From Candidatus Coatesiibacteriota bacterium (GTDB lineage Bacteria; RBG-13-66-14; B26-G2; JAUVZD01), in assembly GCA_030602715.1 (NCBI GenBank), contig JAUVZD010000007.1, positions 62,001 to 126,000 of the forward strand: a stretch of DNA of 64,000 nt. The letters are read 5' to 3'. A program made the translations under genes and the position numbers. The stretch's first letter is position 1. Each line of letters opens with the position of its first letter. Shown piece by piece: positions 1-64,000 of the stretch. The notes under the pieces were generated by a model. It did no database searches. It saw nothing but the letters and a program-made list of their open reading frames with translations, and was not told where the DNA came from.

Positions 1-103
1 GCAACTCCTCCGGTATCTCCAGGTCGGCTACCCGTCCCAGAACATCATCCTTCTCCGGCTTTTCTTCCTCTTTGCTCTTGTGGTCTTTCTCTTTCTCGTC
101 CAA
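1..103 (-). CDS. N-terminal fragment of a probable Lon protease
   Basis: Only the first 34 codons lie inside the window. The start is TTG at 101-103, with an AGGAG Shine-Dalgarno seven bases upstream (111-115). The visible protein is a charged Lys/Glu-rich leader ending in GRVADLEIPEEL. That matches the approach to the LON substrate-binding domain, where family members usually continue with a PLLPLRD-type segment just beyond the edge. It lies 14 bases after the stop codon of the Hsp20 gene on the same strand, and an hsp20-lon operon is common because both handle damaged protein. The Lon call is an inference from a very short stretch; another protein with an acidic leader cannot be excluded. 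Confidence 0.5.
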   Translation of the reverse strand, partial: MDEKEKDHKSKEEEKPEKDDVLGRVADLEIPEEL

Positions 104-117
104 AGCAAAAACTCCTA

Positions 118-546
118 TCAAAGGTTGATCTTATAGTTGTTGGGGAGAACAATGGGTATAGTAATATGTAAAAACCCTTCCCTGTAACTCGCCTGGGCTT
201 CCTCTCCAAGGACATCAACCGGCATCTCTATCTGACGGAAGAAACGACCGTAGTCTATCTCCATCTGGACAAACTTTATCCGCCGCCCCTCATCAAAGTC
301 CTCACGAAAACCTTCAATGGTCAACAGGCGTTCCTTGAGTTTTATCCTCACTTTATCCTTATCCACACCTGCCAAATCCACCTTGACCACTATATCCTTG
401 CCGGTGACGAATATGTCAATATTCGGCGCCCAGACACTATCCGAGAGCATCACATATCTGGGTTTGACCCGATGCAGACGCTCAAGGAGCCGTTCTATAC
501 TCTCATGTCCCTCTTCGGGGTTATATTCTCTTCTGGAAGAACCCAT
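118..546 (-). CDS. Small heat-shock protein, Hsp20/alpha-crystallin family
   Basis: ATP-independent holdase that binds unfolding proteins. The 142-residue protein has a short variable N-terminus, then an alpha-crystallin domain (APNIDIFVTGKDIVVKVDLAGV, then KLKERLLTIEG and GRFFRQIEMP, ending YREGFLHITIPI). The usual C-terminal I-x-I appears as ITIPIVLP. I chose the ATG at 544-546, which starts MGSSRREYN. The longer frame up to 642 would add a hydrophobic leader that starts upstream of the predicted transcription start at about 607. The upstream promoter is strong and the probable lon gene follows, so the two form a small heat-stress operon. No CIRCE-like inverted repeat was seen. Confidence 0.93.
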   Translation of the reverse strand: MGSSRREYNPEEGHESIERLLERLHRVKPRYVMLSDSVWAPNIDIFVTGKDIVVKVDLAGVDKDKVRIKLKERLLTIEGFREDFDEGRRIKFVQMEIDYGRFFRQIEMPVDVLGEEAQASYREGFLHITIPIVLPNNYKINL

Positions 547-613
547 AAAGCCTACCTCTTGTCCTCTATTTTCCTTCACCAAGCAAAAAGTATATATAAA
601 GAAGCAATTGGTC

Positions 614-642
614 ATATTAACACACAGAAACAGGGTTTTCAA
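614..642 (-). promoter_or_regulatory. Sigma70-type promoter of hsp20
   Basis: On the minus strand TTGAAA (637-642) is followed by 17 bases and TAATAT (614-619). Transcription would start near 607, about 60 bases before the ATG at 546. This supports the shorter Hsp20 start. Confidence 0.6.
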
Positions 643-732
643 GACATTTTCACACCATCAAGACCACATTCCCATCTTTTTATAATTGACTCTCCATCCA
701 TAAAGTTCCCCATCCGCATCAAATCTACTCCC

Positions 733-761
733 TTGACTGTGGTTTAGTTCTTAGTTAAAAT
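733..761 (+). promoter_or_regulatory. Sigma70-type promoter of ddl
   Basis: TTGACT (733-738), 17 bases, TAAAAT (756-761). Predicted transcription start is near 768, about 20 bases before the ddl ATG at 788. Confidence 0.65.
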
Positions 762-787
762 GTCAAAAACAAAATTAAGGGGAGAAA

Positions 788-1897
788 ATGTCCGCAAAAA
801 AGATTCGCTTGCTGGTTCTCTTCGGGGGGGTAAGCGGGGAACACCAGGTCTCCTTGGTCTCCGCCAAGAATGTCATCTCCGCTGCCGACCGAATGCGCTA
901 CGAAATCATCCCCCTGCTCATCACCAAAGAGGGGCGCTGGTTCTCGGCGAATGACCCAACACCCCTCCTTGAGGGGGACACTTCCCGCTCTTTCGCCGTC
1001 TGCCTGCCCGCAGACCCCAACGAACGACGGCTCCATTCGCTGGAAGAGAAAGAACTCCCTGAATACCTTGCCCACCCCATAGACTGCGCCTTCCCGATCC
1101 TGCACGGACCCAACGGCGAGGACGGCACCATACAGGGTTTACTTTCCCTGGCGCAGATACCCTATGTCGGTGCCGGAGTGCTCTCCTCGGCGCTGTTGAT
1201 GGATAAAGGCTACATGAAGCTGGTCTTCCAAGATGCCGGACTCCCCATAGTCCCCCATCAGGTGCACAGCTACCATCGGTGGGAGAAAGACCGTCAAGCG
1301 GTGATTGTGCAAATAGAGAGTGATCTGCCCTATCCCCTCTTCACCAAACCCTGCAATCTGGGCTCCAGCGTGGGGATCAGCAGGGCAGGCGACCGGGATG
1401 GGCTGGTTCGGGGATTGGAGGATGCCTTCTCCTACGACAACAGGGTGATAGTGGAGAAGGGGGTAAACGCCCGGGAGCTGGAATGCTCGGTTCTGGGTAA
1501 CATCAATCCCAGGGCTTCCATCCTGGGGGAGATAGTGCCGTCAAACGAGTTCTACGACTACGCGGCAAAATACATAGATAACAACTCCGAGCTCATAATC
1601 CCGGCGCCGATAGACGATTCCCTGATGAAGCTGGGGCAGGAGCTGGCGGTCAAAGCCTTCGTCTGCGCCGAAGGACGGGGAATGGGGCGGGTAGACTTCC
1701 TGCTGGATAAGGACACCGGAGAACTCTTCCTGAACGAGATAAACACCATACCCGGCTTCACCCCCATCTCTATGTATCCCAAGCTGTGGCAGGAGAGTGG
1801 TCTATCCTATCCCCGGTTGATAGACGAGTTGGTGCAGCTGGCACAGGAGGAGTTTGAGTCCCACAGTCGGCTGAAAAAGAGCTACACACCGAATTGA
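788..1897 (+). CDS. ddl: D-alanine--D-alanine ligase
   Basis: Joins two D-alanines using ATP to make the dipeptide end of the peptidoglycan precursor; cytoplasmic. The 369-residue ATP-grasp enzyme shows the family landmarks: FGGVSGEHQVSL at 12-23, HGPNGEDG at 106-113, the ATP-binding Lys in TKPCNLGSSVG near 186-196, R301 and D303 in the magnesium-binding region, and NEINTIPGFT at 316-325. Length is normal. GGGGA sits four to five bases before the ATG. The gene has its own promoter, and the next gene follows after 37 bases on the same strand. No other peptidoglycan synthesis gene is nearby. Confidence 0.96.
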   Translation: MSAKKIRLLVLFGGVSGEHQVSLVSAKNVISAADRMRYEIIPLLITKEGRWFSANDPTPLLEGDTSRSFAVCLPADPNERRLHSLEEKELPEYLAHPIDCAFPILHGPNGEDGTIQGLLSLAQIPYVGAGVLSSALLMDKGYMKLVFQDAGLPIVPHQVHSYHRWEKDRQAVIVQIESDLPYPLFTKPCNLGSSVGISRAGDRDGLVRGLEDAFSYDNRVIVEKGVNARELECSVLGNINPRASILGEIVPSNEFYDYAAKYIDNNSELIIPAPIDDSLMKLGQELAVKAFVCAEGRGMGRVDFLLDKDTGELFLNEINTIPGFTPISMYPKLWQESGLSYPRLIDELVQLAQEEFESHSRLKKSYTPN

Positions 1898-1934
1898 TTG
1901 AAGTAAAATCAAAACGTCACAAAAAATTTGAAAT

Positions 1935-3284
1935 ATGCACCTCCTATCGCCAGCGTCCGCCATCATCTTTGACCTGGATGGAACCCTCTTCAAGACCTCC
2001 GCCCTATCCGAGCCCGCCTTCCGCCTGATAGTTGACGCCATCCGCTCCCAGAAGGGCATAGAGATGGACTACTTCTCCGCCGAAGAGGTAGCTTCCTTCA
2101 TCGGGCACAGCTTCAACGAGGTCTGGGAGATGGCTTTCGCCCACCATCTGCCCGGTGAAAAGGAGTATGTCCATCACACAATGCAGGAAGCGGAACGGAA
2201 GATGCTTATGGCTGGAGCGGGAGCGCTCTACGCCGGCGTCCCCGAGCTTCTGCAGAAAACCTCCGAGGAGGGCTATCGCCTTTATCTAGCCAGCAACTGC
2301 TCTGAATTCTATATGCAACCGGTAATTGAAAAGACGGATATCGCCCATCACTTCACCGCCACCTATCCCATAGGGCGCTACCCCTATATTAGCGACAAAT
2401 CCGAGCTTCTATCACTCATAATCGCAGAAAATCCCCACGAAACCGGCTTCATCACAGTGGGAGACCGGGAGATGGACATCACCGCCGCACAGGAGAACCA
2501 CCTGGGTAGCATCGGTGTGCTCTGGGGCTTCGGAGGTGAGCATGAACTCTCCTCTGCAGACCTGCTGGCGGGAAACCCCCAGCAACTTCACACAATGCTT
2601 CTAAAAAAGAACCTGCTGGTCTATGACCTGGCAGATTACATTCTTGAACTGCGGGAAAGGAAGAAAAAGGGGGCGCTGATGGTGGGCATCTCGGGCATAG
2701 ACAACTCCGGCAAGACCACTATTTGTATGAGGCTTTCGGAGAGCTTAAGGAGAGACGACCAGCAGGTGAGCACCATCCACATTGACGATTTCCACAACCC
2801 CCAAAAAATCCGCCACCAGGACCCCCAACATCCCTGCATCAGCTTCTACCAACATGGCTTTGACTATTCTGCGCTTGAGGAGCGGATACTGAAGCCGTTA
2901 AGAGAGGAAGGAACGCTTACCACCACCTGGACGGGGATAGACATCTCCACCGACGAACGCACCTTAAGGCGGGACTACAACATCCCCCCGGACGGAATCG
3001 CCCTGGTTGAGGGTGTCTTCATCTTCCGACAGGCTCTGCGGGACTACTTTGACCTGCGCATATTTGTGGACATCAGCCCCGAAACCAGTCTGGAGAGGGT
3101 GCGCACACGCCACCGCCTGGAGGGGAAAAGGGAGGAGATGGAGCTAAAGGAGAGATACGATAATCGCTACCTTCCGGGACAGGATATATACCTGAACGAC
3201 GATAAGCCCAAAGAGCAAAGTCAGATAATAATTGACAACAACGACCACCAACATCCCTTCTTCACCAAACACCCCTTATTTTAA
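1935..3284 (+). CDS. Fusion of a HAD-superfamily hydrolase with a uridine-kinase-like P-loop kinase
   Basis: 449 residues with two enzyme halves. Residues about 8-225 are a HAD phosphatase: IIFDLDGT at 10-17 (nucleophile D13, acid D15), the motif II region LASNC at 118-122, the K in SDKSE near 155, and GDREMD at 176-181. Residues about 245-449 are a P-loop kinase of the uridine kinase/phosphoribulokinase type: Walker A GIDNSGKT at 254-261, IDDFH at 283-287 where the phosphate acceptor binds, and ALVEGVFIF at 356-364. The HAD half most resembles phosphoglycolate or 5'-nucleotide phosphatases. Joining a phosphatase and a nucleoside-type kinase suggests substrate recycling or proofreading, but the substrates are unknown. 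No clear Shine-Dalgarno precedes the ATG. Confidence 0.85.
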   Translation: MHLLSPASAIIFDLDGTLFKTSALSEPAFRLIVDAIRSQKGIEMDYFSAEEVASFIGHSFNEVWEMAFAHHLPGEKEYVHHTMQEAERKMLMAGAGALYAGVPELLQKTSEEGYRLYLASNCSEFYMQPVIEKTDIAHHFTATYPIGRYPYISDKSELLSLIIAENPHETGFITVGDREMDITAAQENHLGSIGVLWGFGGEHELSSADLLAGNPQQLHTMLLKKNLLVYDLADYILELRERKKKGALMVGISGIDNSGKTTICMRLSESLRRDDQQVSTIHIDDFHNPQKIRHQDPQHPCISFYQHGFDYSALEERILKPLREEGTLTTTWTGIDISTDERTLRRDYNIPPDGIALVEGVFIFRQALRDYFDLRIFVDISPETSLERVRTRHRLEGKREEMELKERYDNRYLPGQDIYLNDDKPKEQSQIIIDNNDHQHPFFTKHPLF

Positions 3285-3314
3285 TATTAACGGATTTGGG
3301 TAAAAAAGATAAAC

Positions 3315-3758
3315 CTACCGACCATACCTCCACATACCCTTCTGACTCTCTTTTGCCCGCCTTAAAGCATCCTCAAAAAGTTCAACATAACGTAAATTGG
3401 GGGGTATGGTCAAAAGCGTTGCCAGCCCCTCCTCCAACAGTCGGGCGTTAACCATCTCCCCATCGGCATAGACATAGGCAAGCAGGCGACCATATTTATC
3501 CCGCTCCTGAATATCCAGCTCCAACTGCACCGACCTCCCCTGCACCAACTGAGCATTCAAACTGCGGGCTTGCTCATAATAGGGCTCCCCCACCTCCGGG
3601 CAGTCTATGCCGATGTAACGCACCTTTCCCAGCCCCAAGACATATATCGTGTCCCCGTCTATCGCCTCATCACAATAATAAGTATCCCCGCAGGCGACAA
3701 AGGAAACCGCCAGCAGAGCACCGGCGATGACCATCATTACCTTTCCGCCAACGCTCAC
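3315..3758 (-). CDS. Exported thermonuclease (SNase)-family lipoprotein
   Basis: Staphylococcal-nuclease-like phosphodiesterase, 147 residues. The core reads DEAIDGDTIYV, KVRYIGIDCPE, then DIQERDKYGRLLAYVY and a C-terminal AKESQKGMWR. These supply the usual calcium-binding Asp, catalytic Arg and Glu positions. The N-terminus is a hydrophobic signal peptide ending in a lipobox-like FVAC at 20-23, so the protein is probably a lipid-anchored envelope nuclease. The longest frame starts with GTG at 3758. An ATG seven codons later (3737), preceded by GGAAAG, is an equally good start. It lies three bases after the dehydrogenase stop, so the two are cotranscribed. Confidence 0.85.
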   Translation of the reverse strand: MSVGGKVMMVIAGALLAVSFVACGDTYYCDEAIDGDTIYVLGLGKVRYIGIDCPEVGEPYYEQARSLNAQLVQGRSVQLELDIQERDKYGRLLAYVYADGEMVNARLLEEGLATLLTIPPNLRYVELFEDALRRAKESQKGMWRYGR

Positions 3759-3761
3759 CTC

Positions 3762-4727
3762 TCAATCCCCCGGTAATTCAAGCAATACTTTAAGCACACC
3801 ATTCTCAGACGCCTTGCGGAAGGCTTCTATGCCCTCGGACAGCGGGAACACGGCGGAAATCAACGGCTCGGGGTCAATCACTCCCTCCGCCAGGGAGCGC
3901 AGAGCCGGCTCAAAGGGACCACAGCGGGAGCCGGTGATGTTGATTTCATTTACCACCAGAGGGGTCACCGGCAGGGCGTAATCCTCCGCCAGGGTTGACT
4001 TCAGCACCAAGGTCCCCTGGGGACGCAGGTGAGCCAGAGACCCTTCAAGCCCCTCCTTGCGTCCGGTTGCCTCCACCACCACATCAAAGCGCCGGTCTCT
4101 GTCAAGTCGGTCGGCGAAGACGGTCTCAATCCCCAACTGTCGGACGATGTCCAGCTTATGTTCATGACAGCCCACCACGGTCAACTCCACCCCCAGCGAG
4201 CGCATCACCATAGCCACCAGCAGACCCAGCTTGCCGTCCCCGAAGACCGCCACCCGGTCGGTGGGCAGGATGTGGAGTTGTTCGCAAATCTCCCAGGCGG
4301 CGGCGAGGGGTTCGGTGAAGACCGCCTGCCGATCGCTTACCCCGGAGGGCACCTCGTGCAGGTTTGCCAGGGGGAGGGTGAGGTATTCGGCAAAGACTCC
4401 ATCCTTCTCCAACATGCCCAGCACCCGACGGTTAGGGCAGTGCCGCCCCAACCCCGCAAGGCAGGTCGCACAACTTCCGCAGGGGAGGTTGATCTCTCCC
4501 ACCACCCGCTTGCCCACCCACCGGGGTTCGTCCGCCTCCTCCACTACCCCAACGAACTCGTGCCCCAAGATACCGCTAAAGTCCATATAACCGCCGTAAA
4601 GCTCCAGGTCGGTGCGGCAGATGCCCGCCAGATGTACCCTTATGCGGGCTTCATCCGGCTTCCTTTCGGGAAGGGGCACATCCTTGAGGGACAACTCCCC
4701 TGCCCTTAAAAGAATCAGTGCTTTCAT
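3762..4727 (-). CDS. Zinc-dependent medium-chain alcohol dehydrogenase family protein
   Basis: 321 residues with an N-terminal GroES-like domain and a C-terminal Rossmann domain. Catalytic zinc ligands are visible as C37 and the GHE at 55-57. Structural zinc ligands are C83, C86, C89 and C97. The nucleotide fold starts at VAVFGDGKLG. The family oxidises or reduces polyols, alcohols or sugar alcohols with NAD(P); the sequence alone does not fix the substrate. It is about 20 residues shorter than typical members. It heads a two-gene unit with the exported nuclease, with which no functional link is obvious. Confidence 0.9.
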   Translation of the reverse strand: MKALILLRAGELSLKDVPLPERKPDEARIRVHLAGICRTDLELYGGYMDFSGILGHEFVGVVEEADEPRWVGKRVVGEINLPCGSCATCLAGLGRHCPNRRVLGMLEKDGVFAEYLTLPLANLHEVPSGVSDRQAVFTEPLAAAWEICEQLHILPTDRVAVFGDGKLGLLVAMVMRSLGVELTVVGCHEHKLDIVRQLGIETVFADRLDRDRRFDVVVEATGRKEGLEGSLAHLRPQGTLVLKSTLAEDYALPVTPLVVNEINITGSRCGPFEPALRSLAEGVIDPEPLISAVFPLSEGIEAFRKASENGVLKVLLELPGD

Positions 4728-4751
4728 GATGAGGAATGGACGCTTTTCCAG

Positions 4752-5411
4752 TTAATAAGAGAACGCCAAGCCAAAGAAGAGCATCTTGGCTCTCACATTG
4801 GCTATAGGATAGGAGAGCTCCACGGAGAGACCGAAGGGAGACATGAGACCGCCGGAGCGCCCGAAGGTCACATCTATCCCCAAGGCGACAGCGTCAAACC
4901 AGCGTTTCTGCGCATTCTCCCAGTCAATGGTTCCACTGAAGAGCTGGGAGTAGTCCACCTGGGGAGCGTAGAAGCCTTCGTAGGCAAGATATAATTGCGC
5001 CGATTTGGATAGGTCTATGCTGTTCACCAGAGATATCTTGGGAGAAAGAAACTGGGCGCCCCATATGTAATTCATCCACAGGATGGGAGCGAAGTTGTAC
5101 AAGGTGTGCCCGGGGGTTGCCTGCCACTTGATATGGAAGCCGAAGGAGGTTCCGGTGGTCTGCAGACCGACATCAAAACGGCGGGTGGCGCCGTATTGAA
5201 CATAGAACCCGGCCATATAGTCGGTAACCTGCATGCCGGCGTCCTCCATCTTCTTCTTCTCCTTGGCGTCAAAATAAGCCGGAACGATTATGTATGAGCG
5301 GGCGTTGACCCTCCCTTCACCGATGGTTCGAGCCCCTTGAAAGTTTCCATAAAAACATGAGGTGGAGAAAACGACCAAAACCAGCAGAGCAAAGAGCATA
5401 CGTTTTGCCAT
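4752..5411 (-). CDS. Probable outer-membrane lipoprotein, beta-barrel-like, function unknown
   Basis: 219 residues. The N-terminus has a basic start, a hydrophobic core and a lipobox-like STSC with Cys19. The remainder alternates aromatic and polar residues in short strands (GFYVQYGATRRFDVGLQ, LYLAYEGFYAPQ) and ends in FFGLAFSY. A terminal aromatic residue after alternating strands is usual for outer-membrane barrels. I do not recognise a named family. GGAGG lies just before the ATG. The gene reads into the dehydrogenase after 24 bases. Confidence 0.6.
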   Translation of the reverse strand: MAKRMLFALLVLVVFSTSCFYGNFQGARTIGEGRVNARSYIIVPAYFDAKEKKKMEDAGMQVTDYMAGFYVQYGATRRFDVGLQTTGTSFGFHIKWQATPGHTLYNFAPILWMNYIWGAQFLSPKISLVNSIDLSKSAQLYLAYEGFYAPQVDYSQLFSGTIDWENAQKRWFDAVALGIDVTFGRSGGLMSPFGLSVELSYPIANVRAKMLFFGLAFSY

Positions 5412-5564
5412 ATATCCCTCCTAAGAATATGATTTTTACCAAATTACACCAGGATTTCCGTCGGTTCAGCCCCCAAATCTCTCCAGAAAGAAGTCTATCA
5501 CCCTCTCATCGTCCCTGTCCGCCAGATAAGGCTTTACAAACATTATCATATCAACCCCCCGGGG

Positions 5565-6461
5565 TCAATCCCCGCTTTCCCCCGCCCAATCATCAACCCG
5601 GGGATAGAATCTTTTCACCACCAATTTAAGCTCCACCTCAAAGGCGAAGTGAAACGGCTGAAGGATGAAAAGCCCCTCCAGGTTCCCGGAAATGTCCCCC
5701 TCAAACACAACTTTCTCAAGATAACCCCTCTGAGGGTGGAAGTAGAGCTCTCCCTTAAGCGGACCCTCCATCCGACCACCTGTGAGCAATAATGTGCCCT
5801 GGTAAAGTATTTTGCCGCTCAATGCGCCCTCAAAGGAGGCTGACCAGCCCTCATCGGTCAGTTCTTTCAGGGTGGCTTGCCCAACAATATCTCCCCAAAA
5901 TCCATTACCCTCACCTACCGGATAGTGCAGGGGCTGGCTTATTTCCCAACTCTCCCCCTGCTGGACTTTATCCTGTGGATAGAGTGAAGGGAAGAGGGAG
6001 AAGACGAAGCTTAAAGCATCCCCATCCAGGTCATCGTAGATTGTGGGAAGCTTGCTTTTTCTCCTAATGTCCCCTTCGGGGGAGACAAGGATGTGAACCT
6101 CTTCCTCCAACAACCCCTGCTCATAGCTCAACCAGAGCTCAGCCGGTTCACCCTCTATGTTGGGGATAATCTCCACATCCATAAGCACGGCGCAAAGCTC
6201 CACCCCCTTCTCATCCACCTGTAGAATTTCCTGGCTGACCAGTTTGCGATATTGCAATCCCCCCTGAAAAAGCTCTCCGTCAACCAGGTTTATAATACTC
6301 ACCTCACCATCCAAGCCCACCGCAAAGTAGCGTATCTCCCCACAGGAGTAGTTCTCGCCGAATCGGGGTGGTTCCTCGGCGTCTCCCCCCTCATCTACCA
6401 AGAAGCCCTGAACCGCAACCAGCGTTATCAGGGCAAAGGTTATCCTGAACTTGTCAAGCAC
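5565..6461 (-). CDS. Exported protein of unknown function (DUF6263-like layout)
   Basis: 298 residues from a GTG start at 6459-6461. GGAG lies four bases upstream, immediately after the previous gene's stop. The frame extends to 6509, but that would overlap the previous gene. A signal peptide (residues about 5-20, FRITFALITLVAVQG) precedes a mature region of alternating beta segments. The pattern KVQQGESWE, then an interval, then GxLSGKILY and GxLKGELYFHPQRGYLEKV resembles DUF6263-type secreted proteins; this is a weak similarity recognised by eye. It is likely cotranscribed with the gene at 6472-7518, which has the same overall layout. Confidence 0.6.
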   Translation of the reverse strand: MLDKFRITFALITLVAVQGFLVDEGGDAEEPPRFGENYSCGEIRYFAVGLDGEVSIINLVDGELFQGGLQYRKLVSQEILQVDEKGVELCAVLMDVEIIPNIEGEPAELWLSYEQGLLEEEVHILVSPEGDIRRKSKLPTIYDDLDGDALSFVFSLFPSLYPQDKVQQGESWEISQPLHYPVGEGNGFWGDIVGQATLKELTDEGWSASFEGALSGKILYQGTLLLTGGRMEGPLKGELYFHPQRGYLEKVVFEGDISGNLEGLFILQPFHFAFEVELKLVVKRFYPRVDDWAGESGD

Positions 6462-6471
6462 AATACTCCGT

Positions 6472-7518
6472 TTAATAGACGCTTGCTTTCTCCTCAACCT
6501 CTTCCTCACCTTCCCCAGTCCCCTCCAACTCGCTTACTGGCGTCTCCCGCACCAGGGAGTGCACCGAACCTGCCTTCTCCACGATAATATACTGGTTCTG
6601 TTTCAAGTTGAGCTGTTTGACCCTATCCAGGTAAAACTCCACCTCCGCCCACAGGGTGCAATTGGTCTCAGGAGACCACATAATCGTCCCACTACCCCCT
6701 CCTTCGCCCTGGGCGAATGTGGAACTGATGCTGGTCTCGCTGACCGTTAGCTCCTCAATGTAAAAATCCACCGAAAAGACATAACAGGGCAACTCCTGCC
6801 AGAAGCTATCGCCGACATAAGTATAGGTGGCTAACAGCTTCTCACTGAGGGAAAGCTTACGGTCCCAGGTGCGCGGAAAGGCTAGGTTGACCTCAACCCC
6901 GGTCTCCCAGGTGGATTCGTCCAACAACTGTTCCACCGGGGGCTGAAGCATGAGCAACAGGCAGTTGATGTCTATGGGGGAGAATTCCTTGATCACCTCG
7001 TCCAGGTTATATACATCCAAAGGCTTTCCCCGCTCATCATACGTATAATAAAGCTCCTTGTTTCTCAACATGGAGTCTACGGACACCATTGGCGGAATGG
7101 GGGTGCCGTTTATCACCCAGGTCTGCATCGCCTCGGTGAAGACGATCTTCATTGCGGAGGCGTCCTCAAGCGGATACGGCGGTCGGTAGGGTTGCACTCC
7201 TTCCCCCTCCTCGCCCTCCGGTGGCGTCTCATAGACGACAATCGCACCAACCCAATCCGTTTGCGCTTGCGAAAAGTTCAGCTTGACCATGGACTCGGTG
7301 ATGGATTCGGCGGGTAGACCCAAACCGTTGACGATGCCGGAGTCGTCCTGCACCACCAGCATACTCTCGCCTACGGAGTAGGTGTAATTTACTGTTTCAT
7401 CCAGTAAAAACGATATTTGTGGTGATTCCTCCTCCCCTTCTCCCTCCTCGGCGTTCTGGGGAAAAGCGGCGGTGGTCAGCAAAAAGAACATGATTAATGC
7501 AACTGAAAGCTCCTTCAT
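6472..7518 (-). CDS. Exported protein of unknown function
   Basis: 348 residues. I take the ATG at 7518, which begins MKELSVALIMFFLLTTAAFPQ, a clean signal peptide with likely cleavage after AFPQ. The longer frame up to 7593 would start inside the predicted promoter. The mature protein starts with an acidic Glu/Gly stretch and then a beta-rich body. A STWETGVEVNLAFPRTW segment near the middle parallels the ESWEI segment of the downstream gene, so the two may be distant relatives. No catalytic motif is evident. Its stop is followed ten bases later by the downstream GTG start. Confidence 0.6.
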   Translation of the reverse strand: MKELSVALIMFFLLTTAAFPQNAEEGEGEEESPQISFLLDETVNYTYSVGESMLVVQDDSGIVNGLGLPAESITESMVKLNFSQAQTDWVGAIVVYETPPEGEEGEGVQPYRPPYPLEDASAMKIVFTEAMQTWVINGTPIPPMVSVDSMLRNKELYYTYDERGKPLDVYNLDEVIKEFSPIDINCLLLMLQPPVEQLLDESTWETGVEVNLAFPRTWDRKLSLSEKLLATYTYVGDSFWQELPCYVFSVDFYIEELTVSETSISSTFAQGEGGGSGTIMWSPETNCTLWAEVEFYLDRVKQLNLKQNQYIIVEKAGSVHSLVRETPVSELEGTGEGEEEVEEKASVY

Positions 7519-7573
7519 CTCTACCCAAATCCTCCCTCTTCGCTCTTCTTTATAGGAATTAAAACAGTGAGCA

Positions 7574-7603
7574 AATATAACATAATTTTGCATCCGACTA
7601 CAA
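7574..7603 (-). promoter_or_regulatory. Promoter of the 7518-5565 gene pair
   Basis: Minus strand TTGTAG (7598-7603), 18 bases, TATATT (7574-7579). Transcription would start near 7567, about 50 bases before the ATG at 7518. Confidence 0.45.
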
Positions 7604-7627
7604 AAGAAAACGCATCCGAAAGTATGG

Positions 7628-7656
7628 TTGACTGGACAGGTTCATTATGATATTAT
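7628..7656 (+). promoter_or_regulatory. Promoter of the FmdB-like gene
   Basis: TTGACT (7628-7633), 17 bases, TATTAT (7651-7656). It gives a leader of about 90 bases before the ATG at 7753. It lies back to back with the minus-strand promoter at 7574-7603. Confidence 0.55.
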
Positions 7657-7752
7657 TGGTAGAAGTTTTTCACATTTATATCTGAGATTCTGAATCTCCG
7701 CCATAAAAAGATAAAAGCCCGATACTTTTTCCAAATCCAAGAGAAATCCCCC

Positions 7753-7989
7753 ATGCCCATCTACGAGTTCGCCTGCACAGAATGTGGCCATCAATTTGAG
7801 CTACTGATGTCCTGCAAAGATGACTCACCACTATGTCCGCAGTGCGGCTGTGAGGTGAGAAAGCTCTTCTCCGCCTTCGCCTGCACCACAGGCGAGAAGC
7901 GCACCTCCCTGGGGGAGATTCAGTCCTCCCGCTCCACCTCATCCGTCTGCGCCTCCTGCAGGACCAGAAACTGCGCCTCCTGCACCTAA
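7753..7989 (+). CDS. FmdB-family zinc ribbon protein
   Basis: 78 residues. The N-terminus MPIYEFACTECGHQFELL is the diagnostic FmdB/putative regulatory protein start. Zinc ligands are C8, C11, C28 and C31. The tail is Cys-rich as well (SVCASCRTRNCASCT), which is common in this family. Members are small proteins of unknown role, linked loosely to amidase regulation or protein binding. The upstream region is A+T rich, with only a weak AAGAG before the ATG. Confidence 0.85.
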   Translation: MPIYEFACTECGHQFELLMSCKDDSPLCPQCGCEVRKLFSAFACTTGEKRTSLGEIQSSRSTSSVCASCRTRNCASCT

Positions 7990-8086
7990 ACTTCCTCCCA
8001 TCACCCAGCTTAAGCCAAGAAAAATCCATTGGAATAGGAGTGGAATTTATGTTAACTTTCTCCCATCCTACCACTACCTATTGTCT

Positions 8087-9646
8087 ATGCCAGCCCCCCA
8101 CAAAGCCCATAGACCGCTGATCCTTTCCGTATTCCTCCTAGCCCTTCTGGGGTTAGCATTACTACAGAGCCTGAGCCTGCCTCGCTGGAGCACCGGTTTT
8201 CTCGCCGCCCAGAGTGCCCGCACCCTCATCCTCACCGGCTCAACCGACCTCAACAGAATGACCTCCCCTCCCCCTGAGGAGGAGGGGAACAACCTCCCCT
8301 TAACCCGCATGGGCCCGGGGTATGCCTCGGTCAATCTGGGGCATGTACTGACTATGCTACCCTTCGCTGGTCTGGGGGAGCTTGCTCAGAGTATCTTCAA
8401 CCATCCCCAGCCGGACTTCATCCCCCTCAAGTTCTGCTCCGTCTCCAACCTGCTCTTCTCCGCTCTCGTTCCCGCCCTACTGCTAGCCCTCCTGCTCGCC
8501 CTGGGTTTCACCCCAAGAGTGAGTCTGGCAACCACCGCCCTATTCTCCCTTGCCACCATCTTCGGGGCTTTCGCTCTGGGCTCGGAGTGCTCCGAGGCAC
8601 TGCTGGCTTTCGCCCTGCTCGCCTCCTTCTATTCGCTGGTCCGTTACTCGCAAAACCACCGACCAGGGTGGCTGGCGTTAAGCTCTGTTTCCGCCTTATA
8701 TCTGGTATCGCTCAAGCCCTATGCCCCCATATTCATCATCCCTCTTGCGGTCTATCTCCTCCTGGTCAGTCCCCCACCCTGGCGCAGAAACTGGACCGAC
8801 TTGGCGTTCCTACTGCTCCCCAGCCTGGTGATGTCGGGCGTGGTGTTCGCCTTCAACTACCAACGCTTCGGCTTAATATGGGGCATGTTCTCACCTTTTG
8901 AGCTTTGGGGAAGCGGTAATATCGCAAGCGGAATCTACGGCTTGTTGCTTTCCCCCGGCGCCGGTCTATTTCTCTACTCCCCTGTGCTTCTTCTCTCACT
9001 ATTGGGTCTGCGCCGCTTCTTCCACCTGCACCGGCGGGAGGCTATCTTCGCCCTGCTCAATCTGGCTCTGCTCCTGGTCCTCTTCTCCCCCTGCTGGTTC
9101 TGGGGGGGAGATTTCCTGTGGGGAAGCCGTTACCTGCTGGTCGCTATTGCCCCGCTTATGGTCGCCTGCGCCCACCTGTTGAAAAAGGTCAGCAGGCGGG
9201 CAAAATACATCGCCCTGGTCGCCTTCTTGACCATCGGACTCGTGGTGCAGATTCCCTCCTGGTTCATCTCCCTGAGTGCCCCATCGGAGTTGATTCCCTC
9301 CTACCCCCTGCTGGCTAACTATCCGGAATGTTCCCCTCTGGCACTGAAATGGCAGGCTCTGGGGGTGCAGTTGGGAAAGGTCTTCGGCAAATCAGCAGGC
9401 GTTTTAGAGATCTACGATTGGAGCAGGATAAGCCGATTGGGAATGGAAGCCTTTGCGGGAGACCAAATCCTGCGCCCCTTCACCCTGCGAGTCCTGGTGA
9501 GTCCCACCGCAAAAATTGAAACCATGCTGGCGGTATCCCTGGTGGCGGTGCTACTTATAATTGGGGTTGTATTTTTTGCCCTAAGAATCCCTGGCACAAT
9601 CAGGAAGTGGGGAGATAATGAGAAAAGGGGGCTGGAGGGACGATGA
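8087..9646 (+). CDS. Polytopic membrane protein, GT-C glycosyltransferase-like, first of a tandem pair
   Basis: 519 residues with about eleven hydrophobic segments, a first one at residues 10-27 and a last one near the C-terminus. After the first segment comes a long extracytoplasmic loop, as in GT-C lipid-linked sugar transferases. The sequence RMGPGYASVNLGHVLTMLPFAGLG parallels the Y-x-x-x-G-x-G segment of the next gene. SPGAGLFLYSPVLLLSLLGL is also shared with it. Enzymes of this fold transfer sugars from polyprenyl phosphate to proteins or lipids outside the membrane; the donor and acceptor here are unknown. The start is uncertain, either TTG at 8081 or ATG at 8087, and no Shine-Dalgarno is visible. 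The stop overlaps the next start by four bases (ATGA). Confidence 0.65.
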   Translation: MPAPHKAHRPLILSVFLLALLGLALLQSLSLPRWSTGFLAAQSARTLILTGSTDLNRMTSPPPEEEGNNLPLTRMGPGYASVNLGHVLTMLPFAGLGELAQSIFNHPQPDFIPLKFCSVSNLLFSALVPALLLALLLALGFTPRVSLATTALFSLATIFGAFALGSECSEALLAFALLASFYSLVRYSQNHRPGWLALSSVSALYLVSLKPYAPIFIIPLAVYLLLVSPPPWRRNWTDLAFLLLPSLVMSGVVFAFNYQRFGLIWGMFSPFELWGSGNIASGIYGLLLSPGAGLFLYSPVLLLSLLGLRRFFHLHRREAIFALLNLALLLVLFSPCWFWGGDFLWGSRYLLVAIAPLMVACAHLLKKVSRRAKYIALVAFLTIGLVVQIPSWFISLSAPSELIPSYPLLANYPECSPLALKWQALGVQLGKVFGKSAGVLEIYDWSRISRLGMEAFAGDQILRPFTLRVLVSPTAKIETMLAVSLVAVLLIIGVVFFALRIPGTIRKWGDNEKRGLEGR

Positions 9647-11205
9647 ACCAAGGTTTCCATAAACCCCGCCTGGGGCTCTGGCTCTTCATCGCTCTGCTGG
9701 CGTTTAACCTGTGGGCGTATGATGGAGGTTCGGGAAGAGGTAGCGACGGCTACTATGTCTATCTTAGTGCCCTCTCGGTCATTGAACAGGGGGAGATGAG
9801 CGTGGAGGAGAGCGGGTATTCTGAAAGCCTGGGCACAACCCGCACCCCACAGGGCGTTGATGGAAAGCTCTATCCCGCCTCCGGGGTGGGCTGGGTGGCT
9901 TCCCTCCTGCCTACCCTGGCTTTGGGGAAACTGATAACGCTATTGCCCCTGGCTACAACCAAAGCGGCGGTCACCAGCTTCTTCGCCGGTCTGATTATGC
10001 CCCTTGCCGGGGCAACGCTCGGCTTCCTGCTCTATGCATTCCTCCTGCGCTTGGGCGTGGGAAGGGGCGTCAGCCTATTAATCGCCATCGCCGCCTCTCT
10101 CACCACCCCCCTGTGGGAATATAGCACAAGCGCCAGCTACAGCGAGATACTGCTCTCACTATCTCTATTTGCATCCTTCTATTTCCTCCTCCGCTACCGC
10201 CAATCATCCGAGCTACACTGGCTCTTCCTCTCCTCCGCCGCCCTAGGCTATTCCATAACCATCAAATTTTATTCCCTCATCCTGCTCATTCCACTGCTAA
10301 TCTATCTCTGGCTGATCCTGCCCCATCCCCACAAAAAACGACCCCTGTGGCTGGCAATATATCTCATCCCCTTCCTGTGCGGAGTCTTCATGGTAATGAC
10401 CGTCAACCTGCTCCACTTCGGAGCGGTATTCAATACCGGATATTCGCTGGAGGTGCAGACCCGCTCCATACCGCCCTTGGTGGGCATCTTCGGTCTTCTC
10501 CTCTCCCCGGGAGCAGGTCTGCTCTTCTACTTCCCCGCCTCCATCCTAGCTACAGTCGGCTTCGTCCATCTCCTGCGCCGCCACCGAGCGGAAGCTATCT
10601 TCATCCTGACCACCGCTATAGTATTGGTCGTCTTCTTCGGCAGATTGTGGTATTGGTCAGGCGACCCCTGCTACGGTCCCCGATATATTCTGCCCCTCAT
10701 TCCCCTGGCCATGATACCCATCGGTCCGTTGTTGGAACGCCTGCGCAAACCAACCAGAATAACCTGGGTATTAATATTCTCCCTCCTGGGCTTATTCGCC
10801 GTCCTGCCGGGGATACTCCTATCCTGGAACTTTGAGGAAAGGATCATCCCCGCCGGGGGAATAAAATATTATCTTCCGGAATGTTCCCCCATCTACACCG
10901 GCTGGCGCACCGTCGCCCTTACCGCCACCGCCGGAGTCGGCGCCGAACCACAGATTGTTACCTACGCCAACGGTCCCTGGCAACTGACGATACCCCCACA
11001 ACCTGTGGGCAGTTTCTGGTATTCGCCGCTCTATCCGGAAAGCGAGGTCCACCCCTCCGTCGGCAAAGCGATGCTCGCCTTTGGTATCATCATCCCCATT
11101 ATAGCGTGCTTGAGTATGCTCACTTTGGTTATCAGATACAGAAAGGCTATAGGCTCAAATCGCCACAACCGACAACACCCAGCGCCCAAAATAGATGCTC
11201 CTTGA
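9643..11205 (+). CDS. Polytopic membrane protein, GT-C glycosyltransferase-like, second of a tandem pair
   Basis: 520 residues and about eleven membrane segments. The first outer loop holds GSDGYYVYLSALSVIEQGE and then VDGKLYPASGVGWVASLLP. This is the pattern of family 39-like glycosyltransferases, where acidic residues after the first helix act in catalysis. It shares LLLSPGAGLLFYFPASIL and a closing YxLPECSP segment with its neighbour, so the pair arose by duplication. Translation is coupled through the ATGA overlap. The two proteins probably act together in glycan attachment to the cell surface. The flippase at 16247-17758 is the only other envelope glycan gene nearby. Confidence 0.65.
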   Translation: MNQGFHKPRLGLWLFIALLAFNLWAYDGGSGRGSDGYYVYLSALSVIEQGEMSVEESGYSESLGTTRTPQGVDGKLYPASGVGWVASLLPTLALGKLITLLPLATTKAAVTSFFAGLIMPLAGATLGFLLYAFLLRLGVGRGVSLLIAIAASLTTPLWEYSTSASYSEILLSLSLFASFYFLLRYRQSSELHWLFLSSAALGYSITIKFYSLILLIPLLIYLWLILPHPHKKRPLWLAIYLIPFLCGVFMVMTVNLLHFGAVFNTGYSLEVQTRSIPPLVGIFGLLLSPGAGLLFYFPASILATVGFVHLLRRHRAEAIFILTTAIVLVVFFGRLWYWSGDPCYGPRYILPLIPLAMIPIGPLLERLRKPTRITWVLIFSLLGLFAVLPGILLSWNFEERIIPAGGIKYYLPECSPIYTGWRTVALTATAGVGAEPQIVTYANGPWQLTIPPQPVGSFWYSPLYPESEVHPSVGKAMLAFGIIIPIIACLSMLTLVIRYRKAIGSNRHNRQHPAPKIDAP

Positions 11206-11229
11206 ACTTTAACTGCAAATTTGTATAAT
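11202..11229 (+). promoter_or_regulatory. Promoter of the cyclic 2,3-diphosphoglycerate synthase homologue
   Basis: TTGAAC (11202-11207) overlaps the stop codon of the preceding gene. It is followed by 16 bases and TATAAT (11224-11229). The start would be near 11236, giving a 65-base leader. Confidence 0.6.
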
Positions 11230-11300
11230 AATGGGGTAATTCTTTCCAGAAGCGAATTCCCAGGTATCCTTTAACCAACATCTCATCCCGGGAGGTTGTT

Positions 11301-12620
11301 TTGGCAAGGAAGCGAGTACTCATCATGGGCGCCGCCGGGCGCGATTTCCACAATTTCAACACCTATTACCGCAATAATCCCGATAAAGAGGTGGTGGCTT
11401 TCACCGCCGCTCAAATCCCGGACATCTCCGACCGCATATATCCACAGGAGCTGTCCGGCTCCGCCTACCCCCAAGGCATTCCCATCTACCCGGAAGCCGA
11501 ACTGGAGAAGTTGATAAAAAAACTGAATGTAGATGAGGTCACCTTCTCCTACAGCGATGTCAGTTACGACTATCTGATGCACAAAGCCGCCCTGGTCAAT
11601 TCCGCCGGAGCCGACTTCCTGCTACTAGGGCACGAATCCACCTCCCTGAAATCCAAAAAGCCGGTGGTATCCATCTGTGCGGTGCGCACCGGAAGTGGAA
11701 AGAGCCAGACCACCCGTCGGGTGGCGGACATCCTCCAAGAACACGGAAAAAAAGTGGCGGTGGTGCGCCACCCCATGCCCTACGGTGATTTGCGTAAGCA
11801 GATAGTTCAGCGCTTCACAACCCTTGCCGATTTGGATAAGCACAACTGCACCATTGAAGAGCGTGAAGAGTATGAGCCCCACATCAACCGAGGGATGGTG
11901 GTCTATGCGGGAGTTGACTATGAGCTGATTCTTCGGGAGGTAGAGAAGGAAGTGGATGTAATACTCTGGGACGGCGGAAACAACGACTTTCCCTTCTATG
12001 TGTCCAAATTGCACATCGTGGTGACCGACCCTTTGCGTGTGGGACATGAATTGAGATACTATCCCGGGGAGACCAACCTGCGTATGGCAGACTGTGCGGT
12101 AATCAACAAGGTTGATTCCGCCGACCTGGGTGAGGTGGAGAAACTGACCGAGAACATTCACTCGCTCAACCCCCAGGCTGACATCGTAAAAGCGGAGAGC
12201 CCGGTAACCGTGCTCAACCCAGAAATCATCAAGGGAAAGCGGGTGCTGATCGTGGAGGACGGGCCGACCCTGACTCACGGAGAGATGAAATTTGGGGCCG
12301 GCTTCGTAGCCGCCCAAAAATACGAAGCTGCGGAGGTAGTTGACCCACGCCCCTATCTGGTGGGAAAACTGAAGCGCACCTTCCACAAATATCCGGAGAT
12401 AGGCAAAGTCCTCCCGGCTATGGGCTACGACAAGGAGCAGGTTCAAGACCTGGCCAAGACCATTGAGAAGGCTAAAGCGGACAGCGTCATCATCGGCACC
12501 CCCATAGACCTCGCTAACCTCTTCCCCATCAAGAAACCCCATACCCGTGTTTTATACGAGTTGAAAGAGATAGGCTCACCGAACCTAGCCGATATTCTAG
12601 AAAAGTATGATATAATTTAG
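11301..12620 (+). CDS. Cyclic 2,3-diphosphoglycerate synthase homologue
   Basis: 439 residues matching cyclic 2,3-diphosphoglycerate synthetase in overall length and domain order. An N-terminal nucleotide-binding-like segment VLIMGAAGRDFHNFN (6-20) precedes a P-loop, RTGSGKSQT (129-137), in a GTPase-like domain. Further marks are the ILWDGGNNDFPF segment and a C-terminal VEDGPTLTHGEMKFGAG segment. The archaeal enzyme makes the cyclic diphosphate, a thermoprotectant and phosphate store; bacterial homologues are widespread but little studied. The start is TTG at 11301 with GGGAGG five bases upstream. The macro-domain and TPR genes follow on the same strand with 30 bases or less between them. 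Activity in this organism is inferred. Confidence 0.85.
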   Translation: MARKRVLIMGAAGRDFHNFNTYYRNNPDKEVVAFTAAQIPDISDRIYPQELSGSAYPQGIPIYPEAELEKLIKKLNVDEVTFSYSDVSYDYLMHKAALVNSAGADFLLLGHESTSLKSKKPVVSICAVRTGSGKSQTTRRVADILQEHGKKVAVVRHPMPYGDLRKQIVQRFTTLADLDKHNCTIEEREEYEPHINRGMVVYAGVDYELILREVEKEVDVILWDGGNNDFPFYVSKLHIVVTDPLRVGHELRYYPGETNLRMADCAVINKVDSADLGEVEKLTENIHSLNPQADIVKAESPVTVLNPEIIKGKRVLIVEDGPTLTHGEMKFGAGFVAAQKYEAAEVVDPRPYLVGKLKRTFHKYPEIGKVLPAMGYDKEQVQDLAKTIEKAKADSVIIGTPIDLANLFPIKKPHTRVLYELKEIGSPNLADILEKYDII

Positions 12621-12650
12621 GGTAACCCAGACAACCCGGAGTCATTGTTG

Positions 12651-13193
12651 ATGAAGTTTAAGTTCAAGGAAACTGTAATCCGTGTCCTTCAGGGGGATAT
12701 CACCGCCCAGTCGGTCAATGCCCTGGTAAATGCCGCCAACTCCCAATTGTGGATGGGTTCCGGTGTGGCGGGAGCCATCAAACGAGCCGGGGGAGTTCAG
12801 ATTGAGGAGGAAGCGAAAGCCCGAGGACCCATTGAGCCGGGGGAAGCGGTCGCCACAAGCGCCGGAAGACTGCCGGTCAAATATATCATCCACGCTGCGG
12901 TAATGGGACCCGACCTGGTCACCGGCAGACAACTCATCTACAAATCCACTCACAGCGCTCTCCACAAAGCAGACCAACTGGGTGCCAGCAGTATCGCCTT
13001 TCCCGCTCTTGGTTGCGGAGTGGGGAAGATGAGCATCGCCGAAAGCGCCGAGGAGATGCTCCGTGCCCTCGGGGATTTCCTGGCGGGCAACAACAACATC
13101 GGCGAGGTGCGTTTCGTACTATGGGGTGATGAAGCATACCAGGAGTTCAAGCAAAGTGTGAAGAAATGGTCAAGAGAACATCCACAGCCGTAA
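12651..13193 (+). CDS. Macro-domain protein (ADP-ribose binding or hydrolysing)
   Basis: 180 residues, a single macro domain. The hallmarks are VLQGDIT, ALVNAANSQLWMGSGVAGAIKRAGG and the glycine loop FPALGCGVGKMS. Such proteins bind ADP-ribose or remove it from proteins and from O-acetyl-ADP-ribose. The Asn in VNAANS and the glycine loop expected for a working pocket are present. Two TTG codons (12645, 12648) precede the ATG. I prefer the ATG at 12651 because CGGAG lies nine bases upstream, but TTG 12648 is possible. The gene overlaps the next one by 28 bases. Confidence 0.9.
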   Translation: MKFKFKETVIRVLQGDITAQSVNALVNAANSQLWMGSGVAGAIKRAGGVQIEEEAKARGPIEPGEAVATSAGRLPVKYIIHAAVMGPDLVTGRQLIYKSTHSALHKADQLGASSIAFPALGCGVGKMSIAESAEEMLRALGDFLAGNNNIGEVRFVLWGDEAYQEFKQSVKKWSREHPQP

Positions 13194-14923
13194 TTACCAT
13201 TATAACTTTTCTCCTTACAACTGCCGTCTGTAGCGCCCAGATGAGCGCCGCCGAGCATTTCAACCTGGGGATGACCTTGGGTCAGGCGGGAAAATACGAA
13301 CTGGCGGAGGAGCACTTTACCGCTGCGCTGGAGCTCTCCCCCCAACAATCGGCTTACATCACCGCCCTGGCAACCGCCCAGTTCTTCCAGGGGCAACTTT
13401 CAGATGCGGCGGAGAACTACCGCAGAGCGCTCTCCCTGAACGACTCCGATATGCTCGCCTCACTCAACCTGGGAATCATCTACTCCCGACTGGGTCAGTA
13501 TGAGGAGGCTGTGGAGCAGTTTAAGGCACTGGCGGAACTGGACACGATAAGCTCCCTGCCCTATCACTATCTAGCTATCGCTTACGGACAGTTGGGTGAG
13601 CACGAGCAGGAGATGAGCGCCTTTGAGCAGGCACTGCACCGGGAGCCGGAGAACCCGGAGCTCATCATGGACTACGGTCTAACCCTGGCTACAACTGAGG
13701 ATTATGAGGGCGCTCTGAACGCCTTTGAGCATGTCGTTGCTGTGGACCCGCTCAACATAGAAGCCCGTCGGCTACTTCAGGATGTCGCCGGCAAGCTGGG
13801 TGTGGAGTTAGAGCTGGAGCTACCCACAGGTGAAGAGCTTGCCGAGGCGGAGAAATATTTTCAGCAGGGTCTGGAGCTTGTCGCAGAGAAAAAGTTCTCC
13901 GAAGCGGCGAAAGCCTTTGAACTGGCGGTAAAAAACGACCCCCAGAACAGCTCCGCTCTGGTAGCATGGGGGGCGGCGCTGACCAACGCCGGAGACCTCT
14001 CCCGGGGCAGGGAGGTCCTGGAACAGACGGTGCTAAAATCGCCGGGCGACCAACTTGCCTGGTATAATCTGGGGATCAACCTAGGCCTCGCCGGCTGGCT
14101 GGATGAGGCGGTAGGCGCCCTCACCAACTGCCTGGACATCAACGAGGACTTCGCCCCCGCCCACAGACAACTGGGGCGAATATACTCAGCCCAGATGGTT
14201 CCCCTGCTGGCGGAGGAGGCTTACCAAACGGCGATCTCCCAGGACCCGGCATACTTGGAAGCACGAATGGACTTCGCCATCTTCCTCATCGCCGGAGAGC
14301 GCTTTGACGACGCCCAGGAACAGATTGAGTATTCCGCCGAGCTCAACCCCGACGACCCCTATCTCCTCCTCATCCGTGGGTTACTTGCCTCCAAGCAGGA
14401 TAAACCCAAAGAGGCGGAGAAGTGGCTGCGCAAATCCTTCCAGCTTGACGAGACCAATCCCCAGCCTCTGATATGTCTGGGGCTGATTCAACTGAAGCAG
14501 GGGAAAAGTAAGGATGCGGAGAAGAGTTTTACCACCGCTCTGGAGGTGGATGAAAACGACGCCGAGGTGTGGGCTGACCTGGGGGAGGCTTTGTTCGCCC
14601 AGGGGAAATACGACCAAGCCCGCCGAAGTTTCAACAAGGCAATCAGCAACAACCCTATACTCTTCCGCGCCTATCTGGGATTGGGGCTGGTCAGTTGGGC
14701 TCTGGAGGACTTAGCAGGCGCAGTGGAGGATTTTCAGTGGGCGCTTGCGGTGGGTTTTTATACCGAGACCGGAAGCCGGTCGGTGATAAGCAACCTACCG
14801 GAGATGCTCCTGGAGGCGAAACGAGCCATCCTCAAGATGCAGGAAAGCGCCACTACCCCCCAGGAGGAGGGGATACTCAATGGCATGATAGAGCAGTTGG
14901 AGGAGCTGGAAGCCGGACTGTAG
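13166..14923 (+). CDS. Exported tetratricopeptide-repeat protein
   Basis: 585 residues. A signal peptide (TAVITIITFLLTTAVCSAQ) is followed by about fourteen TPR units, recognisable from repeats such as AEEHFTAALELSP, AAENYRRALSLND, AEKWLRKSFQLDE and ARRSFNKAISNNP. TPR arrays act as protein-binding scaffolds; export suggests a periplasmic role in an envelope complex. The start lies inside the macro-domain gene, so translation is probably coupled. A terminator-like hairpin follows the stop. Confidence 0.9.
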   Translation: MVKRTSTAVITIITFLLTTAVCSAQMSAAEHFNLGMTLGQAGKYELAEEHFTAALELSPQQSAYITALATAQFFQGQLSDAAENYRRALSLNDSDMLASLNLGIIYSRLGQYEEAVEQFKALAELDTISSLPYHYLAIAYGQLGEHEQEMSAFEQALHREPENPELIMDYGLTLATTEDYEGALNAFEHVVAVDPLNIEARRLLQDVAGKLGVELELELPTGEELAEAEKYFQQGLELVAEKKFSEAAKAFELAVKNDPQNSSALVAWGAALTNAGDLSRGREVLEQTVLKSPGDQLAWYNLGINLGLAGWLDEAVGALTNCLDINEDFAPAHRQLGRIYSAQMVPLLAEEAYQTAISQDPAYLEARMDFAIFLIAGERFDDAQEQIEYSAELNPDDPYLLLIRGLLASKQDKPKEAEKWLRKSFQLDETNPQPLICLGLIQLKQGKSKDAEKSFTTALEVDENDAEVWADLGEALFAQGKYDQARRSFNKAISNNPILFRAYLGLGLVSWALEDLAGAVEDFQWALAVGFYTETGSRSVISNLPEMLLEAKRAILKMQESATTPQEEGILNGMIEQLEELEAGL

Positions 14924-14945
14924 GCGCAATAAAAAAGCAGAAGCC

Positions 14946-14980
14946 AACCCCCTGCAATTACCCCAGGGGGGTTTATTCTC
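14946..14980 (+). terminator. Terminator-like hairpin after the TPR gene
   Basis: AACCCCCTG (14946-14954) pairs with CAGGGGGGTT (14964-14973) with one bulged G. TTATTCTC follows, so the T-tract is short. Confidence 0.5.
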
Positions 14981-15017
14981 TTCATCAGCCCGACAATAAC
15001 ATTCTGCATTACGCCAC

Positions 15018-15046
15018 TTGAACTTTTTGATTATAAATGTTATATT
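15018..15046 (+). promoter_or_regulatory. Promoter of carbamate kinase
   Basis: TTGAAC (15018-15023), 17 bases, TATATT (15041-15046). The start would be near 15053, about 38 bases before the TTG start codon. Confidence 0.65.
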
Positions 15047-15090
15047 ATATATTTAATGCTCTTTTCCCCATTTAAAGGAGTGAATAGCAA

Positions 15091-16107
15091 TTGACCCCCC
15101 CAAAGAAGAAAAAGAGCTCAGCCAAAGTAAAAAGACCATCCCCGAAAGCTCCGAAGCAGAAGACTGCGGTCATCGCTCTGGGCGGGAATGCGATAATAAA
15201 GCCCGGTCAAGAGGGGACCATCGCCGAGCAGTTCGCCAACACCCGAGAGAGCCTCTCCGGTATCGTTGACCTGATTCGTGACGGTTACAATGTAATCATC
15301 ACCCACGGCAACGGTCCTCAGGTGGGCAACTACCTCATCCGGGATGAAGCCGCCTCCCATCTAGTTCCCCGCGTCCCTCTGGGTGTCTGTGTCGCCGGCA
15401 CCGAAGGTGAGATGGGCTATATGATTGAGCAGAGCCTGCAGAACCGCCTGCATAAAGAGGGAATTGACCGCAAGGTGGTCACCATCCTCACCCAGGTTTT
15501 GGTTGACGAGAACGACCCCGCAATGGAGGAACCAACCAAGTTCGTGGGACCATTCTTTGGGGAAAAAGACCTCCCCCGCATGAAAGTGGAGACCGAATGG
15601 GTGATCAAGGAGGACCCCGGTCGGGGCTATCGCCGGGTGGTTCCCTCCCCCATTCCCCTCTCGGTTGTGGAGTCGGAGGTAATCAAGAAGCTTTCCTCCG
15701 ACGGCGTTATCGTCATCGCCTGCGGCGGCGGGGGCATACCCGTATATTATATGGACGACCACATCCTGGAGGGGGTGGATGCGGTTATTGACAAAGACCG
15801 AGCCAGTGCGGTCCTAGCCAAGGGGATTGGGGCGGAGATATTCGTCATGCTCACTCCAGAGGAGGCGGTATATCTTGACTACAATAGCCCCAATCAGAAA
15901 AAAATCTCCAAGATGACCGTCTCCCAGGCAAAGGAATATCACGCCCAGGGTCACTTCCCTCCGGGCTCTATGGGACCCAAGGTGGAAGCGGCGATTCAAT
16001 TCCTGGAAGCCCGTGGCGAGCTGGTGGTCATCACCTCGCCGGAGAAGGTGGTCTCCGCTCTGGACGGAAAGGCAGGCACCTGGATAGTGCCGGACAAGAA
16101 AAATTAA
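15091..16107 (+). CDS. arcC: Carbamate kinase
   Basis: Transfers phosphate between carbamoyl phosphate and ADP, usually to make ATP from carbamoyl phosphate. 338 residues. The amino acid kinase start VIALGGNAI (27-35) and THGNGPQVGNYLIRDEA are diagnostic of carbamate kinase. Also present are VVPSPIPLSVVE and an ACGGGGIPV loop followed by DAVIDKDRASAVLA. A Lys/Pro/Ser-rich extension of about 24 residues precedes the usual start and is unusual. The start is TTG at 15091 with AAAGGAG ten bases upstream; the GTG overlapping that motif runs into a stop at once. No arginine deiminase or ornithine carbamoyltransferase gene is in the window, so the source of carbamoyl phosphate is not shown here. Confidence 0.95.
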   Translation: MTPPKKKKSSAKVKRPSPKAPKQKTAVIALGGNAIIKPGQEGTIAEQFANTRESLSGIVDLIRDGYNVIITHGNGPQVGNYLIRDEAASHLVPRVPLGVCVAGTEGEMGYMIEQSLQNRLHKEGIDRKVVTILTQVLVDENDPAMEEPTKFVGPFFGEKDLPRMKVETEWVIKEDPGRGYRRVVPSPIPLSVVESEVIKKLSSDGVIVIACGGGGIPVYYMDDHILEGVDAVIDKDRASAVLAKGIGAEIFVMLTPEEAVYLDYNSPNQKKISKMTVSQAKEYHAQGHFPPGSMGPKVEAAIQFLEARGELVVITSPEKVVSALDGKAGTWIVPDKKN

Positions 16108-16177
16108 ACACCTGGAGATGCGAGGGAGGGAAAACCTTTAAACAATCACCTCTCTATCATTTTTAATCTTTCTACAA

Positions 16178-16211
16178 AAATCGCCAGCCTATTGGCTGGC
16201 GATTTGCTTTT
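16178..16211. terminator. Bidirectional terminator between arcC and the flippase gene
   Basis: A perfect 12-base stem, AAATCGCCAGCC (16178-16189) with GGCTGGCGATTT (16194-16205), has a TATT loop. It is followed by GCTTTTTT on the plus strand and by TTGTAG on the minus strand. It serves the two convergent genes. Confidence 0.85.
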
Positions 16212-16246
16212 TTAGGTAGATATCCCCCTTAACTATCCATCCCATC

Positions 16247-17758
16247 CTACCTGCTGAAGAGGGCGAAGAAGCGGTGCATCTTCGGAAAGGCTTTATCCAA
16301 CAGCCCTAAATCGCTTTCCTCCAGTGGCTTAGCGAGATAGACCAGCGACCCAAAGATGAGCAGGAAGGCTATCCCCCGAATGAAAAACCACAAAAAACTC
16401 CCCGAAGGCAGAATGAAGCTGGGAATCAAGCCGACGGCGACTGCGGCGAGCACCTTTAGGGTGAAGGAGAGTGGAAATTTTCCCTGGATGATGCGACGGG
16501 TGAAGAACAACTCAAGTGATATCACCAATACGGTGGCCAGGGCGGTGGCATAGAGCGCTCCCCATACTCCATAAAAGGGAATCAGGATGAGCGCCAAAAC
16601 GATGTTGAATCCTCCGGATATAGCCCGTAGTATCAATGCCAACCGCTCCCTGCCGACGGCGTATAGGGTGGTTATATGCACCCCCCCGCCCAGGATGCGC
16701 ATGAAGATAACGATGTAGGAAAAGACCTGAAAGAGGATGATGCTGGGAGTGTAATCCTCCCCATAAAAGCGAGTGATGAGCACATCGGCATTGAATATCA
16801 AGAAGGCAAAAGCGGGAACGCTGAGCACCAAACCCAGTTTTATGATCGTTGACCAACCCCGCCTTAAAAGCTCGTAGCCCCCTTTGGCGTAGGCTTCGGA
16901 GAGTGCTGCCAGGGATACACCGAAAAGCCCGGAATAGAGCAACATATTCAGGGAAACTGCCAGACCCACGCCAATATGATAAAAGGCGATCTTATCCGAA
17001 GGCAGGGCGAAGATTGAAAGAAAGAGGATATCAATCTGTTTACTGAGGATAAAATTAATGCCGTTGTTCAACCACAGGGACATACTGAAAATATAGACAG
17101 GTTTCATCGGCAAACTCTTTAACAATCCAGCCAACTCCCTCTGGGATAGATATACCAAGACACAGAACGATATTGCGCTTACCCCAAAAGTTACCAACAT
17201 TATGGCGGTTATGCCGTAGCCCAAATATAATAGGTAGAATACCAAAGCGAGATTCAATCCGCTACCGAACAATCTTACTATCGTGAGAGCCTTCATCTTC
17301 AGCCGACCGACAAAGAGGTTCTCAAAGAGCGAACTGACCACGGTTATGAAGACGACCGGTACGGTCAAGCGGAAGTAGAAGGAGAGATAGGGTCTTGCGA
17401 AAACTGCCGATATCTGCGGGGAAAGGATAAACAAGAATAAGCCCGCGCCCATGGCGATGACCAGCCGCCAGCGCAACATGTGGAAAAAAATCCCCTTGAT
17501 GACCCCAATCTCGCTGGAGTGTTTGGCGGTGTAGCGATTGAGGGTATCGTCAAAGCCCAGGGTAATTATCAAAATCAATAAAAAACCATAGCTGGTAATG
17601 GTGGCATAATCCCCCTGCAGTTGGGGTCCCAGGTAACGGGCGATGATGATGGTAAGCACGAACCCCAAGCCGAACTGTATCAGGCGAAAACCCTGATTCC
17701 AGAGATAGCCCCAGGTTGCTTTGTGAGCCAATGACCGTTCCTGTGTGCCTTCGCCCAT
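16247..17758 (-). CDS. Polysaccharide/oligosaccharide flippase of the MOP superfamily
   Basis: 503 residues with about fourteen membrane helices in two halves. The N-terminal GYLWNQGFRLIQFGLGFVLTIIIARYLGPQLQGDYA is typical of Wzx/RfbX-like exporters of lipid-linked glycans. The protein presumably flips undecaprenyl-linked saccharide units outward. The start is ATG at 17758 with GGAG seven bases upstream. It stands alone with no glycosyltransferase operon attached. The tandem GT-C-like genes 5 kb away could supply or use its substrate, but that is speculation. Confidence 0.85.
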   Translation of the reverse strand: MGEGTQERSLAHKATWGYLWNQGFRLIQFGLGFVLTIIIARYLGPQLQGDYATITSYGFLLILIITLGFDDTLNRYTAKHSSEIGVIKGIFFHMLRWRLVIAMGAGLFLFILSPQISAVFARPYLSFYFRLTVPVVFITVVSSLFENLFVGRLKMKALTIVRLFGSGLNLALVFYLLYLGYGITAIMLVTFGVSAISFCVLVYLSQRELAGLLKSLPMKPVYIFSMSLWLNNGINFILSKQIDILFLSIFALPSDKIAFYHIGVGLAVSLNMLLYSGLFGVSLAALSEAYAKGGYELLRRGWSTIIKLGLVLSVPAFAFLIFNADVLITRFYGEDYTPSIILFQVFSYIVIFMRILGGGVHITTLYAVGRERLALILRAISGGFNIVLALILIPFYGVWGALYATALATVLVISLELFFTRRIIQGKFPLSFTLKVLAAVAVGLIPSFILPSGSFLWFFIRGIAFLLIFGSLVYLAKPLEESDLGLLDKAFPKMHRFFALFSR

Positions 17759-17827
17759 CTAATTCTCCAGACTTATGAGACCGCTCATCCAAGTATAGGA
17801 TAAAAGAAAAACGATGTAAATTATTAA

Positions 17828-17851
17828 AGAAAAACCCCGCTCAAGCGGGGT
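17828..17851 (-). terminator. Terminator of the small gene 17864-18025
   Basis: On the minus strand ACCCCGC, loop TTGA, GCGGGGT, then TTTTCTTT. It lies 13 bases after the stop codon of the small membrane protein gene. Confidence 0.85.
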
Positions 17852-17863
17852 AAAAAAGAGCGA

Positions 17864-18025
17864 TTATCGCTTACTTCGCCAGTGCTCGGCGGGATGGAGA
17901 TTTATGCCTTTCAGCGTCGCATGGGGCTCCTTCTGGGAGCCCAGCAGTAAAGGCAATCCCCCCACCACCAAAGCCCCCAACCCCAGTGCGGTGCTTAATA
18001 TGAATTCTTTGCGGGTGATTTTCAC
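17864..18025 (-). CDS. Small exported or membrane-anchored protein, unknown
   Basis: 53 residues from GTG at 18023-18025. The N-terminus KITRKEFILSTALGLGALVVGGLPLLLG resembles a twin-arginine-type leader with only one Arg, or an uncleaved membrane anchor. A short polar tail follows. There is no Shine-Dalgarno. A minus-strand promoter (18032-18060) would start transcription at the GTG itself, so the message may be leaderless. The strong terminator right after the stop supports a real transcription unit. A longer frame from GTG 18055 would begin inside the promoter and is unlikely. Confidence 0.55.
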   Translation of the reverse strand: MKITRKEFILSTALGLGALVVGGLPLLLGSQKEPHATLKGINLHPAEHWRSKR

Positions 18026-18031
18026 AGCTAA

Positions 18032-18060
18032 AATATACCAAAAAACCCTTGACACAGCAA
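18032..18060 (-). promoter_or_regulatory. Promoter of the small gene, back to back with the tRNA promoter
   Basis: Minus strand TTGCTG (18055-18060), 17 bases, TATATT (18032-18037). The predicted start falls at about 18025, the first base of the GTG codon. Confidence 0.45.
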
Positions 18061-18076
18061 CCCTTTTTGATATATT
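18049..18076 (+). promoter_or_regulatory. Promoter of tRNA-Glu
   Basis: Consensus TTGACA (18049-18054), 16 bases, TATATT (18071-18076). It starts transcription a few bases before the tRNA at 18088. Its -35 box abuts the -35 box of the divergent small gene. Confidence 0.75.
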
Positions 18077-18087
18077 ACCACCGTAGC

Positions 18088-18162
18088 GGCGGTATCGTCT
18101 AGGGGTCAGGATACGTGGTTCTCAGCCACGCGACCGGGGTTCGAATCCCCGTACCGCTACCA
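18088..18162 (+). tRNA. tRNA-Glu, anticodon CTC
   Basis: 75 bases including an encoded CCA. The acceptor stem GGCGGTA (18088-18094) pairs with TACCGCT (18152-18158) with a terminal G-T pair. The D arm begins GTCTA as in bacterial tRNA-Glu. The anticodon stem CGTGG/CCACG encloses TTCTCAG with anticodon CTC at 18121-18123. The T arm is CGGGG-TTCGAAT-CCCCG. A is the discriminator base. It reads GAG. The tRNA has its own promoter and terminator, and the restriction-modification genes lie directly beyond. Confidence 0.95.
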
Positions 18163-18174
18163 GAATGATGAATT

Positions 18175-18203
18175 TCCCAGCTATAATTAGCTGGGATTTT
18201 TCT
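18175..18203 (+). terminator. Terminator of tRNA-Glu
   Basis: Perfect nine-base stem TCCCAGCTA (18175-18183), loop TAAT, TAGCTGGGA (18188-18196), then TTTTTCTT. Confidence 0.85.
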
Positions 18204-18209
18204 TATAAA

Positions 18210-19142
18210 TTAGAATAATTTTGCTGACTCTTTTTTCTGTTTCTTGAATAGTTCTAACTGATAATCTTCTTTAGGTTTGCGAACTCTTACCCTTTCTAAA
18301 AATATTGGTATCTCTTGTTCTGAGATAGATTCGAGCCTACTACTAGCAATATCAACAAAATCAGGATTTATATCAACTCCAATATATCGCCTACCTAACA
18401 TTTTTGCGGCAATGCAAGTTGTCCCCAGACCAACGAACATATCAAGAATAATATCGCCTTCAAAACTAAAATCCGGACATTTTTTAAAAGTATACATCTT
18501 TATTAAACGTCCAGGTAAAACTAGTGGAAATGGAGCGGGATGACCATCAACTCTCATTACATCTTCTGGATAAATTGGCCACACCTGCATGGTTAAATTT
18601 AACCATTCTTCTTGGGTTAACTTACTGTTTTCCTTGACTTCCTTCTTTATTTTTCTAGGTACGCCGTCCTTTACGAAAACATTTATAAACTCAATCGTAT
18701 TGTCTTCATATATATTGGGTGGATAAGGATATGAACCAAACATCTTTTCCGAAGTTTGCTTTTGCCATATGAAAGTGCTATAACGATTCATATTCAAATC
18801 AGAATTCAAAATAGCATATTCGATATCATTATTTATATTCTTTAAATGTCTTGTATGCTGGTTAGAGATTTTTTTCTTAGGAATAGGCATAATTGGAGTC
18901 ACAATTGCCAATTTCCCATTTGGAATTAGCACTCTTTCTGTTTCTCGCCAGACATTTAAAAGGTCCAATAAATACTTACCATAGGAACTCTGACCAATTT
19001 GCTTATCATTGTTATAATCTACGACATCCCAATATGGTGGACTGGTAATGGCAAGATGAACCGATTCATTCGGGATGCTCTTCATTATTTCTAGAGCATC
19101 ACCACAAATAATCTTGTTAGACAGTTCTTCGATTTTTTTCAA
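18210..19142 (-). CDS. DNA methyltransferase of a restriction-modification module (beta-class order)
   Basis: 310 residues. Catalytic motif TSPPYW at 33-38 comes before the S-adenosylmethionine-binding DMFVGLGTT at 234-242 and GVDINPDFVDIA at 255-266. Catalytic motif first and SAM motif last is the beta arrangement. The SPPYW form is most often an N4-cytosine methylase, although N6-adenine methylases share it. It methylates the site that the partner nuclease would cut. It starts one base after the nuclease stop codon, so the two are cotranscribed. Codon choice is strongly A+T rich compared with the neighbours, which suggests recent transfer. The recognition sequence cannot be read from the protein. 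Confidence 0.9.
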   Translation of the reverse strand: MKKIEELSNKIICGDALEIMKSIPNESVHLAITSPPYWDVVDYNNDKQIGQSSYGKYLLDLLNVWRETERVLIPNGKLAIVTPIMPIPKKKISNQHTRHLKNINNDIEYAILNSDLNMNRYSTFIWQKQTSEKMFGSYPYPPNIYEDNTIEFINVFVKDGVPRKIKKEVKENSKLTQEEWLNLTMQVWPIYPEDVMRVDGHPAPFPLVLPGRLIKMYTFKKCPDFSFEGDIILDMFVGLGTTCIAAKMLGRRYIGVDINPDFVDIASSRLESISEQEIPIFLERVRVRKPKEDYQLELFKKQKKESAKLF

Positions 19143-19143
19143 C

Positions 19144-20631
19144 CTACAAAGACCTCGGTTTCAGCTTAACTTCTTTGAAGGATAAAAACATTTCTGCATC
19201 CTCTTTCATCATTCCTATCCTAGCATATATTACTCGGTCTGAAAAGCTCTCAGCTAGAATAATTCCCCTAACTAAATCGCACGCTTCAATATTTTGATAG
19301 ACCCAACCCATATATCTTAACAATTGACCCAAAGCTTTATCATCGGCTTCGCCAGCCTTAATCTCTATTACTACAAATTCCTCACCCTTGATGCAAAGTA
19401 AATCGATTCTACCTATATCTGTAGAATATTGCCTCCCGTCTTTATCATTCTTTCTGTCAAAGAATAGCTTTAATCCATCCTCAATGATATCCAAATGTTT
19501 TACATATAAATCTTCAATGTATTTTTCCTCCAGAATTGCTTTTATTGTTTCTTGTTCTCTTTCATCTAATTTCTTGATTTGACCTTTTCTCTTCTCAATA
19601 ACTTCTTTTGCTTGTTGTTTTGAATCACTCGTCTCAATATAATACCCTAGTGCATCTTGAAATCTTGGTCCTTTTTCTTCATCTGTGAAATATTCAATCC
19701 AATCCTCTAAATTTCTGAAGTTGATTACCTCAAAATCCTTCAAAATTTCCTTCAATAATTCATTTACTTCTTTCTTCGTTCTACAAGTAATTACTTTTTC
19801 ACCATTTATTCTATCTTGCTTAATTATCCTTGGGAATGTGAATAAACTTCTTTGATATGGGAAATTCTTCTCTATCGTATAATATCTTGTGATTTTCTCC
19901 ATTCTATCTTTTTTTGATTGTCTAATTATCACCTTAATTTCATTATTAATAATTTCTTTCTCTTTAAAGCTCAACTGCCTCCAATGCTCTATATCTCCTT
20001 TAACCTGCCTTATATCCTCATGTCTTTCCGCAAGATTGATAAAATACTTGAATTCATCCTCGCTCACCCAATAGTCACACTTTTTTAATATTTGTAGAAG
20101 AAACACGAAAGGCACTATGCTTTGTTTTTCTTTTATCATCCTGTCAGATAATAGTTCTTTTTGCGGGTCTTCTTTTAAAACATTTGGGAATTGGATCTTC
20201 ATTATTTGATTTTCAATAATTTCTTCCCCTCCAATACTTTCAATAAACTTGTTTCCCAATCTAGTAATCGCGATTTTCCCTTCTCCCTTTTCATCAACTT
20301 CAACCCAGGCAAAACCAAGAAACTCGAAAAGTGTAATATTTATCCTGGAAAGAGCAGCGACATCTTGCCTTTTTTCGCCTTTTTTATATGGTTTAATGAG
20401 TCCTTCATCCAACAACATTCTATGATATTCCAACTGTTTATCCAAATCCCAGTTCTTTCCAGAAAAATGATTAAATAACACTTTCAATCTATTTCTTATT
20501 AAACCAATATTCCTTTTTTTCACAGTTAAAGGCTTTGGAACATACCAATAGGATGAAGTCCTTGAATAACGTTCAATGAAATTTTCCCAATATTTTTTAT
20601 CCTTAAATGTCCCTTTCAACATCTTGTCCAT
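19144..20631 (-). CDS. Probable restriction endonuclease with C-terminal NucS-like nuclease domain
   Basis: About 495 residues. The C-terminal 100 or so (numbered from the GTG at 20634) read EDLYVKHLDIIEDGLKLF (374-391), GRIDLLCIKG with D411, VVIEIKAG with E424 and K426, and GQLLRYMGWV at 436-445. This is a PD-(D/E)xK nuclease core, closest by eye to the catalytic domain of NucS/EndoMS. Residues about 25-160 (WYVPKPLTVKKRNIG and following helices) faintly recall the AlwI group of type II enzymes and may bind DNA. The pairing with the methyltransferase makes a restriction role likely, although the exact family is new to me. The start is unsettled between GTG 20634, ATG 20631 and ATG 20622. Composition is A+T rich, unlike flanking genes. 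Confidence 0.75.
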   Translation of the reverse strand: MDKMLKGTFKDKKYWENFIERYSRTSSYWYVPKPLTVKKRNIGLIRNRLKVLFNHFSGKNWDLDKQLEYHRMLLDEGLIKPYKKGEKRQDVAALSRINITLFEFLGFAWVEVDEKGEGKIAITRLGNKFIESIGGEEIIENQIMKIQFPNVLKEDPQKELLSDRMIKEKQSIVPFVFLLQILKKCDYWVSEDEFKYFINLAERHEDIRQVKGDIEHWRQLSFKEKEIINNEIKVIIRQSKKDRMEKITRYYTIEKNFPYQRSLFTFPRIIKQDRINGEKVITCRTKKEVNELLKEILKDFEVINFRNLEDWIEYFTDEEKGPRFQDALGYYIETSDSKQQAKEVIEKRKGQIKKLDEREQETIKAILEEKYIEDLYVKHLDIIEDGLKLFFDRKNDKDGRQYSTDIGRIDLLCIKGEEFVVIEIKAGEADDKALGQLLRYMGWVYQNIEACDLVRGIILAESFSDRVIYARIGMMKEDAEMFLSFKEVKLKPRSL

Positions 20632-20656
20632 CACCTCTCTTTTTTATCTTTTATTT

Positions 20657-20685
20657 ATTTTAGCAATTCATCCAGAAAATTTCAA
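20657..20685 (-). promoter_or_regulatory. Promoter of the restriction-modification pair
   Basis: Minus strand TTGAAA (20680-20685), 17 bases, TAAAAT (20657-20662). It starts transcription near 20650, about 20 bases before the nuclease gene. Confidence 0.6.
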
Positions 20686-20763
20686 TCCTTTAATTACAAC
20701 ATTGTTACTCAAAGGGAGAACAACATAAATATCCGCCCCTTTTCTATTCTAAACAAAACCCCC

Positions 20764-22185
20764 TTACAAATTAAAACAGACCACCTTGGGCTCGGTCATC
20801 TCCTGCAGGGAGAACTTGATGCCCTCCCGACCCAGACCGCTCATCTTGATGCCCCCGAAGGGCATCAGATCTATACGGTAGTCGGTGGAGTCGTTTACCA
20901 TCACCCCACCGCACTCCAGCCCGTAAGCCGCCTGAAACGCCGACTGTAAGCTTGTGGTCAGTATCGCCGCATGCAAGCCGAAGTCCAGGCTGTTTGCCGC
21001 ATCAATCGCTGACTCCAGCTTATCAAAGGGATAAAGATTGACCACCGGACCGAAGACCTCATCCTTGTGTAGCCTAGCGGATTCCGGCATCCCCTCAAAG
21101 ACGGTGGGCTCAATAACCGTCCCCGCTGGACCTCCCCTCTTTCCGCCACACAACAGCTTAGCCCCGGACTTCTTTGCCTCCTCAATCCATCCCTCAATGC
21201 GTTCCGCCTCCCCTTTGGTGATGACCGGTCCCATATCACAGTCCTCCTCCAGCTTGGGACCGACCTTGTATTTCTCGGCGCGGGCTACGAAGGCGTCCCT
21301 GAACTTGTCGTAGATGGGCTTCTGCACATACAGCCTTTGCACGCCGATGCAGTTCTGCCCGCAAGCCCAGAAGGCACCGCTTACGCAGGTAGCCACCGCC
21401 GGCTCAAAGTCGGCGTCAGCCATAACGATGGTCGGCGAGTTGGAGCCCAGCTCCATCCCTATCTTCTTCAAGCCGGCGACCTTGGTTATGTGCAGACCCG
21501 CTTCGGTTCCGCCGGTGAAACTTATCATCCGCACCCGCTTATCGGCGACCAGCTTATCGCCTATCTTATCCCCGTAGCCGGTGACGACATTGAGCACCCC
21601 GGGGGGCAGACCGGCTTCCTGGAAGGCTTCCGCCAACATCAGCGCCGAGAGGGGGGTAACCGTAGCCGGCTTGAGCACCACCGAGTTTCCCCCGGCAATC
21701 GCCGGTCCCAGCTTGTGCGCCACCAGATTGAGCGGGTCGTTGAAGGGGGTTATAGCCAGAATCACCCCGACGGGCATGCGATACCAGTAGCCCTTGCGAT
21801 TCTCACTGCCGGCGACGGAATCAAAGGGCAAGGTCTCGCCGACGATGCGCTTTGCCTCCTCGGCGGAGATGGTGATGGTGTTCCAACAGCGGAAGGACTC
21901 CCCACGAGCCTCCTTGATGGTTTTGGAGCCCTCACGGGCGATTATCTGTGCGAAATCCTCCCTTTTCTCCTCCAGGATGTCTGCCACCCTCATGAGGATA
22001 GCGGTGCGCTCATGAACCGGGGTTGCCCCGGCTACCTTAGCACCCTCGGAAGCGGCGGAGAGCGCCTTCTCCACATCATTCTCGTCGCCCTCCGGCACTG
22101 TGTCAACGACCGAATAGTCATAAGGGTCAACTACATCAATCTTCTCTTTCTTGTCAAGCCACTTTCCGCCTATGAGCATCTTCAT
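20764..22185 (-). CDS. NAD(P)-dependent aldehyde dehydrogenase
   Basis: 473 residues of the aldehyde dehydrogenase superfamily, oxidising an aldehyde to an acid. The fold is marked by ITPFNDPLNLVAHKLGPAIAGGN and SFTGGTEAG. Catalytic Glu lies in MELGSNSP and the nucleophilic Cys in GQNCIGVQR. The sequence resembles non-phosphorylating glyceraldehyde-3-phosphate or lactaldehyde dehydrogenases more than betaine or acetaldehyde types. I chose ATG 22185 because GGAGG lies nine bases upstream; the frame extends to 22221. It follows the homoserine dehydrogenase gene by 59 bases on the same strand, so its aldehyde may arise in a linked amino acid pathway. Confidence 0.92.
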   Translation of the reverse strand: MKMLIGGKWLDKKEKIDVVDPYDYSVVDTVPEGDENDVEKALSAASEGAKVAGATPVHERTAILMRVADILEEKREDFAQIIAREGSKTIKEARGESFRCWNTITISAEEAKRIVGETLPFDSVAGSENRKGYWYRMPVGVILAITPFNDPLNLVAHKLGPAIAGGNSVVLKPATVTPLSALMLAEAFQEAGLPPGVLNVVTGYGDKIGDKLVADKRVRMISFTGGTEAGLHITKVAGLKKIGMELGSNSPTIVMADADFEPAVATCVSGAFWACGQNCIGVQRLYVQKPIYDKFRDAFVARAEKYKVGPKLEEDCDMGPVITKGEAERIEGWIEEAKKSGAKLLCGGKRGGPAGTVIEPTVFEGMPESARLHKDEVFGPVVNLYPFDKLESAIDAANSLDFGLHAAILTTSLQSAFQAAYGLECGGVMVNDSTDYRIDLMPFGGIKMSGLGREGIKFSLQEMTEPKVVCFNL

Positions 22186-22244
22186 ACGATTATGCCTCCA
22201 AAAGTTTGAATGATTAATCACTCACTATACTGTTCAATGCTCCT

Positions 22245-23276
22245 CTATCCACCCAAAGCACCATGCACCGCCAGCATGTCCGCCAGAAGCGACTGCCCGG
22301 TCTCCTTCCTCCCCGCACCGGGACCGACCAGGGTCACCTGGTGCAGGTTGTCGGTGGTGTAGGTTAGTGCGTTGGTGGCGCCCATAACGCTTGCCAGGGG
22401 ATGGCTGAGCTCCACCTTCTCCGGACGCACCCGACCGAGAACCTTGCCCCCCTCCTTCCACACACTGCCTATCAGCTTCCAGCGCTTGCCCTCCTCCCCC
22501 GCCTTGACGATGTCCTCGGAGGTGATTTCGGTTATACCCTCGCAGTCCACATCGCGGGCGGTGAGCGCTGCACCCATCACCGTGCTTGCCAGAATCAGCA
22601 CCTTGCCCATGGCATCGTAGCCCTCAACATCGCCGGTGGGATCCGCTTCGGCGTAGCCCAGCTCCTGCGCCCTCTTGAGGGCGGAGTCGTAGTCCATCCC
22701 TCCCTCCATCTGGGTGAGGATGTAGTTGGTGGTGCCGTTCATAATCCCCTCAATTTTGCTAATCTCACAGCCCGCCATCCCCTCCAGAGCAAGGCTTATA
22801 GCCGGGGTGCCGGCCATAACCGTCCCCTCATAGCGAAACTGCACCCCCTTATCCTTAGCCATTTTTATAAGTTCCGCACCGAAGAGAGCCACCGGACCCT
22901 TGTTGGTGGTCACCACATGCTTGCCGGCGTTGAAGGCGGCTCTGCAGTGCGATGTCGCTGGCTCGCCGTCGTCCAAATTTGTATAAGTTACCTCTATTAT
23001 GATGTCGGCGTTGCTCTCCTTGATTACCTTGAAGGGCACCCAGCCGGCTTCCGGCGTGGTCAGCGCCTCCAGGTCGTCGTCCTTTGCGGCTGAGACGAGC
23101 TTATCGGCGGGCAAGCCTTCAGGGTCATAGATGGAGCCCTTGTGCAGGTCGGATACGGCCACTATGTTCCACTCAAAATCGTAGCGCTCCTTGAGATAGT
23201 CTTTTTTATCCAGTAAAATCTCGGTCAGCCCCTGACCGACCACCCCGAAGCCGATAAAGGCGAGATTGTATGACAT
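22245..23276 (-). CDS. Homoserine dehydrogenase, short form without ACT domain
   Basis: Reduces aspartate semialdehyde to homoserine, or runs the reverse reaction. 343 residues. The Rossmann motif is GFGVVGQG near the N-terminus. Family signatures follow: VVTTNKGPVALFG, EGTVMAGTP, GIMNGTTNYILT, and AEADPTGDVEGYDAMGK with the catalytic Asp/Lys region. The C-terminal ACT domain that gives feedback control in many homologues is missing. AGGAGG lies seven bases before the ATG. No threonine pathway gene is beside it; its neighbours are an aldehyde dehydrogenase and a U32-like gene, so a role in an unusual amino acid route is possible. Confidence 0.9.
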   Translation of the reverse strand: MSYNLAFIGFGVVGQGLTEILLDKKDYLKERYDFEWNIVAVSDLHKGSIYDPEGLPADKLVSAAKDDDLEALTTPEAGWVPFKVIKESNADIIIEVTYTNLDDGEPATSHCRAAFNAGKHVVTTNKGPVALFGAELIKMAKDKGVQFRYEGTVMAGTPAISLALEGMAGCEISKIEGIMNGTTNYILTQMEGGMDYDSALKRAQELGYAEADPTGDVEGYDAMGKVLILASTVMGAALTARDVDCEGITEITSEDIVKAGEEGKRWKLIGSVWKEGGKVLGRVRPEKVELSHPLASVMGATNALTYTTDNLHQVTLVGPGAGRKETGQSLLADMLAVHGALGG

Positions 23277-23318
23277 AGGTGTGTCCTCCTATAAAAAAAA
23301 TTAAAGTCCCTAATTTTA

Positions 23319-23345
23319 GGGGCGGAAGCCTAACACCTCCGCCCC
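23319..23345 (-). terminator. Hairpin between the U32-like and homoserine dehydrogenase genes
   Basis: GGGGCGGA and TCCGCCCC (23319-23326 and 23338-23345) form an eight-base stem. The run of eight T on the minus strand lies about 25 bases further on, not adjacent. It may be a weak terminator or an attenuation/processing hairpin within the operon. Confidence 0.4.
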
Positions 23346-23362
23346 ATCATCATCTACTAATC

Positions 23363-24313
23363 TTACACCTTCGGTATAGCCAAATCCTTAGCCCCCACAT
23401 CGCTCATGGTGCACTCCGGGCAGTTGGCCTGGATGAACTCGTGGATTATCTGGGCGTATTTGACCTTCTCCCTAGCCCACCAGGCGAGCATCTCCTCGCT
23501 GGTCCAGGGCTTATAGAGCGCCCCCGGTCCAGCGGCGCAGGCCGGTCCCGGCTCCACCTTGTAGTAACAGGGGGCACAGGTGCGAGCTATCTCCGGCGCG
23601 TCATACATGCGGTTGTATCCGCCGAAGGATTCGGCGAGCATGACATGGAAGTCAATGGGGATGTCGCAGGAGGCGCGGATGGAGGCGAACTGGGGCAGGG
23701 AGAGGTCGCCGATGGGGTTGAAGGTTCCCGCTCCCAGCTCCTGCAGGAGCTTTCCGCCGGCTCCGCTGGCGTGACCGGCGTAGATGCTCACCTTGAAGAT
23801 GATATCTTCGGGGATATCGCCTGCCTTGCGCATCTGGTTAAGAAGCCACAGAAGTCCCTCGTCTATGACTAAAAACCCTCTGAAGCCGATATCTATACAG
23901 CGCATAATGTCGCTTATCACATGGCGCAATTGGTCACTTCCCCGAAAGCGCAGTCCGCTGAAAGCGCCCTCCGGGGTCACCAACTGACGACCGGTATCCC
24001 AGGCAGAGCGTGGTCCGGGGGTGAGGATGACCTCCAGCTTGGCGTCGGCAGCCATCTGGGCGAAGTCGGTAAGTTCGGCTTTGTCCAGCAGGGTGGCGCC
24101 CATGACCACCGCAATCACCCGGTGGATGGCGATCTTGCGCTTATTCATCTCATCTATGAGGGCGGAAAGCACCCCGGGTCGCTCTATGCCGGATATCTCC
24201 ATACGATACCAGGCGCCGTCTGGGAAGCGCTTTTCTGACGTGGGCAGGTCATAGGCGTCACGACCGGGAATCCCGTGCTTCTCCATTGCTTTTACCGCTT
24301 TGGATTGGTCCAT
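23363..24313 (-). CDS. U32-peptidase-like TIM-barrel protein
   Basis: 316 residues. The region LRFRGSDQLRHVISDIMRCIDIGFRGFLVIDEGLLW, the GAGTFNPIGDLSLPQFASIR stretch, and MLAESFGGYNRMYDAPEIAR with APCYYKVEPGP resemble peptidase family U32 members found in fermentative bacteria. Classical U32 proteins act in collagen degradation or tRNA/ubiquinone hydroxylation. This shorter group has no proven activity. Conserved cysteines in the C-terminal part (TCAPCYYK and CPECTMS) could bind metal or an iron-sulfur cluster. AAAGGAG lies eight bases before the ATG. It leads a three-gene minus-strand unit with homoserine and aldehyde dehydrogenases. The family call is from memory and moderate. Confidence 0.6.
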   Translation of the reverse strand: MDQSKAVKAMEKHGIPGRDAYDLPTSEKRFPDGAWYRMEISGIERPGVLSALIDEMNKRKIAIHRVIAVVMGATLLDKAELTDFAQMAADAKLEVILTPGPRSAWDTGRQLVTPEGAFSGLRFRGSDQLRHVISDIMRCIDIGFRGFLVIDEGLLWLLNQMRKAGDIPEDIIFKVSIYAGHASGAGGKLLQELGAGTFNPIGDLSLPQFASIRASCDIPIDFHVMLAESFGGYNRMYDAPEIARTCAPCYYKVEPGPACAAGPGALYKPWTSEEMLAWWAREKVKYAQIIHEFIQANCPECTMSDVGAKDLAIPKV

Positions 24314-24364
24314 AATGAAAGCTCCTTTCGGAAAAATCAGTCAGCGATCTATACTTTTTAAACG

Positions 24365-24393
24365 ATGATAATAAAAACCCCAGCGGGGGTCAA
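24365..24393 (-). promoter_or_regulatory. Possible promoter of the U32-like unit with a hairpin in its spacer
   Basis: Minus strand TTGACC (24388-24393), 17 bases, TATCAT (24365-24370). The spacer contains most of a small G+C hairpin (24377-24390). Confidence 0.4.
24371..24390 (-). terminator. Second hairpin of a tandem terminator
   Basis: ACCCC and GGGGT (24377-24381 and 24386-24390) pair around AGCG. On the minus strand TTTTT follows. It backs up the terminator at 24412-24433. Confidence 0.5.
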
Positions 24394-24411
24394 ATGAAAA
24401 GATTGACATTG

Positions 24412-24433
24412 AAAAAGCCCACCGTAAGTGGGC
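24412..24433 (-). terminator. Terminator of the PD40 gene unit
   Basis: Minus strand GCCCAC, loop TTACG, GTGGGC, then TTTTTC. It lies about 20 bases after the stop at 24453. Confidence 0.85.
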
Positions 24434-24452
24434 AAAGATTTGACCGAGAATG

Positions 24453-25349
24453 CTAATCCCTATACAATATCGCCTTTATGCGGTCAAAGGAGGGGGGGCT
24501 GGTGCTCACCTCCCAACTGACCGAGTAGATATCGTAACCGCCATAACCATCCATCCTGACGGAGGTAAAGTAGAGCAGATTCTCCTCGGCGTCAAAGAAA
24601 GCTCCCCACTCCGGGCTGGATGAGCTGATGAAATCGGGCAGACGCTGTGCTTTCTCCCAGCCCTCGTCGGTGAGATGGGAGTAGAAGATGTCGTAATCGC
24701 CTGCTTGCAGGAGCACATTGGAACTCCACATAAGCAGGTTGTGGGTGAAGAAGGGGTATTTCTCGTTATAAGCGGTATTTATACGACTGCCCAGGTTGAG
24801 CGGTTCGCTCCATCCCCCTTCAGTGCGCAGGCTGACCCAGATATCCAGTCCCCCGAAGCCCCCTTCCCTGTCGCAGCAGAAGAAGAGCATCTCCCCGTCC
24901 TCGGATATACAGGGCGCCGCCTCCACCCCGGGGGTACTTATGGGCTCACCCAGATTCTGGGGCTTCTGCCACTTCCCCTTCACCCTGCGGGAGAAATATA
25001 TGTCCTCACTTCCCAAGCCGTCGGGTCGGTTAGAGTGGAAGTAAAGCACATCAGCCCATCCATCAAATGACGGCGAGGCGTCAAGATAAGGGGTGTTGAC
25101 GCCTGCAAGCTCCTCCGCCATCATCCAGCCCTCGGTGGAGGGGTCTATATAGAATATATCCCAATCGCCTGAGCCACCCATGTGGTCCCGGGCGGAGAAA
25201 TACAACATCCCCTCATAGACGGTGGCATCACCCTCATCAAGGTAGGAGTTGACCTCCTCGCCGAGGTTCTTCACCTCTCCCCACACCTGAGCCCAGGCCG
25301 GAAGGGGAGCCGTAAAGAGAGATACCACAATGAGCACCAGATAACGCAT
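24453..25349 (-). CDS. Exported PD40/TolB-like beta-propeller protein
   Basis: 298 residues. A signal peptide (LVLIVVSLFTAPLPAWAQ) precedes four to five PD40-type repeats. They are recognisable from the endings GSGDWDIFYI, GSEDIYFS, GGLDIWVS, AGDYDIFYS and GGYDIYSV, each after an LYFxS or LFFxC strand. Such propellers occur in OmpA/Pal-associated proteins and in T9SS-linked envelope proteins, where they bind partners. The absence of an OmpA domain is notable. It is probably cotranscribed with the small membrane protein gene 64 bases upstream. Confidence 0.85.
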   Translation of the reverse strand: MRYLVLIVVSLFTAPLPAWAQVWGEVKNLGEEVNSYLDEGDATVYEGMLYFSARDHMGGSGDWDIFYIDPSTEGWMMAEELAGVNTPYLDASPSFDGWADVLYFHSNRPDGLGSEDIYFSRRVKGKWQKPQNLGEPISTPGVEAAPCISEDGEMLFFCCDREGGFGGLDIWVSLRTEGGWSEPLNLGSRINTAYNEKYPFFTHNLLMWSSNVLLQAGDYDIFYSHLTDEGWEKAQRLPDFISSSSPEWGAFFDAEENLLYFTSVRMDGYGGYDIYSVSWEVSTSPPSFDRIKAILYRD

Positions 25350-25413
25350 GGATTACCCCAAGTGCCAGAAGTGTATCACAGGGGAGCTTCCCGGTCAAGT
25401 GTTGAGAAGAGAC

Positions 25414-25683
25414 TCAGGCCCCAACATCGCTCCCTTCCCTCCGCAAGAAGAGAGCCCAGACGAGCAGGAGATAGCCGGTTAAGGTGAGGAAGAAGACCAC
25501 CACCGGCAAGATGCCCACGGAAGCCTTCCCCACCGACTGGATAAGATAGACCAGGGAAAAAGGCAGAAAGGCAATGCCCACCCAAAAAAGCTTTCGTCTC
25601 CTCCACCGCCTGATGCCGAGGATTAAGATGATGAGTGCAAATATCAGATTGAGCAGGGGTAGATTCTGTGAGAATATCTCCAT
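25414..25683 (-). CDS. Small integral membrane protein, unknown
   Basis: 89 residues with three hydrophobic helices (about 9-23, 32-48 and 57-77) separated by RRWRRRK and short loops. The positive-inside rule places the first loop in the cytoplasm. AAAGGAG six bases before the ATG supports translation. No family recognised. Confidence 0.65.
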   Translation of the reverse strand: MEIFSQNLPLLNLIFALIILILGIRRWRRRKLFWVGIAFLPFSLVYLIQSVGKASVGILPVVVFFLTLTGYLLLVWALFLRREGSDVGA

Positions 25684-25751
25684 GGATTCTCCTTTCTTTG
25701 ATTCAGTGGTTAATCATACGAAATTTCAGTCCAGAATTCACTTTTTTCAGG

Positions 25752-25780
25752 TTGTATAAATACGGGAAAAACGTTATATT
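25752..25780 (+). promoter_or_regulatory. Promoter of the M1 peptidase gene
   Basis: TTGTAT (25752-25757), 17 bases, TATATT (25775-25780). The start near 25787 leaves a leader of about 38 bases. Confidence 0.55.
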
Positions 25781-25824
25781 AGTGTAACATACCAACTCAC
25801 CTCTAATCCTGGAAGGAACAAAGG

Positions 25825-28086
25825 ATGAAAGTAAAATTTGTATTGATAGGCGTCTTTTCTGCCCTAATCTTCGCCTTCTGCGCCCAGGCGGACCAGCCGG
25901 AGTGGTCCTTTGAGGGCTACGACCAGTTCCTTAAGTGGCGACAGGAGCAGAACGAGCGACTGCCACAGACGCTGGACAGTGAAGCAGAACACAACTACGA
26001 TGTCAAAGCCTACTACATCTACCTAGATGTTGATATAACCGGTGAATATATCCAGGGATACTGCACGGTCACCATGGAAAGCACCATTGCCGGCTTGGAC
26101 ACCGTGGAGTTGGACCTGCGCAGTCTGACCGTTACCGACTGCGAGTTCAACGGTTCAAGCGCATCATACAGCCAGGACACCTATCTGATAACCATCTATC
26201 TACCCACCCCTCAAAATCCGGGCACCGACTTTGATGTAACCGTCTATTATGAGGGCAATCCCGCAGACGGAATGTTCTTTGATACCGACCCGGTCTGCGC
26301 CTTCACCCTCACCGAGCCGACGGAATCCCGCTTCTGGTATCCCTGCTACGACGACCCTTCGGACAAAGCCGACCACTGCGATGTGGTCATCACCGTTGAC
26401 GGCGACTACGAAGTCGCTGGAAATGGACTGGAGGTCTGGCGCAGTTACTCCGGCGGACGCACCATCTCCCACTGGTATGAGTCCCACCCCATTCCCACCT
26501 ACCTGGTCGCCGTCGCCATCTGCGACTATTCCGTGCTGGAGGACAGCTATCAGGGAATGCCGCTCAAATACTATGTCTATCCGGGGGAGGAGAGCGACGC
26601 CTGGATCGCCTTTGAGCATACCTCGGATATGTTTGACCTCTTCAATGATATTTATAGCACCTATCCCTTCCAAGACGAGAAATACGCCATCGCCGAGCTA
26701 CCCTTCGGCGGGGGAATGGAGCAAACCACCTGCTGTTTTCTGGGCGAATACTGGGTCATGCCTTCTCACTCTTCGGACTGGATACTTGCCCACGAACTCT
26801 CCCACCAGTGGTGGGGCGATTGGGTTACTTGTGGCACCTGGATGGATATCTGGCTCAACGAGGGTTTCGCCACCTACAGCGACGCCCTCTTCGCCCAATA
26901 TTTCTACGGCGAGGAAGCCTTCCAGAACCGCATGCAGAATTTCGCCGATGCCTACTTTGAGGAGGACTCATGGTATCGCTTCCCCATCTATGACCCGCTA
27001 TATATGTGGGGGGCGACGGTCTATGAGAAGGGGGCTTGGATTCTGCACATGATGCGCAGAGTATTTGACGACGATGACCAGTTCTTCCAGATGCTCCGTA
27101 ATTACGGTAACGCCCACGCCTACAGCACGGCTATTACCAGCGAATTCCAGACTGCTGTGGAGGCAGGCTACGGCGACGACTTCAGCTGGTTCTTTGATGA
27201 ATGGGTCTATCTGGCTGGATATCCGGAGATAGAATATGGGTGGACGGCTGACGGCAATACCGCCACTCTGTATCTATATCAGGTGCAGGAAGTTGACGAC
27301 CTGACCCCCCTCTTTGAGATGCCGGTGGATGTTCGCCTCACCACCACCGCAGGCGCTGAGGACTTTGAAATCTGGATGAGTCAAGAATCGGAGACTTTTG
27401 AGTTCACCGCCTCCGGGGAGATCACCGACCTGGAGTTTGACCCGGATAACTGGCTCCTGTGCACAAAGGATGAGACCATAGACGTAGCATTGCACTACTT
27501 CAGCGCAACCGCCACCGCATCGGGCATCAACCTCTCCTGGGAGATTTCAAGCGACGAGGAAATCTTCGGGTTCAACCTCTACCGCCGTTTACTGGATACC
27601 GATGCCGACCAAACGCCGGAATCCATCGGGGTAAAGAGCAATGCGAACTCATCCGGTGCATGGAGCAAGATCAACGAGCAACCCATTACCGGCGAAAATC
27701 CCTACTCCTATCTTGACCGGGGGGTATTTGAGGAAAAGAGATACGAATATCGGCTGGAGGTGATAATCATAGCGGGGAAGAGGACCATCGGCAACACAGA
27801 GGTCATCGCCTCCACCACTCCCGGCTCCTTCGCCCTGCTACAGAACTACCCCAACCCCTGGAGCGAGACCACCACCATAACCTTCACCCTGCCGGAAGCC
27901 TGCGAGATCTCCCTTGGTATATACGATATCTCCGGCAGGCTGGTGAAGGAGGTCGCCTGTGGTTATTACCAGAGCGGTGAGCACCAACTCACCCTGGACA
28001 ACTCCCAACTCAGCAGCGGAGTATATGTCCTGCGCCTGTCAAATAGTGAACAGATGTCCTTCAGCAAGATGGTCTTTGCTAAATAA
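25825..28086 (+). CDS. Secreted M1-family aminopeptidase with type IX sorting domain
   Basis: 753 residues. Signal peptide 1-21 (ends FCAQA). The M1 fold follows, with exopeptidase motif GGGMEQTT just ahead of the catalytic HELSHQWW, in which H323, E324 and H327 bind or act at zinc, and E346 in WLNEGFATYSD as third ligand. The spacing HExxH-18-E is correct. It trims N-terminal residues from peptides outside the cell. Residues about 500-650 form a fibronectin-like spacer (FGFNLYRRLLD...). The last 85 residues (FALLQNYPNPWSETTTITF to MVFAK) are a type A sorting domain recognised by the type IX secretion system. This is the best lineage marker in the window. GGAAGG lies upstream of the ATG. Confidence 0.95.
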   Translation: MKVKFVLIGVFSALIFAFCAQADQPEWSFEGYDQFLKWRQEQNERLPQTLDSEAEHNYDVKAYYIYLDVDITGEYIQGYCTVTMESTIAGLDTVELDLRSLTVTDCEFNGSSASYSQDTYLITIYLPTPQNPGTDFDVTVYYEGNPADGMFFDTDPVCAFTLTEPTESRFWYPCYDDPSDKADHCDVVITVDGDYEVAGNGLEVWRSYSGGRTISHWYESHPIPTYLVAVAICDYSVLEDSYQGMPLKYYVYPGEESDAWIAFEHTSDMFDLFNDIYSTYPFQDEKYAIAELPFGGGMEQTTCCFLGEYWVMPSHSSDWILAHELSHQWWGDWVTCGTWMDIWLNEGFATYSDALFAQYFYGEEAFQNRMQNFADAYFEEDSWYRFPIYDPLYMWGATVYEKGAWILHMMRRVFDDDDQFFQMLRNYGNAHAYSTAITSEFQTAVEAGYGDDFSWFFDEWVYLAGYPEIEYGWTADGNTATLYLYQVQEVDDLTPLFEMPVDVRLTTTAGAEDFEIWMSQESETFEFTASGEITDLEFDPDNWLLCTKDETIDVALHYFSATATASGINLSWEISSDEEIFGFNLYRRLLDTDADQTPESIGVKSNANSSGAWSKINEQPITGENPYSYLDRGVFEEKRYEYRLEVIIIAGKRTIGNTEVIASTTPGSFALLQNYPNPWSETTTITFTLPEACEISLGIYDISGRLVKEVACGYYQSGEHQLTLDNSQLSSGVYVLRLSNSEQMSFSKMVFAK

Positions 28087-28107
28087 AGAATAAGCATAAA
28101 GGTAATT

Positions 28108-28136
28108 GGGGCGGTTTTAAAACCGTCCCTTTTTTT
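28108..28136 (+). terminator. Terminator of the M1 peptidase gene
   Basis: GGGCGGTTTT pairs with AAAACCGTCCC with one unpaired base. Seven T follow (28130-28136). Confidence 0.8.
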
Positions 28137-28447
28137 ACACATTTTTTTAATTTTATGATATAATTATTCCACAAAGAATAAACAGCATTATTACATTATT
28201 TCATGCTAATAAATAGAATACTCAATGATTAGAGTATTCGAATCTGAGAGACTGTAACACCATAAATTCCAAAACAAAGGAGGTCGGCGCCGGGTTAACC
28301 AAGCTTTATCCTACACCAACCATCGGGGATTATTTGACTGAATACCATTAGAGTTGCGTCCCCAGGGCATACTCTCTCTCACCCTAAACAAGAATTTGCC
28401 CAATCCACAAAGGGATAAAAAAGGGATATTGGGCAGGGAGGAATACT
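28137..28447 (+). promoter_or_regulatory. Leader region of the response regulator gene
   Basis: This gene-free stretch has a TATAAT at 28159-28164 without a convincing -35 box. TGCCCAAT (28397-28404) pairs perfectly with ATTGGGCA (28428-28435) directly before the GGGAGG ribosome site (28436-28441). The hairpin could control translation. I see no known riboswitch in it. Confidence 0.4.
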
Positions 28448-28876
28448 ATGTTTTACTACGCTCAGTTGTTATGTTCTGCACTGCAAAGCTCAAAGAAGAT
28501 CCTGATAGTTGATGACCATCCGGATATAGTGGATATCATCTACTACTTCATCACCTTAAGTTGCGATCAAACCTTCAAAATTTACAAAGCCAGCGACGGC
28601 AAAGAAGCTCTGACAATTGTTAAGAAAGACAGACCGGACCTGATTTTTCTGGACCTGCATATGCCGGTTATGAACGGCTTTGAAGTCTGCCAAACCCTAA
28701 AATCGGACGACAAATTCTCCAATATCCCCATCGTTATCGTCTCCGCCTATCTAAGTAAGGAGAATATTGACAGGATAATCTCCTTGGGCGCAGACATGTT
28801 TATAAAGAAGCCCATTGAAATAGAAGAACTTTTAGGGGCTATTGAGAAATTTGTGACCAACCGAACGACATCCTAA
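28448..28876 (+). CDS. Single-domain response regulator (CheY-like receiver)
   Basis: 142 residues. Acidic pair D22-D23 in ILIVDDHPD, phosphoacceptor D69 in IFLDLHMP, the switch Ser near 99 in VIVSAY and the Lys at 120-121 in IKKPIE are all present. There is no output domain, so it must act by binding a partner or passing phosphate on. An extra 15-residue N-terminus (FYYAQLLCSALQSSK) precedes the fold. GGGAGG sits six bases before the ATG. The histidine kinase gene starts 357 bases downstream and is the obvious partner, although a hairpin separates them. Confidence 0.93.
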   Translation: MFYYAQLLCSALQSSKKILIVDDHPDIVDIIYYFITLSCDQTFKIYKASDGKEALTIVKKDRPDLIFLDLHMPVMNGFEVCQTLKSDDKFSNIPIVIVSAYLSKENIDRIISLGADMFIKKPIEIEELLGAIEKFVTNRTTS

Positions 28877-28987
28877 ATCCTTATGAGTTCTTAATAACCG
28901 GCAGGTTGAGCTATGGATGAAATAAATTGGAGAATTCCCTACCAACTAAACGATACCCTACGTACATCTTCATCCCCAAAAGGATAT

Positions 28988-29014
28988 AAAAGGTCGTTTA
29001 CGCAACGACCTTTT
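28988..29014 (+). terminator. Terminator-like hairpin between receiver and kinase genes
   Basis: Perfect 11-base stem AAAAGGTCGTT (28988-28998) with AACGACCTTTT (29004-29014), loop TACGC. The 3' arm ends in four T. Confidence 0.65.
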
Positions 29015-29233
29015 GTATACAGCCTCCTTTTAAAATCAATGTAGAAATCTCCCCCTCAAAAAACTCCGGCGACATCTCCCTTTCCAGTTGATTTTGGTAA
29101 AACGAAATCTTAGTATTGTATTGTATAAATAGTCCGGCGATGACCGTCTTAACCACTCTTATTGGCCAAGAAATCCCAAAATTTTTGCCATCCACCGATC
29201 AAAATAGGTTCCATCGTCAAGAGGAGTTTAGAT

Positions 29234-31249
29234 ATGAATGACACAATAAAGACAAAAAAGCAACTTATAGATGAGTTAAAAAAACTCAGGCGAAAGGTAT
29301 CCCATCTGGATAAGTTGAAGGTCAAAGGCCGGAAAGAGGAGGAGGCTTTTTCCGAATCGGAGGAGAAGTATCGCACCACCTTTGAATCAACGGGAACGGC
29401 AACGGTAATCATTGAGGAGGATACAACTCTATCCACGGTTAACTCGGAATTTGAAAGGCTCTGTGGATACTCAAGGGAGGAAATAGAGGGGAAAAAGAGC
29501 TGGACTGAATTTGTGGTGAAAGAGGACCTGGAAAGGATGAAGGAATATCATCGTCAAAGAAGAACTGAAGAGGGAGCCGCTCCAACAAACTATGAATTTC
29601 GCTTTATTGACCGACATGGCAATATCAAAGAGATATTTCTGACCACCGCCGTAATTCCTGGAACGAAAAGGAGCGTGGCATCTTTACTGGACATCACCGA
29701 GCGCAAGCGGGCGGAGGAAGCCCTGCGCCATTCAGAGGAACGCTACCGCACACTCACCGCCAACATCCCCGTCGGGGTCTTCCGAACGACAGCGGACCCC
29801 GAAGGTCACCTGCTTTCAGTCAATCCAGCACTGGCAAGGATGTTCGGCTACAATAAGCCAGAAGCGATGTCGGAAACTCGAGTCGCCGACCTATACCTAA
29901 ACCATGATGACCGTAAGAAGTTTGTGGAAGCGGTGAGCTCAGCAGGGGCTATATCAAACTATGAAGTCCAATTTAAGCGGAAGGATGGAACGTCTTTTTG
30001 GGGGTCGCTCAACGCAAGGGCTGTTACCGATGGTAGCGGAAAGGTGGCATACTTTGACGGCATTTTGGAGGACATCACCGAGCGCAAACGGGCGGAGGAG
30101 GCACTGAGAAAACAGAAAGAGAAAGCACAGAGGTATCTTGACATTTCCGGGGTTATGTTCGTTGTCATAGGTTCCGACCAAAAAGTTTCCCTCATAAATA
30201 AAAAGGGGGGGGAGATCCTAGGGTATAGCGAAGAGGATATCATTGGCAAGAACTGGTTTGATAATTTTCTTCCAGAAAGGACTAGGGAGGACATAAAAGC
30301 GCGTTTTGATGTGTTGATGTCCGGAGAGAAGGATCCGGATCCATACTTTGAAAATCCTATTTTGACCAAAGACGGTGAGGAAAGGATAATCCTCTGGCAC
30401 AATACAATATTGACCGATGATTCGGGCAAAATAATCGGCAATCTTAGTTCAGGTGAAGACATCACCGAGCGCAAGCAGTACTTCAGCGACCTGAACGAGT
30501 ATTCTAAGGCTCTGGAAAGTCTGCTCAAGGAGCGCTCCGAATTCTTCTCCATGGCTTCCCACGAACTGCGCACCCCTATCACCGTGGTCAACGGTTACCT
30601 GGACATCATGGAAAGAAACCTGGAAGATATGGACAGAGCCCAAATCCATGAAACCATCAAAAAGGCAATGGAACATTCCGAAAGACTCACCTTATTGGTA
30701 GAGACCCTGCTGGATATTTCCAAGATAGAGGACGCAAAATCTATCTTGTCCAGTGAGGTCTGCGAGATAGAGCCGATAGTCAAGCGAGCACTAAACCTCT
30801 GCGAACACCAGGCGCAGGAGAAACAGATTACCTGCCACTTTGAAGGTTTTGACTGTGGAGATAGAAAGCCTTATGTGATTGGTGACGCCCTAGCCATTGA
30901 AAATGTGTTACTCAACATCCTGGGAAACGCCATCAAATATTCAAACGAGGGTAGCGAGGTAATTATCAGATGTGACACCGAAGATGATACCCTGCGCCTT
31001 GACTGCATTGACCAGGGCATCGGTCTCCCCCCCGGGGTGGAGAAGAGGATATTTGAGGAGTTCTACCGTGTGGAGCAGGGCGGTGAACTGAAGAAGAGCG
31101 GAACCGGGTTGGGCTTGAGCATCGCCAGACGGCTGGTGGAGCGAATGGGAGGAAGGATATGGGCACACAGCGAAGGGCTTAACGAAGGAACCACAGTCAG
31201 TTTCACCCTACCACTGGCAAAATCCAAGAACCTTGCAGAAAAGGAGTAA
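29234..31249 (+). CDS. Sensor histidine kinase with three PAS domains
   Basis: 671 residues, no membrane segment, so a cytoplasmic sensor. A short coiled coil (TKKQLIDELKKLRRKV) opens the protein. PAS domains span about 44-155, 167-284 and 297-412, and each ends in a DITERK motif. HisKA contains H443 in MASHELRTPI. The ATPase domain shows LLNILGNAIKYSNEG, DQGIGLPPG, FEEFYRV and GTGLGLSIARRLVE. I chose ATG 29234 because AGGAG lies eight bases upstream; the frame extends back to a TTG at 29162 with no ribosome site. It probably phosphorylates the nearby receiver. The signal is unknown and no cofactor-binding residues can be assigned with confidence. Confidence 0.93.
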   Translation: MNDTIKTKKQLIDELKKLRRKVSHLDKLKVKGRKEEEAFSESEEKYRTTFESTGTATVIIEEDTTLSTVNSEFERLCGYSREEIEGKKSWTEFVVKEDLERMKEYHRQRRTEEGAAPTNYEFRFIDRHGNIKEIFLTTAVIPGTKRSVASLLDITERKRAEEALRHSEERYRTLTANIPVGVFRTTADPEGHLLSVNPALARMFGYNKPEAMSETRVADLYLNHDDRKKFVEAVSSAGAISNYEVQFKRKDGTSFWGSLNARAVTDGSGKVAYFDGILEDITERKRAEEALRKQKEKAQRYLDISGVMFVVIGSDQKVSLINKKGGEILGYSEEDIIGKNWFDNFLPERTREDIKARFDVLMSGEKDPDPYFENPILTKDGEERIILWHNTILTDDSGKIIGNLSSGEDITERKQYFSDLNEYSKALESLLKERSEFFSMASHELRTPITVVNGYLDIMERNLEDMDRAQIHETIKKAMEHSERLTLLVETLLDISKIEDAKSILSSEVCEIEPIVKRALNLCEHQAQEKQITCHFEGFDCGDRKPYVIGDALAIENVLLNILGNAIKYSNEGSEVIIRCDTEDDTLRLDCIDQGIGLPPGVEKRIFEEFYRVEQGGELKKSGTGLGLSIARRLVERMGGRIWAHSEGLNEGTTVSFTLPLAKSKNLAEKE

Positions 31250-31630
31250 CGGCGAACCCCCATAATCCACAAAGCTCATTGAGGATATTTATCATAATGA
31301 GTATTCCCATTATAATCCATCCTCAAGAGAAGCCCTCCAATGACGACGAACTACAAGCTCTCCACCGCAACCAACGGACCGCTTCAAAGCCCGTAAAAGA
31401 AGCTCAAAGCCGGTGAAGAGCTCTCCGCTATCCCTGAAATTAAAACGCACAAGCCAATCGGCTCCGGCGGAATTTGCTGGAAGAAACCAGACACAAAAAA
31501 AGGTCCGATGTGGGCTATCTTCCCCATCGAACCCAAAATCCGCACCCCCTTCCCCTACCACCAACATCGGTCATATTCATTAAAATCTTAGTCTTCCAGG
31601 AAAAATCCCCTTTATCCTACCTACTCGTCC
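31250..31630 (+). other. Intergenic stretch with a possible broken small gene
   Basis: The region between convergent genes has no intact gene that I accept. One frame runs from ATG 31340 to TAG 31589-31591 with a single in-frame TAA at 31394-31396. It would encode 83 codons with a plausible composition (KLKAGEELSAIPEIK, then ICWKKPDTKKGPMWAIFP). It may be a decayed or interrupted small gene, or chance. No ribosome site precedes it. Confidence 0.3.
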
Positions 31631-32374
31631 TCAAAAGACGATCGCCGGTCCAAAAGAGATCGCAAATTTATCAGGATGGTCAAATCCGGGAAACTTCATC
31701 AATTCCAACCTGCCCCCTATCCCAACACTCCTTGTGAACAGAAAGTTGGAGAAAACACCAAAGGCAAGCGTCCTCAAAGTGTTATGGTGTCCACCGCTGA
31801 CGTCCCCCTCAAGATAAAGTCTATAACCGATGTATGGGTCCACAAAGGAACCCCTATTGTCAAGATTGACCATAATCCCGAACTTGGGGATGGGGGCAAA
31901 CTCAACCACAACCATCCCATCGCCGAAATAGCTCTTGATGAACATCCCCACGCCTAGATGAGGATTGACCTTCACCCCCCGCAACAGGAAGAACTGGAAG
32001 AAGCTGTCCAAGCAAAAGCTGTGTACCTTTTCCCTCTTGGAATAGTATGGGACGATGTGGATGGCATACGACTCACCGATATTGTTGAAGGTAAAGGGGA
32101 ACATGGTGTCAAATTCGGTATGTTTATATAAAGTGCTACGAACCAGACCGATGCCCGGGGAAAATATGGTGACCGTCTTCTCCCGATAGTCCAACCGATT
32201 GTTCTCATCTATGGGCAGAGCGTAAAAATTAAAACCGCAGTCCGGACACTCCCCCTTATGAACTTCAACTACCGCATGACAGCGGGGACAAGTCTTAACA
32301 TCCCCGGCATAGACCGCAGAAACAGCCGCAACTACCAAAAACAGAACTAAAACTATCCTCAACCACACCTTCAT
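31631..32374 (-). CDS. Exported protein with N-terminal zinc ribbon and beta-barrel-like body
   Basis: 247 residues. A clear signal peptide (WLRIVLVLFLVVAAVSAVYAG) is followed at once by CPRCH and CPDCG, a four-Cys zinc ribbon of a kind normally found in cytoplasmic proteins. The remainder alternates short strands with glycine turns (GVGMFIKSYFGDG, DPYIGYRLYLEG, GVFSNFLFTRSVGIGGRLEL) and ends FGPAIVF, as outer-membrane barrels do. I know no named family with this pairing. The protein may sit in the outer membrane with a periplasmic metal-bound knob. Confidence 0.65.
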   Translation of the reverse strand: MKVWLRIVLVLFLVVAAVSAVYAGDVKTCPRCHAVVEVHKGECPDCGFNFYALPIDENNRLDYREKTVTIFSPGIGLVRSTLYKHTEFDTMFPFTFNNIGESYAIHIVPYYSKREKVHSFCLDSFFQFFLLRGVKVNPHLGVGMFIKSYFGDGMVVVEFAPIPKFGIMVNLDNRGSFVDPYIGYRLYLEGDVSGGHHNTLRTLAFGVFSNFLFTRSVGIGGRLELMKFPGFDHPDKFAISFGPAIVF

Positions 32375-32516
32375 TTCCTTCTTCCTCTGTCAGCTTCAGC
32401 TTCTTTATGAATATCACAATAGCTGTTCACTAAAATTCTTTAATAAACTTACCAAAACAAATCTTAAAGTCAAGCGGTTAGTAAAATATTTCTTAAATAA
32501 AGGAGTAGCTTCCGCT

Positions 32517-33053
32517 TCATTTTCCAAAATTGTTGAGATATCCCATAAGCTCTCCTTTTAGCATGTCACGATTTCCCAAAGTCACCCTTATCACCTGCAC
32601 CCCTTCCATACTTTTCAGTCGGTCGCAGATTGGATGGTGCTTCTCCCGAATCACCCCCACCAGAAGTGGAAGTTTTGCCACCACTTGCAGACTTAGGTCG
32701 GCAAATTTTTGGGAATACATCTCCATAGCCCCAAACTCATCAACAAGTAAGGGGCATCCTTCGCCAAGTGCCCTTTGCATCTCCCCCACCATCAAGTTGT
32801 CTATATCGGTTACATTGATTCCATAACGGCCCAAGCGGGGCGAGCCTTTAATATTCACCTGGGCGAGAATTCCCCGGCGCCCGTCCAATGTAGAGATGGA
32901 AAACCCCACCCTCCTTCCCCCCTCCCTGATCTCACCAGTTGTGAAGCCCACCCCTCCAAGAGATAGCATCGGGGGTATCCCCGCTTTGACCAGAGTGGTC
33001 TTTCCCACGCCCGGTGAGCCGGTGAATAGAATGACCCTTGTTGATGTATCAAT
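32517..33053 (-). CDS. THEP1-like nucleoside-triphosphatase with no canonical start codon
   Basis: A P-loop NTPase of the THEP1 family, which hydrolyses ATP and GTP in vitro; the cellular role is unknown. The Walker A is TGSPGVGKTT and the Walker B-like LLVDEFGAMEMYS is characteristic. The first ATG, GTG or TTG in frame is a GTG at 33008 that lies inside the Walker A itself and would remove half of it. The open frame continues upstream to about 33105. ATT at 33051-33053 would give a family-length protein of 178 residues starting IDTSTRVILFTG. AGG lies four bases before it. A TTG at 33050-33052 is out of frame by one. So this is an ATT start, a frameshifted gene or a sequence error. Confidence 0.75.
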   Translation of the reverse strand: MDTSTRVILFTGSPGVGKTTLVKAGIPPMLSLGGVGFTTGEIREGGRRVGFSISTLDGRRGILAQVNIKGSPRLGRYGINVTDIDNLMVGEMQRALGEGCPLLVDEFGAMEMYSQKFADLSLQVVAKLPLLVGVIREKHHPICDRLKSMEGVQVIRVTLGNRDMLKGELMGYLNNFGK

Positions 33054-33063
33054 CGCGCCTATA

Positions 33064-33093
33064 AAGAAAACCCCAAACCTATAAAGCTTTGGG
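33064..33093 (-). terminator. Possible terminator between recJ and the THEP1-like gene
   Basis: On the minus strand CCCAAA pairs with TTTGGG (33088-33093 with 33072-33077) around a ten-base loop. GTTTTCTTT follows. The stem is short. Confidence 0.4.
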
Positions 33094-33113
33094 AGATTGG
33101 TTTTTAATTAGCC

Positions 33114-35480
33114 CTATAATAATGATTTCAAGTATACGGACCTGCGGTTTCTCTCCGCCTGACAGATACGATAGTGCACTGAGTCGTCCAGTTCAACCTT
33201 ATCAACCCTTCCGGAACGCATTGGTTTGAAAAACTTCCCCTCCCGACTGATCAAGCCCAAATCCTGGAATATATACAGTGCATTCTGGGTTCCCAAAAGG
33301 CTCAGTCCCTCGCTCACCGCATCCAGATATTGTTTATAATTATCAAAATGGGGACCCATGGAATCCACTTCAAGAATAGCCCGATAGACATCAACCAGGT
33401 CTTTACGCTCCGGGAATAGGTGTTTGATAACTTCCATCTCCTTCCTGACTACATCCTCGCTGAAAGCCATATAGACGGGTAGCCTGCTGTAACTTACCGC
33501 CTCCCTAAGCATAGCCAGCTCTTGAGGTCCCATCGGTGGTGATAGGAAGATAATTCCCTTTATTTTTGAAATATCCTCCACATTCAGCTCCGATTCAAAT
33601 TGCTTAAAATCTTCCACCTCCATCCAATTCAGAGCGTGCTGCTCTATATTATCCTTCTTAATTATATAAACCTTATCTGAACCGGCTCTACCTTCTCCGT
33701 CGGTTCTATCTATAATCAACCAGACCGCTTCCTTCCCCCTTCCTTCACCTCTGTAGATTCGCTGGGCGTCCTTGGGTTCCATCTGGCGGATCTCAATGAG
33801 ATCATCAACCATTGCTGGGATGATCTCTTTAACCCTGAATTCCAAGGAAGAGCGGCCGTTCCAGAAATTCATGTAGGGGCGTCCGGTCAAGCCCACGGGT
33901 TTCCCTGAAGAAAGCACGGGCAGAAAGTCTAAATGATTGAAAGCGATGGCGGTGATGACTTTGAAACCATCAGTAATCTTAAAACGAACATGACGGTCGC
34001 GCAAAACCTCCGGTTGGCTCAGCACCCGTGCACTGCGAATGCAGATGATGGGTTCAGGGTTGCCCATCCCGAAGGGTTCCATCATAGCCAACCCTTCAGC
34101 CAAGGATTCATCTATCTCAGAGATATCGCATTCTAGATCCGCCTTACCGACCGTCAGCAGGTCTTCCCAGACCACATTCTCCCGGACATATTCATGCAGT
34201 CGCACTTCAAGCTCAGCAATACCACCCTGGTCAATGACAAATCCGGCGGCATCCTGATGCCCACCGAAGCGAATGAGCAAGTCCTCCGTAGAAATCAACG
34301 CCTCTACCACATCAAACCCCTCAATCGCCCTTGCCGAGCCCCTGGCCGGGCTGGTGTCAGTTGTAATGAGTATTGCCGGTCGTAAAAATTCCTCAGCCAG
34401 ACGAGCAGCGACGATTCCGATTACCCCGGGATGCCAATCCTTGGAGGAGAGGAAGATGCATTCATCATCCACTCTTCCCTTCAGCATCTCCTTTGCTTGA
34501 CGATAGACACTATCACATATCTCTCGCCGTTCCCGGTTGCGGGTCTCCAGCTTGGAAGCCAACCTAAGCGCTTCATTAGGCGTCTTGGACATCAACAACT
34601 GCAGGGAGAGAGTGGCATCGCCCAAACGCCCGGCTGCGTTTATCCGTGGAGCAAGCACAAAGGAAATGTGCCAACTGGTAATGGCACGAGGGGAGACCCG
34701 AGCGGTCTGGCAGAGGGCGGAAATCCCGGGACGCTCCTGCAAAGCCAACCGGGACAACCCCAGTTTTACCAGAGTGCGGTTCTCCCCCACCAGGGGAACT
34801 ACATCAGCTACTGTGCCCAAAGCCACCAGGTCAAGGTAACTCTCGGGAGCGATGTCGGGGAAATTCCCCGCCAGCGCCTGAATCAACTTATAGACCACTC
34901 CCACACCAGCCAACCGATTAAAAGGATACTCAGAATCCTTCCGCTTGGGGTTGACCACAGCAAGAGCCTGGGGTATCTCTTCCCCCACCTTGTGGTGGTC
35001 GGTGATAATTACATCCAGCCCCAGTTGTCGGGCTCTTGCCGTCGCCTCAACCGCCTTGGTGCCGCAATCCACGGTAATCATCAGTGTCTGCTTCCGCTCT
35101 ACAGCATAAGAGATGACCTCATCACCGAGGTCATAACCCTCAATCAAGCGATTGGGGATATAATAATCAACATTGGGGGAGAACAGACTGAGGACATCGT
35201 AGAGAATGGCTGTTGCGGTGATGCCGTCGGCGTCAAAATCGCCGTAAATTAGGATATGCTCCTCTTCATTGACCGCCCTCACGATTCGCTCAACCGCTGG
35301 CTTTATATCCGGCAGAAGGAAGGGGTCATGCAGATGGGAATACTGAGAATGAAGATAAGCGTCCGCCTCTTCTGGCCCAATTCCCCTCTGAACCAGAATT
35401 TGAGCCATGCGGGGCGGTATGCAATACTTACTTGACAGAATGAACGCCTGGTAAGCGTCATCCAGTGAAAAGTTTTTCAT
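33114..35480 (-). CDS. recJ: Single-stranded-DNA-specific exonuclease RecJ
   Basis: 5'-3' exonuclease for single-stranded DNA in recombination and mismatch or base-excision repair. 788 residues. The DHH phosphoesterase core has YGDFDADGITAT (D81, D83, D85), VDCG (D138) and the DHH triad at 161-163. DHHA1 follows, with LAPRINAAGR and GGHQDAAGF. The C-terminal 200 or so residues carry an OB-like part and a further region (IIFLSPPMGPQELAMLREAV), as in the longer Firmicute-type RecJ, compared with about 570 residues in Escherichia coli. Translation starts at ATG 35480 behind AGGAAG. It follows secF after a strong terminator. Confidence 0.95.
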   Translation of the reverse strand: MKNFSLDDAYQAFILSSKYCIPPRMAQILVQRGIGPEEADAYLHSQYSHLHDPFLLPDIKPAVERIVRAVNEEEHILIYGDFDADGITATAILYDVLSLFSPNVDYYIPNRLIEGYDLGDEVISYAVERKQTLMITVDCGTKAVEATARARQLGLDVIITDHHKVGEEIPQALAVVNPKRKDSEYPFNRLAGVGVVYKLIQALAGNFPDIAPESYLDLVALGTVADVVPLVGENRTLVKLGLSRLALQERPGISALCQTARVSPRAITSWHISFVLAPRINAAGRLGDATLSLQLLMSKTPNEALRLASKLETRNRERREICDSVYRQAKEMLKGRVDDECIFLSSKDWHPGVIGIVAARLAEEFLRPAILITTDTSPARGSARAIEGFDVVEALISTEDLLIRFGGHQDAAGFVIDQGGIAELEVRLHEYVRENVVWEDLLTVGKADLECDISEIDESLAEGLAMMEPFGMGNPEPIICIRSARVLSQPEVLRDRHVRFKITDGFKVITAIAFNHLDFLPVLSSGKPVGLTGRPYMNFWNGRSSLEFRVKEIIPAMVDDLIEIRQMEPKDAQRIYRGEGRGKEAVWLIIDRTDGEGRAGSDKVYIIKKDNIEQHALNWMEVEDFKQFESELNVEDISKIKGIIFLSPPMGPQELAMLREAVSYSRLPVYMAFSEDVVRKEMEVIKHLFPERKDLVDVYRAILEVDSMGPHFDNYKQYLDAVSEGLSLLGTQNALYIFQDLGLISREGKFFKPMRSGRVDKVELDDSVHYRICQAERNRRSVYLKSLL

Positions 35481-35591
35481 CTCTTCCTGACAACTAACTA
35501 CAGTTTAAGAACAAAATAAATCCGATAAATGTAACATCCCTTCCCAACTATGTAAAGAAAAATCTCCCCTTTTTTAATTGTTTTCCTATAA

Positions 35592-35626
35592 GAAAAAAAA
35601 AGACCCTCATCTATCCGAGGGTCTTT
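35592..35626 (-). terminator. Terminator of the secD-secF unit
   Basis: AAAGACCCTC (35599-35608) and GAGGGTCTTT (35617-35626) form a ten-base stem. On the minus strand a run of nine T follows the stem. Confidence 0.9.
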
Positions 35627-35643
35627 GGAATCGCTTCCCGAGC

Positions 35644-37077
35644 TTATCTTCTTTTCCTGCTACGCCCAATTTTCTTTCTGGAAACACCCTTTCCCCGCTT
35701 ACTGCTCCAATTGTTCCACTCAATCAGCAACGGTGCGGTGACATAGATGGAGGAGTAGGTGCCCAGGAATATACCTGCAATCATCACCACCGCGAAATCC
35801 CTAAGAGCCTGCCCGCCGACGAACAGCAAAACCCCCAACACCAGAAGTGCAGAGACGCCGGTAAGAATGGTGCGGGATAGGTTCTCATTGATAGCACGGT
35901 TCAACGATTCTGCATAGGTCTCCTTGCGCCGCTGGGAAAGCCCTTCCCGGATGCGGTCATAATAAACTACGGTGTCGTTGATGGAATAACCAACCGCCGT
36001 CAGGAAGCCGGCGATGACCGTCATGCTTACCTCTATATTCAACACCGAACACAATCCCAGGACGATATAGACATCGTGTAAAAGGGCGATGATAGCCATA
36101 ACCCCACTGCGCAGGTCGAAGCGGAAGGCTATGTATATCAACATCAACACGAATGCAAGGAGAAGTCCGTAGAGGGCTTTCTGGGCTATCTCCCCGGAGA
36201 CCCGAGGTCCGACTATCTCCGAGCCCCGAATTTCAAAGGGGCGGATGAAGAAGCTGTCCCTTATCTTGGAAAGCTCCTCATCACTCAAGTCAGCAAAATC
36301 GGCGAGCTCATCAAAGCTGGGCACCAGGCTGATGACGGCAATGGGGTCATCCAGGTGGCGGTAGTGAAATATCGCCTCCGCTATCTCCAGCGCACGGGCT
36401 TCGTCCCCTAAAACCTCGGTGAAAGATATCTTCAAAGTCTCCAACTGCTCCATGCGGTTCAGGTCAAATTTGTCGCGAGCGTAGCCCTCACTGGGAAATA
36501 GCTCCTCCAGTATCTCCTCAATATGGGCGGTCATATCCCGAACCACCACCTCCTGCATTCGCTCCAGCAGACCGCTCTCGCTGATGGCGTTGATGTTTGC
36601 CTTATGAGTTACCTCACCGCCGGTCTCCTCTCCGCTGACCTTCTCTTCTCCCACCTCCGCTGTGGTAAATGTGTTCCGAATGCTCTGTTCACTCACCTGC
36701 TCCATCCCCTCCAAAGCCAATACTTCCTCAATGCTGTCAAAAGACCCTTTCTCCTCTCGGGCTTGTATGACGATTGAGGTCAGTTCCCTCGCCAATTCCG
36801 CACCCTTCTGCTGAATGACCAACTCGTCCTCATTTAGACCCACGGTGTGCACCTCATCCACATCCAGGCGGGAACGGACCGTAGCCAGCTGGTCGGTGCT
36901 GATCCTTTCCAGGAACTTGACATTGACCCTCATACCACCGGCAAAGTCCACGGAGAGATTGGGACCACCTTTAATTAATAAAGATGCGGTGGTTATAGCC
37001 ATAAGGGTGAGGGAGAAGACGAAAGCAACCCGTCCGAAGCGAACGAAATTGTAATTGGTGCCCACAAAAAATCTCAT
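35644..37077 (-). CDS. secF: Protein translocase subunit SecF with a large periplasmic insert
   Basis: Works with SecD to pull preproteins through SecYEG using the proton gradient. Family marks are LSVDFAGGMRVNV (41-53), the membrane part from about 295 with FRFDLRSGVMAIIALLHDV and GYSINDTVVYYDRIRE, and a basic tail. SecF is normally about 300 residues; this one has 477. The extra 170 or so lie in the first periplasmic domain (about 92-280). They include GSFDSIEEVLALEGM and PSFDELADFADLSDEELSKI, both resembling helix-hairpin-helix repeats of the ComEA/GspK kind. The gene is 16 bases downstream of secD, behind a GGAGG. Confidence 0.95.
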   Translation of the reverse strand: MRFFVGTNYNFVRFGRVAFVFSLTLMAITTASLLIKGGPNLSVDFAGGMRVNVKFLERISTDQLATVRSRLDVDEVHTVGLNEDELVIQQKGAELARELTSIVIQAREEKGSFDSIEEVLALEGMEQVSEQSIRNTFTTAEVGEEKVSGEETGGEVTHKANINAISESGLLERMQEVVVRDMTAHIEEILEELFPSEGYARDKFDLNRMEQLETLKISFTEVLGDEARALEIAEAIFHYRHLDDPIAVISLVPSFDELADFADLSDEELSKIRDSFFIRPFEIRGSEIVGPRVSGEIAQKALYGLLLAFVLMLIYIAFRFDLRSGVMAIIALLHDVYIVLGLCSVLNIEVSMTVIAGFLTAVGYSINDTVVYYDRIREGLSQRRKETYAESLNRAINENLSRTILTGVSALLVLGVLLFVGGQALRDFAVVMIAGIFLGTYSSIYVTAPLLIEWNNWSSKRGKGVSRKKIGRSRKRR

Positions 37078-37093
37078 CTCCGGTTGCCTCCGC

Positions 37094-38626
37094 CTATATA
37101 GACAACCGCTTCAACTTGAAGCGATTGGTTATGCCGTCGTATATCATCTTGGTGAACACAATGGCGGTGAACATAGAGGCGCTGATGCCGATTATAAGTA
37201 TAACTGCAAACCCCTTGACCGCTCCCTTGCCGAAATAGAGCAGAGCTACACCTGCTATCATAGTGGTCAGGTTGGAGTCCAGAATGGTGACGAAAGCCCT
37301 TCTGTAGCCGGCGTCAATCGCCGCCCGCACCGTCTTGCCGATGTCCCGTTCCTCGCGTATGCGCTCAAAGATGAGCACATTGGCGTCCACAGCCATTGCG
37401 GTGGAGAGAATAAACCCGGCTATCCCTGGCAGGGTCAAAGCGGCACCCAAAATAACCAGCACCGCAGCGGTGATCAACATATTAAATAGCAGAGCCAGGT
37501 CAGCCAGAAGACCGCTGGCGTTGTAATAAAGCACCATGAAGAGAACCACCATAGATATACCTATGATGGCGGCTAGAATGCCGTTTCGGATGGAATCCCT
37601 TCCCAGAGAGGGACCCACCACCTGTTCCTGGATGATGTGCATGGGCGCAGGCAAAGCACCGATGCGCAGAACCAACGCCAGATCCGAGGCATCCTGCGGG
37701 CTAAATTTTCCGGTAATCTCCCCCCGGTCGGTGATGCGAGCTTGAACCACCGGGGCTGACTTGACCACACCGTCCAACACGATGGCTAGCTCTCTGCCGA
37801 TACTGTTACCGGTCAGCTTGCCGAAGGCTTTGCTCCCCTCAGATTTGAACTCAAAGATTACATTCGGTTTGTTGTATTCATCGTAGCTCGCCTGGGCATT
37901 GGAGAGCATATCGCCGGTCACATCCACCTGCTCCTCGCAGAGATAGACTATGCGCACCTGCCCGCGCGCCGCTTTGAATAAAGGGTCGTCTAAATCCTCA
38001 ACAACATCGCCGGGATGGAAGACCACCCCGCTGGGGATAAGCCCCCACTCGTCTGCCTGGGAAAGCATCTTCTGCACATAGTTCCAGTCGTCACGATAAA
38101 CGAAGAACTTGTCCCCGTAGCCGGTCAACATGTAGGAGAGGAACTGCGATTGTTTGGCTTCCTCCCCATAAAGCTCTCTGACCTTGGCGTCATACGCCTT
38201 GATGATGCCCGCAAAGATAGTCGGGTCTGCCAACAATTTGAACTCCAGCATAGCGGTTTGACCGATCACCGCCTTGGCTCGCTCCGGGTCTAAAATGCCC
38301 GCCAACTTGACCACTATCTTGTCCGAGCCCTCGGTCTGAATTGAGGGCTCCTTCACCCCCAGGGCATCAATTCGCTCCCGAATTATCTCCAAAGCCCGCC
38401 TCACAGCATCGTCGGCTTCGCCCCCGCTCATCCCGGTGGTGTCCACCTCATAGACCAGATAGGACCCGCCTTTCAGGTCCAGACCCAGGTTTATGGGTTT
38501 ATCCGGTAGCCACCTGGTCACCCAATCGGGGAGTATCTGATAGAGCCCGATGGTGGGAAGGACATAGGCAAAGGATATCAGAAAGACCAAAGTAACTATA
38601 GGAATCCTGAAGCGATTAGCCTTCAT
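37094..38626 (-). CDS. secD: Protein translocase subunit SecD
   Basis: 510 residues from ATG 38626, which lies four bases after GGAGG; the frame extends to 38713 without support. The N-terminal membrane helix is followed by NLGLDLKGGSYLVYEVD. The periplasmic P1 head, GEITGKFSPQDASDLALVLRIGALPAP and the membrane core with STAMAVDANVLIFERIREE follow, and all are classic SecD signatures. It forms a proton-driven complex with SecF. yajC lies 2.5 kb upstream with three unrelated genes between, instead of the usual adjacent position. Confidence 0.96.
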   Translation of the reverse strand: MKANRFRIPIVTLVFLISFAYVLPTIGLYQILPDWVTRWLPDKPINLGLDLKGGSYLVYEVDTTGMSGGEADDAVRRALEIIRERIDALGVKEPSIQTEGSDKIVVKLAGILDPERAKAVIGQTAMLEFKLLADPTIFAGIIKAYDAKVRELYGEEAKQSQFLSYMLTGYGDKFFVYRDDWNYVQKMLSQADEWGLIPSGVVFHPGDVVEDLDDPLFKAARGQVRIVYLCEEQVDVTGDMLSNAQASYDEYNKPNVIFEFKSEGSKAFGKLTGNSIGRELAIVLDGVVKSAPVVQARITDRGEITGKFSPQDASDLALVLRIGALPAPMHIIQEQVVGPSLGRDSIRNGILAAIIGISMVVLFMVLYYNASGLLADLALLFNMLITAAVLVILGAALTLPGIAGFILSTAMAVDANVLIFERIREERDIGKTVRAAIDAGYRRAFVTILDSNLTTMIAGVALLYFGKGAVKGFAVILIIGISASMFTAIVFTKMIYDGITNRFKLKRLSI

Positions 38627-38713
38627 CCAGCCTCCAGTGTATGACCTTACATTGTTGTGAATTTTCTTCAGACAATTATTTCCACCCCATACAGGGATGG
38701 GAATATTAAGCAC

Positions 38714-38742
38714 ATTGTAAAGCTAAATTCCCCAAAAGACAA
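38714..38742 (-). promoter_or_regulatory. Promoter of secD-secF
   Basis: Minus strand TTGTCT (38737-38742), 17 bases, TACAAT (38714-38719). The start near 38707 gives an 80-base leader. It overlaps the hairpin at 38728-38757. Confidence 0.45.
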
Positions 38743-38757
38743 GGGGTTTTTGGGGAA
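38728..38757 (-). terminator. Hairpin after the methyltransferase gene
   Basis: TTCCCCAAAA (38728-38737) pairs with TTTTGGGGAA (38748-38757). TTTAGC follows on the minus strand, so it is terminator-like with a weak T-tract. Confidence 0.55.
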
Positions 38758-38819
38758 CTTGTGGGGAGGTGGTGGTAATTTTCGGGATATTTTTCTACGG
38801 TGGAAAATATCCAATCCTC

Positions 38820-39599
38820 TCACGACCCAATCCGCTTCACTATAACGGTTATGCGGGTGCTGTGTTTATCCGGTATCTGCGGTCGGTCAATATCAAAGCC
38901 GGCGCCGAAATACTCGGCTATCTCAAAGAACCCGCTTCTGCCCACAAAACCACGAAAATCGGCTATGGTGTATGGACGGACTACGCTCTCCTCAACAAGC
39001 TCATATCTCCCATCGGAACTGTTGACCGTGCAGGTAATGACCATTCTCTCCCGGTGGTTCTTCAGGTCGGGGACACCGGCGGAGACCACGGTGCGCACCT
39101 TAATGCCCTCCCGCTCCATATCCCAGACCTCAATATCGCCGGGATAGTTCTCCGGGTCGCCGACCAGGGAAAAATCCAGCACATAGATCCCGCCCGGCTT
39201 AAGAGCCCCAGCCACCGACCTAAAATGGCTCTTCACCTCCTCCTCGCTCAAAAGACAACGAAAGGTATCCACCATACAGAAGGCGCCGTCAAAGTTCTCC
39301 TGGCCCAGATCAAAGTCTGCCATATCCCCCTCCACTATCTCTATCCGACCCACATAATCACGGGTTCGCCTGCGGGCAAAGGCAACCATCTCCGCACTTC
39401 TATCCAGCCCCACGACGTTGAAACCCCTCTCCGCCAGTGGGGGAAGCAGACGACCACCGCCACAGCCCAGCTCCAACAAGCGCCCCTTCCCTCTGCCATA
39501 GCGCATAAAGGCTTCAGTCAGAGACTCCACCTCCATATCGGGTTCCCACCCGAAGGCGATGTCGTATATACGGGGGCTTTCGTAAAGTGAAGGGGACAT
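38820..39599 (-). CDS. Class I SAM-dependent methyltransferase
   Basis: 259 residues. Rossmann-like SAM site LLELGCGGGRLLPPLAERGFNVVGLDRS, then VEGDMADFDL and LKPGGIYVLDFSL, place it among small-molecule methyltransferases. It is probably soluble. The C-terminal strands YTIADFRGFVGRSGFFEIAEYFG are typical for this group. I chose ATG 39599; a TTG three codons earlier is also possible. Neither has a clear ribosome site. The substrate is unknown. It ends the run of minus-strand genes before the secD promoter. Confidence 0.85.
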   Translation of the reverse strand: MSPSLYESPRIYDIAFGWEPDMEVESLTEAFMRYGRGKGRLLELGCGGGRLLPPLAERGFNVVGLDRSAEMVAFARRRTRDYVGRIEIVEGDMADFDLGQENFDGAFCMVDTFRCLLSEEEVKSHFRSVAGALKPGGIYVLDFSLVGDPENYPGDIEVWDMEREGIKVRTVVSAGVPDLKNHRERMVITCTVNSSDGRYELVEESVVRPYTIADFRGFVGRSGFFEIAEYFGAGFDIDRPQIPDKHSTRITVIVKRIGS

Positions 39600-39656
39600 A
39601 AGAAACAATAGTCAGGAGTTTTTTCACAATCTTCGGGCAGATGTCACCCACAATCT

Positions 39657-40376
39657 CTACAATATCCCTGCAATCCTAAAAAAATTCTCAAGAATCAGTG
39701 AACTCAGCCTATAATACTCCGCCTCATGCTCATTGAACTCTGCGGACATCTTCCGTGGCGAGAATCCCTTCTCCTCCAGCGCCCCACCATACATCCGAAT
39801 CCAATCGTCCAGGGTCTCTCTGGTTATCTCCGGGTGAAACTGCACCCCATAGACCCTCTCCCCAAAACGGAAGGCTTGATTTTGGGCGATGGCACTCTCC
39901 GCCAGATGGACGGCTCCCGGAGGGAGGTTAAATGTGTCATTATGCCAGTGGAAGGTGCTGAAGGGGTTAGGGAAGCTGGAAAAGAGGGGGTCAGCCACAC
40001 CCATCCGATTCAAAGTTGCCTGATGACAGCCTATCTCTGCTCGGCTGTGGCGATATACCCGCCCCCCCAGAGCCAACGCCAAAAGTTGACAACCCAGGCA
40101 GACCCCCAGGACGGGTCTCTGGCGCTCGGCGAGTATGTTCAGGAGCTCCATCTCCTCAAGAAGGAAAGGGTGACGCTCCTTTGCCTGATAAATATGATAC
40201 GGTCCCCCTAAAATGATGAAGGCGGAGTAGTCCTCTATCCGTTCGGGGGGGACCCGGTCGCTCCGAGAATAGTCTATCACCTGATGAGGAATATTCCAGC
40301 GGACAGAGAAATCCCCCAGTGAACCGGGGGTGTCATAATTAACATTCTTGATGTAGAGCAGGGGCTTGTCAGTCAT
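39657..40376 (-). CDS. Class I glutamine amidotransferase-like protein
   Basis: 239 residues with a full catalytic triad: Cys93 in GVCLGCQ, His181 and Glu183 in VQFHPEI. FIILGGPYHIY forms the oxyanion strand. Proteins of this size with no synthetase domain include GMP-synthase-like and gamma-glutamyl hydrolase-type enzymes such as PuuD relatives. The target is not known. It sits six bases after the HD-domain gene, so they are cotranscribed. Confidence 0.88.
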   Translation of the reverse strand: MTDKPLLYIKNVNYDTPGSLGDFSVRWNIPHQVIDYSRSDRVPPERIEDYSAFIILGGPYHIYQAKERHPFLLEEMELLNILAERQRPVLGVCLGCQLLALALGGRVYRHSRAEIGCHQATLNRMGVADPLFSSFPNPFSTFHWHNDTFNLPPGAVHLAESAIAQNQAFRFGERVYGVQFHPEITRETLDDWIRMYGGALEEKGFSPRKMSAEFNEHEAEYYRLSSLILENFFRIAGIL

Positions 40377-40382
40377 AGAAGA

Positions 40383-41162
40383 TCAGCTCATCTCCACATC
40401 GTTTATCTCCAGAATAAAGCTCAAGCCCAACTTGCGAGCGGCTTTACGAGAGATTATCATCCGAGTGAGGAATATCTCAAAATACTCCATCACATGAGAT
40501 ATTTTAGTATCAATTGTAATGGAGAGTTTGATCTTATCCTCGTCAGCATTGACGAACAAGTGGGTATTCAGAACCGCATAGTTGACCCGGTCATGGATGT
40601 CAAAGGAGATCATTGAGGGGTTGCGCACCCGACTGCGGTGGACATCGCTCTTGTCCGCAAGTATCAACGCTGCGGTTATGGGGGTTACCGGCTCACCGGT
40701 CTTCTCATCGTGATTGCCGATAGCCATCATACACTCTATGCGCTCCTCGGTCTCCATCCCCAGCCGTTTGAGGATGCTTCCGGAGATGATAGCCCCGGAT
40801 TGCTCGTGCATCTGGCGATTCACCACCCCACCGATGTCGTGCATATAACCGGCAACCGCAGCCAGCTCCTGCTCCCTGGGTGAGTAGCCCAACTGGCAAA
40901 GAATCCAGTAGGAGCGGTAGGCGGTTATGCTGTGGTGACGACTGCCGTGTTCGGTGTAACCCAAAGCGCCCAACACCTCGTTGGACTTCTCCAGGTAGAT
41001 ACGCACCTCCCTATCCCCCATAACATCAGAGAGCCCGACCACTCCTTCAACCTGAGGATAGAGCTCGGCAAGCACGCTCTCCAGCGTCTCGCCCTCCACT
41101 ATCATCTGCTGGGCGCGCTCCTGGAGGTTGCCGGTTACCCTCTCTTTACTTTTAGGATTCAT
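40383..41162 (-). CDS. HD-domain phosphohydrolase
   Basis: 259 residues with a central HD domain: His76, H108-D109 in GYMHDIGG, then NHDEKTG and Asp169 in LADKSDVHRSR. A C-terminal segment of about 70 residues with alternating charge (DKIKLSITIDTKISHVMEYFEIFLT) follows. HD enzymes cleave phosphate esters of nucleotides or cyclic dinucleotides. No partner domain fixes the substrate. The gene follows yajC by eight bases. Confidence 0.85.
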   Translation of the reverse strand: MNPKSKERVTGNLQERAQQMIVEGETLESVLAELYPQVEGVVGLSDVMGDREVRIYLEKSNEVLGALGYTEHGSRHHSITAYRSYWILCQLGYSPREQELAAVAGYMHDIGGVVNRQMHEQSGAIISGSILKRLGMETEERIECMMAIGNHDEKTGEPVTPITAALILADKSDVHRSRVRNPSMISFDIHDRVNYAVLNTHLFVNADEDKIKLSITIDTKISHVMEYFEIFLTRMIISRKAARKLGLSFILEINDVEMS

Positions 41163-41170
41163 ACTCCAAC

Positions 41171-41533
41171 TTAACGGCCAAAGAGTCCTCTCTTCTTTTC
41201 CATACCACCCTCCCCAGGCAATCTTCCCACCACCTCTATGCGGGTTCGCACTACCTCCAACTTAATCCCTTCCCCCACCTGAATGACCACTATCTGGTCG
41301 TTGTCCTTGAAGCCCACAATTTTGCCCCGGATTCCACCGGAGGTGATAATCGTATCCCCCTTCTTCATCAACTCCAGCATCTCCCGACGTTTCTTCGCCT
41401 GTCTCCTCTGGGGCATAATTATCAGGAAGTAGAAGACCAGGATGATGATGACAAAGGGAAGCAGAAAGTCCATAATCCCACCACCGCCGTTACCTTCACC
41501 TGAACCCATAGCATAGGCTACATCTACAAACAT
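41171..41533 (-). CDS. yajC: Preprotein translocase subunit YajC
   Basis: 120 residues. One membrane helix (FLLPFVIIILVFYFLIIMP) is followed by QRRQAKKRREMLELMKKGDTIITSGGIRGKIV, the YajC signature. It belongs to the SecDF-YajC accessory complex. I chose ATG 41533 with AAGGAGGAG upstream; the longer frame to 41569 has no support. It lies next to tgt and queA, as in many bacteria. Confidence 0.95.
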   Translation of the reverse strand: MFVDVAYAMGSGEGNGGGGIMDFLLPFVIIILVFYFLIIMPQRRQAKKRREMLELMKKGDTIITSGGIRGKIVGFKDNDQIVVIQVGEGIKLEVVRTRIEVVGRLPGEGGMEKKRGLFGR

Positions 41534-41665
41534 TAACTCCTCCTTAAGTTGTTCCCACGTCACATTCACATTTTGTGCTTAACGATTATAACCGAAAACG
41601 ATACTCCTGCCAAGCTATTTTTTACCGAATGAAAGATAATCGCTAATAAACCCCCCGTGAAACCA

Positions 41666-42730
41666 TCAACGGATGACCTTATACACCAGCAATTCCCTGG
41701 AGGGAATATAGACAAAGTCCAGGGCAATTCCCCCATCCATCTCCACCTCTTTGACCTGATAAAGACCCATCCCCTTAACGGGAATCACACCCAGGGAGGC
41801 AGGTCCCGAGCGAGGCACCCAGGAGAAAAGAATGGTTCTGCGCTCATTATCAAAATCCAGGGCGGTTATGCTCCCCCGGGAGAAATCAAAGCCCAGGGGC
41901 ATCTCAATGACCTCTTGTCCACCCTTCTGGATAAGATATATACCCACCGGAGGCCCATAACCCCCATAAGCATCCCCTTCCACCACAACCAGCAGGGAGT
42001 TATACTCCCCCAGCCAGATGTAGGAGGCGCTCCCGAAGGCTTCACTTATTGGAGTGGTTACCGTATCCTCATCCCGGTCATATATGCGCAACTGCCAGCC
42101 TCCACCTTCGGCAGTCTCCATCATATAGGCGATGTATCTTCCATCGGGCGACGACTTGGAATGGCGGCACTCTCCCAGGGGGGAACTATCTATGCCCAAT
42201 CCGTCACTGCGTATCTCCCAGGCTTCGCCGGGACGATCGCTACCGGGGACGAGGCTCAATTTCTCCCCGTCCCACCGCCAGAAATACTGCGGAGGAGTGC
42301 CAACAATGTCCCCGGAGAACACTTTGGTGAATCCGCCGAACCAACCGAATTCCCACACCCCCAGGTTATATCTATCCCCCTTGGAAAGCAAGCACGCCAC
42401 CCTATCCCCCTGGGGGGACCAGGTGAGATACGAACCCTGATACGGTGATATGTCCTCCTCGTCCAGCTTGTTCAATTTCAGGTCGGTGTGAATCAATCGC
42501 TCCCCGCCCTCTATCCAGGCAAGCTCCTCACCGTTGGGGGAGAGGTTGGTGGGATAAAGATTGACCACCTCAAACCCCAGATACTCCGAAAGCGAAAGGA
42601 CATAGTAACCACCATACTTCTCGCCCAGCTCCGCCTGCGCCCAGGTGCGCTGCGCCTCACCAAAATAGAAGATAACGACCAACACGATGAAAATTGTTAC
42701 CACAGAGATGAAACAAGTTCTAACCCTCAT
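41666..42730 (-). CDS. Exported TolB-like propeller protein
   Basis: 354 residues. ATG 42730 starts a signal peptide or anchor (FISVVTIFIVLVVIFYFGEAQ). WD40/PD40-like repeats follow: LSPNGEELAWIEGG, WSPQGDRVACLLS, SSPDGRYIAYMM. These match TolB-type strands that read out data from partner proteins. GGAGGAG lies eight bases upstream. The start lies inside the last codons of tgt, so translation is coupled. Its place between tgt and yajC is unusual and unexplained. Confidence 0.75.
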   Translation of the reverse strand: MRVRTCFISVVTIFIVLVVIFYFGEAQRTWAQAELGEKYGGYYVLSLSEYLGFEVVNLYPTNLSPNGEELAWIEGGERLIHTDLKLNKLDEEDISPYQGSYLTWSPQGDRVACLLSKGDRYNLGVWEFGWFGGFTKVFSGDIVGTPPQYFWRWDGEKLSLVPGSDRPGEAWEIRSDGLGIDSSPLGECRHSKSSPDGRYIAYMMETAEGGGWQLRIYDRDEDTVTTPISEAFGSASYIWLGEYNSLLVVVEGDAYGGYGPPVGIYLIQKGGQEVIEMPLGFDFSRGSITALDFDNERRTILFSWVPRSGPASLGVIPVKGMGLYQVKEVEMDGGIALDFVYIPSRELLVYKVIR

Positions 42731-43868
42731 CACTGCACTCCTCCAGTTTGATCTCCTCATCTTCGGAGTGATATTTCTCCAAAAATACTTTACCAAACGA
42801 GGCGAGCATCCCCTCGCTGATTGCGGCGCGGATGGCTGACATAAGGTCGGCGTAGAAATAGAGATTGTGCAGGCTGGCAAGCCGGGGAGCGAGCATCTCC
42901 TTGCTTAGAAAGAGATGGCGCAGATATGCCCTGGAGAAACGGGTGCAGACCGGACAAGAGCAACCCTCATCCGGCGGGGAATCGTCCTCCCGAAAGCGGG
43001 CGTTGCGTATGTTGATGGGACCTGAAGCGGTAAAGAGCAAGGCGTTTCGCCCACAGCGGGTGGGCAGAACACAGTCAAAGATGTCAATTCCCGCCGAAAC
43101 CGCAAAGAGCATATCCTCCGGTCTTCCGATGCCCATCAGATACCTCGGTCTGTCCTCAGGTAGTTGGGGGGAGAACTCAGCCACAATCCCCTCCCGTTCC
43201 TCCTCAGTTTCACCCACGGCAAGCCCCCCCAGGGCGTAGCCGTCAAAATCCAGCTCACAAGTTCCCTCCAGGCTAATCTTACGCAGTTGTGGATAGACCC
43301 CCCCCTGCACGATACCGAAGACAGCCTGTTCGGGCTTGGCAGTCTCCTTACAGCGAGCCGCCCAGCGCAGGGAAAGCTCAAGCGACCTTGTCGCCTCCTG
43401 CTCCGTCGCCGGATAGGGGGTGCATTCATCAAGAACCATAGCGATATCGGTGGAAAGCGAGCCCTGAACCAACATGGAGAGCTCCGGGGTCAGCAGATGG
43501 CTTGAGCCGTCAATATGGCTCCTGAAGGTGATCCCCTCATCATCTATACGGCGAATCCGGGCGAGTGAGAAAGCCTGAAATCCCCCCGAATCCGACAACA
43601 ACGCCCTTGACCAGCCCATGAAGCGAGCCAGCCCTCCCTTTTCACGGATCAGCTCATAGCCGGGACGAAGATAGAGATGATAGGTATTTACGCAGAGCAG
43701 GGAGTAGCCGGCGACCGCCACCTCCTCCGGGGTCAGCCCCTTGACCGTCCCCTGGGTGGCTACGGGTAAAAAAGCCGGCGTCTCCACCGCACCGTGGTCG
43801 GTGTATATGGTTCCCAGTCGGGCTTTACACGATTCGTCCCTGGCAATTACCTCAAAGGCGAAAGACAT
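42720..43868 (-). CDS. tgt: tRNA-guanine transglycosylase
   Basis: Exchanges guanine-34 of GUN-anticodon tRNAs for preQ1, the entry step of queuosine into tRNA. 382 residues, a TIM barrel. Catalytic Asp93 in LLSDSGGFQAF, Asp265 in IDIFDCVLPTR, GIVQGGVY, and the zinc site C303, C305, C308 and H334 are all present. I prefer ATG 43868, with GGGGA seven bases upstream, over TTG 43907. It is 39 bases after queA. QueA and QueH act on the product. Confidence 0.97.
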   Translation of the reverse strand: MSFAFEVIARDESCKARLGTIYTDHGAVETPAFLPVATQGTVKGLTPEEVAVAGYSLLCVNTYHLYLRPGYELIREKGGLARFMGWSRALLSDSGGFQAFSLARIRRIDDEGITFRSHIDGSSHLLTPELSMLVQGSLSTDIAMVLDECTPYPATEQEATRSLELSLRWAARCKETAKPEQAVFGIVQGGVYPQLRKISLEGTCELDFDGYALGGLAVGETEEEREGIVAEFSPQLPEDRPRYLMGIGRPEDMLFAVSAGIDIFDCVLPTRCGRNALLFTASGPINIRNARFREDDSPPDEGCSCPVCTRFSRAYLRHLFLSKEMLAPRLASLHNLYFYADLMSAIRAAISEGMLASFGKVFLEKYHSEDEEIKLEECSDEG

Positions 43869-43907
43869 CTCCGAGTCCCCAGGAAAGCGAGAAGGACTGA
43901 TTATCAA

Positions 43908-44981
43908 TTACAGGATGAGCATTGCATCCCCGTAGCTATAGAAGCGATACCTCTCTTTCTGAGCCAGTTTATAGAGCTTCTTTATCTCCCTCAAGCCGGC
44001 GAAAGCCCCCACCAGAGCCAGCAGACTACTCCGGGGAAGATGGAAGTTGGTCAGCAGTGCATCCACCATACGGAATCGGAAGCCGGGGAGGATGAACAGC
44101 TCAACCATCCCCGAGCCGGGGAGCAGATAACCCCCACCCACAGTGGCTGATTCCAGACAGCGCACCGTTGTGGTGCCCACCGCCACCAGGGGACGACCCT
44201 CGTTTTTAGCGGCGTTTATCTGCCGGGAGGTGCCTTTACTTATTGAATAGTATTCACCGTCCAGTCTGCCCTCTCTCAAGGCTCGGTTATCCAGGGGTTT
44301 GAAGGTGGCGTAACCTATATGCAGGGTGATGAAAGCAGTCTCCACTTTGGCTTTTTGTAACCTGTCCATAAGCTCCTGCGAAAAATGCAGGGCGGAGGTG
44401 GGTGCAGCCACCGAGCCGGGGCGGCGGGCAAAGACCGTCTGATATCGCTCCTTGTCGCTCTTATACGGACCCTTGGGGCGTTTTATGTATGGTGGAAGCG
44501 GTGGTTTCCCCAACTCCTCCAGATAATCGCTTATATCTCCCTCCGAAAGAAAGTCAACCACCCGCTCAGCTCCCTCCAGCACCCCGGCAATCTCCGCATA
44601 GATACCCTTTCTGCCCAAGTTTATCCGCTGTCCCAGAGGAAGCCCGGGGCTGACCAGCGCCCGCCAGCGGTTGGGCTCAAGCTCCCTGAGGAGCAGTATC
44701 TCCACCGCTCCACCGCTCTTCGCCTTCCTGCCCCAAAGGCGGGCGGGGATGACCTTGCTGTCGTTGAACACCAAAAGACAACCCGATGGAAGCCAGTCAA
44801 TTATATTCCCGAACCTGGCATGATTTACAGTGCCGTCCTTGCGGTTATAGACCATCAGACGAGAACCGTCTCGCCTGCGGGCAGGTTCCTGAGCGATGAA
44901 CTTCTGGTCAAAGGGATAGTCCAGGTCTCTTAGCCGAAGGAGTTTCTTAGGCGACTGGGAGTTGAAGTTTTCCCCTTTCAC
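43908..44981 (-). CDS. queA: S-adenosylmethionine:tRNA ribosyltransferase-isomerase
   Basis: Adds the ribosyl part of S-adenosylmethionine to preQ1-tRNA to make epoxyqueuosine. 357 residues. Family marks are YPFDQKFIAQEPARRRDGSRLMVYNR, LVFNDSKVIPARL, a GSVAAPTSALHFS motif and a final YRFYSYGDAMLIL. The start is GTG at 44979-44981, which overlaps the queH stop by four bases, so translation is coupled. Confidence 0.97.
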   Translation of the reverse strand: MKGENFNSQSPKKLLRLRDLDYPFDQKFIAQEPARRRDGSRLMVYNRKDGTVNHARFGNIIDWLPSGCLLVFNDSKVIPARLWGRKAKSGGAVEILLLRELEPNRWRALVSPGLPLGQRINLGRKGIYAEIAGVLEGAERVVDFLSEGDISDYLEELGKPPLPPYIKRPKGPYKSDKERYQTVFARRPGSVAAPTSALHFSQELMDRLQKAKVETAFITLHIGYATFKPLDNRALREGRLDGEYYSISKGTSRQINAAKNEGRPLVAVGTTTVRCLESATVGGGYLLPGSGMVELFILPGFRFRMVDALLTNFHLPRSSLLALVGAFAGLREIKKLYKLAQKERYRFYSYGDAMLIL

Positions 44982-45520
44982 CCCAGCTCAACCTCCCTCT
45001 TGGAGTAGCGCTCATATTCGCTGAAGATACAACCGCAGTAGGGCTGAAGATAAAGCCCCAACTTTCGGGCATCGGCTTGACCCTCTCTGAAATGGGGGCG
45101 CAGGTCGCTATGAACGAACTCCACCCCGGCATCGTCTGCAGCCCGCTCTCCAACCCTTATTATCTGCTCCCGGTTCTGGTGAGGGGAGATGAGCAAGGTG
45201 GTGGTGAAGGCGTGCATGGAGAGTTCGGAGGCTTTCTCTGCGGTGCGGGTGAGCCGAAGTCGGTAACAGCCGGAGCAACGCTCCTCCCCGCAGTCAACCG
45301 CGGTGAGAAATTTTTTCAAATCGTAGAGGTCCTCATCGTGGAAGGGATAATTTCTTTCCTGAAGATACTGAAAGAGCGCCTCCCTCCGCCTGAGGTATTC
45401 CCTGTAAGGATGGATGTTGGGGTTGAACCAGAATATGTGCGGAAGGTAACCCTCCTCCGAGAAGACCTCGGCGGTCTTAACCAGACAAGGAGCACAGCAG
45501 GTGTGGATGAGAATGTCCAT
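44978..45520 (-). CDS. queH: Epoxyqueuosine reductase QueH
   Basis: Reduces epoxyqueuosine to queuosine in tRNA, the non-homologous replacement of QueG. 180 residues. Paired cysteines CCAPC (8-12), ERCSGCYRLRL and YCGCIFSE match the DUF208/QueH family, which binds an iron-sulfur cluster and iron. It heads the queH-queA-tgt operon. The final step is therefore encoded first. Confidence 0.95.
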   Translation of the reverse strand: MDILIHTCCAPCLVKTAEVFSEEGYLPHIFWFNPNIHPYREYLRRREALFQYLQERNYPFHDEDLYDLKKFLTAVDCGEERCSGCYRLRLTRTAEKASELSMHAFTTTLLISPHQNREQIIRVGERAADDAGVEFVHSDLRPHFREGQADARKLGLYLQPYCGCIFSEYERYSKREVELG

Positions 45521-45549
45521 AATTGCCCGCCTGAGGAAAACGAATTATC

Positions 45550-45577
45550 AGTATATCACCAAAAAACTACGTGTCAA
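45550..45577 (-). promoter_or_regulatory. Promoter of the queuosine operon
   Basis: Minus strand TTGACA (45572-45577), 16 bases, TATACT (45550-45555). The start near 45543 gives a leader of about 23 bases before queH. No preQ1 riboswitch is visible in so short a leader. Confidence 0.65.
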
Positions 45578-45624
45578 GGTGTATAGCCACGAAGATATAC
45601 ACCGAACGATGCGAAATATTCCCC

Positions 45625-45653
45625 TTGAGAAGTCCCCCGCTGTGATATATATT
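45625..45653 (+). promoter_or_regulatory. Promoter of the PQQ-like propeller gene
   Basis: TTGAGA (45625-45630), 17 bases, TATATT (45648-45653). The predicted start, near 45660, is two bases before the ATG at 45662, so the message may lack a leader. Confidence 0.5.
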
Positions 45654-45661
45654 ATAATAAA

Positions 45662-46708
45662 ATGAATGAAGCTTTCCACTACTGCGCTGTAACCCTGCTT
45701 ACAGTCACCCTTCTATCATCAACGCCCACTGCGGCGCTCTCCGCTTCACCTCCCCAGATAGTGGAGGTGCTCAAGATAAAAGGCATTGCCTCCAATCCCC
45801 CATTGATAGACGGAGGCATCCTCTTCATCGGCACTATGAATAAAAAGGCTCTTGCCATTGACCTGCAAAGCGGAAAGAAACTATGGAGCAAGGGGTTCAA
45901 GTCGGCGGTTGTTGCCTCCCCGATAAAGTTCAACTCCCTGGTCATCTTCATAACCGATTTCGGCGATGGGAGGATATACGCCCTCAATTCCACCCAGCTC
46001 AAAAAAGCCTGGCAGGAAAGGTTCGGCGTGGGCAGTTCCATCCCTCTCGTCGCAGGCGACCGTTTGATTATCCCCCAAAGGGAGTGGGTGATCTGTCTGG
46101 ACGGAGCTTCCGGCACCCTATTGTGGGAGACATATCTGGACGGCACAGTCATCTCTTGCGGGGTAATCACTGATGACAAGATATTTCTGGGCGCTGATAA
46201 TGGAACTCTGTATATCTTGAACGATGATGGGGAGATAGTGGAGGAGGTGGACTTGGGGGAACCAATTCTGTCCGACCTGGCCTTTGCAGGGGGGTTTATC
46301 GCTGTGGGTGATTATGGCGGCGTCCTTCATATTCTACGGGTGGATGACCACAAGCAGGTCTGGCAGAGCCAGTTCCCTGCTCCCATCCTCAGCCGACCGA
46401 TATTCTATGATGATACAGTCCTGGTTTCCAGTATGAACGGCACCTGGCGGGGTTTCAATCTGGAAACCGGAGACGAACTCTGGGAATACACATGTAATGC
46501 GCTGGTGAGGGGAAACGGATTGATCTGGGAGGGGTCTTTGGTCTTCGGCGCCGATGACGGATACCTGTATGCGCTTGACCCCGAGAACGGCAATGTGAGA
46601 TGGAAGGTGAACCTGGGCGGACAGCTCTCCTGTGGTATCACATTGGAAGGGGACCGACTCTACACCCCCTCCACAGATAAAAAAATATATGTCCTGTCGT
46701 ATCAGTAG
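45662..46708 (+). CDS. Exported PQQ-type beta-propeller (BamB-like)
   Basis: 348 residues. A signal peptide (CAVTLLTVTLLSSTPTAALSA) precedes about seven propeller blades with the tryptophan-docking pattern: ALDLQSGKKLW, ALNSTQLKKAWQ, CLDGASGTLLWE, NLETGDELWEY, ALDPENGNVRWK. The fold resembles BamB and PQQ enzymes. No PQQ-binding residues were identified, so a scaffold or binding role is likely. There is no ribosome site, and the promoter predicts a leaderless message. Confidence 0.85.
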   Translation: MNEAFHYCAVTLLTVTLLSSTPTAALSASPPQIVEVLKIKGIASNPPLIDGGILFIGTMNKKALAIDLQSGKKLWSKGFKSAVVASPIKFNSLVIFITDFGDGRIYALNSTQLKKAWQERFGVGSSIPLVAGDRLIIPQREWVICLDGASGTLLWETYLDGTVISCGVITDDKIFLGADNGTLYILNDDGEIVEEVDLGEPILSDLAFAGGFIAVGDYGGVLHILRVDDHKQVWQSQFPAPILSRPIFYDDTVLVSSMNGTWRGFNLETGDELWEYTCNALVRGNGLIWEGSLVFGADDGYLYALDPENGNVRWKVNLGGQLSCGITLEGDRLYTPSTDKKIYVLSYQ

Positions 46709-46824
46709 ATGGGAAATGGGCATCCAACTCCATCCAAAAGAATTGTCTACCTCCACCCACGATTACCCACTGTTTAAGCGGCAAATATTTACAGATAATA
46801 TGTAACTTTAGGCTAAAAAAACCC

Positions 46825-46853
46825 TTGACATTGGACGATTCATTGTGTTAGTC
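46825..46853 (+). promoter_or_regulatory. Promoter of the 46936 lipoprotein gene
   Basis: TTGACA (46825-46830), 17 bases, TTAGTC (46848-46853). The -35 box is perfect and the -10 box weak. The start near 46860 gives a 75-base leader. Confidence 0.4.
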
Positions 46854-46935
46854 TTGCCAGGCTGATACATCGTAACCAAAGAAAATCAATATACTCGTTA
46901 AAAGTTTTTCTCCTGTTTAGGAGGTGAATAGCGGT

Positions 46936-48225
46936 ATGAATCGCTGGTTAACTCATCTGTCCGCTGGAGCTTTAGCAATGGTAATCTGTTTTACCATCGC
47001 CTCTTACTTCATCGGTTGCTCCGAGGACACCACCACACCTACCACGCCGGAAATCAACTTCAAGGATCAATATTTCTCCTTTGCCATAGGTAATGGTAGT
47101 GACATCGAACATTCCGGCAGTAATCTTATTCTCGTTGACTGGCTGAACGACGACAACTACACACCCAAGTTAGTTCCTCAACATGTCTTCCAACTGCCCT
47201 CCATTGATGGAGTTGGAGACGACGCTTGCTGGGGCGAAGCTCAAGCATTGAATCTCACCCTATCCTTCATCCCCGAAGGTGTAGAACCACCACTGTCCTC
47301 GGTTCAGTTTCCTGACAATCATGACCCCATTACCCAGGTAACCATCAAATCCGTTTATAACTACATTGGAGACGAAATTGCCTTCCTGGTAACCTGGAGC
47401 GACGATACCCAGGACATCAAGAAAGACGGCGCCGAGAAAATTGGTACCGGAGGTAGTGATTGGGAAATCCATCTGGATTGGGACCAGGATTGGTTCTGCT
47501 TTATGTGGAGCATCTGGCAGTGGCACACCAACTCCGAAGGAGACATTGACGGCTTGGCTGAACTGCACACTGATTTCCAGACCCAGGGATGCCAGACCAC
47601 CTGCCACGAATCGGCCAGACCATACCACCTCAACAGCACTATGGACGACCCCTTCAATCCCGGAAACACCATTTCTGAGAAGTGCGATATCTGGTTTTGG
47701 GGCTCAAACTACACCAACTATGCCGGTGAAGCCGAGCAAGAAGGTTTACCCCAACCCCCAGCCTGTATGGTTGACGGCTTCATAGACGATTATAGCGGTA
47801 TCATCGGTGACTACAACGACCCCGACGCAGAGGACCCCGATGGGCACAAATACGCTTATGATGTTCAATACTTCACCTTCCAGAATGACATGGGCACCCC
47901 CGGATACCAGCACAACACCAGGCAAGTGGGTTCCGCCTACTATCCTGCAGATCAGCACATTGATCAGGCAGACGATTATAGCATCTATTATCCCTACCTC
48001 TGGCTCTCAGCCGATACTGTCGTACCAGTTATTCTAGGAGCTGCTTGGCCACTCGGTGCTGTGATTACCGGTTACATAAACCGTTCAGGTCTAGGCGCCG
48101 CATCACAGGTAAACGGATTGGGTACATACGACAATGGAACCTGGACCGTTGAATTCTCCCGTGACCTCTCTACCGGAGACCCCGACGACACCATGCTTGA
48201 CATCTACGAACCCCACGACTACTAG
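46936..48225 (+). CDS. Lipoprotein with ethylbenzene-dehydrogenase-like fold and a CxxxCH motif
   Basis: 429 residues from ATG 46936, behind AGGAGG. A signal peptide with lipobox-like FIGC anchors it. The body (VTIKSVYNYIGDEIAFLVTWSDDTQD, WEIHLDWDQDWFCFMW, YDNGTWTVEFSRDLST) resembles the haem-binding gamma-subunit fold of ethylbenzene dehydrogenase-type proteins. A cysteine pair followed by His, C219-x3-C223-H224, is a long-spacer variant of the c-type haem motif, with H-rich surroundings (LHTDFQTQG before, ESARPYH after). If haem is bound, the protein may pass electrons at the envelope. Haem attachment through this spacing is an inference. A strong terminator follows. Confidence 0.7.
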   Translation: MNRWLTHLSAGALAMVICFTIASYFIGCSEDTTTPTTPEINFKDQYFSFAIGNGSDIEHSGSNLILVDWLNDDNYTPKLVPQHVFQLPSIDGVGDDACWGEAQALNLTLSFIPEGVEPPLSSVQFPDNHDPITQVTIKSVYNYIGDEIAFLVTWSDDTQDIKKDGAEKIGTGGSDWEIHLDWDQDWFCFMWSIWQWHTNSEGDIDGLAELHTDFQTQGCQTTCHESARPYHLNSTMDDPFNPGNTISEKCDIWFWGSNYTNYAGEAEQEGLPQPPACMVDGFIDDYSGIIGDYNDPDAEDPDGHKYAYDVQYFTFQNDMGTPGYQHNTRQVGSAYYPADQHIDQADDYSIYYPYLWLSADTVVPVILGAAWPLGAVITGYINRSGLGAASQVNGLGTYDNGTWTVEFSRDLSTGDPDDTMLDIYEPHDY

Positions 48226-48244
48226 AGACATCCACTCACAATAC

Positions 48245-48274
48245 AAAAGCCCCTCGCATCTGCGAGGGGCTTTT
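48245..48274 (+). terminator. Terminator of the lipoprotein gene
   Basis: Perfect 13-base stem AAAAGCCCCTCGC (48245-48257), loop ATCT, GCGAGGGGCTTTT (48262-48274). Confidence 0.93.
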
Positions 48275-48629
48275 CTACTTTCTTTATGAAAAATATGGCA
48301 AAATTCTTAAGATTTTTTTGATAATATTTGAAACATCCTAAATTAAATTTCACATATAAAAACTTAAGAAACATTCACATGATATTAACAAATAACACTC
48401 CTTAAAACCAAATACCAATTCTACTAAAAAATACTAAACAATTGAGATGTATTTAATATAGCTTATAGCAACTGCGTTTTAGAAATATAACTTTACTATT
48501 AATAGTTATTCAATGTTAATATTTTCATTCCAAATTTTAATATTTTCTACTTGACTTATTGTCTATTCTGTGTTAACAAATATTGTTTAAAAATATGAAA
48601 ATTCCATTAACCTAAGAAAAGGAGGAGTT
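48275..48629. other. A+T-rich gene-free stretch
   Basis: About 350 bases very rich in A and T, with no acceptable reading frame. It holds the promoter at 48551-48579 and otherwise no repeat or hairpin that I can support. The composition is unlike the flanking coding regions and matches the small gene that follows. Confidence 0.5.
48551..48579 (+). promoter_or_regulatory. Promoter of the small A+T-rich lipoprotein gene
   Basis: TTGACT (48551-48556), 17 bases, TAACAA (48574-48579). Confidence 0.4.
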
Positions 48630-48989
48630 ATGAAAAGGATTTTAATCTTATCAATCATGGCATTTTCAATTGCCATGTTAATGCTTTCCTGCTCTGAAGG
48701 TGTTTTTGATGTTCCAGAAGGTGAAAACATTTCTTCAAGTAAAATAAATGAAATCTATGGTTACGTGTGGGATTACCAAACACCTTTAGACGCAACACTT
48801 ACACTTCAAAAAGAATATCCACCAGGCCAGATGACGAGAACAGATGAAGATGGCTACTATGAGTTTTTAAACCCTGTTTGGAAAACACAATATACACTAA
48901 TCTGTGATCCTGACGACCCAAGCTACGGAACAAAACGCGAAGAATTCTTCTATTGGGGTGGTGAAAAAATGGTTAACTTCATTTATTGA
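48630..48989 (+). CDS. Small lipoprotein with a carboxypeptidase-regulatory-like (CnaB) domain
   Basis: 119 residues. Lipoprotein signal with LMLSC lipobox (Cys21). The mature domain IYGYVWDYQTPLDATLTL, followed by TRTDEDGYYEFLNPVWKTQYTLI, matches the short beta-sandwich known as carboxypeptidase regulatory-like or CnaB-like. Such domains serve as stalks or binding modules. GGAGG lies just before the ATG. Codon use is A+T rich, unlike the genes on either side, so recent transfer is likely. Confidence 0.8.
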   Translation: MKRILILSIMAFSIAMLMLSCSEGVFDVPEGENISSSKINEIYGYVWDYQTPLDATLTLQKEYPPGQMTRTDEDGYYEFLNPVWKTQYTLICDPDDPSYGTKREEFFYWGGEKMVNFIY

Positions 48990-49013
48990 TTAAAATGTAA
49001 CCCAAAATAATTT

Positions 49014-49043
49014 AAAACCTCTCGCTTTCGCGAGGGGTTTTTA
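49014..49043 (+). terminator. Terminator of the small lipoprotein gene
   Basis: AAAACCTCTCGC (49014-49025), loop TTTC, GCGAGGGGTTTT (49030-49041), with one G-T pair. The second arm ends in TTTTT. The CTCGC/GCGAGGGG core resembles that at 48245-48274. Confidence 0.9.
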
Positions 49044-49066
49044 CATGCAGTTAAGCTCTCTTTCTC

Positions 49067-49095
49067 TTGACCAAATTTTGGGAATATGTTAAAAT
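49067..49095 (+). promoter_or_regulatory. Promoter of the transketolase genes
   Basis: TTGACC (49067-49072), 17 bases, TAAAAT (49090-49095). The start near 49102 gives a leader of about 55 bases. Confidence 0.6.
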
Positions 49096-49156
49096 TCTCA
49101 CAATCTAATTTTCGCATAACATCCCTCTCACTATTTCATCTTCGGAGGCTCTACAT

Positions 49157-49984
49157 ATGGCTAAAAAGCCGCTACCAAAAGCGGAGTTGGACAAAATTTG
49201 CAAACAACTCCGTCGTGATATTATGACTATGTTGGTAAAAGCCGGTTCGGGTCATGCCGGTGGTTCTCTGGGGTCCGTGGAGATTATTGCCACACTCTAC
49301 TGGAATATCATGAATTTTGACCCTGCCAATCCCCGGTGGGATGAGAGAGATTACTTCATCCTCTCCAAGGGGCATGTCTGTCCCGCCCAATATGCGGTTC
49401 TGGGAAATCTGGGCTTCTTCCCCAAAGATGAACTCTGGACTCTGCGTAAATTGGGCTCCATCCTGCAAGGACACCCCCACTGGCTGAAGACACCCGGTCT
49501 GGAAGCCTCCACCGGTTCTCTGGGTCAAGGTCTATCCATCGCCAACGGCATAGCCATGGCTCTGAAGCGCGACGGCAAGCCCAACAGGGTCTTCTGCCTG
49601 ATGGGTGATGGGGAGCAGGACGAGGGGCAGATTTGGGAAGCGGGTATGACCGCAGCTCATTACAAACTGGACAACGTCTGCGGAATTGTCGACCGCAATT
49701 ATCTCCAGATTGACGGCAACACTGAGGATGTAATGGGCTTGGACACACTGTCCGACAAATGGCGGGCTTTCAACTGGAATGTAATAGAGTGCGATGGGCA
49801 CGATGTGGATGCTTTGACCGATGCCTATAATCAAGCGATAGCGACCAAGGGCAAACCAACGATCATCATCGCCAGAACCACCAAGGGTAAAGGGGTCTCC
49901 TTCATTGAGAATCAGGTTGACTGGCACGGAAAAGCACCCAATCAAGAACAGTATGAAAAAGCTATGGCCGAGTTGGCCGATTAG
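49157..49984 (+). CDS. Transketolase, N-terminal subunit
   Basis: Thiamine-diphosphate half of a split transketolase, which moves two-carbon units in the pentose phosphate pathway. 275 residues. AGSGHAGGSLGSVEI, SKGHVCPAQYAVL and the ThDP/magnesium motif GDGEQDEGQIWEA with its later Asn are present, as is TTKGKGVSFIEN. CGGAGG precedes the ATG. The second subunit follows after 17 bases. Split transketolases are common in anaerobes and archaea. Confidence 0.93.
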   Translation: MAKKPLPKAELDKICKQLRRDIMTMLVKAGSGHAGGSLGSVEIIATLYWNIMNFDPANPRWDERDYFILSKGHVCPAQYAVLGNLGFFPKDELWTLRKLGSILQGHPHWLKTPGLEASTGSLGQGLSIANGIAMALKRDGKPNRVFCLMGDGEQDEGQIWEAGMTAAHYKLDNVCGIVDRNYLQIDGNTEDVMGLDTLSDKWRAFNWNVIECDGHDVDALTDAYNQAIATKGKPTIIIARTTKGKGVSFIENQVDWHGKAPNQEQYEKAMAELAD

Positions 49985-50001
49985 AGAACGGAGACAAAAA
50001 G

Positions 50002-50988
50002 ATGAAAGTGGAAAAAGAGATGCACCTGGTAGAGGACCTCCACCAACCTCAGGAGAAGCCCACCCGTGACGGTTACGGAGACGGCCTCCTCTTCCTCTGC
50101 GAGACCAACCCCAATGTGGTAGTTCTGGACGCCGATTTGGCTAAATCCACTCGCACCGTCTGGGTGCGGGATAAATATCCCGAGCGGTTCATAGATATGG
50201 GCATCTCCGAACAGGATATGCTGGGAACCGCCGGGGGACTCTCCCTGGGGGGAAAGATACCCTTCGTCTCCACCTACGGTGTCTTCGTCGCCGGGCGAGC
50301 ATGGGACCAGATCCGCACCACCGTCTGCTACGGAGGGCTGAATGTCAAGATAGGTGGGGCTCACGGAGGGATATCCGTCGGTCCCGACGGCGCCACCCAT
50401 CAGTCTCTGGAGGAGATCCCTCTGATGCGAGTCCTGCCGGGGATGACCGTCATCGCCCCCACCGATTGCCACGAGACCAAGAAAGCCACTTTGTGGGCGG
50501 CTGAATACACAGGACCCGTCTATCTCCGCTTCGGTCGTGAGGCGGTGCCGATAATAACCACCGAGAAGACCCCCTTCACCGTGGGAAAGGCGGAGACATA
50601 TCGCCAGGGCGATGACTGCGCCATCGTCGCCTGCGGCACTCTGGTCTGGCTCGCCCTCTTAGCCTCTGATGAGCTGGAAAAGGAGGGCATCCAGTGCCGG
50701 GTGATAAACAACCACACCATAAAGCCAATTGACAAAAAGACCCTGGCCAAGGCGGCACGGGAATGTGGTTGTATGGTCACCGCCGAGGAACACAGTATAT
50801 TCGGTGGTCTGGGGGGCGCCGTCGCCGAAGTAATCTGCCAGGAGCATCCAGTCCCCTTGCGGATTATCGGCATTGAGGACCGCTTTGGAGAATCCGGCGA
50901 ACCCTGGGAGCTGATGGAAGAGTTCGGTATGTCCAAGGACAACATCAAAAAGAAGGTCAAAGAAGTGCTCAAGATGAAGAAAAAATAA
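50002..50988 (+). CDS. Transketolase, C-terminal subunit
   Basis: 328 residues. The pyrimidine-binding domain shows ADLAKSTRTVWV, MGISEQDMLGTAGGLSLGGKIPFVSTYGVF with the catalytic Glu, and GGLNVKIGGAHGGISVGPDGATHQ. A C-terminal domain follows, with TAEEHSIFGGLGGAVAEV and FGESGEPWELMEEFG. It completes the enzyme with the preceding subunit. A terminator follows the stop. Confidence 0.93.
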   Translation: MKVEKEMHLVEDLHQPQEKPTRDGYGDGLLFLCETNPNVVVLDADLAKSTRTVWVRDKYPERFIDMGISEQDMLGTAGGLSLGGKIPFVSTYGVFVAGRAWDQIRTTVCYGGLNVKIGGAHGGISVGPDGATHQSLEEIPLMRVLPGMTVIAPTDCHETKKATLWAAEYTGPVYLRFGREAVPIITTEKTPFTVGKAETYRQGDDCAIVACGTLVWLALLASDELEKEGIQCRVINNHTIKPIDKKTLAKAARECGCMVTAEEHSIFGGLGGAVAEVICQEHPVPLRIIGIEDRFGESGEPWELMEEFGMSKDNIKKKVKEVLKMKKK

Positions 50989-51009
50989 ATCATGTGAATG
51001 TTACTTTTC

Positions 51010-51037
51010 AGGGGGATGGTCTTCCATCCCCCTTCTT
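51010..51037 (+). terminator. Terminator of the transketolase genes
   Basis: AGGGGGATGG (51010-51019), loop TCTT, CCATCCCCCT (51024-51033), then TCTTC. Confidence 0.8.
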
Positions 51038-51196
51038 CTATTACTACCGGTCAATTACGAGCGAATATGTAAAAAATAAAGTTGAATTATTTGCTTTATT
51101 TTTTCCTGGATTGTGGTATAATCGGAATGAGAATATACTATCTCATCTTTTTTAACATTTTTACATTGGAAATCACACCGACCTAATGTAAAAGCC

Positions 51197-52315
51197 ATGA
51201 TCAAAAATTCCATATCCATAGTCATAGTCCCCCATTCCTCCGGCAAACCCTACACCATCTTCATCCACCGTTATCTACTCAGTTTCATCTTAGGCTTCTC
51301 CTGCCTGGCAATGCTGGGGCTTTTTGGCATAGTCTTCACCTACACCTTTGACTACATACAAATGCAAGAGGCGTTAGAGCCCACCAAATTGGAGATAGAC
51401 AACCTGATTGAGGAAAACCAGATGCTCAACGGTGCCATAACCCAAGCCTCCAATCATCAGGATGACCTTGCCCTACTGCTCAAGGAGGAGCGAGAACAAC
51501 ACGCCCAGGCGCTTATTGAGATACACGACCGATTGAAGATGCTGGAGAAATTTTATGCCGACCTGCGAATTATGGCTGGCTTCAAGCTAAATGTTGACGA
51601 CGCCAAGGCTCTGGACAAAGTCGCTCCCGACCCCCTGGACGCCCACGGTGGTCCGGTGGAAGTCATGGACAAGCACTTTGAGGGGATAAACCTTTTCTCC
51701 ATGCCCCAGGATGAATATCTCCAATTGATGCAAACCAAGGAAATGGCTTTAAAGAATGAGCTCAACGAGCACATCACCACCATCCAGAAGCTGAAGATGC
51801 TTCTGGAGAATAAAGCCTCTCTCGTTGACGATGTGCCTTCAATGGTGCCGGTGGAGGGCACCATAACCTCCTTGTTCGGTGAGGTGCGTAAGGGCGGCAC
51901 CCACGGCGGATTGGATATCGCTGCACCCGAGGGCACCCCCATCCACGCTCCGGCTGACGGCGTGGTGGTGAAGTCCGGTCCAAGTATGGGTTACGGGAGG
52001 GTCATCATCATTGACCACGGCAACGGCTACACCACCCGCTTCGGCCACCTGAGTGGGGAGACAGTCTCCTTGGGAGATCGGGTGGAGGAAGGGGATATCA
52101 TCGGCTATGTCGGCTCCACCGGCTGGGCTACCGGACCCCACCTGCACTACGAAGTGCGGTTAAACGGCGTCCCGGTTGACCCCATCAACTACCTGAATAC
52201 CAACCTACCCCAGGAACTGCTTGACAATACCGACAACCCCAACACCTCCATTGAGGAGCTACCGCCCTCCTATCCCTTTATAGGGGACCTACCACTACAG
52301 GAAAGTGACCTTTGA
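51197..52315 (+). CDS. M23-family metallopeptidase with membrane anchor and coiled coil
   Basis: 372 residues. One membrane helix (about 27-50) is followed by a coiled coil (PTKLEIDNLIEENQMLNGAI and on) and then the LytM/M23 domain. Its zinc motifs are THGGLDIA and HLHYEV, with FGHLS between them. All four residues typical of an active enzyme are visible. It probably cuts peptidoglycan cross-bridges or activates amidases during division. There is no clear ribosome site; TATAAT at 51117-51122 may be part of its promoter. Confidence 0.92.
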   Translation: MIKNSISIVIVPHSSGKPYTIFIHRYLLSFILGFSCLAMLGLFGIVFTYTFDYIQMQEALEPTKLEIDNLIEENQMLNGAITQASNHQDDLALLLKEEREQHAQALIEIHDRLKMLEKFYADLRIMAGFKLNVDDAKALDKVAPDPLDAHGGPVEVMDKHFEGINLFSMPQDEYLQLMQTKEMALKNELNEHITTIQKLKMLLENKASLVDDVPSMVPVEGTITSLFGEVRKGGTHGGLDIAAPEGTPIHAPADGVVVKSGPSMGYGRVIIIDHGNGYTTRFGHLSGETVSLGDRVEEGDIIGYVGSTGWATGPHLHYEVRLNGVPVDPINYLNTNLPQELLDNTDNPNTSIEELPPSYPFIGDLPLQESDL

Positions 52316-52341
52316 CCTTTAAGAAAACAACTCTACTTAAG

Positions 52342-52378
52342 AAATCAGCCACCCGCATGGATGGCTGATTTTCATTTT
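52342..52378. terminator. Terminator between convergent genes
   Basis: AAATCAGCCA (52342-52351) pairs with TGGCTGATTT (52362-52371). TCATTTTTT follows on the plus strand. Confidence 0.75.
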
Positions 52379-52394
52379 TTCTTCTGGGTAATCC

Positions 52395-53738
52395 TCAGCG
52401 CAGTGAATTAGCCAGTTCCTCCACAATCTCAAGGACCCTGAAGATATTCTCGCCCAATATTCGCACCATCGGTTCTTTGCCAATATCTCCACGGTCATAG
52501 ATGAGTTGCGGTGGCTCACCACCCTCTAAACTCTGCGCTATCCATCCCAGGGTTGTCCCCTCCTTCCCCCTCTGCTGAGGGGGCTCATCCCTTCGCTCTA
52601 CAGCTTCCACTCGTAATCCCAGACCCCGAGCGGCATCAACGATCTCCTCACAGAAAGATATATTCATCCCCGCCCGTATGTTCGGCCAGCGTCTATTTAC
52701 CTCCAAAACCAGTCTAGCCACATGCGACGAACCCCCCAAGCAGGGCTGACCGGTAATCAGAGGACCCTGGGGACCCTTTACAATTCGGCTGGAAAGACCT
52801 ATCACCTCCTCCACACTATCAGCTCCACCCCAGGGTATGAAGGCTATATTTATCCCCACCTCGGGGACAAAATACTCAAATCCCTTGATCTGGGAGAGCT
52901 TCCTGAGGGCATTGGAAGTGATGTTCATAGCCTCCAGTGCGTTTTCAGCACGGGATTGGCACAAGCCGTGGCGCAGTAGCCAATCCTCTTCTCTGGAGGC
53001 TTGTAAAAGGTTATAGACAAAATACCGTGCTTTCAAAATGGATTTGAACATGTCCAATCCGAAGGTGGTATAGACGGCGATGGCGGAAGATAGAGCACAA
53101 CCCAGACCATGCCAAGTCCTTTCGCTCTCGGTTACCGCCTTGCGCTTCAACTCCCTGATCTGCCCTTTATAAAGAAAGATATCGCCAATTATATTATCCG
53201 GCCAGCGAACGCCGGTAGCTAAAAAATCGGTATTATACATCTCGGACAATTCATTTAGGGCGGAGACCACCTCGCTGGGAATGGAGACATCCTTGCCGGT
53301 TAGGATGGAAAGTTCTTTGGTGTTGGGGGTTACCAGAGTGGAGATGGGAAATAGCAGGTCGGCGACCTCCCTGGGGGAAGTGTCATCTATCAAGGCTCCC
53401 CCACTGCTGGCGGAGAATACCGGGTCGTTAATTATCGGTCCCTCATAACCTTGGAGCATATCATGAATCTTCTTTGCGTTATCAAGCGAGCCCACAGCAC
53501 CTATTTTGTATGCTCTGGGATTTAACTCCTGATGAACCGCCTCAAGCTCCTTCTGGAGGAGGTCCGTGGGTATGGGAAAGAGTTCCAATACACCGTTTTT
53601 ACTCGTCTGAGGCGCCAAGGCGGTCATAACCCCGGCGCCCTGGACACCGAGACAAGCAAATACCTTTATATCTGCCCCTATACCAGCCCCACCGCTTGGG
53701 TCATAGGCAGCAATGGAGATTACACCCTCAGGTTTCAT
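52395..53738 (-). CDS. Fused HMP/HMP-phosphate kinase and thiamine-phosphate synthase (ThiD-ThiN)
   Basis: 447 residues. The N-terminal 250 are a ribokinase-fold ThiD: IAAYDPSGGAGIGADIKVF, INDPVFSASSG and VTPNTKELSILTG. They phosphorylate hydroxymethylpyrimidine and its phosphate. The C-terminal 170 or so carry ThiN marks (FVPEVGINIAFIPWGGADSVEEV, GKEPMVRILGENIFRVLEIVEEL) and join the pyrimidine to the thiazole phosphate. The usual ThiD ending HGTGC appears as HGLGCALSSAIA. ATG 53738 is chosen because AGAGG lies six bases upstream. No TPP riboswitch is seen. Confidence 0.9.
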   Translation of the reverse strand: MKPEGVISIAAYDPSGGAGIGADIKVFACLGVQGAGVMTALAPQTSKNGVLELFPIPTDLLQKELEAVHQELNPRAYKIGAVGSLDNAKKIHDMLQGYEGPIINDPVFSASSGGALIDDTSPREVADLLFPISTLVTPNTKELSILTGKDVSIPSEVVSALNELSEMYNTDFLATGVRWPDNIIGDIFLYKGQIRELKRKAVTESERTWHGLGCALSSAIAVYTTFGLDMFKSILKARYFVYNLLQASREEDWLLRHGLCQSRAENALEAMNITSNALRKLSQIKGFEYFVPEVGINIAFIPWGGADSVEEVIGLSSRIVKGPQGPLITGQPCLGGSSHVARLVLEVNRRWPNIRAGMNISFCEEIVDAARGLGLRVEAVERRDEPPQQRGKEGTTLGWIAQSLEGGEPPQLIYDRGDIGKEPMVRILGENIFRVLEIVEELANSLR

Positions 53739-53765
53739 ATCCAACCTCTGAAGACACTGCAACAG

Positions 53766-53785
53766 AAAAGGGGCGCTCTCGCCCC
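53766..53785 (-). terminator. Terminator of the exbB-agmX operon
   Basis: Minus strand GGGGCG, loop AGAG, CGCCCC, then TTTTCTG. It separates the operon from thiD-thiN. Confidence 0.75.
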
Positions 53786-53840
53786 GACTTTACTTAACCA
53801 TAGAGATAAAACCGCATTCGTCCGGCACAACAGAATCGTC

Positions 53841-55358
53841 CTAAGCTGCTGAGAAGAAGATGAAAGGATAAACAATTATAGTATCACCACTGGATATGGT
53901 GGGGAAGTTCCAACCATAGACTACAGAGACTACCTCACTCTCCATGGTGGGATTATTCATAGTTGACGATATAAGGTAACAGTTGGAAACTCGTCCGGAG
54001 GCGGAGATGGTAAAGCTGACCACAATCTTTCCCTGAAGCGTTGGGTTTGTCTTAAGGTATTTCTTGTAGATGTATTCTAAACCTACTTTATGCCTTTCTA
54101 TTACCTCCCGAATGATGACAGAGGAGCGGTTAGCATCAGCGGAACCTTCGCCGGAGATACTGCTGGGTGATGTGAGGGAGACACCTCCACTAACCTCCAT
54201 CTCAAAACCCACCCCTCCCCCTCCCCCAGAGCCCAGCATGGAGATCAGATCGCCCAGACCACTGCCACCTCCACCACCCAAACCCAAGCCACCACCTCCA
54301 CCACCAATGGAAGAGTAACCACCGGTCTTCAAACCCCCGATACCGCCGATGATTCCATCAAAATCACCAGCACCTCCCCCACCGAGGATATCTACTACAC
54401 CACCGCCAGGACCATCAGAGGTTATCAATCCCAAAACTCCGTAACCCAGAGGTCCTTCGCCCAGACCGGCTCCACCTGGACCATGCCCCCCACCTGAGCC
54501 TCCACCACCAGCTCCTTCGCCCTCGCCCACACCGAAGCCCGTTCCTTCACCGTCGGGGATATCCGCAAACATATCCTCATCCGTCACCAGCTCAGCAATT
54601 CTCCCGGTAATATCCAGTATGTCCTCCTCCTCCCTCTCGGGGAGATGCAGATAAAATGCTGACGCCATGAAAAGCCCGCATAGAATGGCGATTGAGATGA
54701 AAGAAAGTATGAAGTTACGGTCATCGTGATATTCAGACATTTCCCGGCGATATTGGGGCTCCTCCAGCTTTCCGTCTTTGAACAGCTCACTAATGGGTAA
54801 AGGTTCACCCCGCACCAGCCTTCTCTCCGGTTTTTCCGTGGATATTTGCGGTTCTTGAGCGGGCTCAGCTTCCACGTCTGCAGTAACGACATCTTCCACA
54901 CCTCTACTCATTGCCCGTTCCCGTAAAGTCTCCTCTAGTATATTCTTCTCCCCTACGCTTACTTCCCGCTCAGGGGCAAAGTCAGTCGGCCAATCCTCCC
55001 CCAGCGCCCTGTCAGCCCGCATCCACTTACCCCGGTAAAAAACTGAGTCGCCGGCTTCAACCCGCCCTATTTTTACCAAGCCGACTATCTCCTCCCGGGT
55101 GATAGGACCAAGGTTTTTCTCTCCCGCCCGCAAGTAGAAGAAATCCTCACCACCGGTGCCAGCTTTCCTCAATTCATACTGTTCAATAAGCGTAACCAGC
55201 GAGGAAACCACCCCCACCGAAACCCATCTCTTCTGCTGAGGAGACCAGATATAGTGGTTTCTCAACACTTGACCTTCCAGTGCCTGTTGTTTAACCTCTT
55301 CTACGGTCATCGGCCCGAATCTCTCCGAGCCCTTTGCTATGTATATGCCAGCACTCAT
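53841..55358 (-). CDS. AgmX/PglI-type TonB-like protein with two N-terminal GYF-like domains
   Basis: 505 residues. Two GYF_2-like domains (about 5-65 with RFGPMTVEEVKQQALEGQV, and 72-130 with NLGPITREEIVGLVKIGRV) lie in the cytoplasm. After a charged linker one membrane helix follows (about 219-241). A very Gly-rich periplasmic stretch (about 275-390) contains GVLGLITSDG and VVDILGGGGAGD. The C-terminal 95 residues (SSVIIREVIERHKVGLEYIYKKYLKTNP... GKIVVSFTISASGRVSNCYLISSTM) match the AgmX/PglI C-terminal domain, a TonB-like fold. It is last in the ExbBDD operon and would couple inner-membrane proton flow to the outer envelope, with the GYF domains reading a cytoplasmic proline-rich partner. 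GYF_2 function in bacteria is unproven. Confidence 0.8.
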   Translation of the reverse strand: MSAGIYIAKGSERFGPMTVEEVKQQALEGQVLRNHYIWSPQQKRWVSVGVVSSLVTLIEQYELRKAGTGGEDFFYLRAGEKNLGPITREEIVGLVKIGRVEAGDSVFYRGKWMRADRALGEDWPTDFAPEREVSVGEKNILEETLRERAMSRGVEDVVTADVEAEPAQEPQISTEKPERRLVRGEPLPISELFKDGKLEEPQYRREMSEYHDDRNFILSFISIAILCGLFMASAFYLHLPEREEEDILDITGRIAELVTDEDMFADIPDGEGTGFGVGEGEGAGGGGSGGGHGPGGAGLGEGPLGYGVLGLITSDGPGGGVVDILGGGGAGDFDGIIGGIGGLKTGGYSSIGGGGGGLGLGGGGGSGLGDLISMLGSGGGGGVGFEMEVSGGVSLTSPSSISGEGSADANRSSVIIREVIERHKVGLEYIYKKYLKTNPTLQGKIVVSFTISASGRVSNCYLISSTMNNPTMESEVVSVVYGWNFPTISSGDTIIVYPFIFFSAA

Positions 55359-55460
55359 AAAGAGAAAAATTCCTTGCAGAAGCTAGTTCACTTAATAATA
55401 CTTAATCTCACCCTTCTGCAGGTCAGCACTTAATCCTTAGGGCGAATTTTCAGACCATCA

Positions 55461-56840
55461 CTAGGTTTTTATGAACACAAAGGGATAGACTACAGTTACC
55501 TCTCCACCGGAAACGGCTGGGAATTTCCAACCGTAGATACGGCTGGCTATTTGCGATTCCATCTCCGGGCAGTTCATGGTGGAGGAAGAGACATAAGCGT
55601 TGGTGACTATTCCCTGAGCGTTGATTGAAAAAGTAACCACTACCTTTCCACTTAGGTTAGGATTCTTCTTTAGTTGGGCATTATACACCGATTGCAAGCC
55701 AGCCATGTGGGCGGAGATCACATTGGAGATAGCCGAAGAGCTACGACCGGATTCCCCTTCTGCAGTTCCACTAATACTTTGAGGACCGGAAAGGGTTACC
55801 ATCCCCACAGTTTCCAACTCACTGGTATCAAACCCACCACCACCACCGCCACCCAACAATGCCGCCAGGTCCATTCCACCGGGACCGCCCAGACCTCCGA
55901 GACCGAGACCCCCACCCCCACCCAACCCCCCACCGGAACCGCTGGTAGTCAGACCGCCGATACCTCCAAGGATCGCATCTATATCACCAGCTCCACCTCC
56001 ACCTCCAAGTATATCAACCACTGAGGGACCTCCGGAGGGTCCTTCGGTGGTTAAAAGCCCAAGCAAACCGGTGCCGTATACTCCGGGTCCATCATCAGTC
56101 CCCGGTCCATAGTTTGTCCCTCCTCCCCCTCCACCGCCAGGACCGATTGCCTCACCTTCTCCCTCGCCGACACCCATCATACTCTCCTCCAAATCCTCAA
56201 CATTTATCAACTCAGCGATTACCTCAGGTATATTCACAATCCTTAGCGAACCTCCCATTGGACCGACTTTGAAAGCGAATATCAAGAAGAAAACGGAAAG
56301 GGTGAGAGTGCCCAGGAATAGATAGGTGAAGTGACGGTCCTCCTCATCCATGGTGCTGGTTAAGCCCCTGCGGGTGGGCATAATCTCGGCTATGGAGACC
56401 GGCTCCGGCGGTGCCGGTGGGGATATGTAGCCAAATCTCAAGGTCAGTTCGCCAAATTGAAGCTCTCCCTCCTTCCCTTCCACCATCTCCAGTTGATATA
56501 CACCATCCTTGCGGGGAAGGAGCCCCTGAATGATCAAGGTGCGGAAATCTACATCCGAGCCCATGTAACTGACCTTGCCGGTCATCTGCTCGGTCATATT
56601 GAGTAGATAGCGGTCGGGTCCGGTCTTCTCCAGTAGGGAAAAAGCCTCACTTCCCTGCCAATCGTAATAGACAATATCGTTATCAGCGCCCCGCCCGATG
56701 GTTATCGTCTCGTCAGGGAAGAAGGTCCTCAACTTCTTCCCGTTGCGAAGTATCGTCAATCCTAACTTGCGAGGCTCAGCCGTTGCCACCCCTCCGCCGT
56801 CTATAGTGCCATCCGCCCTCTTCTTTTTTGCTAATGGCAT
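55461..56840 (-). CDS. AgmX/PglI-type TonB-like protein with N-terminal FHA-like domain
   Basis: 459 residues. Residues about 27-130 resemble an FHA domain: LRNGKKLRTFFPDETITIGRGADNDIVYYDW. This would bind phosphothreonine peptides in the cytoplasm, although the later FHA residues are not clear. One membrane helix (about 171-192) is followed by a Gly-rich linker with GLLGLLTTEG, VVDILGGGG and DIDAILGGIGGL. The C-terminal domain (SSAISNVISAHMAGLQSVYNAQLKKNPNLSGKVVVTF...) is homologous to that of its downstream neighbour. The shared linker and end show a duplication, with different cytoplasmic heads. GGGGAGG lies before the ATG. Confidence 0.8.
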   Translation of the reverse strand: MPLAKKKRADGTIDGGGVATAEPRKLGLTILRNGKKLRTFFPDETITIGRGADNDIVYYDWQGSEAFSLLEKTGPDRYLLNMTEQMTGKVSYMGSDVDFRTLIIQGLLPRKDGVYQLEMVEGKEGELQFGELTLRFGYISPPAPPEPVSIAEIMPTRRGLTSTMDEEDRHFTYLFLGTLTLSVFFLIFAFKVGPMGGSLRIVNIPEVIAELINVEDLEESMMGVGEGEGEAIGPGGGGGGGTNYGPGTDDGPGVYGTGLLGLLTTEGPSGGPSVVDILGGGGGAGDIDAILGGIGGLTTSGSGGGLGGGGGLGLGGLGGPGGMDLAALLGGGGGGGFDTSELETVGMVTLSGPQSISGTAEGESGRSSSAISNVISAHMAGLQSVYNAQLKKNPNLSGKVVVTFSINAQGIVTNAYVSSSTMNCPEMESQIASRIYGWKFPAVSGGEVTVVYPFVFIKT

Positions 56841-56893
56841 TTATCATACCTCCCCAGGTCCAAAATCGCAAACCGAGGCAAACCCCAAAATGG

Positions 56894-57439
56894 CTATTGT
56901 TTTCTCAAAACAGCAAGAGCAATATTGCCATACTTGGAGCGACCACAGGTGTACATCACCCTGGTTAATAGGTCAAAGGTGATCAGCTTATCACCCTGTA
57001 TGGTTACCTCTCCCTTGAAGGGTCGGGTGGGGTCTTGCTCAGCAATAGCCTCCTTGATCCTGCGAATACGGGTCATCTCCACCAGCAGGTTATCTATGAC
57101 CAAATCCTGGTCGTTCAGGGCGTCCTCCGTGGTGCAAACCGCTGACCCCTCCACCAGTATATGTTTATTTGTTACCGCAACAATAACCGACTGAACCGGA
57201 TTCTTGATGGATTCGGAGGCAGGTAGCTTGAGGTCGGGAGCCACGGACATAATATCCCCCTCTGCGGAGTAGGTCATAAACAGGAAGACGACCAGAATAA
57301 CGAAGGTGTCTATCAATGAGACCAACAGAATTCGTACTTCCTTCGTCCGCTCCTCCATTATCCGTTCTTTTATCCGCCCAGTCTGTTGCCCACGCCGCCC
57401 CTTCGCAGCTGCGCGGGTAGGTTTTTTAGCTTGAGCCAA
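56894..57439 (-). CDS. ExbD/TolR-family protein, second of two
   Basis: 181 residues. A basic N-terminus is followed by one membrane helix (RILLVSLIDTFVILVVFLFMTYS) with the conserved Asp that carries protons. A periplasmic domain follows. The longer basic leader (about 45 residues) and the extended periplasmic part set it apart from the first ExbD. The start is TTG at 57437-57439 with GGAGG upstream. Confidence 0.88.
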   Translation of the reverse strand: MAQAKKPTRAAAKGRRGQQTGRIKERIMEERTKEVRILLVSLIDTFVILVVFLFMTYSAEGDIMSVAPDLKLPASESIKNPVQSVIVAVTNKHILVEGSAVCTTEDALNDQDLVIDNLLVEMTRIRRIKEAIAEQDPTRPFKGEVTIQGDKLITFDLLTRVMYTCGRSKYGNIALAVLRKQ

Positions 57440-57494
57440 CGAACCCCACCTCCTTAACTATTGCTGGTCCACGCCGGTTGCCCTCAACTTCCGA

Positions 57495-57974
57495 TTAGGT
57501 GATCTTCGGCGCCAGGGCGATCTCCGGCAGGTCTTTCGCCAAACAACAATCCATGGTCTTGATTATGTCCTCGTACATTATCTGTTGTTCCGCCGCAATG
57601 ATTACACTGGTCTGACTGGGAAACTCATCCTTTATCTGCTCTAACTGCCCCGACAAACCATCCCAATCATACTCCCCACCTCGTTTGGGAATCGGCGGAA
57701 GAATTGCACCCGAACCCCCTACAATAAAACCTTGGTCAGTTATTATCACCGTGAGGTTAAGCTGTTGCTTTTTCTCCTCCTCTAATTCGGTCCCTTCGCC
57801 TGCGCCAGCAGCGGTAGGAAGATTGATCTCAATGATCGACGTCTGCAGAATACAGGCAGTCATCAATAGAAAGACCAAAAGCACAGCCATTATGTCAATG
57901 AAAGGAACTAGCTCTAATTCCTCATCAACCCTCTGCTTCTTCCTCCTTACTTTCCCTGAGACCGGATATGCCAT
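57495..57974 (-). CDS. ExbD/TolR-family protein, first of two
   Basis: 159 residues. RRKKQRVDEELELVPFIDIMAVLLVFLLMTACIL gives the one-helix anchor with the proton-carrying Asp. A short periplasmic domain ends with TSVIIAAEQQIMYEDIIKTMD, the standard ExbD ending. It starts seven bases after the exbB-like gene and is translated with it. Confidence 0.92.
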   Translation of the reverse strand: MAYPVSGKVRRKKQRVDEELELVPFIDIMAVLLVFLLMTACILQTSIIEINLPTAAGAGEGTELEEEKKQQLNLTVIITDQGFIVGGSGAILPPIPKRGGEYDWDGLSGQLEQIKDEFPSQTSVIIAAEQQIMYEDIIKTMDCCLAKDLPEIALAPKIT

Positions 57975-57981
57975 CGCCTAA

Positions 57982-58614
57982 CTACCTCCGCACTTCTTCC
58001 AGAGTGTTCAATATCTTTACCACACTGGAGTCTATGTCAGCCATTATCTTGTTTGAACGACCCACCAAAAAACCGTGGAAGACTATCGCAGCGATAGCTA
58101 CAAATAGCCCAAAGGCAGTGCAGTGCATAGCTTCGGAGATGCCTGCGGAGAGGATGGCGGTCTTCTCTGCGGCACTGACCCCAGCCAAGGAACCGAAACA
58201 GGCGATCAGACCGGAGATGGTTCCCAAAAGACCAAGTAGAACCGCCACATTAGCCAGCATACCCAAATAAGGGATGCGTCGGTCAAGTCTCGGAATCTCC
58301 ACCAGACTGACCTCGTCGGTCACCTGCTGTATGTCCTCCTCACCCTCCATAAAAGCCTGCAAAGCTGATTTTACGATGCGGGTCAGGGGTGTATCGTGCC
58401 TATTACACAGGTTGATAGCACCATTGATGTCCCGCTTCTTTATCAGCTTTAAACATTCCAGGGTGAAAGGCTCCGCTTTGATGTTGGACTTTATGGCAAC
58501 ATACCATATCCGCTCAATGATGATACTAAAGGCAAAGACCATAGTCGCCAAAATGAGATGCATCCCCCACTTCCCGGCCATATACCATCCAGCTACACCC
58601 TGTAACCATTCCAT
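57982..58614 (-). CDS. MotA/TolQ/ExbB-family proton channel protein
   Basis: 210 residues with three membrane helices (about 16-38, 113-135 and 156-180). The central RLDRRIPYLGMLANVAVLLGLLGTISGLI and the final GISEAMHCTAFGLFVAIAAIVFHGFLVGR are the family signature, with conserved Pro, Gly and Thr. It forms the proton path with the ExbD proteins. AGGAGG lies before the ATG. It is first in the operon. Confidence 0.95.
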   Translation of the reverse strand: MEWLQGVAGWYMAGKWGMHLILATMVFAFSIIIERIWYVAIKSNIKAEPFTLECLKLIKKRDINGAINLCNRHDTPLTRIVKSALQAFMEGEEDIQQVTDEVSLVEIPRLDRRIPYLGMLANVAVLLGLLGTISGLIACFGSLAGVSAAEKTAILSAGISEAMHCTAFGLFVAIAAIVFHGFLVGRSNKIMADIDSSVVKILNTLEEVRR

Positions 58615-58730
58615 TCTTTTCTACCTCCTAAGAATTTATCCACTTACTTCCCAAAATTTTCCATAAATGCGAATTTTGATTGCAAAATTTCTGTCGCCTA
58701 CCTTCACCTATATTCTATAATACCCTACTA

Positions 58731-58759
58731 AACATACCACGAAAGGGTTATTTTGTCAA
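58731..58759 (-). promoter_or_regulatory. Promoter of the exbB-agmX operon
   Basis: Minus strand TTGACA (58754-58759), 17 bases, TATGTT (58731-58736). The start near 58724 leaves a leader of 110 bases. Confidence 0.65.
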
Positions 58760-58808
58760 GCCTTACTTGCCCACGAAATAACCTTTAGCCACATAATTTT
58801 TTGCCTGA

Positions 58809-60419
58809 CTACCTCCTCCAGAATTGAAATCTCCTCCAATCCCTGCGTTTCTTTCTTCCCTTCACCTCCTCCTCCTCCTCCAAGGTGCATACTTCTATCT
58901 CCTCCAGCCGCTTGCCCAACATCTTATTCAAGTGGTCAAAATCCTGATAGCTAATTCGCCCCTGCCGTAGAGCTTCCTGCAACGCCTCCCGTTCCTTCTG
59001 GATGAGTAGACGACGGGTGGCGGTCAGTTCCTCCCCCTTCAAGTCCGGGTATTCATCCTGCAGTTTATCAAGCTCTTTCTCCAGCTCGTTTATCCCCTTA
59101 CGGTATTCTCGGCGCAGAAGGATATAATTGCTCCGCAATAACCCCCCACCCTTCCACGACCGCTCCAGTTCTCGCAAAGCCTCCTGAGAAGTAATCAATC
59201 TTCCCATCAGCCGCTGGTATCGCCCCTTCTGCTCTGGCAAGCGAGTGAAACCTAAAAAATGAACCAATGGGTTTATGGTCAACCCTTGAACCAACAGGGA
59301 GAGGAGAACCACCCCAAATGTCGTAGCCAAGATGAAATGGTATTGGGGCATTCCCTGGGGAATGGAGAGAACCAAGGCTAAGACTACTGTGCCACGCATA
59401 GCACCCCACACCATAACATGGCGGTTGCGGAATGGAATCTTTCCGTCTATTAGCGAACATATTGGGGTAATACAGTAGATAATTGTTGAGCGAGAAACGA
59501 GTATCGCCCCAAAGACGATGACTATAGGAAAGATGTAGTGGGTAATATTCACATTGGACATCTGCATTCCGATAAGCAGGAAAATTATAGAGTTAACGAT
59601 AAAAGTGGCGAACTCCCAGAAAGAGACGATGGTAATCCGAGAGATGGGTGATAGCGCACGACGGAATCCATAATTACCCACCACCAGCCCAGCAGCCAAT
59701 ACTGCGATAATCCCCGACTGGTGGAGGAGTTCTGCCACCAGAGTAGTGCTATAGACCACGATAGTTGTCACGGTGACCCCAATAAGGTGATTATCAATTC
59801 GCTGGAGGATGACCGAGCCGATAAGTCCAAACACCAACCCCAGAGCCAGCCCCCCAAAGGTGACCATGAAGAAGGAGCCTATGGCGTTAGTTAAGGAGAA
59901 CTCTCCCACCAGCAGGATACCCAGAACTATCTGGAAGACCACTATAGCCACACCATCGTCAACCAGGCTCTCGCTCTTCATGGTAATGGTCAAACGCTTA
60001 TCCACGCCCAGCCTTTGGAAGACAGCTAACACCGATACTGGATCCGTCGCCGAGAGTAGTGCCCCCAACAGAAGAGCATATCCCCACTGGACACCGGAAC
60101 CGAGATGGATAATTATTGTGCAGATCCCCATTCCCACCAATAAGCCCGGAATGGCTAAAATCAGGATAGTGCGTATGTTACGCAGAAAATCCCTCAAGGG
60201 AATATTTATCGCTGCATCAAAGATGAGCACCGGTAAAAGAACGGTCATTATCAGCCCAGAGGTCAGCTCCAACACAGGAAGCAGTTTGAAATAGCCTATC
60301 ACCAACCCCACTAATACCAGAGCGATGGTATAGGGTAGGCGAATGTAGGAGACCAGCACAGCAACCGAGCTAAAAATTATCAGAATCAGTATGTATATCT
60401 GTAGGTCCGGGAACTCCAT
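58809..60419 (-). CDS. Cation:proton antiporter of the NhaP/CPA1 type with C-terminal coiled coil
   Basis: 536 residues with about twelve membrane helices. LSATDPVSVLAVFQRLG and MKSESLVDDGVAIVVFQIV are the CPA1 signatures, with Asp pairs that bind Na+ or K+. The cytoplasmic tail of about 130 residues forms helices (INELEKELDKLQDEYPDLKG and on) and ends in a basic cluster. It probably exchanges Na+ for H+ across the inner membrane and so acts on the same proton gradient that the ExbB proteins use. The tail may sense pH or cations. Confidence 0.9.
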   Translation of the reverse strand: MEFPDLQIYILILIIFSSVAVLVSYIRLPYTIALVLVGLVIGYFKLLPVLELTSGLIMTVLLPVLIFDAAINIPLRDFLRNIRTILILAIPGLLVGMGICTIIIHLGSGVQWGYALLLGALLSATDPVSVLAVFQRLGVDKRLTITMKSESLVDDGVAIVVFQIVLGILLVGEFSLTNAIGSFFMVTFGGLALGLVFGLIGSVILQRIDNHLIGVTVTTIVVYSTTLVAELLHQSGIIAVLAAGLVVGNYGFRRALSPISRITIVSFWEFATFIVNSIIFLLIGMQMSNVNITHYIFPIVIVFGAILVSRSTIIYCITPICSLIDGKIPFRNRHVMVWGAMRGTVVLALVLSIPQGMPQYHFILATTFGVVLLSLLVQGLTINPLVHFLGFTRLPEQKGRYQRLMGRLITSQEALRELERSWKGGGLLRSNYILLRREYRKGINELEKELDKLQDEYPDLKGEELTATRRLLIQKEREALQEALRQGRISYQDFDHLNKMLGKRLEEIEVCTLEEEEEVKGRKKRRDWRRFQFWRR

Positions 60420-60427
60420 AATTATTT

Positions 60428-60456
60428 ACTTTAATTATTATTATAAGTTTTGTCAA
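60428..60456 (-). promoter_or_regulatory. Promoter of the antiporter gene
   Basis: Minus strand TTGACA (60451-60456), 17 bases, TAAAGT (60428-60433). The start would fall near 60421, almost at the ATG (60419), unless a TATAAT closer to the -35 box is used. Confidence 0.35.
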
Positions 60457-60492
60457 GGAAATTCCATAGATACGGGAAAGTGAAAAAAACCA

Positions 60493-60521
60493 TTGACAAG
60501 CTTGGTTACTACATATATAAT
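60493..60521 (+). promoter_or_regulatory. Perfect-consensus promoter of the TGA-interrupted gene
   Basis: TTGACA (60493-60498), 17 bases, TATAAT (60516-60521). Both boxes match the sigma70 consensus exactly. The start near 60528 leaves a leader of about 40 bases. Confidence 0.8.
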
Positions 60522-60568
60522 ATATCTAGAATTTGCAGAAGACACCCCCCTATTGGAGGAGGAAAGCG

Positions 60569-61198
60569 ATGAAAAAAATCATCCTTTCATTTGGCGTTCT
60601 TTCTTTAATGGTCGCCCCGCTCCTGGCCACTGAGGTAATTATTGGAGACCAGGACGGATTCCATAACGACCCCTGGTGTGGCGGCTGAAGTGCACAAATG
60701 AGGTATCAAGCCTTAATCCTGCAGTCGGAGATCGGACTTGCGGGCGAAATCACCAAGTTAGCATTTCAAGCCTACACCAGCTCGGGAGGAAGCTTCAATA
60801 ACGTCCATGTTTATCTCTGCCATACTTCCGTTGATTCATTGAGCACCAGCTTTGAAGCCAACTACGGTGGAAACGACCCCGGGGAAGTATTTTATGCCCC
60901 AACAAAGTCAATGTCGGGATCAGCCGAAAGCTGGACGGACATAGTATTTGACGACCCCTATTACTACAACAACAGCGACAACCTGCTGGTGGAAATTAAA
61001 TGGAGCGGGGGAAGTGGCACATACTACTCCCACACATCCAACACATCCGGCTACTACTCCTGCGGTTACGCCTTGAGCTACTCCGCCCCCACCATGACCC
61101 ACCACAACCAATGGCACAATCGCTTCCGCCTGACCATCGAACCCACCGATGAAGTCCAACCCGCTTCCCTGGGTAAACTGCGTAGTCTATACCACTAG
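60569..61198 (+). pseudogene. Secreted beta-sandwich protein interrupted by an in-frame TGA at codon 40
   Basis: One frame runs from ATG 60569 to TAG 61196-61198 with a single TGA at 60686-60688. Codons 1-39 encode a signal peptide (MKKIILSFGVLSLMVAPLLA) and TEVIIGDQDGFHNDPWCGG. Codons 41-209 encode a soluble beta-rich domain (ITKLAFQAYTSSGG, VHVYLCHTSVDSL, DNLLVEIKWSGG). It resembles repeats found in secreted proteins of related lineages, where a similar junction has an aromatic residue. A TGG to TGA change is the simplest cause. Selenocysteine or Trp reading of TGA is possible but unsupported, because other genes end in TGA and no SECIS stem is evident. GGAGGAGG precedes the ATG. If TGA stops, the second part could restart at ATG 60698. 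Confidence 0.75.
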
Positions 61199-61215
61199 AC
61201 CTAAGATAAGCCTCC

Positions 61216-61243
61216 CCCCAGCCATCAAGGCTGGGGATTTTTT
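61216..61243 (+). terminator. Terminator of the TGA-interrupted gene
   Basis: CCCCAGCC (61216-61223), loop ATCAA, GGCTGGGG (61229-61236), then ATTTTTT. Confidence 0.9.
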
Positions 61244-61322
61244 ATACCCATTCCGACCTTCTAATTCACCAGCAAACGACCATTTTACTACCCCGCTTAT
61301 CCCGCCACCTTACCACCTTCAC

Positions 61323-61351
61323 TTGCGCAAAAGCCTTCTATGTGCTATCCT
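61323..61351 (+). promoter_or_regulatory. Promoter of the ABC transporter pair
   Basis: TTGCGC (61323-61328), 17 bases, TATCCT (61346-61351). The predicted start near 61358 is two bases before the ATG at 61360. Confidence 0.4.
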
Positions 61352-61359
61352 GTTCCCAA

Positions 61360-62343
61360 ATGACCGCCGAGGATAAAATTCTCCCAAAACCACTGGTCTC
61401 CGTCCGGGGTCTTCGCAAATTCTACCCCGCCGGGCGAAGGTTCCCCTGGCTCCGCTCCAAGCCCCCCATTCTCGCCCTGGATGGATTTGATATGGACATA
61501 TTCCCCGGCAAAATCCACGCTCTTATTGGTCCAAACGGCGCCGGCAAGACCACCCTGCTTAAAATCCTCTGGAACCTGATCCAGCCGGATGAAGGCTTAA
61601 TAGAATCCAACCACTTAGCCGACGATGATACAGTCCTGGTATCCGGGGAGGAGCGGGGTTTCTACTACCGCTTAAACGGCTGGGCTAACCTGGTATTCTT
61701 CGGTCGGCTATCCGGCAACTCCCGTCAAGAAACCCTCTCCCGGGCGACACAGTTAGCCGAGCGCCTGCGCCTCTCAGGCATCCTCAATCGCCGTTATCAG
61801 ACCTACTCCAGCGGTGAGCGCCAGAAGTTAGCCATCCTGAGAGCTTTGTTGCAGGCGCCCCGCTTGATGATGATAGACGACCTGGCTAAGGGGCTGGACC
61901 CCCAAGCCACCCGGGAACTCACTGACATTCTCCTTGAGTTGGCCAGGGATGGTATGAGCATACTCTTAGCCACCCACCGTCTGGATTTAGCCGCCCAAAT
62001 GTGCGACACCATCACCCTGATTCACCGGGGGAAAAACATCGCCACCGGAAGCCCTCAAAAGCTCTCCCAACAGGTCTTTCCCCACCGCCATTACCGTATC
62101 GTTTTGAGCGGGGATGAGGTGACCGCCCGAAAAATACTCGCCGGGTCCATCACCTCCGATATTGAGATAAAGGATGGGCACCTCAGCGCTGAACTGGTGG
62201 TAAGCGATGAAGAGGAACTCGCTAAGCTCAGCCTGACCCTGGCCCAAAACGGCATCTCCATCATAGAGCTCTCCTCCTTAGAGGAGGAGCTGGAGACGGT
62301 CTATAACCACCTTTTGCAGGATAGCGATTCCAATGACGGATAG
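61360..62343 (+). CDS. ABC transporter ATP-binding protein with Asp in place of the Walker B Glu
   Basis: 327 residues. Walker A GPNGAGKTT, signature YSSGERQK and the His switch in LLATHRLDLA are intact. Walker B reads LMMIDDLAKGLD, in which the usual catalytic Glu after the Asp is replaced by Asp. The C-terminal 90 residues (YRIVLSGDEVTARKIL and on) form the extra domain typical of lipid or antibiotic exporters of the DrrA/NatA kind. It works with the permease that overlaps its 3' end by 11 bases. There is no ribosome site; translation may be leaderless. Confidence 0.92.
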   Translation: MTAEDKILPKPLVSVRGLRKFYPAGRRFPWLRSKPPILALDGFDMDIFPGKIHALIGPNGAGKTTLLKILWNLIQPDEGLIESNHLADDDTVLVSGEERGFYYRLNGWANLVFFGRLSGNSRQETLSRATQLAERLRLSGILNRRYQTYSSGERQKLAILRALLQAPRLMMIDDLAKGLDPQATRELTDILLELARDGMSILLATHRLDLAAQMCDTITLIHRGKNIATGSPQKLSQQVFPHRHYRIVLSGDEVTARKILAGSITSDIEIKDGHLSAELVVSDEEELAKLSLTLAQNGISIIELSSLEEELETVYNHLLQDSDSNDG

Positions 62344-63166
62344 AGCAAAAAGAAAATTAAGATTCCCCTCCCAGATGGCTGCCTTCTTCATCCGAGACCT
62401 GCAGATATGGGTCTCCTATCGCCTGTCACTGTTCCTGGACATCGTCGGCTTGGTGGGGACCGCCCTCGCCTTCTTCCTTCTGGGGCTTGCATTTGAGGGC
62501 TACATCCCCCCGATGTTAGAACAATACGGGGGCTACTTCCCCTTCGTCATCATCGGCATCGCCTTCTTCGGCTTCCAGTCCAACGGTCTTTACGGTCTCT
62601 CCGGAAGCCTCCGTGAAGAACAGCTGCAAGGCACCCTGGAGCCGATGCTTTCCTCCCGCATCACCCCGCTCTCCCTCTCCCTGGCGACAAACACATTCAG
62701 CTTCCTGCGCACCCTGGTCAGGGCGGTGCTCTTCCTGGTGCTGGGGGCGTTGGTCTTCTCCGTGGACCTCTCCTCTATGAACATTCCCTCCGCCATTGTC
62801 GTGCTTGCCCTCTCCCTTCCGCCCTTCCTCGCTCTGGGGATGCTCTCCGGCGCCTTCACCCTGGCATTCAAACGTGGCGACCCCGTTCGTTTGGTCTATG
62901 GGGGGCTCTCGGTGCTCCTCTCCGGCTTATACTTCCCCTATCAGCTTCTGCCCCAGCCCCTGCAGTGGTTGGCTCACGCCTTCCCGCTCACCCACGCACT
63001 GAGCGGCTTACGAGCCGCCCTGCTGAACGGCGCCAGTTTCTCCGAGGTATCCACACAGATTATTTGGCTTTTGGGCATGGGAGTAGTATTGCTCCCCCTG
63101 GGCATAGTAGCCTTAAAGCTGGGTCACCGCAAAGCCCGCCGGGACGGGAGCTATGCGCAGTATTAG
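62333..63166 (+). CDS. ABC-2 type permease
   Basis: 277 residues with six membrane helices. Family traits are FIRDLQIWVSYRLSLFLDIV at the start, EEQLQGTLEPMLSSRITPLSL between helices 2 and 3, and GLYFPYQLLPQPLQWLAHAFPLTHALSGLRAALL near the end. It probably exports a lipid, polysaccharide or drug, driven by the preceding ATPase. Translation is coupled through the overlap. Confidence 0.92.
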   Translation: MTDRAKRKLRFPSQMAAFFIRDLQIWVSYRLSLFLDIVGLVGTALAFFLLGLAFEGYIPPMLEQYGGYFPFVIIGIAFFGFQSNGLYGLSGSLREEQLQGTLEPMLSSRITPLSLSLATNTFSFLRTLVRAVLFLVLGALVFSVDLSSMNIPSAIVVLALSLPPFLALGMLSGAFTLAFKRGDPVRLVYGGLSVLLSGLYFPYQLLPQPLQWLAHAFPLTHALSGLRAALLNGASFSEVSTQIIWLLGMGVVLLPLGIVALKLGHRKARRDGSYAQY

Positions 63167-63217
63167 GGGGGGGATAACCACCCCAGCTCAAAGGATAAAA
63201 AGCGCTCATATCTTCAA

Positions 63218-63246
63218 TTGACTTTTGGGGAAAGATTTAATAAAAT
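63218..63246 (+). promoter_or_regulatory. Promoter of the last lipoprotein gene
   Basis: TTGACT (63218-63223), 17 bases, TAAAAT (63241-63246). Confidence 0.6.
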
Positions 63247-63291
63247 TTACAAAAAATAGCCTTCAATGATAAACAATGGAGGTTTGGGAAG

Positions 63292-64000
63292 ATGAAGTCC
63301 AGAAATATGCTCAGCTTGAAAATCGCGGGAATACTTCTTGCCACGATACTTTTGGCATTCTCCTCGTGCGAAATAATAGAGGAACTCCTGAACCCATACA
63401 ACGCCGAACTGGTATTTGAACAGATAGACTTTGATTTGGGCGGGGAGATAATCACCAACTCCTCCTGGGGCTCGGTAACTCTTACCTATACCGGCTCGCG
63501 GGATGTGCTCTACTTCAACCTGGCGGTGAACGATTCGTGGGTCATCCAGAACATACCCGTCCTGAGCCCTAAGGGAGAGGGTATTATACAGTCACTTACA
63601 CTTAGATTTGACCTGGGGGTGTCCAGCGGAACCGAGGTGCTCACATTGGAATATGCCTTTGACTTGAACACGGACACGCTTGAAACCATGCCCAGGGTGG
63701 TGCAAACATCATCGGTCAGAGACGGAAATATCATCTTCTATCCCGGCTTCACCGACGAAGATGTAAGTCTGGACCCGCCAAGCATACTGGTCGGGGGAGT
63801 GTCAATCCGCTACGCCTATCATGAGGGTGATTTCCCCAATCAAGAGTGCGGGATAAACGAGTGCACTCCGGTAGCGGTGTCCAACAGCCTTCAGTTTCTC
63901 AACGATGAATATGGTCTCGGATTTACCGACGACCAGATGAGCATCGCTACTATGAAAATGGCTACCGAATGGACTCCAAACGGTTGCCTGATTTATGACT
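63292..64000 (+). CDS. Lipoprotein with a possible cysteine-peptidase-like segment, cut by window edge
   Basis: 236 residues are visible and the frame is still open. A signal peptide with SFSSC-like lipobox (AFSSCE, Cys26) anchors it. A beta-rich N-terminal domain (about 35-170) is followed by NQECGINECTPVAVSNSLQFLNDEYGLG. A Cys ahead of a small-residue helix and NxL is the arrangement found in papain-like C39-type peptidases, so a catalytic Cys is possible. No His or Asp can be checked because the gene is cut. AATGGAGG lies before the ATG, with a good promoter further upstream. Confidence 0.7.
   Translation, partial: MKSRNMLSLKIAGILLATILLAFSSCEIIEELLNPYNAELVFEQIDFDLGGEIITNSSWGSVTLTYTGSRDVLYFNLAVNDSWVIQNIPVLSPKGEGIIQSLTLRFDLGVSSGTEVLTLEYAFDLNTDTLETMPRVVQTSSVRDGNIIFYPGFTDEDVSLDPPSILVGGVSIRYAYHEGDFPNQECGINECTPVAVSNSLQFLNDEYGLGFTDDQMSIATMKMATEWTPNGCLIYD

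Follow-up and report, generated by a model that had tools for sequence, protein, structure and literature searches.

The five-gene operon at positions 53841 to 58614 of the window (the whole 64,000-nucleotide stretch analysed here) most likely supplies the inner-membrane half of an Agl–Glt/Nfs-type machine that is self-contained and would move an adhesin or polymer on the cell surface, a reading to which we assign a probability of about 0.72. In M. xanthus, the motor is AglRQS, its component AglR binds GltG, which combines an FHA and a TonB domain, with GltJ (AgmX) as the second transducer (PMC3169522, PMC5349195). AglR also binds NfsG (PMC3169522, PMC3858216), and AglRQS powers the Nfs system too, which spreads the spore-coat polymer and does not glide (PMC3858216). 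An earlier note on this DNA had suggested that the pairing of FHA and GYF heads in one motor operon might be undescribed; since M. xanthus holds the same parts at separate loci, this co-occurrence is known, and what is new is the arrangement at a single locus, the wider range of GltF-like proteins, and a GYF transducer of probably independent origin.

The five same-strand genes described in the earlier note are all recovered as open reading frames on the minus strand, separated from the ExbB gene to the GYF gene by 7, 55, 53, and 102 bp. The features of the locus are the following:

58731..58759, minus strand: promoter-like site TTGACA-17-TATGTT upstream of ExbB (pattern scan, weak evidence)
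57982..58614, minus strand: ExbB/TolQ/AglR-type motor protein, 210 aa, three hydrophobic helices (Pfam MotA_ExbB, 7e-25)
57495..57974, minus strand: ExbD/TolR/AglQ-type protein 1, 159 aa, membrane Asp27 in PFIDIM (Pfam ExbD, 5e-20; alignment)
56894..57439, minus strand: ExbD/TolR/AglS-type protein 2, 181 aa, TTG start, membrane Asp in VSLIDTF (Pfam ExbD, 2e-10; alignment)
55461..56840, minus strand: GltG-type transducer with FHA-like head, one TM helix, Gly-rich periplasmic linker and TonB-like AgmX/PglI tail (NF033768, 97 bits against a cut-off of 40)
56418..56771, minus strand: FHA-like cytoplasmic head of this protein, residues 24-141 (AlphaFold model, VIA, alignment)
55473..55742, minus strand: AgmX/PglI (TonB-like) C-terminal domain of the FHA partner (NF033768, 4.6e-28)
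53841..55358, minus strand: GYF-headed transducer with two GYF units, one TM helix, Gly-rich linker and TonB-like AgmX/PglI tail (GYF_2, 2.9e-11; NF033768, 89 bits, same cut-off)
55200..55343, minus strand: GYF unit 1, residues 6-53 (Pfam GYF_2; fold match to the GltJ GYF domain, 7z3c)
55002..55139, minus strand: GYF unit 2, residues 74-119 (below the Pfam threshold in the window protein; same element order in the model; recognised in relatives)
53856..54116, minus strand: AgmX/PglI (TonB-like) C-terminal domain of the GYF partner (NF033768, 1.6e-25)
53770..53785, minus strand: terminator-like hairpin GGGGCG-AGAG-CGCCCC followed by TTTT, 3' of the GYF gene (pattern scan)

In both partners the periplasmic arm is 42-47% Gly, and the linker motifs quoted earlier for the two AgmX-type proteins are present and shared. 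The proposal of an energised AgmX/PglI-type machine in the envelope, with cytoplasmic heads of two different kinds, is borne out. The GltG equivalog model matches the linker and tail of the FHA partner at 95 bits (cut-off 650); the window proteins reach neither the GltG nor the GltJ equivalog cut-off, which counts against the Agl–Glt/Nfs reading, and the operon proteins likewise miss those of TonB, ExbB, TolQ, and TolR. Of the transcription signals previously claimed, a promoter-like site matching at 10 of 12 positions does exist, but the description of one strong promoter overstates it, such matches numbering 10 against 8.6 expected from shuffled DNA; the terminator, with six G-C pairs and TTTT, is plausible, but hairpins of this kind occur at chance level.

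The ExbB-ExbD-ExbD-FHA-GYF order, whose conservation had been proposed as a check, is kept in eight further genomes (G001-G006, G010, G011), which represent two classes of a single uncultured phylum, Ca. Coatesbacteria, while in another (G008) the FHA gene follows an ExbD and the second AgmX-tailed gene stands some 8 kb off on the opposite strand. Neither a lack of the FHA or GYF fold in the structure models nor a loss of the five-gene order in relatives, the two outcomes that the earlier note had named as refuting it, was observed. Moreover, in four of the eight (G002, G004, G006, G011) the locus is a contiguous barrel-TPR-TPR-GltF-like-ExbB-ExbD-ExbD-FHA-GYF cluster, the upstream part of which codes for a YjbH-like outer-membrane barrel, a secreted TPR protein, a TPR lipoprotein, and a small secreted protein. 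In the window's own genome, the barrel, three TPR proteins, and the small GltF-like protein stand together on a different contig (C11), apart from the motor operon. This outer-membrane and periplasmic half, in the same genome but on another contig, was missed in the earlier note.

The small secreted protein shares the motif vI.fe.v.IEGrl.rP....I.R with GltF/CglF, and the NCBIfam CglF model matches one orthologue (L035) with E = 2e-4 and 21 bits (curated cut-off 90). The family also aligns by hhalign, at 96%, with a set of GltF-like proteins that includes the true GltF of a myxobacterium (G041), a value that is partly circular because some members of the set were found with the small-protein profile, which does not apply to the NCBIfam match. 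A GltF/CglF homologue is therefore present in the cluster, with homology below the curated cut-off. The TPR proteins occupy the expected cluster positions; the GltC model matches at 7e-8, YbgF scores better, and the TPR matches are generic. The GltE model finds no true match in the phylum; nearly all genomes, 12 of 14 controls among them, give matches that are TPR noise, and the myxobacterial match is the sole real one of the family search. Similarly, GltH/CglE (NF033755) matches in the myxobacterium and nowhere in the phylum. The barrel, a candidate GltA/GltB counterpart by its cluster position, has no demonstrated homology to these proteins, its profile matching nothing in the myxobacterium.

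Beyond the phylum, a genome of an unrelated one (G043) has the same cluster order without the GYF gene, indicating that GltF-like proteins extend beyond Deltaproteobacteria, and the barrel is found in all four examined genomes of that phylum. In a sample of 386 genomes, many loci across many phyla carry an ExbD-ExbD pair and, next to it, an FHA-type AgmX protein; of the 23 loci read outside the phylum, none has a GYF head.

The earlier note's call of an FHA-like head is supported by the fold, an orthologue, and a match to GltG, although the Pfam FHA search of the window protein and the profile search of PDB sequences with the head return no match. Its AlphaFold model has a pLDDT of 72.6. Foldseek E-values are weak for both heads, and the informative comparisons are a second look with VIA and the GltJ match of the GYF head. 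For the FHA head, the top VIA matches are nearly all FHA domains at moderate Z values of 4.5-6.2 over 82-91 residues, the best being 6.2 over 84 residues. The OdhI FHA model recognises the N-terminus of the sister-class orthologue, and the Coatesbacteria head profile matches the Pfam FHA-bearing GltG of the myxobacterium at 3e-10 and its GltG paralogue at 6e-25. The phosphopeptide input that the earlier note had attached to this head is, conversely, doubtful, because the GR, SxxH, and NG positions by which FHA domains read phosphothreonine lack conservation in the Coatesbacteria alignment. That the head senses a phosphothreonine signal and thereby turns the motor on is quite improbable: the fold itself is there, myxobacterial GltG retains GR and SRxH, and another lineage has the full set, but in the Coatesbacteria heads the GR arginine persists in the window protein only, SxxH is disrupted, NG is missing, and there is a 20-residue insertion that also occurs in a degenerate myxobacterial paralogue. 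Most likely, the FHA-like head serves for protein docking and does not read phosphothreonine.

The GYF-like head of the second AgmX-type protein likewise holds up (Pfam GYF_2, 3e-11), and two GYF_2 stretches are found in the orthologues L037 and L034. By both sequence and fold, its closest bacterial solved structure is 7z3c, the GYF domain of M. xanthus GltJ, which also comes first, ahead of TonB, when the GYF profile is run against the PDB; the head profile matches GltJ itself at 4e-6. The GltJ head of the myxobacterium consists of Zn_ribbon_4 plus GYF_2, whereas no zinc ribbon is found in the window protein, which begins directly with GYF_2. In the tail trees, the GYF tails of the class adjoin the FHA tails of the same class (87/77 and 62/82, not strong), and AU tests on about 105 columns, with GltJ as a long branch, reject a clade of the class's GYF tails with GltJ (p = 0.016) and one of all GYF tails with GltJ (p = 0.006). 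Within each genome, moreover, the linker and tail of the FHA partner are the closest other match to the GYF profile. Because of these trees, tests, and profile matches, the GYF partner looks like a head-swapped duplicate of its FHA neighbour and not a GltJ orthologue, so that the GYF transducer of Coatesbacteria probably arose independently of GltJ. The GYF protein of the sister class may have had a history of its own, since an all-GYF clade is not rejected for it (p = 0.21) and an all-FHA clade is (p = 0.014). A single-profile match joining a GYF head to an AgmX tail was obtained neither outside the phylum in the 386-genome sample nor, at a strict threshold, in 193 genomes of the myxobacterial phylum; because GltJ itself scores under that threshold, this does not prove absence.

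Gene content, gene order, domains, conservation, and the second half of the cluster are observed; the proton drive, stoichiometry, tail contacts, cargo, and regulation of the machine are inferred. In this model, an ExbB5-ExbD2 motor (AglR/Q/S-like) would draw on the proton gradient to drive two TonB-like transducers, each with a single TM helix and a Gly-rich arm that would cross the cell wall. Their tails would cyclically touch the GltF-like protein, the TPR scaffold proteins, and the outer-membrane barrel, the envelope partners encoded at the second locus of the window's genome, and through these contacts an adhesin or polymer on the surface would be driven along the cell. In the literature, GltF is compared to a TonB-box partner of GltG/GltJ (PMC9389320). 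An MglA-type GTPase is encoded in all 14 phylum genomes searched and is about 69% identical to a myxobacterial one that adjoins a GltG paralogue; being common and widespread, it is permissive only and not specific. The cytoplasmic part of GltJ senses MglA-GTP, and by analogy the tandem GYF head may serve as a regulated cytoplasmic contact.

The evidence weighed in favour of this machine is the architecture of the five proteins, their order in eight genomes, the contiguous clusters and the C11 cluster, the CglF/GltF match, the GltG and GltJ head-profile matches with 7z3c, the presence of MglA, and, from M. xanthus, the binding of AglR to GltG and NfsG and the movement of polymer by Agl-Nfs (PMC3169522, PMC3858216); against it stand the unmatched GltE and GltH/CglE, a barrel with no demonstrated GltA/GltB homology, and generic TPR matches. 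Core parts as in Agl-Glt, together with MglA throughout the phylum, would also suit a true gliding engine, in which the operon and the C11 cluster drive cell movement over surfaces under MglA control, but we consider this unlikely given that GltE and GltH/CglE find no true match in the phylum, the Wzz- and Wzy-like genes that follow the cluster in one genus and fit polysaccharide handling better, and the related Agl-Nfs system, which spreads spore-coat polymer. Still less probable is an ordinary TonB- or Tol-like system that has two alternative TonB proteins and energises uptake or the constriction of the outer membrane: the tails fit the AgmX/PglI model and not TonB, the TolQ and ExbB cut-offs are missed, and the neighbours (barrel, TPR, and GltF-like proteins) keep the same order in another phylum. 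In its favour are the presence of ExbB/ExbD, the weak TonB_C likeness of the tails, and the PDB matches to E. coli TonB. To our knowledge, moreover, TonB and TolA have no cytoplasmic heads.

Compared with known systems, the Agl–Glt/Nfs-type machine proposed here resembles Agl–Glt (AglRQS, GltA-K) in its ExbB, two ExbD proteins, FHA- and GYF-headed TonB-like transducers, GltF-like and TPR proteins, outer-membrane barrel, and an MglA in the genome, but it occupies one or two clusters instead of three, has no GltE or GltH/CglE match, and its GYF protein carries two GYF units, no zinc ribbon, and a tail apart from that of GltJ. Agl–Nfs, whose NfsA-H are paralogues of GltA-H that move surface polymer on the same AglRQS motor, has a similar core order, but there the motor comes from a separate locus, whereas here its genes lie between the GltF-like and GltG-type genes; we know of no GYF partner described for Nfs. 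The Group B core clusters (gltC/D/E/G with aglRQS in Gammaproteobacteria, Fibrobacteres, and Geobacter; Luciano et al. 2011) share the single region with motor, TPR, and GltG genes, to which the present loci, in phyla outside that survey, add the GltF-like protein, the barrel, and the GYF partner. With TonB-ExbB-ExbD and TolQRA-Pal the likeness is confined to the motor superfamily and a TonB_C-like tail; the transducers here are two, cytoplasmically headed, with Gly-rich instead of Pro-rich or helical arms, and there is no receptor or Pal.

Luciano et al. (2011) found gltA, gltB, and gltF limited to Myxococcales and Bdellovibrionales and gltJ to Myxococcales, and the published scenario has these four genes arising late in Deltaproteobacteria (PMC3169522); the GltF-like protein described here widens the range of gltF. 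Tentatively, and at somewhat less than even odds, Agl-type motors gained a GYF transducer twice, in Coatesbacteria when the FHA partner was duplicated and one copy exchanged its head, and independently in Myxococcota, as GltJ, and the contiguous barrel-TPR-GltF-AglRQS-GltG machine predates the myxobacterial gliding apparatus. If true, this older contiguous machine would contradict the late origin of gltA, gltB, gltF, and gltJ, and it suggests that the barrel, TPR, GltF-like, and ExbB-ExbD-ExbD proteins and the FHA transducer are ancestral parts and the GYF transducer an added one. These findings give a deep, uncultured phylum a complete single-locus relative of the Myxococcus gliding and spore-coat machinery, whose compact gene set could be used to reconstitute the transfer of force from a proton motor across the cell wall.

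Two genes lie near the gene for the GYF-headed transducer at the downstream end of the motor operon:

Window 52395-53762, - strand: ThiD-ThiN-related gene directly downstream of the GYF gene; its orthologue at locus L034 is a ThiD-ThiN fusion.
Window 51197-52315, + strand: M23-like peptidase, whose N-terminus resembles those at L041:1492-2511 and L118:17205-18224.

The position of the ThiD-ThiN-related gene beside the motor genes is conserved in the order, and the gene has no relation to the motor. Both the window's genome and the sister class (L041, L118) have the M23-like peptidase close to the GYF gene; among these copies, only that of L041 is confirmed by Pfam. The peptidase is a possible cell-wall partner.

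In the sister class (G010), the first ExbD (L041:6566-7174) carries Gly in place of the proton-carrying Asp, which the second ExbD retains. In G011, a single ORF (L118:12073-13119) matches both ExbB and ExbD1, representing either a fusion or a sequencing error.

AgmX-type tails with cytoplasmic heads also occur elsewhere:

G000:C4 (the window's genome), L047:9670-10842, - strand: third AgmX-tailed protein, with a weak GYF_2 head (3e-5) and a coiled region.
G048, L053:9966-12671: 901-aa single chain with a Ser/Thr protein kinase domain, TPR and an AgmX/TonB-like tail.

The former adjoins a 2225-aa protein weakly similar to a T9SS-dependent metalloprotease model; in the latter, the tail is joined to another cytoplasmic input, the kinase domain.

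In genus g3 (L119, L120, L121), the cluster is preceded by a MurA-like gene, called by eye from its N-terminus, and followed by Wzz-like genes; Wzy_C/TPR genes also lie downstream in L037, the g3 member checked. These downstream genes hint that the cargo of the cluster in this genus is a surface polysaccharide.
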